Origin: Clostridiales bacterium
Lineage (GTDB): Bacteria > Bacillota_A > Clostridia > Saccharofermentanales > Saccharofermentanaceae
Direction: 5' to 3'
NCBI GenBank assembly: GCA_017649745.1
Contig: JAGCGE010000273.1
Span: 1 to 11,270, forward strand
DNA length: 11,270 bases
Shown: in pieces, positions 1-11,270 of the stretch
Layout of the letters: each line of letters starts with the position of its first letter
Numbering within the stretch: position 1 is the stretch's first letter
Translations under genes and position numbers: made by a program
Notes under the pieces: generated by a model
Told to the model about the DNA's origin: nothing
Database searches by the model: none
Seen by the model: only the letters and a program-made list of their open reading frames with translations

Positions 1-517
1 CGCAGGAGAACTAAAAGGATACACGAAGACTGCAGTAATAAGCTTTATCGATATCTATGAGAAGGTCAGGAGAAATTTCCCTGAAGCGCGCGAAGTGACC
101 TATGAAGATAAGCTTCTTCTTGGGCAGGAGATGATAAAGATCGCGAATAAAAACGGCATGATCCTAAGGCCATGTGCTGAAGGAAAGTTCCTTGGAAAAT
201 ATGGTGCGGACGCGAGCGGATGCATGACGATAAGCATGTACGAAAAAGCGATCGGCAGGAAACTTAATGCTCCGAATATCAAGCCTGCGAGGAGCGAGTG
301 CGCCTGCTACCTCGGAGCCGATATCGGAGCATATGATACGTGCCTTCACTTATGTAAATACTGCTACGCGAATAATGATAACCGTCAGGTTCTGATCAAC
401 AACAAAGATCACGATCCGAACTCACCGTTCCTGATCGGAGGTCCGCTTCCCGGAGATGTCATTCATGAAGTTGAACAAAGATCATGGATCGAGAAGCAGA
501 TCAGCATGTTCGACTGA
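1..517 (+). CDS. DUF1848 family protein, C-terminal part (gene starts upstream of the window)
   Basis: The reading frame is open from base 2, so the gene is cut by the window edge; 171 C-terminal residues are visible of a family that usually has about 300. The GTG at base 95 is internal, because readable family-like sequence precedes it without a stop. The call rests on the C-terminal signature: ECAC, then ADIGAYDTC, then CLHLCKYCYAN (bases 341-373), then DHDPNSPFLIG. CLHLCKYC is a CxxxCxxC motif, the spacing used by radical SAM enzymes to hold a 4Fe-4S cluster, and two further cysteines (CAC) lie just before it. Members of this family are uncharacterised; an Fe-S function is inferred from the cysteines only. 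The protein lacks a visible signal or membrane segment, so it is probably cytoplasmic. Its TGA stop touches the stop of the convergent gene at 518, and I see no terminator between them. Confidence 0.88.
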   Translation, partial: AGELKGYTKTAVISFIDIYEKVRRNFPEAREVTYEDKLLLGQEMIKIANKNGMILRPCAEGKFLGKYGADASGCMTISMYEKAIGRKLNAPNIKPARSECACYLGADIGAYDTCLHLCKYCYANNDNRQVLINNKDHDPNSPFLIGGPLPGDVIHEVEQRSWIEKQISMFD

Positions 518-967
518 TCACATCGTGTGAATATCGAATACCAGGACTTCGCCGTCAAAGTATGCTGAATTCACGTTAACGAACTTAAAGGTATCATGCT
601 CGAAAACAGATGAACGATACCACGGACCGTCACCTAATCCGGACACGTCGACTTCATCAAAATCGAATTCAGCTTCCACCTCATTCCATTCGTAATCTTC
701 CCAATACTGCGAAGCGAGATCCTCATCAAGATAGATGATGCCCTTGTAACCTGGCTCGTGAGGTCCGATGTCGAAATACCTATATGAGACAACATGCTCT
801 TCATATTCTATCTTGTCGAAAGAAGGAATATTCATGTAATGCTCAACGATCGCATCGTCTGTGGAATATGTGATATGCTCGATCGGCTCGTTCCTACATG
901 AAGCTGAAGTAACAGCCATCACGGCGATCATAAATACCGTACCTAAAGTCTTAATAGTTCTATGCAT
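518..967 (-). CDS. Small putative lipoprotein of unknown function
   Basis: This encodes 149 residues. The N-terminus (MHRTIKTLGTVFMIAVMAVTSASC) has two basic residues, a hydrophobic stretch from about 8 to 20 and a lipobox-like SAS-C ending at Cys24, so export and lipid anchoring at the outer face of the membrane are likely. The lipobox lacks the usual Leu at -3 and is therefore only fair. The mature part is acidic, rich in Asp, Glu, Tyr and Phe, with no cysteine and no family I recognise. The ATG is supported by GGGAAGGTG on the minus strand (974-982) seven bases... about 6-7 bases upstream, and by a promoter at 1000-1028. It lies downstream of the hydrolase gene on the same strand, about 100 bases away, but has its own promoter. 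Its stop abuts that of the convergent DUF1848 gene. Function unknown. Confidence 0.8.
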   Translation of the reverse strand: MHRTIKTLGTVFMIAVMAVTSASCRNEPIEHITYSTDDAIVEHYMNIPSFDKIEYEEHVVSYRYFDIGPHEPGYKGIIYLDEDLASQYWEDYEWNEVEAEFDFDEVDVSGLGDGPWYRSSVFEHDTFKFVNVNSAYFDGEVLVFDIHTM

Positions 968-999
968 CTAAGACACCTTCCCATTCGTTTGATGAGTTG

Positions 1000-1028
1000 A
1001 TGATATCACCCAATTTATCGAAAAGCAA
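1000..1028 (-). promoter_or_regulatory. Sigma-A type promoter of the small lipoprotein gene
   Basis: Read on the minus strand, a TTGCTT -35 (1023-1028) is followed after exactly 17 bases by TATCAT (1000-1005), five of six bases of the -10 consensus. Transcription would begin near 993, leaving a leader of roughly 25 bases that contains the ribosome binding site GGGAAGGTG. The -35 matches the consensus only in TTG. It is the best-spaced pair in this 99-base gap. Confidence 0.6.
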
Positions 1029-1066
1029 GTGTTTTTTATCGTTTTTCAATAAATTATAATTGTTTT

Positions 1067-2599
1067 TCAGATATCCTTAAGCATATTCTTGACCGTTTTC
1101 GCGAATTCCTCAGGACAGCCTGCGTGAACATAATGATCATAGCCTTCCATAAGAACATACTGACCGCCGATCTTCTCACAGTAATCGATCATGACAGGAC
1201 AAGGACAATTCCAGTCGTCAGAACCTGATATGAAAAACATCGGAACATCGAATTCTGTCTTAGTCTCAGAGAGATCCTCTTCAAGAAGAGGTTCCATGAG
1301 CTTGCCGCAATACTTCACGAATGAATCATAGCTTAAGATCTTGGTGAGCCACCTGAAGTCATCAGAACCAAGATATGGAGATACGATCGCATCAAGGACT
1401 GTGTGGCTGCTGTGCTCAGCCTTAAGATACTGGCCGGTAAAGCTACTCATCGTTGAGCCATCTTCAAGGTCACCTGTCGCTATTGCTTTCTCATAAGCCT
1501 TAGTCATCTCCGTTGTATCATCACCCTTAGCAGTCGCTCTTTTATAAGCTTCGTCATACTCAGCCTGAACAGCCTGAGACTGACTCACGAACTGACCGAT
1601 ACCAATGAATGCCGATACCTTATCAGAATGAGAATATACGTAACTGCAGCCGAGGAACGATCCGTAAGAGTGACCCATGATTATCACTTTCTCACACTTA
1701 AATCTGTCACGAAGATAGTCGACCATTCCGTCAACATCAGAGAGAGCCTGATCGAAATCTACTTTCTCGTTCGATGGATCATTATTAGCAAAGTAAGTCC
1801 TGCCGCAACCTCTCTGATCCCAGCATACGACAGTATACTCATCGATCAGATGATTCGTGAAAACATATGACATAGAACTGTCAGGACTACCGGGGCCTCC
1901 ATGAAGATAAAGGATAACCGGATTAGTCTTGTCCTCGCCTCTTATAAGAAGATACTGTTCCTGATCGTTGATATTCACATAACAAGACTCTTCTATTCCC
2001 TTATCATGATCGATCGGATGAGAAAGCCAGTTGATATTTCTTAATGCAACGATGCTTACGATCGGAAGGAGGATAAGGATAGAGAGTACAAGCACAACGA
2101 TCTTAAGAGCTTTCCTCTTCGTCTTCACTCCTGCTCTCTTCGCATGAGAACTTAAGATACCGATATGACCTATGCCGAAAATGATCGCAGAAAGGATCAT
2201 GAATATGTTAGCTGAATAGATACCCAGGAACAGAAACGCAACAACAGGAAGCGTAGCTCCCGCCACTGGAAAACCTGCGAAACTTGCGCACATATCCGCC
2301 ATTGTTTTCGAGCTCTTGAAATAACGGACCCAGAAAAGCTCATAGAGGATCATGAGGAGAGCAGCAAGTATGAGCCATCCAAGCCAGAGAGAATGAGGTC
2401 TAAAGTTCGTGCCCTTAAAGATCAGAGCCAGAACAACAAAAAGCACCTGCCCTGCCTTCTCGAAAATCTGAAGTATCCTGTTCTCGTGCTTTGAATATTC
2501 AGCGTGATCCTTAGGGCTGTTCTTGATCCAGATGATGTTAGGAACAAAGAGCATCAGAAGAAAGATCAGACCGACATAAGAAAAGCCAAGTTCTATCAT
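1067..2599 (-). CDS. Membrane-anchored alpha/beta hydrolase, prolyl-aminopeptidase (S33)-like
   Basis: This encodes 510 residues. The first ~190 contain about six hydrophobic membrane segments (roughly 4-25, 47-62, 70-90, two between 107 and 150, and 166-186), followed by an alpha/beta-hydrolase domain from about 205 to the end. Visible hydrolase motifs are HGGPG (233-237, oxyanion hole), WDQRGCGRT (260-268), the nucleophile elbow GHSYG with Ser311, a likely Asp462 in SGSDD, and His489 in GYDH, so the catalytic triad looks complete. HGGPG plus DQRG is the pattern of proline iminopeptidases and relatives, so an aminopeptidase or esterase acting at the membrane is likely; the substrate and the side of the membrane are not determined. 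I chose the ATG at 2599 (MIELGF), preceded by GGGGGTAGG. A longer frame with a TTG start at 2653 would begin upstream of the promoter -10. No clear terminator follows the gene. Confidence 0.85.
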   Translation of the reverse strand: MIELGFSYVGLIFLLMLFVPNIIWIKNSPKDHAEYSKHENRILQIFEKAGQVLFVVLALIFKGTNFRPHSLWLGWLILAALLMILYELFWVRYFKSSKTMADMCASFAGFPVAGATLPVVAFLFLGIYSANIFMILSAIIFGIGHIGILSSHAKRAGVKTKRKALKIVVLVLSILILLPIVSIVALRNINWLSHPIDHDKGIEESCYVNINDQEQYLLIRGEDKTNPVILYLHGGPGSPDSSMSYVFTNHLIDEYTVVCWDQRGCGRTYFANNDPSNEKVDFDQALSDVDGMVDYLRDRFKCEKVIIMGHSYGSFLGCSYVYSHSDKVSAFIGIGQFVSQSQAVQAEYDEAYKRATAKGDDTTEMTKAYEKAIATGDLEDGSTMSSFTGQYLKAEHSSHTVLDAIVSPYLGSDDFRWLTKILSYDSFVKYCGKLMEPLLEEDLSETKTEFDVPMFFISGSDDWNCPCPVMIDYCEKIGGQYVLMEGYDHYVHAGCPEEFAKTVKNMLKDI

Positions 2600-2626
2600 G
2601 TACCTACCCCCAAATACTAACTTTGA

Positions 2627-2656
2627 ACATTGTATCAATAAATCACAAAACAATGT
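2627..2656. repeat. Inverted repeat ACATTGT / ACAATGT between divergent genes
   Basis: Perfect 7-base arms at 2627-2633 and 2650-2656 are separated by 16 bases, about 23 bases centre to centre, or two helical turns. One arm overlaps the -10 of the minus-strand hydrolase gene; the other sits beside the AT-rich TATATT/TATAAA stretch (2656-2666) that is the likely -10 region of the plus-strand DUF3592 gene. The symmetric position would suit a dimeric regulator of both promoters. Chance is possible in DNA this AT-rich. Confidence 0.35.
2629..2637 (-). promoter_or_regulatory. Extended -10 promoter of the membrane hydrolase gene
   Basis: On the minus strand TGATACAAT provides a TACAAT -10 (2629-2634, five of six) with the TG of an extended -10 one base upstream (2636-2637). 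No good -35 stands at 17 bases, which is tolerated by extended -10 promoters. The predicted start of transcription (about 2622) lies upstream of the ATG at 2599 and supports that start codon. Confidence 0.45.
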
Positions 2657-2684
2657 ATATTATAAATATCATATGAAGAGATGC

Positions 2685-2690
2685 GGAGGG
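2685..2690 (+). promoter_or_regulatory. Ribosome binding site fixing the start of the DUF3592 gene
   Basis: GGAGGG lies six bases before the ATG at 2697. The in-frame upstream ATGs at 2598 and 2673 have no such site, so they are unlikely starts. Confidence 0.75.
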
Positions 2691-2696
2691 ATAGAT

Positions 2697-3341
2697 ATGG
2701 ACCCATTACAGACAATGGTTGCGATCACGGACATTTTATTTGGTCTGACAGTCATTGGTATCGGAATATTCCTTATCATAAAAACGCTCAATAAACTGCG
2801 CAAGAATTATCTCGGATTTCTTATGGTACCTGCAGGGGTCATTCTGTTGATCGTCGGACTTGTCTCCAAATTCGGTGATAACTACGCATCCAGAAAAGCA
2901 ACTGGCGGAAGTGTTCTTTGTTACGCTATGATATTCACGGTTGCAGGTCTGACATTGGTATTAAATTCAATCGCTATTGTGAATTATCGAAAGAAACATT
3001 GCACACGCGAAGTTTTCGCGACTGTTATAGATATTAAGAAGAATGTTTCAACAAGTCGTGATGATGGGGTTTACAGGGAATATGTATCCTACACACCGAC
3101 CTTAGAGATCGATCACTGCGGAGAGAAAAAGACACTGAACACCAAAAATTTCAATGCAAAAACTGATTTCCCTCGGATTGGCGGTACAATGCTGATCTAC
3201 GTCGATCCTGAAAGTGCGGAAGATTACTACATTGAAAGCCCGTCTGAAGGAATGAAACCCAGGATCATCTTCGGAGCAATAATGACAGGCGTTTCCACTC
3301 TGATCATACTCATTGGTCTACTCGCTTTATATTCGCATTGA
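2697..3341 (+). CDS. DUF3592 domain membrane protein
   Basis: This encodes 214 residues. Three hydrophobic segments occupy about 9-29, 37-57 and 72-97, then a soluble domain of about 75 residues, then a last membrane segment at 189-212. The soluble part (REVFATVIDIKKN, YTPTLEIDH, FPRIGGTMLIYVDPESAEDYY) has the beta-strand pattern of DUF3592, in which a variable ATV.D motif is followed by Y.P..E and IG....Y.dP. The family has no established function; members are membrane proteins of bacteria. The ATG at 2697 is chosen because GGAGGG (2685-2690) stands six bases before it; the frame is open to 2598 but those residues precede any ribosome binding site. A small ORF resembling its own C-terminus follows 19 bases downstream and probably shares its transcript. 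Confidence 0.82.
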   Translation: MDPLQTMVAITDILFGLTVIGIGIFLIIKTLNKLRKNYLGFLMVPAGVILLIVGLVSKFGDNYASRKATGGSVLCYAMIFTVAGLTLVLNSIAIVNYRKKHCTREVFATVIDIKKNVSTSRDDGVYREYVSYTPTLEIDHCGEKKTLNTKNFNAKTDFPRIGGTMLIYVDPESAEDYYIESPSEGMKPRIIFGAIMTGVSTLIILIGLLALYSH

Positions 3342-3360
3342 GGATACTGGAGAAAACTGA

Positions 3361-3501
3361 ATGAAACCAACACCGGAAACTGAAAACTACTACACAGATA
3401 GTCCTTCAGAAGGATTAGTCGGAGAGATGATCTGGGGAGCCGTATTAGCTATACCTTCCCTCGCGATCACGATCGCTGCATTGTTCTCTTTCATAAAGTA
3501 G
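3361..3501 (+). CDS. 46-residue membrane ORF, duplicate of the DUF3592 C-terminal tail
   Basis: The translation begins MKPTPETENYYTDSPSEG and continues GLVGEMIWGAV to a hydrophobic stretch ending FSFIK. It aligns without gaps to the end of the preceding protein: PETENYYTDSPSEG against ESAEDYYIESPSEG, then MIWGAVLAIPSLAI against IIFGAIMTGVSTLI. It thus keeps the end of the DUF3592 domain and the last membrane segment (about residues 23-44) but none of the first three segments or the domain core. GGAG at 3349-3352 is eight bases upstream of the ATG and an in-frame TGA stands directly before that ATG, so translation as a small single-pass protein is possible. It could equally be the remnant of a second DUF3592 copy lost by deletion. 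Homology is clear from the alignment; function is unknown. Confidence 0.6.
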   Translation: MKPTPETENYYTDSPSEGLVGEMIWGAVLAIPSLAITIAALFSFIK

Positions 3502-3502
3502 A

Positions 3503-3523
3503 TTACAAAACTGTTATTTGTAA
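3503..3523. repeat. Inverted repeat over the -35 of the solute-binding lipoprotein promoter
   Basis: TTACAAA (3503-3509) and TTTGTAA (3517-3523) form perfect 7-base arms around a 7-base centre. The right arm contains the -35 TTGTAA at 3518-3523. No T-run follows on the plus strand, so this does not look like an intrinsic terminator for the 46-residue ORF; a repressor operator is the better reading. Confidence 0.4.
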
Positions 3524-3546
3524 AAAAATCCTCACTGCCTTATTAT
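3518..3546 (+). promoter_or_regulatory. Sigma-A type promoter of the large lipoprotein gene
   Basis: TTGTAA (3518-3523, four of six) and TATTAT (3541-3546, five of six) are spaced by exactly 17 bases. Transcription would start near 3553 and give a leader of about 48 bases. The promoter separates this gene from the DUF3592 pair upstream. Confidence 0.55.
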
Positions 3547-3587
3547 GAAAACATAGAGGGTCAATGATCGATCCCAGGAAGACATGT

Positions 3588-3592
3588 GAGGA
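3588..3592 (+). promoter_or_regulatory. Ribosome binding site for the large lipoprotein
   Basis: GAGGA stands eight bases before the ATG at 3601. A GTG at 3586 in the same frame, with AGGA six bases before it, is the alternative; it would add five residues (MRNEY) and would not change the signal peptide reading. Confidence 0.5.
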
Positions 3593-3600
3593 ATGAATAT

Positions 3601-6033
3601 ATGAAGTGGATGAGGAAGATAGCCGCTGTGCTAGCGGTCAGTTTGTTGTTACCTATTTTCGCGTCATGCAATAAAAAAGCCAATCTTCAGGACAGCATCA
3701 TCGTCTCGAAAGATGATGTCTGGTATGATTCTACACGTTTTAATGTGATACCGCCTGAAGCAGGTTTTGATTACAAGATGGCTATGAAGAGCTACAGATT
3801 ATCAAACGACAGATTGTATATTACATATCAGAAGACAAATGCAGATATGTATTGGGATGTAACGACACTGCTGCAGATTTATGAATTGGACGGCAGCAGC
3901 AAGATCATCGAGATCGATTACCCTGAAAAAGGTGAAGATCTCATCTTAAGACCTGAAGTCCTCGTACCTAATGAAGACGGCAAGACCGGAACCATCATCG
4001 TTGAAAAGTCAAATGTCGGGATCATGGATTGGAAATATTACACATCTCAGATAGATCTCGAGACAGGTAAGGCTTCCGAACTGAAACAAGTTGATATCGA
4101 CGGAAACAACTATTCTATCCTCGAGGTAAGGCCTGCTGGAAAATACACCTGTTTCTACACGTCAAAGATCAATTCCAATGATCCGTATGTATACTTTTTC
4201 TATGAGGGCAACGAACTTCTTCAAAAGGTTGAAACAAAGGATATCATCGAAGGAGCCGAGTACAGTTTTATGCTTCTTGATGATTTCATACCTATACCCG
4301 ATTCAGATCAGATAATAGGCAAGTTTTATACAGGCGGCAGTCTTCTAAACTGCAGATTGGATCCTAAAGCAGGAACCATCTCTGATGTAAAGATAATGAC
4401 ACAAAAAGAGTATTTCGAGCAACTTAGATCAGATGACAGAAAAATCGACGAATCATCATTCTGTGCCACAGTTGAAGGTGACTTGATGAACGTCGGAACG
4501 CTAGGTGACATATCACTTTATGATCCTGATTCCGGCAATATAGAAACAGTTATTGACAGAAACGAATACTCACCGTTTTTCTCAGATTATTCTTTCACTG
4601 ATCTTACTACAGCAGAAGTATTATCACATAACGATAAAAGAACGATACTTATCTTTAAAACGGTCGATCCTATAACTTCAGAAGAAACTGTAAAAGTAAC
4701 GGTATTACAGAAGATGTCCGTTAATCCTCACGCAGGAAAAAAAGTCATGGAGATCGAGTCACCTGAATCTTGTTCCGCATATCTCTCTACTGCAATATAC
4801 ACTTTTAATGAAACAGATCCGGACTATCTGATCCGAGTCTGGAATAAACATAACCTGTTTAACAATGTACAAAATAATGTAAGCGATCAACTGCCTTATG
4901 TACAGTCATCCTATGCCTGTTATGCCGGTCTTCCGATAAAAGGCGTGAAGTTAGACGATATGATCGCAGAAGAACTCGCATCAGGAGATGAAGCTCCTGA
5001 TCTTATCCTTAATCTCAGGAACGAAAGAACAATGAGTGAAGAATTACTTCTCGATCTGTCAGAAAGTCTGGATCCCGATGTGAAGGCAAAGGTATACGGA
5101 AACATCGTAGATGCATGTAAATATAACGACAAACTCTACTTCATGCCGGTAAACGTCTTTGTGGATGGCATAGTCTGTCTTGAAGATGATCTTGATTCGA
5201 TAGATGCTGGTAAGACCGGATTCACATTCGAGACATATGACAGTTTCGTCAAGGGTCCCAACAACGGACAAGATCCGTATTACTACGAATGCTTGGATGA
5301 GATCAATGGCGGTGTTATCCGTTACGCTTTTATCGAATCATGCATCGATACTTATTCAGCAACTCAGGGTGACAAAGTGGATTTTGATACCGAGCAGTTC
5401 AGGACAGCATTAAAATACTATTTCGAAGAATACCCTGTTCAGGCCGTCAAGTTTGATGATCTCGAGTCCGAATACGAACCGATTCCTCAACCGAACGGTA
5501 ATTTCAGAAGGCTATCTTCTTACATTGATTATATCGATCTGTGCAAGAAAGGAAAAAAGAATTATGTCGTAATGGGAACTCCTTCTATAGAAGAACACGG
5601 TCCAAGATTCAGAGTCTCCGAATCAGTTTCTGTCTTTGCACATTCCGATGTCCAGGATGGTGCTAAAAGATTCCTGAATCATCTCATAGGAGGATCTTTC
5701 AAAAATGATCAGGATCTTTTCGAAGATATATGTATCAATAAAGAAGTCTTAGAATACGAACTCCCTATGCTAACGAAAAAGAACAATCGAAGATATTCTT
5801 ATCTGATAAACGACGGATGGCCTGCACAATATATCGATGTCAACATCGCGACTGAAACAACAGAAAACAATTTCCTTGACACGATGTCAAAAGTATCGAT
5901 ATACTCGCCGGAAGATCCGGACATAAGAACGATACTCGAAGAAGAACTCTTCACATACGGAAACAAAGATATTGACGAGATCATAGACATCATTAATGAC
6001 CGTGTATCAAAAGTCGTTGCCGAAAAAAGATAG
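3601..6033 (+). CDS. Large lipoprotein with C-terminal extracellular solute-binding-like domain
   Basis: This encodes 810 residues. The N-terminus MKWMRKIAAVLAVSLLLP with lipobox FAS-C (Cys23) indicates a lipoprotein on the outer face of the membrane. Residues about 30-375 are beta-rich with recurring strand-turn pieces such as LYITYQKTN, LLQIYELDG and ISLYDPDSG, suggesting a beta-propeller-like fold; I cannot prove that. Residues from about 385 onward follow the sugar-type (family 1) solute-binding pattern: STAIYTFNETDPDY, then LASGDEAPDLILN, then LLLDLSESLDPD, then YNDKLYFMPV, then VVMGTPSIEEHGP, then DGAKRFLNHLIGG, and a tail of the EE..tYgnkdidEII kind. Ordinary members have 400-550 residues, so the front half is an extra module. 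No permease or ATPase for uptake lies beside it, so it may work as a sensor or pair with a transporter elsewhere. Ligand unknown. Confidence 0.8.
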   Translation: MKWMRKIAAVLAVSLLLPIFASCNKKANLQDSIIVSKDDVWYDSTRFNVIPPEAGFDYKMAMKSYRLSNDRLYITYQKTNADMYWDVTTLLQIYELDGSSKIIEIDYPEKGEDLILRPEVLVPNEDGKTGTIIVEKSNVGIMDWKYYTSQIDLETGKASELKQVDIDGNNYSILEVRPAGKYTCFYTSKINSNDPYVYFFYEGNELLQKVETKDIIEGAEYSFMLLDDFIPIPDSDQIIGKFYTGGSLLNCRLDPKAGTISDVKIMTQKEYFEQLRSDDRKIDESSFCATVEGDLMNVGTLGDISLYDPDSGNIETVIDRNEYSPFFSDYSFTDLTTAEVLSHNDKRTILIFKTVDPITSEETVKVTVLQKMSVNPHAGKKVMEIESPESCSAYLSTAIYTFNETDPDYLIRVWNKHNLFNNVQNNVSDQLPYVQSSYACYAGLPIKGVKLDDMIAEELASGDEAPDLILNLRNERTMSEELLLDLSESLDPDVKAKVYGNIVDACKYNDKLYFMPVNVFVDGIVCLEDDLDSIDAGKTGFTFETYDSFVKGPNNGQDPYYYECLDEINGGVIRYAFIESCIDTYSATQGDKVDFDTEQFRTALKYYFEEYPVQAVKFDDLESEYEPIPQPNGNFRRLSSYIDYIDLCKKGKKNYVVMGTPSIEEHGPRFRVSESVSVFAHSDVQDGAKRFLNHLIGGSFKNDQDLFEDICINKEVLEYELPMLTKKNNRRYSYLINDGWPAQYIDVNIATETTENNFLDTMSKVSIYSPEDPDIRTILEEELFTYGNKDIDEIIDIINDRVSKVVAEKR

Positions 6034-6079
6034 TCGACTAGAACAGATAATAAAATAATTAACCACCCCTTTCCCAAAA

Positions 6080-6115
6080 GTAAACCTCGGCGAATATTTT
6101 TTCACCGAGGTTTAC
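6080..6115 (-). terminator. Intrinsic terminator of the ABC/DUF1854 operon (possibly bidirectional)
   Basis: Arms at 6080-6094 and 6101-6115 pair over 15 positions around a 6-base loop. In minus-strand RNA one pair is U-G wobble and the rest are Watson-Crick, and the stem is followed directly by UUUU; it begins 13 bases after the stop of the last operon gene. In plus-strand RNA the same position is a C-A mismatch and the T-run (6126-6130) comes only ten bases later, so termination of the lipoprotein gene is probably weaker. Confidence 0.85.
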
Positions 6116-6128
6116 GCTGAGAATCTTT

Positions 6129-8288
6129 TTATTGCATCTGCGCAGTATATAATCCGTAATAGATTCCTTTTCGTTCCAGAAGTTCGCTGTGGGTTCCGAT
6201 CTCAGCGATGCTGTGGCCGTCTATTACCATGATCCTGTCTGCATTCTTAAGAGTCGAAAGTCTGTGCGCGATCGCAAATGTCGTCTTACCGCTCGTAAGT
6301 CTGTCGAGAGCCTTCTGGATCATGAACTCACTTTCCGTATCAAGGCTTGCCGTTGCCTCATCAAGGATGAGGATCTTAGGATCAGTCAGAATCGCTCTTG
6401 CTATGGCGATACGCTGACGCTCACCTCCGGAAAGCGTGTATCCCTTCTCACCTACATAAGTGTTATAACCATCAGGAAGTTTACTTATGAACTCGTGGGC
6501 GTTGGCTAACTTCGCTGCTCTGATTATCTCACCTATACTAGCATCTCTTTTCGAAAACCTGATGTTATCGATGATCGTACCTGAGAACAGGAACGTCTCC
6601 TGAAGGACGACGCCAAGCTGTGAGTGATATGACTTCTGAGAGATGTTCTTCATATCGCAGCCGTCAACCAGGATACTTCCGTCGTCTGTCTCATAAAGTC
6701 TCATGAGAAGGTTAATGAGAGTCGACTTACCAGTTCCTGATGCACCGACTATACCGATCATCTCGCCCGGCTTGATCACCGCATTAATGTCTTCCAGAAC
6801 AGGCTGATATGACTTGTAACCGAATGTTGCGTGATCGAATGTGATCTCACCTTTTATCTTGACATCGGAAGCCTCAGGAGACTCCTCCTTGACCTTCTGA
6901 GCAAGAACATCATAGATACGCTCAAGGCTGGATTTAAGTCTAGATACTTCACGAGGAAGTCTGCCAAGCCAGCCGACATACTGGAATAAGAGAAGCGTAT
7001 AGGAGATGAACTGATAAAGTTCACCTGATGTCATCGTATTTCCAAGAACAGAACGACCGCCAAAATAGACGACGATTACAAGTCCAAGACCCATGAAAAA
7101 CGACATCAGAAAATCGAATAATCCCCAGAAACGTTCGTTACGCATCTGAACTTTTGCGAATTCTCCGGAGAGTACTTTGAAGCGCTCTGCTTCATCATTT
7201 TCCTTACCGTAACTCTTCACGATCCTCATACCTGAGATAACGTCCTGAAGGTCACTAGCGACATCGTCATTCTTCCTGTTCTGAACATGGAAGATCCTGC
7301 TTATCGTCTTTCTTAATGAAAGCATCATGACTGCCACAAACGGAACGATCGAGAGTGTAAGAAGCGCGAGTTTCCAGTCAAGGACGATCATGAATACCAT
7401 ATCCCATATGAAGATAAAGAGAATGGCAAAGAGGTTACAGAATACATCCGCCATGAATTCGGAAATGAATCTTGTATCCTGCGTGATCCTGTTTAAAAGT
7501 TCACCGGGACGTCTGTCGTTGATGAAGCTTAGCGGCAGCTTCTGATACTTTTCGAAAAGCTGCTTTCGAAGATCGGCAGAGATCTTGGAACCGAGCTTAG
7601 CCGTCGAAACGCTCTTTGCGATGTTGATGAACACGATACTGACACTGAAGGTGAACATAACAGCAAGGAACATCATGGCTGTACTTATGTGACCGTTCTT
7701 CTCAAGAACATTATTGATGAGACGCTTCTGAACTTCAGGGTTCAAGAGCGTTACGACTGCAACTGCGACCATGAGAAGGAATACACCGAAGAATTCTTTT
7801 CGATATGGTCTTATGAACTCACGAAGTATGTGATAGAAACCGCCGTTACCCGTGCACTTCGAGCACGTTCCTGTTCCAGGGATAACGCGTCCGCACTTAG
7901 GACAGATCTTCTCATATTCGCTGCTTTCAACTTCTTCGAATCGGCCTGATATTAAGATGTTGATACCACGAGCAATGTAAGCATATCTGCTCATATGCTT
8001 CGACGAGTAGTGAGCGATGATCATGTCTTCGCCATCTTTACTGAGAGTCAGGATTCCGCCTCCGACACCAGGCTCAGCTGTCGCCTTCTGATAATCCTTT
8101 ATATCATAAGAAGTCTTCTTGTCTCCCTCGAAAACATGGATCTTCTTAGTTGTAACGACGACGAAAGAATCGTCGCTCCATTTACCGTTCTCATCTATAT
8201 CAACAGGTACCGAATAATAGATCTTCTCGTTTTCGGAAAGGTCTACGGAACCTTCTATAGCAGGAGGTAGTTTATAACGTAGAATCAT
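6129..8288 (-). CDS. ABC half-exporter with N-terminal PH-like domain and zinc ribbon
   Basis: This encodes 719 residues, longer than the usual ~580 for a fused membrane-ATPase exporter. Residues about 1-117 form a soluble domain (SFVVVTTKKIHVFEG, then YDIKDYQKA, then GGGILTLSKDGEDMIIAHYS) with the strand pattern of PH/GRAM-like modules; this fold call is inference. CPKC-x9-CSKC follows (Cys129, 132, 142, 145), a zinc ribbon. The membrane domain runs from about 155 to 450 and the ATPase from about 478: Walker A GASGTGKST (515-523), Q-loop Gln563, signature LSGGERQR (619-626), Walker B ILILDE (639-644), H-loop His675. All catalytic residues are present. AAGGAT stands about four bases before the ATG, and the stop of the DUF1854 gene is 15 bases upstream. 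As the third gene of the operon it probably pairs with the half-exporter at 8862-11141. Type IV/exporter-class export is known for the fold; cargo is unknown. Confidence 0.9.
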   Translation of the reverse strand: MILRYKLPPAIEGSVDLSENEKIYYSVPVDIDENGKWSDDSFVVVTTKKIHVFEGDKKTSYDIKDYQKATAEPGVGGGILTLSKDGEDMIIAHYSSKHMSRYAYIARGINILISGRFEEVESSEYEKICPKCGRVIPGTGTCSKCTGNGGFYHILREFIRPYRKEFFGVFLLMVAVAVVTLLNPEVQKRLINNVLEKNGHISTAMMFLAVMFTFSVSIVFINIAKSVSTAKLGSKISADLRKQLFEKYQKLPLSFINDRRPGELLNRITQDTRFISEFMADVFCNLFAILFIFIWDMVFMIVLDWKLALLTLSIVPFVAVMMLSLRKTISRIFHVQNRKNDDVASDLQDVISGMRIVKSYGKENDEAERFKVLSGEFAKVQMRNERFWGLFDFLMSFFMGLGLVIVVYFGGRSVLGNTMTSGELYQFISYTLLLFQYVGWLGRLPREVSRLKSSLERIYDVLAQKVKEESPEASDVKIKGEITFDHATFGYKSYQPVLEDINAVIKPGEMIGIVGASGTGKSTLINLLMRLYETDDGSILVDGCDMKNISQKSYHSQLGVVLQETFLFSGTIIDNIRFSKRDASIGEIIRAAKLANAHEFISKLPDGYNTYVGEKGYTLSGGERQRIAIARAILTDPKILILDEATASLDTESEFMIQKALDRLTSGKTTFAIAHRLSTLKNADRIMVIDGHSIAEIGTHSELLERKGIYYGLYTAQMQ

Positions 8289-8303
8289 ATTATCCTTTAC
8301 GAT

Positions 8304-8840
8304 TTACAGGAATAAATCGAGCATCCTCCTTTCCTTCTTCGTAAGCTTATCAACGTCCTTGATCTCGAATCTGTTCTCATCGACATCCTTGATGATAAGC
8401 CTCGTATCTGAGAGCTTAGATACTGCATTAGATCCCATGTTGATCGCAAATCTGCATTCACCCTTATCTGTTTCAACATGGAAATATGCGTAGCCGTACT
8501 CGTCTTTTATCTCGTAGATCTTGCTGATGACAGGAGTAAAATAACTTAGTCGAAGCTGCTCATTGATCAAAGTCTTTGTCTCTTCGCTCATGGCGTTCAG
8601 ATCTTCGATTATTCCGATCTCCTTATCACCGTTTACGTGATCTCTTATCGACAGATACTTATCAGCATCCGAGAAAGGGAAAAGCCTTACGACTCTTACT
8701 CTCTTATAGTGCTCGCCGTTATAGTCGAGACTTAAGAAACCACCCGCAGTCTTCGTGAATTTCTCATTCTTGGTGATGATATTTGTAGCAGTCATTTCCT
8801 CTGCTTTTTTCTCATAAATGTTAAGTGTGTTGTCTGACAT
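8304..8840 (-). CDS. DUF1854 family protein, accessory to the flanking ABC exporters
   Basis: This encodes 178 residues without signal peptide or membrane segment, so it is likely cytoplasmic. From about residue 34 the sequence follows DUF1854: GGFLSLDYNGEHYKRVRVV, RLFPFSDADKYLSI, EIGIIEDLNAMSEET, LSYFTPVISKIYEIKDEYG, HVETDKGECRF, DTRLIIKDVDENRFEI and a C-terminal KERRMLDLFL. DUF1854 proteins are known from databases next to ABC exporters, in betaproteobacteria under the name cyanophycin metabolism-associated; the biochemical role is not established. About 30 N-terminal residues extend beyond the family core. AAGGAGG (8847-8853) six bases before the ATG is the strongest ribosome binding site of the operon, so this protein may be made in good amount. 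It sits 21 bases after one exporter gene and 15 before the other, which strongly suggests a joint complex; a regulator or substrate-presenting subunit is my inference. Confidence 0.88.
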   Translation of the reverse strand: MSDNTLNIYEKKAEEMTATNIITKNEKFTKTAGGFLSLDYNGEHYKRVRVVRLFPFSDADKYLSIRDHVNGDKEIGIIEDLNAMSEETKTLINEQLRLSYFTPVISKIYEIKDEYGYAYFHVETDKGECRFAINMGSNAVSKLSDTRLIIKDVDENRFEIKDVDKLTKKERRMLDLFL

Positions 8841-8861
8841 GTTTTCCCTCCTTCTTCCTCA

Positions 8862-11141
8862 TCAGAATTCAGTCTGAAGTGCCAGTGACTTATTCTGAAG
8901 TTCGAGCAGTGTCTTATAGATACCGCCATCGATATTACTTAATTCTTCTTCTGTTCCTTCCTCGACTATACGGCCGCCATCAATAACGATGAGTCTGTCC
9001 GCATCGCGAAGAGTAGAAAGTCTGTGCGCGATCGAAAGCGTTGTCCTTCCCTTAACGAGATAATTAAGAGAATGCTGTATCGCTTTTTCGGTCTGTGTAT
9101 CAACACTTGCAGTTGCCTCATCAAGAATGAGGATCTTAGGATCAGCTAAGATCGCTCTAGCAATTGAGATCCTCTGCTTCTCACCACCTGAGAGGTCCTT
9201 ACCTGAAGCACCGATTATGGTGTCGTAGCCGTCAGGAAGCTTACTTATGAATTCATGAGCACTCGCAAGCTTAGCCGCACGGATGATATCTGCACGTGAT
9301 GCATTCTCATTACCGTAAGCGATGTTCTTCGCAACTGAACCCATGAAGATGTAAGTATCCTGAGATACCATCGCAACGTTCCTTCGAAGGTCGTTAAGAG
9401 CCAGATCTCTTACATCAGTTCCGTCGATCTTTATCGAGCCTTCATTAACGTCGTAAAGTCTCGAGATGAGGTTAACGAGAGTCGATTTACCAGCACCTGA
9501 TCTACCGACGATTCCGAGCATCTCACCTTCATTTATCTTGATATTAAGCTCCTTAAGAACAGGTCTTCCAACCTGGTATCCGAACGTAACGTTATCAAGC
9601 TCTATAACACCGCGTGGGTCCGTAAGTCTAACAGGATCCTTAGCTTCCTGGATCTCAGGTATCGCATCCATGATCTCGAAAAGACGTTCAGCGGAATTGA
9701 TGCTGTCTGCCCACATCCTGAATATCCATGCGAAGAAGTTCATCGGACCATTAAGCTGCATTACATAACCAACGAAAGTGATGAGTACACCAAGTTCGAT
9801 CTCATGTGTCTGGAGAACGAAGAATACACCAACGAGCCAGATCCAAATTCCTGAAACTTCCTGAACGAGATTGTATAAGATCTCGAACTTGTTACGGAGC
9901 TTCGCGATATCGATCTCAGCATCACGAAGATTATCACTTGGTCCCTTAAACCTCTTCATCTCTTCATCCTGCTGGCCGAATGCCTTAACGACACGCGCAC
10001 CTGAAAGGTTATCGTTAGCCTTACCGTTCACCGCTTTTTCAGCACGGTGTCTCTTACCTGCCAGGATCCAAAGACCCGGACGAAGCTTAACAGTCATGAA
10101 GACGAGAAGCGGCAGGAGGATGCATGCGATGAGCGCCATCTTCCAGTTCAGATTGAACATGACGATAAACGTGCTTATGATGGTTATTCCGTGGACGAAT
10201 ATCATCGGCAAGCCGTCGATAAAGAAGTTCCTTACCCTGTCAGAATCGCTTAGTACTCTTGTCATGAGACCGCCTGTCTGCTTGTTTACGAAAAAGCTCA
10301 GCGACAGTCTGCTCATGGCGTCAAATACATCGTTCTTGATATCCCTTATCGCGCTGCTCGAAAGCTTCGCCATAACGAATATCTGCAGGTAGTTTGACAG
10401 CGCCTGAGTAAACCTTACTATAATCATGACGATCGCTACAACAAGAAGCGCGAGTCCGATGTTCTCACCAAGACCGAAAGTACTTAAGTAGTCCTTATCT
10501 TTTTCGAGGACATGATCGAAAAGCACCTTACCGATGAGGTATGGCCACGCGATGTTGATCGCACCGTTTACTGTGTAAGTTAAGATCAGCACTAACACCT
10601 GCACTTTGTATTTCAGAAAATACTTTAATGTCCTTCCGAATATCGAGCGCTTGTTCTTCTTCTGCTCAACAGGTTCTTCAGTCTCCTCTTCAGACTCCTC
10701 TTCTACTTCGAGTTCGCCACCGTGCAGGAATCCCTTGAGCTTTCTGAAAAGGACGTTCATCTGTTCCTGATAGCGATTGGTGAAGCAAGCGATATTAACA
10801 TCGCTTCCGTTATATTCCCCCAATAAAACATTAGACCCGACGTAAACATCGAGCCTAATGTGCGCTAATTTATCAATGTCGTAAATCTCAACATCGTATT
10901 CGCCGGGCTCATCGTCTATCAGACCGTTTCCTGTATCCGCATTTCTGAAAAGGTGAACTGTGTTAGCTGGAAGTTCCATAGTAAGAACTGCCACCTTATC
11001 ATTAGTAACTACTACATGACCCTTAATGTAGTTGCCTTCAATAGACAAGTCTATAGGACTATGGATCAAGATGTCCTTGTCAGTGATCTTCTGATCCTTA
11101 AGCTTGTCCAAGACTTTCCTGGTCAATCTTGAATCCTTCAT
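8862..11141 (-). CDS. ABC half-exporter with N-terminal PH-like domain and acidic linker
   Basis: This encodes 759 residues and is the first gene of the operon. Residues about 25-135 are soluble and beta-rich (GHVVVTNDKVAVLTMELP, YDVEIYDIDKLAHIRLDVYV, VLLGEYNGSDVNIACF), resembling the front domain of the partner exporter in strand pattern. A Glu-rich linker (about 142-158) follows, then a basic KKNKR and the membrane domain from about 165 to 480. The ATPase starts near 510: Walker A GRSGAGKST (546-554), Q-loop Gln594, signature LSGGEKQR (650-657), Walker B ILILDE (670-675), H-loop His706. No zinc ribbon is present. The start is set at 11141 (MKDSRL), where AGAGGGG is eight bases upstream; an in-frame ATG at 11168 has no ribosome binding site and would lie about 12 bases from the predicted transcript start. 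Exporter activity is known for this fold; its cargo is unknown. Confidence 0.9.
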   Translation of the reverse strand: MKDSRLTRKVLDKLKDQKITDKDILIHSPIDLSIEGNYIKGHVVVTNDKVAVLTMELPANTVHLFRNADTGNGLIDDEPGEYDVEIYDIDKLAHIRLDVYVGSNVLLGEYNGSDVNIACFTNRYQEQMNVLFRKLKGFLHGGELEVEEESEEETEEPVEQKKNKRSIFGRTLKYFLKYKVQVLVLILTYTVNGAINIAWPYLIGKVLFDHVLEKDKDYLSTFGLGENIGLALLVVAIVMIIVRFTQALSNYLQIFVMAKLSSSAIRDIKNDVFDAMSRLSLSFFVNKQTGGLMTRVLSDSDRVRNFFIDGLPMIFVHGITIISTFIVMFNLNWKMALIACILLPLLVFMTVKLRPGLWILAGKRHRAEKAVNGKANDNLSGARVVKAFGQQDEEMKRFKGPSDNLRDAEIDIAKLRNKFEILYNLVQEVSGIWIWLVGVFFVLQTHEIELGVLITFVGYVMQLNGPMNFFAWIFRMWADSINSAERLFEIMDAIPEIQEAKDPVRLTDPRGVIELDNVTFGYQVGRPVLKELNIKINEGEMLGIVGRSGAGKSTLVNLISRLYDVNEGSIKIDGTDVRDLALNDLRRNVAMVSQDTYIFMGSVAKNIAYGNENASRADIIRAAKLASAHEFISKLPDGYDTIIGASGKDLSGGEKQRISIARAILADPKILILDEATASVDTQTEKAIQHSLNYLVKGRTTLSIAHRLSTLRDADRLIVIDGGRIVEEGTEEELSNIDGGIYKTLLELQNKSLALQTEF

Positions 11142-11149
11142 TTCATATA

Positions 11150-11156
11150 CCCCTCT
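11150..11156 (-). promoter_or_regulatory. Ribosome binding site fixing the start of the first exporter gene
   Basis: AGAGGGG on the minus strand lies eight bases before the ATG at 11141. Nothing similar precedes the in-frame ATG at 11168, where the upstream bases read CTTCCATTATTCGAAA. Confidence 0.7.
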
Positions 11157-11186
11157 GTTTTGTTTCATTTTCGAATAATGGAAGTG

Positions 11187-11195
11187 ATTGTAACA
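11187..11195 (-). promoter_or_regulatory. Extended -10 promoter of the ABC/DUF1854 operon
   Basis: On the minus strand TGTTACAAT gives TACAAT (11187-11192, five of six) plus the TG of an extended -10 (11194-11195). A TTGAGC lies only 12 bases upstream of it, too near to serve as -35, and no good hexamer stands at 16-18 bases. The predicted start near 11180 leaves a leader of about 40 bases. Confidence 0.5.
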
Positions 11196-11233
11196 CTAAT
11201 GTTTGCTCAATGATAGTAAGAATTATTTAATTT

Positions 11234-11251
11234 TTGATTATTCATTATCAA
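11234..11251. promoter_or_regulatory. Palindrome upstream of the ABC/DUF1854 operon, possible operator
   Basis: TTGATTATTCATTATCAA is symmetric at 14 of 18 positions, with perfect 5-base outer arms TTGAT/ATCAA. It lies about 45-60 bases upstream of the operon -10. Read on the minus strand it contains TGATAAT followed by ATAATCA, which loosely resembles Fur-family operators. The surroundings are very AT-rich, so chance similarity is a real alternative. Confidence 0.3.
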
Positions 11252-11270
11252 TACTTTTGAAATGCTCGAA

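Follow-up and report, generated by a model that had tools for sequence, protein, structure and literature searches.

The DNA examined here raises the question of whether a DUF1854 protein, encoded between two ABC half-exporter genes (ABC1 upstream, ABC2 downstream), belongs to one machine with both of its neighbours, and what such a machine would carry. Throughout, the window is the whole stretch of 11,270 nucleotides that was analysed. The best explanation of the observations, to which we assign a probability of roughly two in three, is a heterodimeric ABC exporter in which DUF1854 serves as third subunit, located in the cytosol on the side of ABC1. This reading draws on the gene order, on the separate clades formed by ABC1 and ABC2, on gene fusions, on intact ATPase motifs, and on a PH-like predicted fold. 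Complex, stoichiometry, transport direction, cargo, and gating of the triad are what we infer from these data.

Layout and signals of the locus

ABC1, DUF1854, and ABC2 are three complete open reading frames in that order on the minus strand (Table 1). The same-strand arrangement with its two short spacers is as the sequence-only reading had claimed. The same holds for its placement of the DUF1854 gene between two complete half-exporters: a PF00664 match followed by a PF00005 match, both above the cut-off, was observed in ABC1 as well as in ABC2, and PF08909 lies between them. The window DUF1854 protein scores 132.6 bits against PF08909 (cut-off 26.8 bits, E 1e-38) and covers profile positions 1-130 of 130. 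Judged from the sequence, the ATG at 11141 is a better ABC1 start than the longest-ORF start at 11168, because it is preceded by a Shine-Dalgarno-like motif and because, counted on the longer form, the matches of most relatives start around residues 7-13.

Table 1. Features of the three-gene locus in the window.
Feature	Coordinates	Strand	Remarks
Promoter-like site	11222..11251	-	-35/-10-like, 10/12 matches
Shine-Dalgarno-like AGAGGGG	11150..11156	-	8 bases before ATG at 11141; by eye
ABC1 half-exporter	8862..11141	-	759 aa from ATG at 11141 (768 aa from ATG at 11168)
ABC1 front domain	10719..11141	-	PH-like by homology to the ABC2 front domain; itself not folded
ABC1 transmembrane domain PF00664	9741..10595	-	Pfam
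ABC1 nucleotide-binding domain PF00005	9108..9557	-	Pfam; six motif residues intact
Spacer ABC1-DUF1854	8841..8861	-	21 bases
DUF1854 protein	8304..8840	-	178 aa; PF08909 on residues 45-177
Spacer DUF1854-ABC2	8289..8303	-	15 bases
ABC2 half-exporter	6129..8288	-	719 aa
ABC2 front domain	7947..8279	-	Residues 4-114; PH-like predicted fold
ABC2 zinc ribbon	7854..7904	-	Cys 129, 132, 142, 145
ABC2 transmembrane domain PF00664	6978..7784	-	Pfam
ABC2 nucleotide-binding domain PF00005	6348..6797	-	Pfam; six motif residues intact
Terminator-type hairpin	6080..6115	-	Short U tail; also behind convergent gene 3586-6033

One promoter and one terminator had also been proposed for the three genes. A promoter-like site is indeed situated upstream of ABC1, but eight such sites occur in the region 5500-11270 compared to 10.9 in shuffled sequences. 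As this is not above the number expected by chance, the claim of a single promoter was dropped. The proposed terminator is a strong hairpin with a 15-pair stem, and the region 6070-6130 folds at -30 kcal/mol compared to -9.4 kcal/mol in shuffles (z -8.8), with none of 200 shuffles reaching an equal value. The structural part of this claim thus stands, but the inner stem is followed by no more than four U, and the hairpin is absent from the output of a terminator scan of the window. Due to the short tail and the missed call, termination of transcription at this site is rated only as likely.

The convergent plus-strand gene that ends at the same hairpin encodes an 815-aa protein with a lipoprotein-like start, for which neither a Pfam match at E 0.01 nor a tblastn match near other triads was obtained. 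Elsewhere in the window (1067-2653, minus strand), an alpha/beta hydrolase is encoded, the N-terminal part of which is long and hydrophobic.

Recurrence of the triad and fusions of DUF1854 to ABC1

A scan of species genomes with a DUF1854 protein alignment yielded 128 relatives, and the best 80 loci were analysed. The order ABC1-DUF1854-ABC2 on the same strand was observed in 75 of these 80 loci, which argues against a chance arrangement. Four of the 80 are contig-end cases, with L038 and L039 ending before or just inside ABC2 and L046 and L050 beginning after ABC1. In L078, two genes that by eye are acetyltransferase- and methyltransferase-like (8541-9998) are located between ABC1 and DUF1854 of an otherwise preserved triad. 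Wherever an upstream ABC gene is visible at the places sampled, it precedes DUF1854.

The distance between the two genes varies. In case of L136, L138, and L139, which are pairs of a single ABC gene and DUF1854, the longest ORFs of both genes overlap by 17 bases. In L154, L159, L164, and L165, four triads from the sample of 200 genomes of one family described below, about 280-850 bases separate the ABC1 stop codon from the DUF1854 match, so that tight spacing is not always kept. These four intervals all differ and share no common peptide. Those of L159 and L165 contain an unrelated open frame, by eye DJ-1/PfpI-like and membrane-protein-like, respectively.

DUF1854 was found in 20 of 398 genomes of a Bacillota sample. 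All of its 27 places adjoin an ABC gene and comprise 16 triads (L124, L126, and L132 running into contig ends), 10 pairs (L122 and L133 likewise), and one remnant. In a sample of 200 genomes from one family, 22 genomes contain DUF1854 at 23 places, i.e., 22 triads and one pair; L083 is common to this and the Bacillota sample. A second family contributed four DUF1854 genomes out of 58, all with triads (L082, L084, L166, and L167). The trait is patchily distributed. The association of DUF1854 with ABC exporters, on which the sequence-only reading relied, is borne out by an adjacent ABC gene at 27 of 27 and 23 of 23 places; DUF1854 is not found as often away from such genes.

Triad and pair occur together in six of the 20 DUF1854 genomes of the Bacillota sample (G017, G045, G059, G098, G132, and G269), and for this reason the two forms may carry different cargo. 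The remnant L142 (9555-10322) consists of ABC1 and DUF1854 parts in a genome that also holds a triad and a pair. L141 (9619-10099), counted as a triad, is a decaying copy in which DUF1854, spread over two frames, lies between two ABC genes that are still open. A Gemmatimonadota replicon (L143) carries the pair form. A plasmid search with the DUF1854 of L117 returned one Gemmatimonadota replicon, and the same search with that of the window returned no match. A DUF1854 match above the cut-off was also observed in the archaeal control genome of Sulfolobus acidocaldarius.

About 105 DUF1854 sequences with genomic context were available. DUF1854 is reported in Pfam to occur at the C-terminus of ABC proteins. 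In-frame fusion of DUF1854 to the ABC1 C-terminus was observed in 10 of 78 judgeable loci (the 80 loci except for L046 and L050), and a separate gene in the other 68; in L056 the ABC1 part itself is split. When a database was searched with the DUF1854 portion of a fused protein, 21 long proteins were obtained, 20 of which are ABC-DUF1854 fusions, 19 of the ABC1 type and one of the pair type (P0192). The remaining one, P0191, has a DUF1854 end behind an outer-membrane assembly/POTRA protein and was set aside as a probable assembly chimera. A fusion to ABC2 was found neither among the 78 judgeable loci nor among the 20 database fusions. Since ABC2 is equally near, this bias argues for a position of DUF1854 at the ATPase end of ABC1, as far as can be judged from fused sequences.

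The history of the fusion was traced on a tree of 47 rows, 14 fused (including six of the 20 database fusions) and 33 separate, which, as the ABC tree described below, was built by a quick method and contains several long rows of unsure place. Six changes of state were counted on it, equal to the minimum forced by the starred branches; an earlier tree with fewer fused rows had two. Read at face value, the tree needs several independent origins of the ABC1-DUF1854 fusion. Some of the changes may be losses, as in case of L058, an unfused row inside the main fused clade. Fusions seen in single metagenomes may be assembly errors, and loss of a stop codon between close genes can explain a fusion without selection. 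Conserved gene order and repeated fusion together uphold the view that the three genes form one unit.

These data also bear on the possibility that DUF1854 acts separately as a chaperone or regulator, controlling assembly or ATPase activity without any role for the cargo, with the PH-like domains serving dimerisation or membrane docking. Its existence as a separate gene in most judgeable loci would be in agreement with such a function. So would its structure, since no profile kinship with the front domains (hhalign probabilities 0.1-0.9) and no clear match of its predicted fold in structure comparison was obtained (AlphaFold2 model of the window protein with pLDDT 81 and pTM 0.52). Repeated fusion to the ABC1 C-terminus, however, is more readily reconciled with a fixed subunit than with a factor that acts transiently, and we consider a separately acting DUF1854 rather improbable.

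The two half-exporters and their front domains

The two half-exporters of the window share 33% identity. In a tree built from 46 rows, the 23 ABC1 rows are set apart from all others by one branch, and so are the 15 ABC2 rows (SH-aLRT 100 and 99, respectively); eight pair-type ABCs fall outside both clades. Within this sample, the separate clades fit a heterodimeric form that would have arisen once. The Walker A Lys, the signature Ser and Gly, and the Walker B Asp and Glu are intact in 79 of 79 ABC1 and 80 of 80 ABC2 rows. The switch His is likewise intact in all 79 ABC1 rows and in 79 of the 80 ABC2 rows, with Asn in the remaining one. As all six positions are intact in both window halves, no degenerate ATP site is indicated.

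Both halves carry an N-terminal front domain. According to profile comparison, the front domains of ABC1 and ABC2 are homologous (hhalign probability 99.1, E 1.8e-18). The predicted fold of the ABC2 front domain consists of seven strands closed by a C-terminal helix and, as modelled, is PH-like. The ABC2 front domain of the window remains below the cut-off of Pfam bPH_3 (14.1 of 23 bits), and matches to this family at E up to 1 were obtained for 19 of 49 front-domain members, the best at 2.9e-5. The four zinc-ribbon cysteines are invariant in all 49 aligned ABC2 and pair-type rows, 42 of which match DZR at E up to 1.

The zinc-ribbon pattern occurs in 80 of 80 ABC2 rows compared to 43 of 79 ABC1 rows. 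It is absent from ABC1 of the window, in which the front domain is followed by an acidic linker. Due to its lack in 36 ABC1 rows and its retention in ABC2, the two halves appear to be losing symmetry. All eight full-length pair-type ABCs of the Bacillota possess the zinc-ribbon pattern as well as a homologous front domain; seven of these fronts were used in alignment A3, with L128 omitted. The N-terminal domains that had been called sensor-like are present and are recast as two domains homologous to each other, PH-like in predicted fold, behind which a zinc ribbon follows in ABC2.

An exporter of general type, for multiple drugs or for lipids, the activity of which is merely modulated by front domains and DUF1854, has to be weighed here, since the membrane and ATPase parts of ABC1 and ABC2 resemble MsbA-like and multidrug half-exporters, and the patchy spread would fit an accessory efflux trait. 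Extra conserved cytosolic parts would be unusual for drug pumps, and in the present case they are kept across divergent loci. The six motif residues are, moreover, intact in both halves, in contrast to TM287/288, a well-studied, drug-exporter-like bacterial heterodimer with one degenerate ATP site according to PMC7756269. On balance, a general exporter of this kind is regarded as an unlikely explanation.

Cargo, proposed mechanism, and comparison with known systems

The best NCBIfam models for all three proteins, NF052233 (ABC) and NF052234 (DUF1854), are named as associated with cyanophycin metabolism. ABC1 and ABC2 reach 516.9 and 530.2 bits with NF052233 (curated cut-off 880), and DUF1854 reaches 90.2 bits with NF052234 (curated cut-off 150). 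Nine proteins from seven other Bacillota loci remain below these cut-offs as well. No match to the cyanophycin synthetase CphA was found near DUF1854 in 106 loci, and none above the cut-off in 50 triad genomes, which represent 50 of the 80 first-scan loci and are relatives of the window. The earlier remark that no cyanophycin gene is in view can thus be extended to these loci and genomes. Cyanophycin was rejected as cargo in this lineage, for which it is unlikely.

In the Bacillota sample, CphA above the cut-off was detected in 118 of 398 genomes (two candidates per genome scored in full) compared to one of the 20 with DUF1854 (G397, on another contig); the chance of at most one such genome among 20 is 0.0072. 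Avoidance of CphA by DUF1854 genomes was nevertheless rejected, because the difference is largely due to kinship: in one triad-bearing family, none of 100 genomes has CphA above the cut-off, irrespective of the presence of DUF1854.

A connection to cphA elsewhere rests on the NCBIfam names and on PMC10687191, in which a type of cphA cluster comprising two copies of cphA plus a gene for an ABC transporter is described for several taxa from activated sludge. The main text of PMC10206079 on cyanophycin clusters contains no word beginning with ABC or DUF. A transporter of the NF052233/NF052234 type that handles cyanophycin or its dipeptides, as the top-scoring family names and the cluster type from activated sludge would suggest, is highly improbable in view of three scores far below the curated cut-offs and the CphA counts at the loci, in the triad genomes, and in the DUF1854 genomes, the last being largely a matter of kinship.

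The genes around the triads give little indication of the cargo. The most widespread neighbour family (ORFs of at least 70 aa) reaches 10 of the 80 loci, many of which are short, and the five window neighbours have no tblastn match at 1e-8 in 106 loci. Small ORFs were searched for in those flanks of 81 sequences that provide room (66 upstream and 65 downstream, each up to 1.5 kb long), and the best families were seen in 8 of 66 and 5 of 65 regions, respectively. A location of the cargo gene elsewhere in the genome is possible. In case of the leaderless bacteriocin enterocin DD14, export needs the PH-domain proteins DdE and DdF, and the cluster contains the ABC transporter DdHIJ (PMC8657885). 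PH domains thus have a precedent in the export of peptides, which renders a cargo of this kind plausible. The cargo would most likely be a peptide or peptide-like compound; a lipid would suit PH-like domains equally well.

With the heterodimeric exporter with a DUF1854 subunit as the preferred reading, the following mechanism is proposed. The operon would stand alone and encode one heterodimeric ABC exporter, in which the paralogous ABC1 and ABC2 would together make up a pump whose two ATP sites both work. Both halves would bear a cytosolic PH-like front domain, on ABC2 with a zinc ribbon behind it, and DUF1854 would be bound to the C-terminal (ATPase) end of ABC1 as a third subunit, soluble and fixed in place. 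The cytosolic face of one pump would thus comprise one DUF1854 as well as two PH-like domains. The role of these parts would be to bind or hand over a cargo that is recognised intracellularly, most probably a peptide or a peptide-like compound, and to couple this to ATP use.

More tentatively, one may speculate on a distinct exporter class, in which an obligate cytosolic antechamber made up of two PH-like domains, zinc ribbon, and fixed DUF1854 serves as a receptor through which a single type of intracellular peptide or polymer gains entry to a heterodimeric pump, both ATP sites of which are active. If so, substrate choice would be conferred on an ABC exporter in a new manner, and cyanophycin handling elsewhere would amount to one specialisation within a larger family.

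Public family names already imply that DUF1854 and ABC proteins are linked; what is new is the heterodimeric form free of cyanophycin. In the literature covered, which excludes most subscription papers and all preprints, no paper naming DUF1854 or PF08909 was found, and titles and abstract starts within the same scope gave no PH or zinc-ribbon front domain on an ABC exporter. Among the systems nearest to the triad are NF052233 and NF052234, as the ABC profile spans front, membrane, and ATPase parts of both ABCs and the partner family is the same. The triad differs by scores under the cut-offs, by two diverged ABC halves, and by the lack of a detected cyanophycin synthetase. Relatives in Clostridia-type genomes without this synthetase free the DUF1854 family from a misleading name.

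The ABC-DUF1854 pairs (L121, L122, L128, L130, L131, L133, L135, L136, L138, L139, and L143 of the Gemmatimonadota) share with the triad an ABC gene in front of DUF1854, but contain a single ABC gene, situated outside the ABC1 and ABC2 clades, and thus presumably form homodimers. Bacterial heterodimeric ABC exporters include TmrAB and BmrCD in addition to TM287/288. The latter resembles the triad in consisting of two different half-exporters, and TM288 appears among the PDB entries listed as sequence matches to ABC2; the triad departs from it by intact motifs in both halves and by the added front domains, zinc ribbon, and DUF1854. In export of enterocin DD14 by DdE, DdF, and DdHIJ, PH domains likewise act with an ABC transporter (PMC8657885). 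There, however, the PH domains are proteins of their own, and the cluster includes the genes for the cargo.
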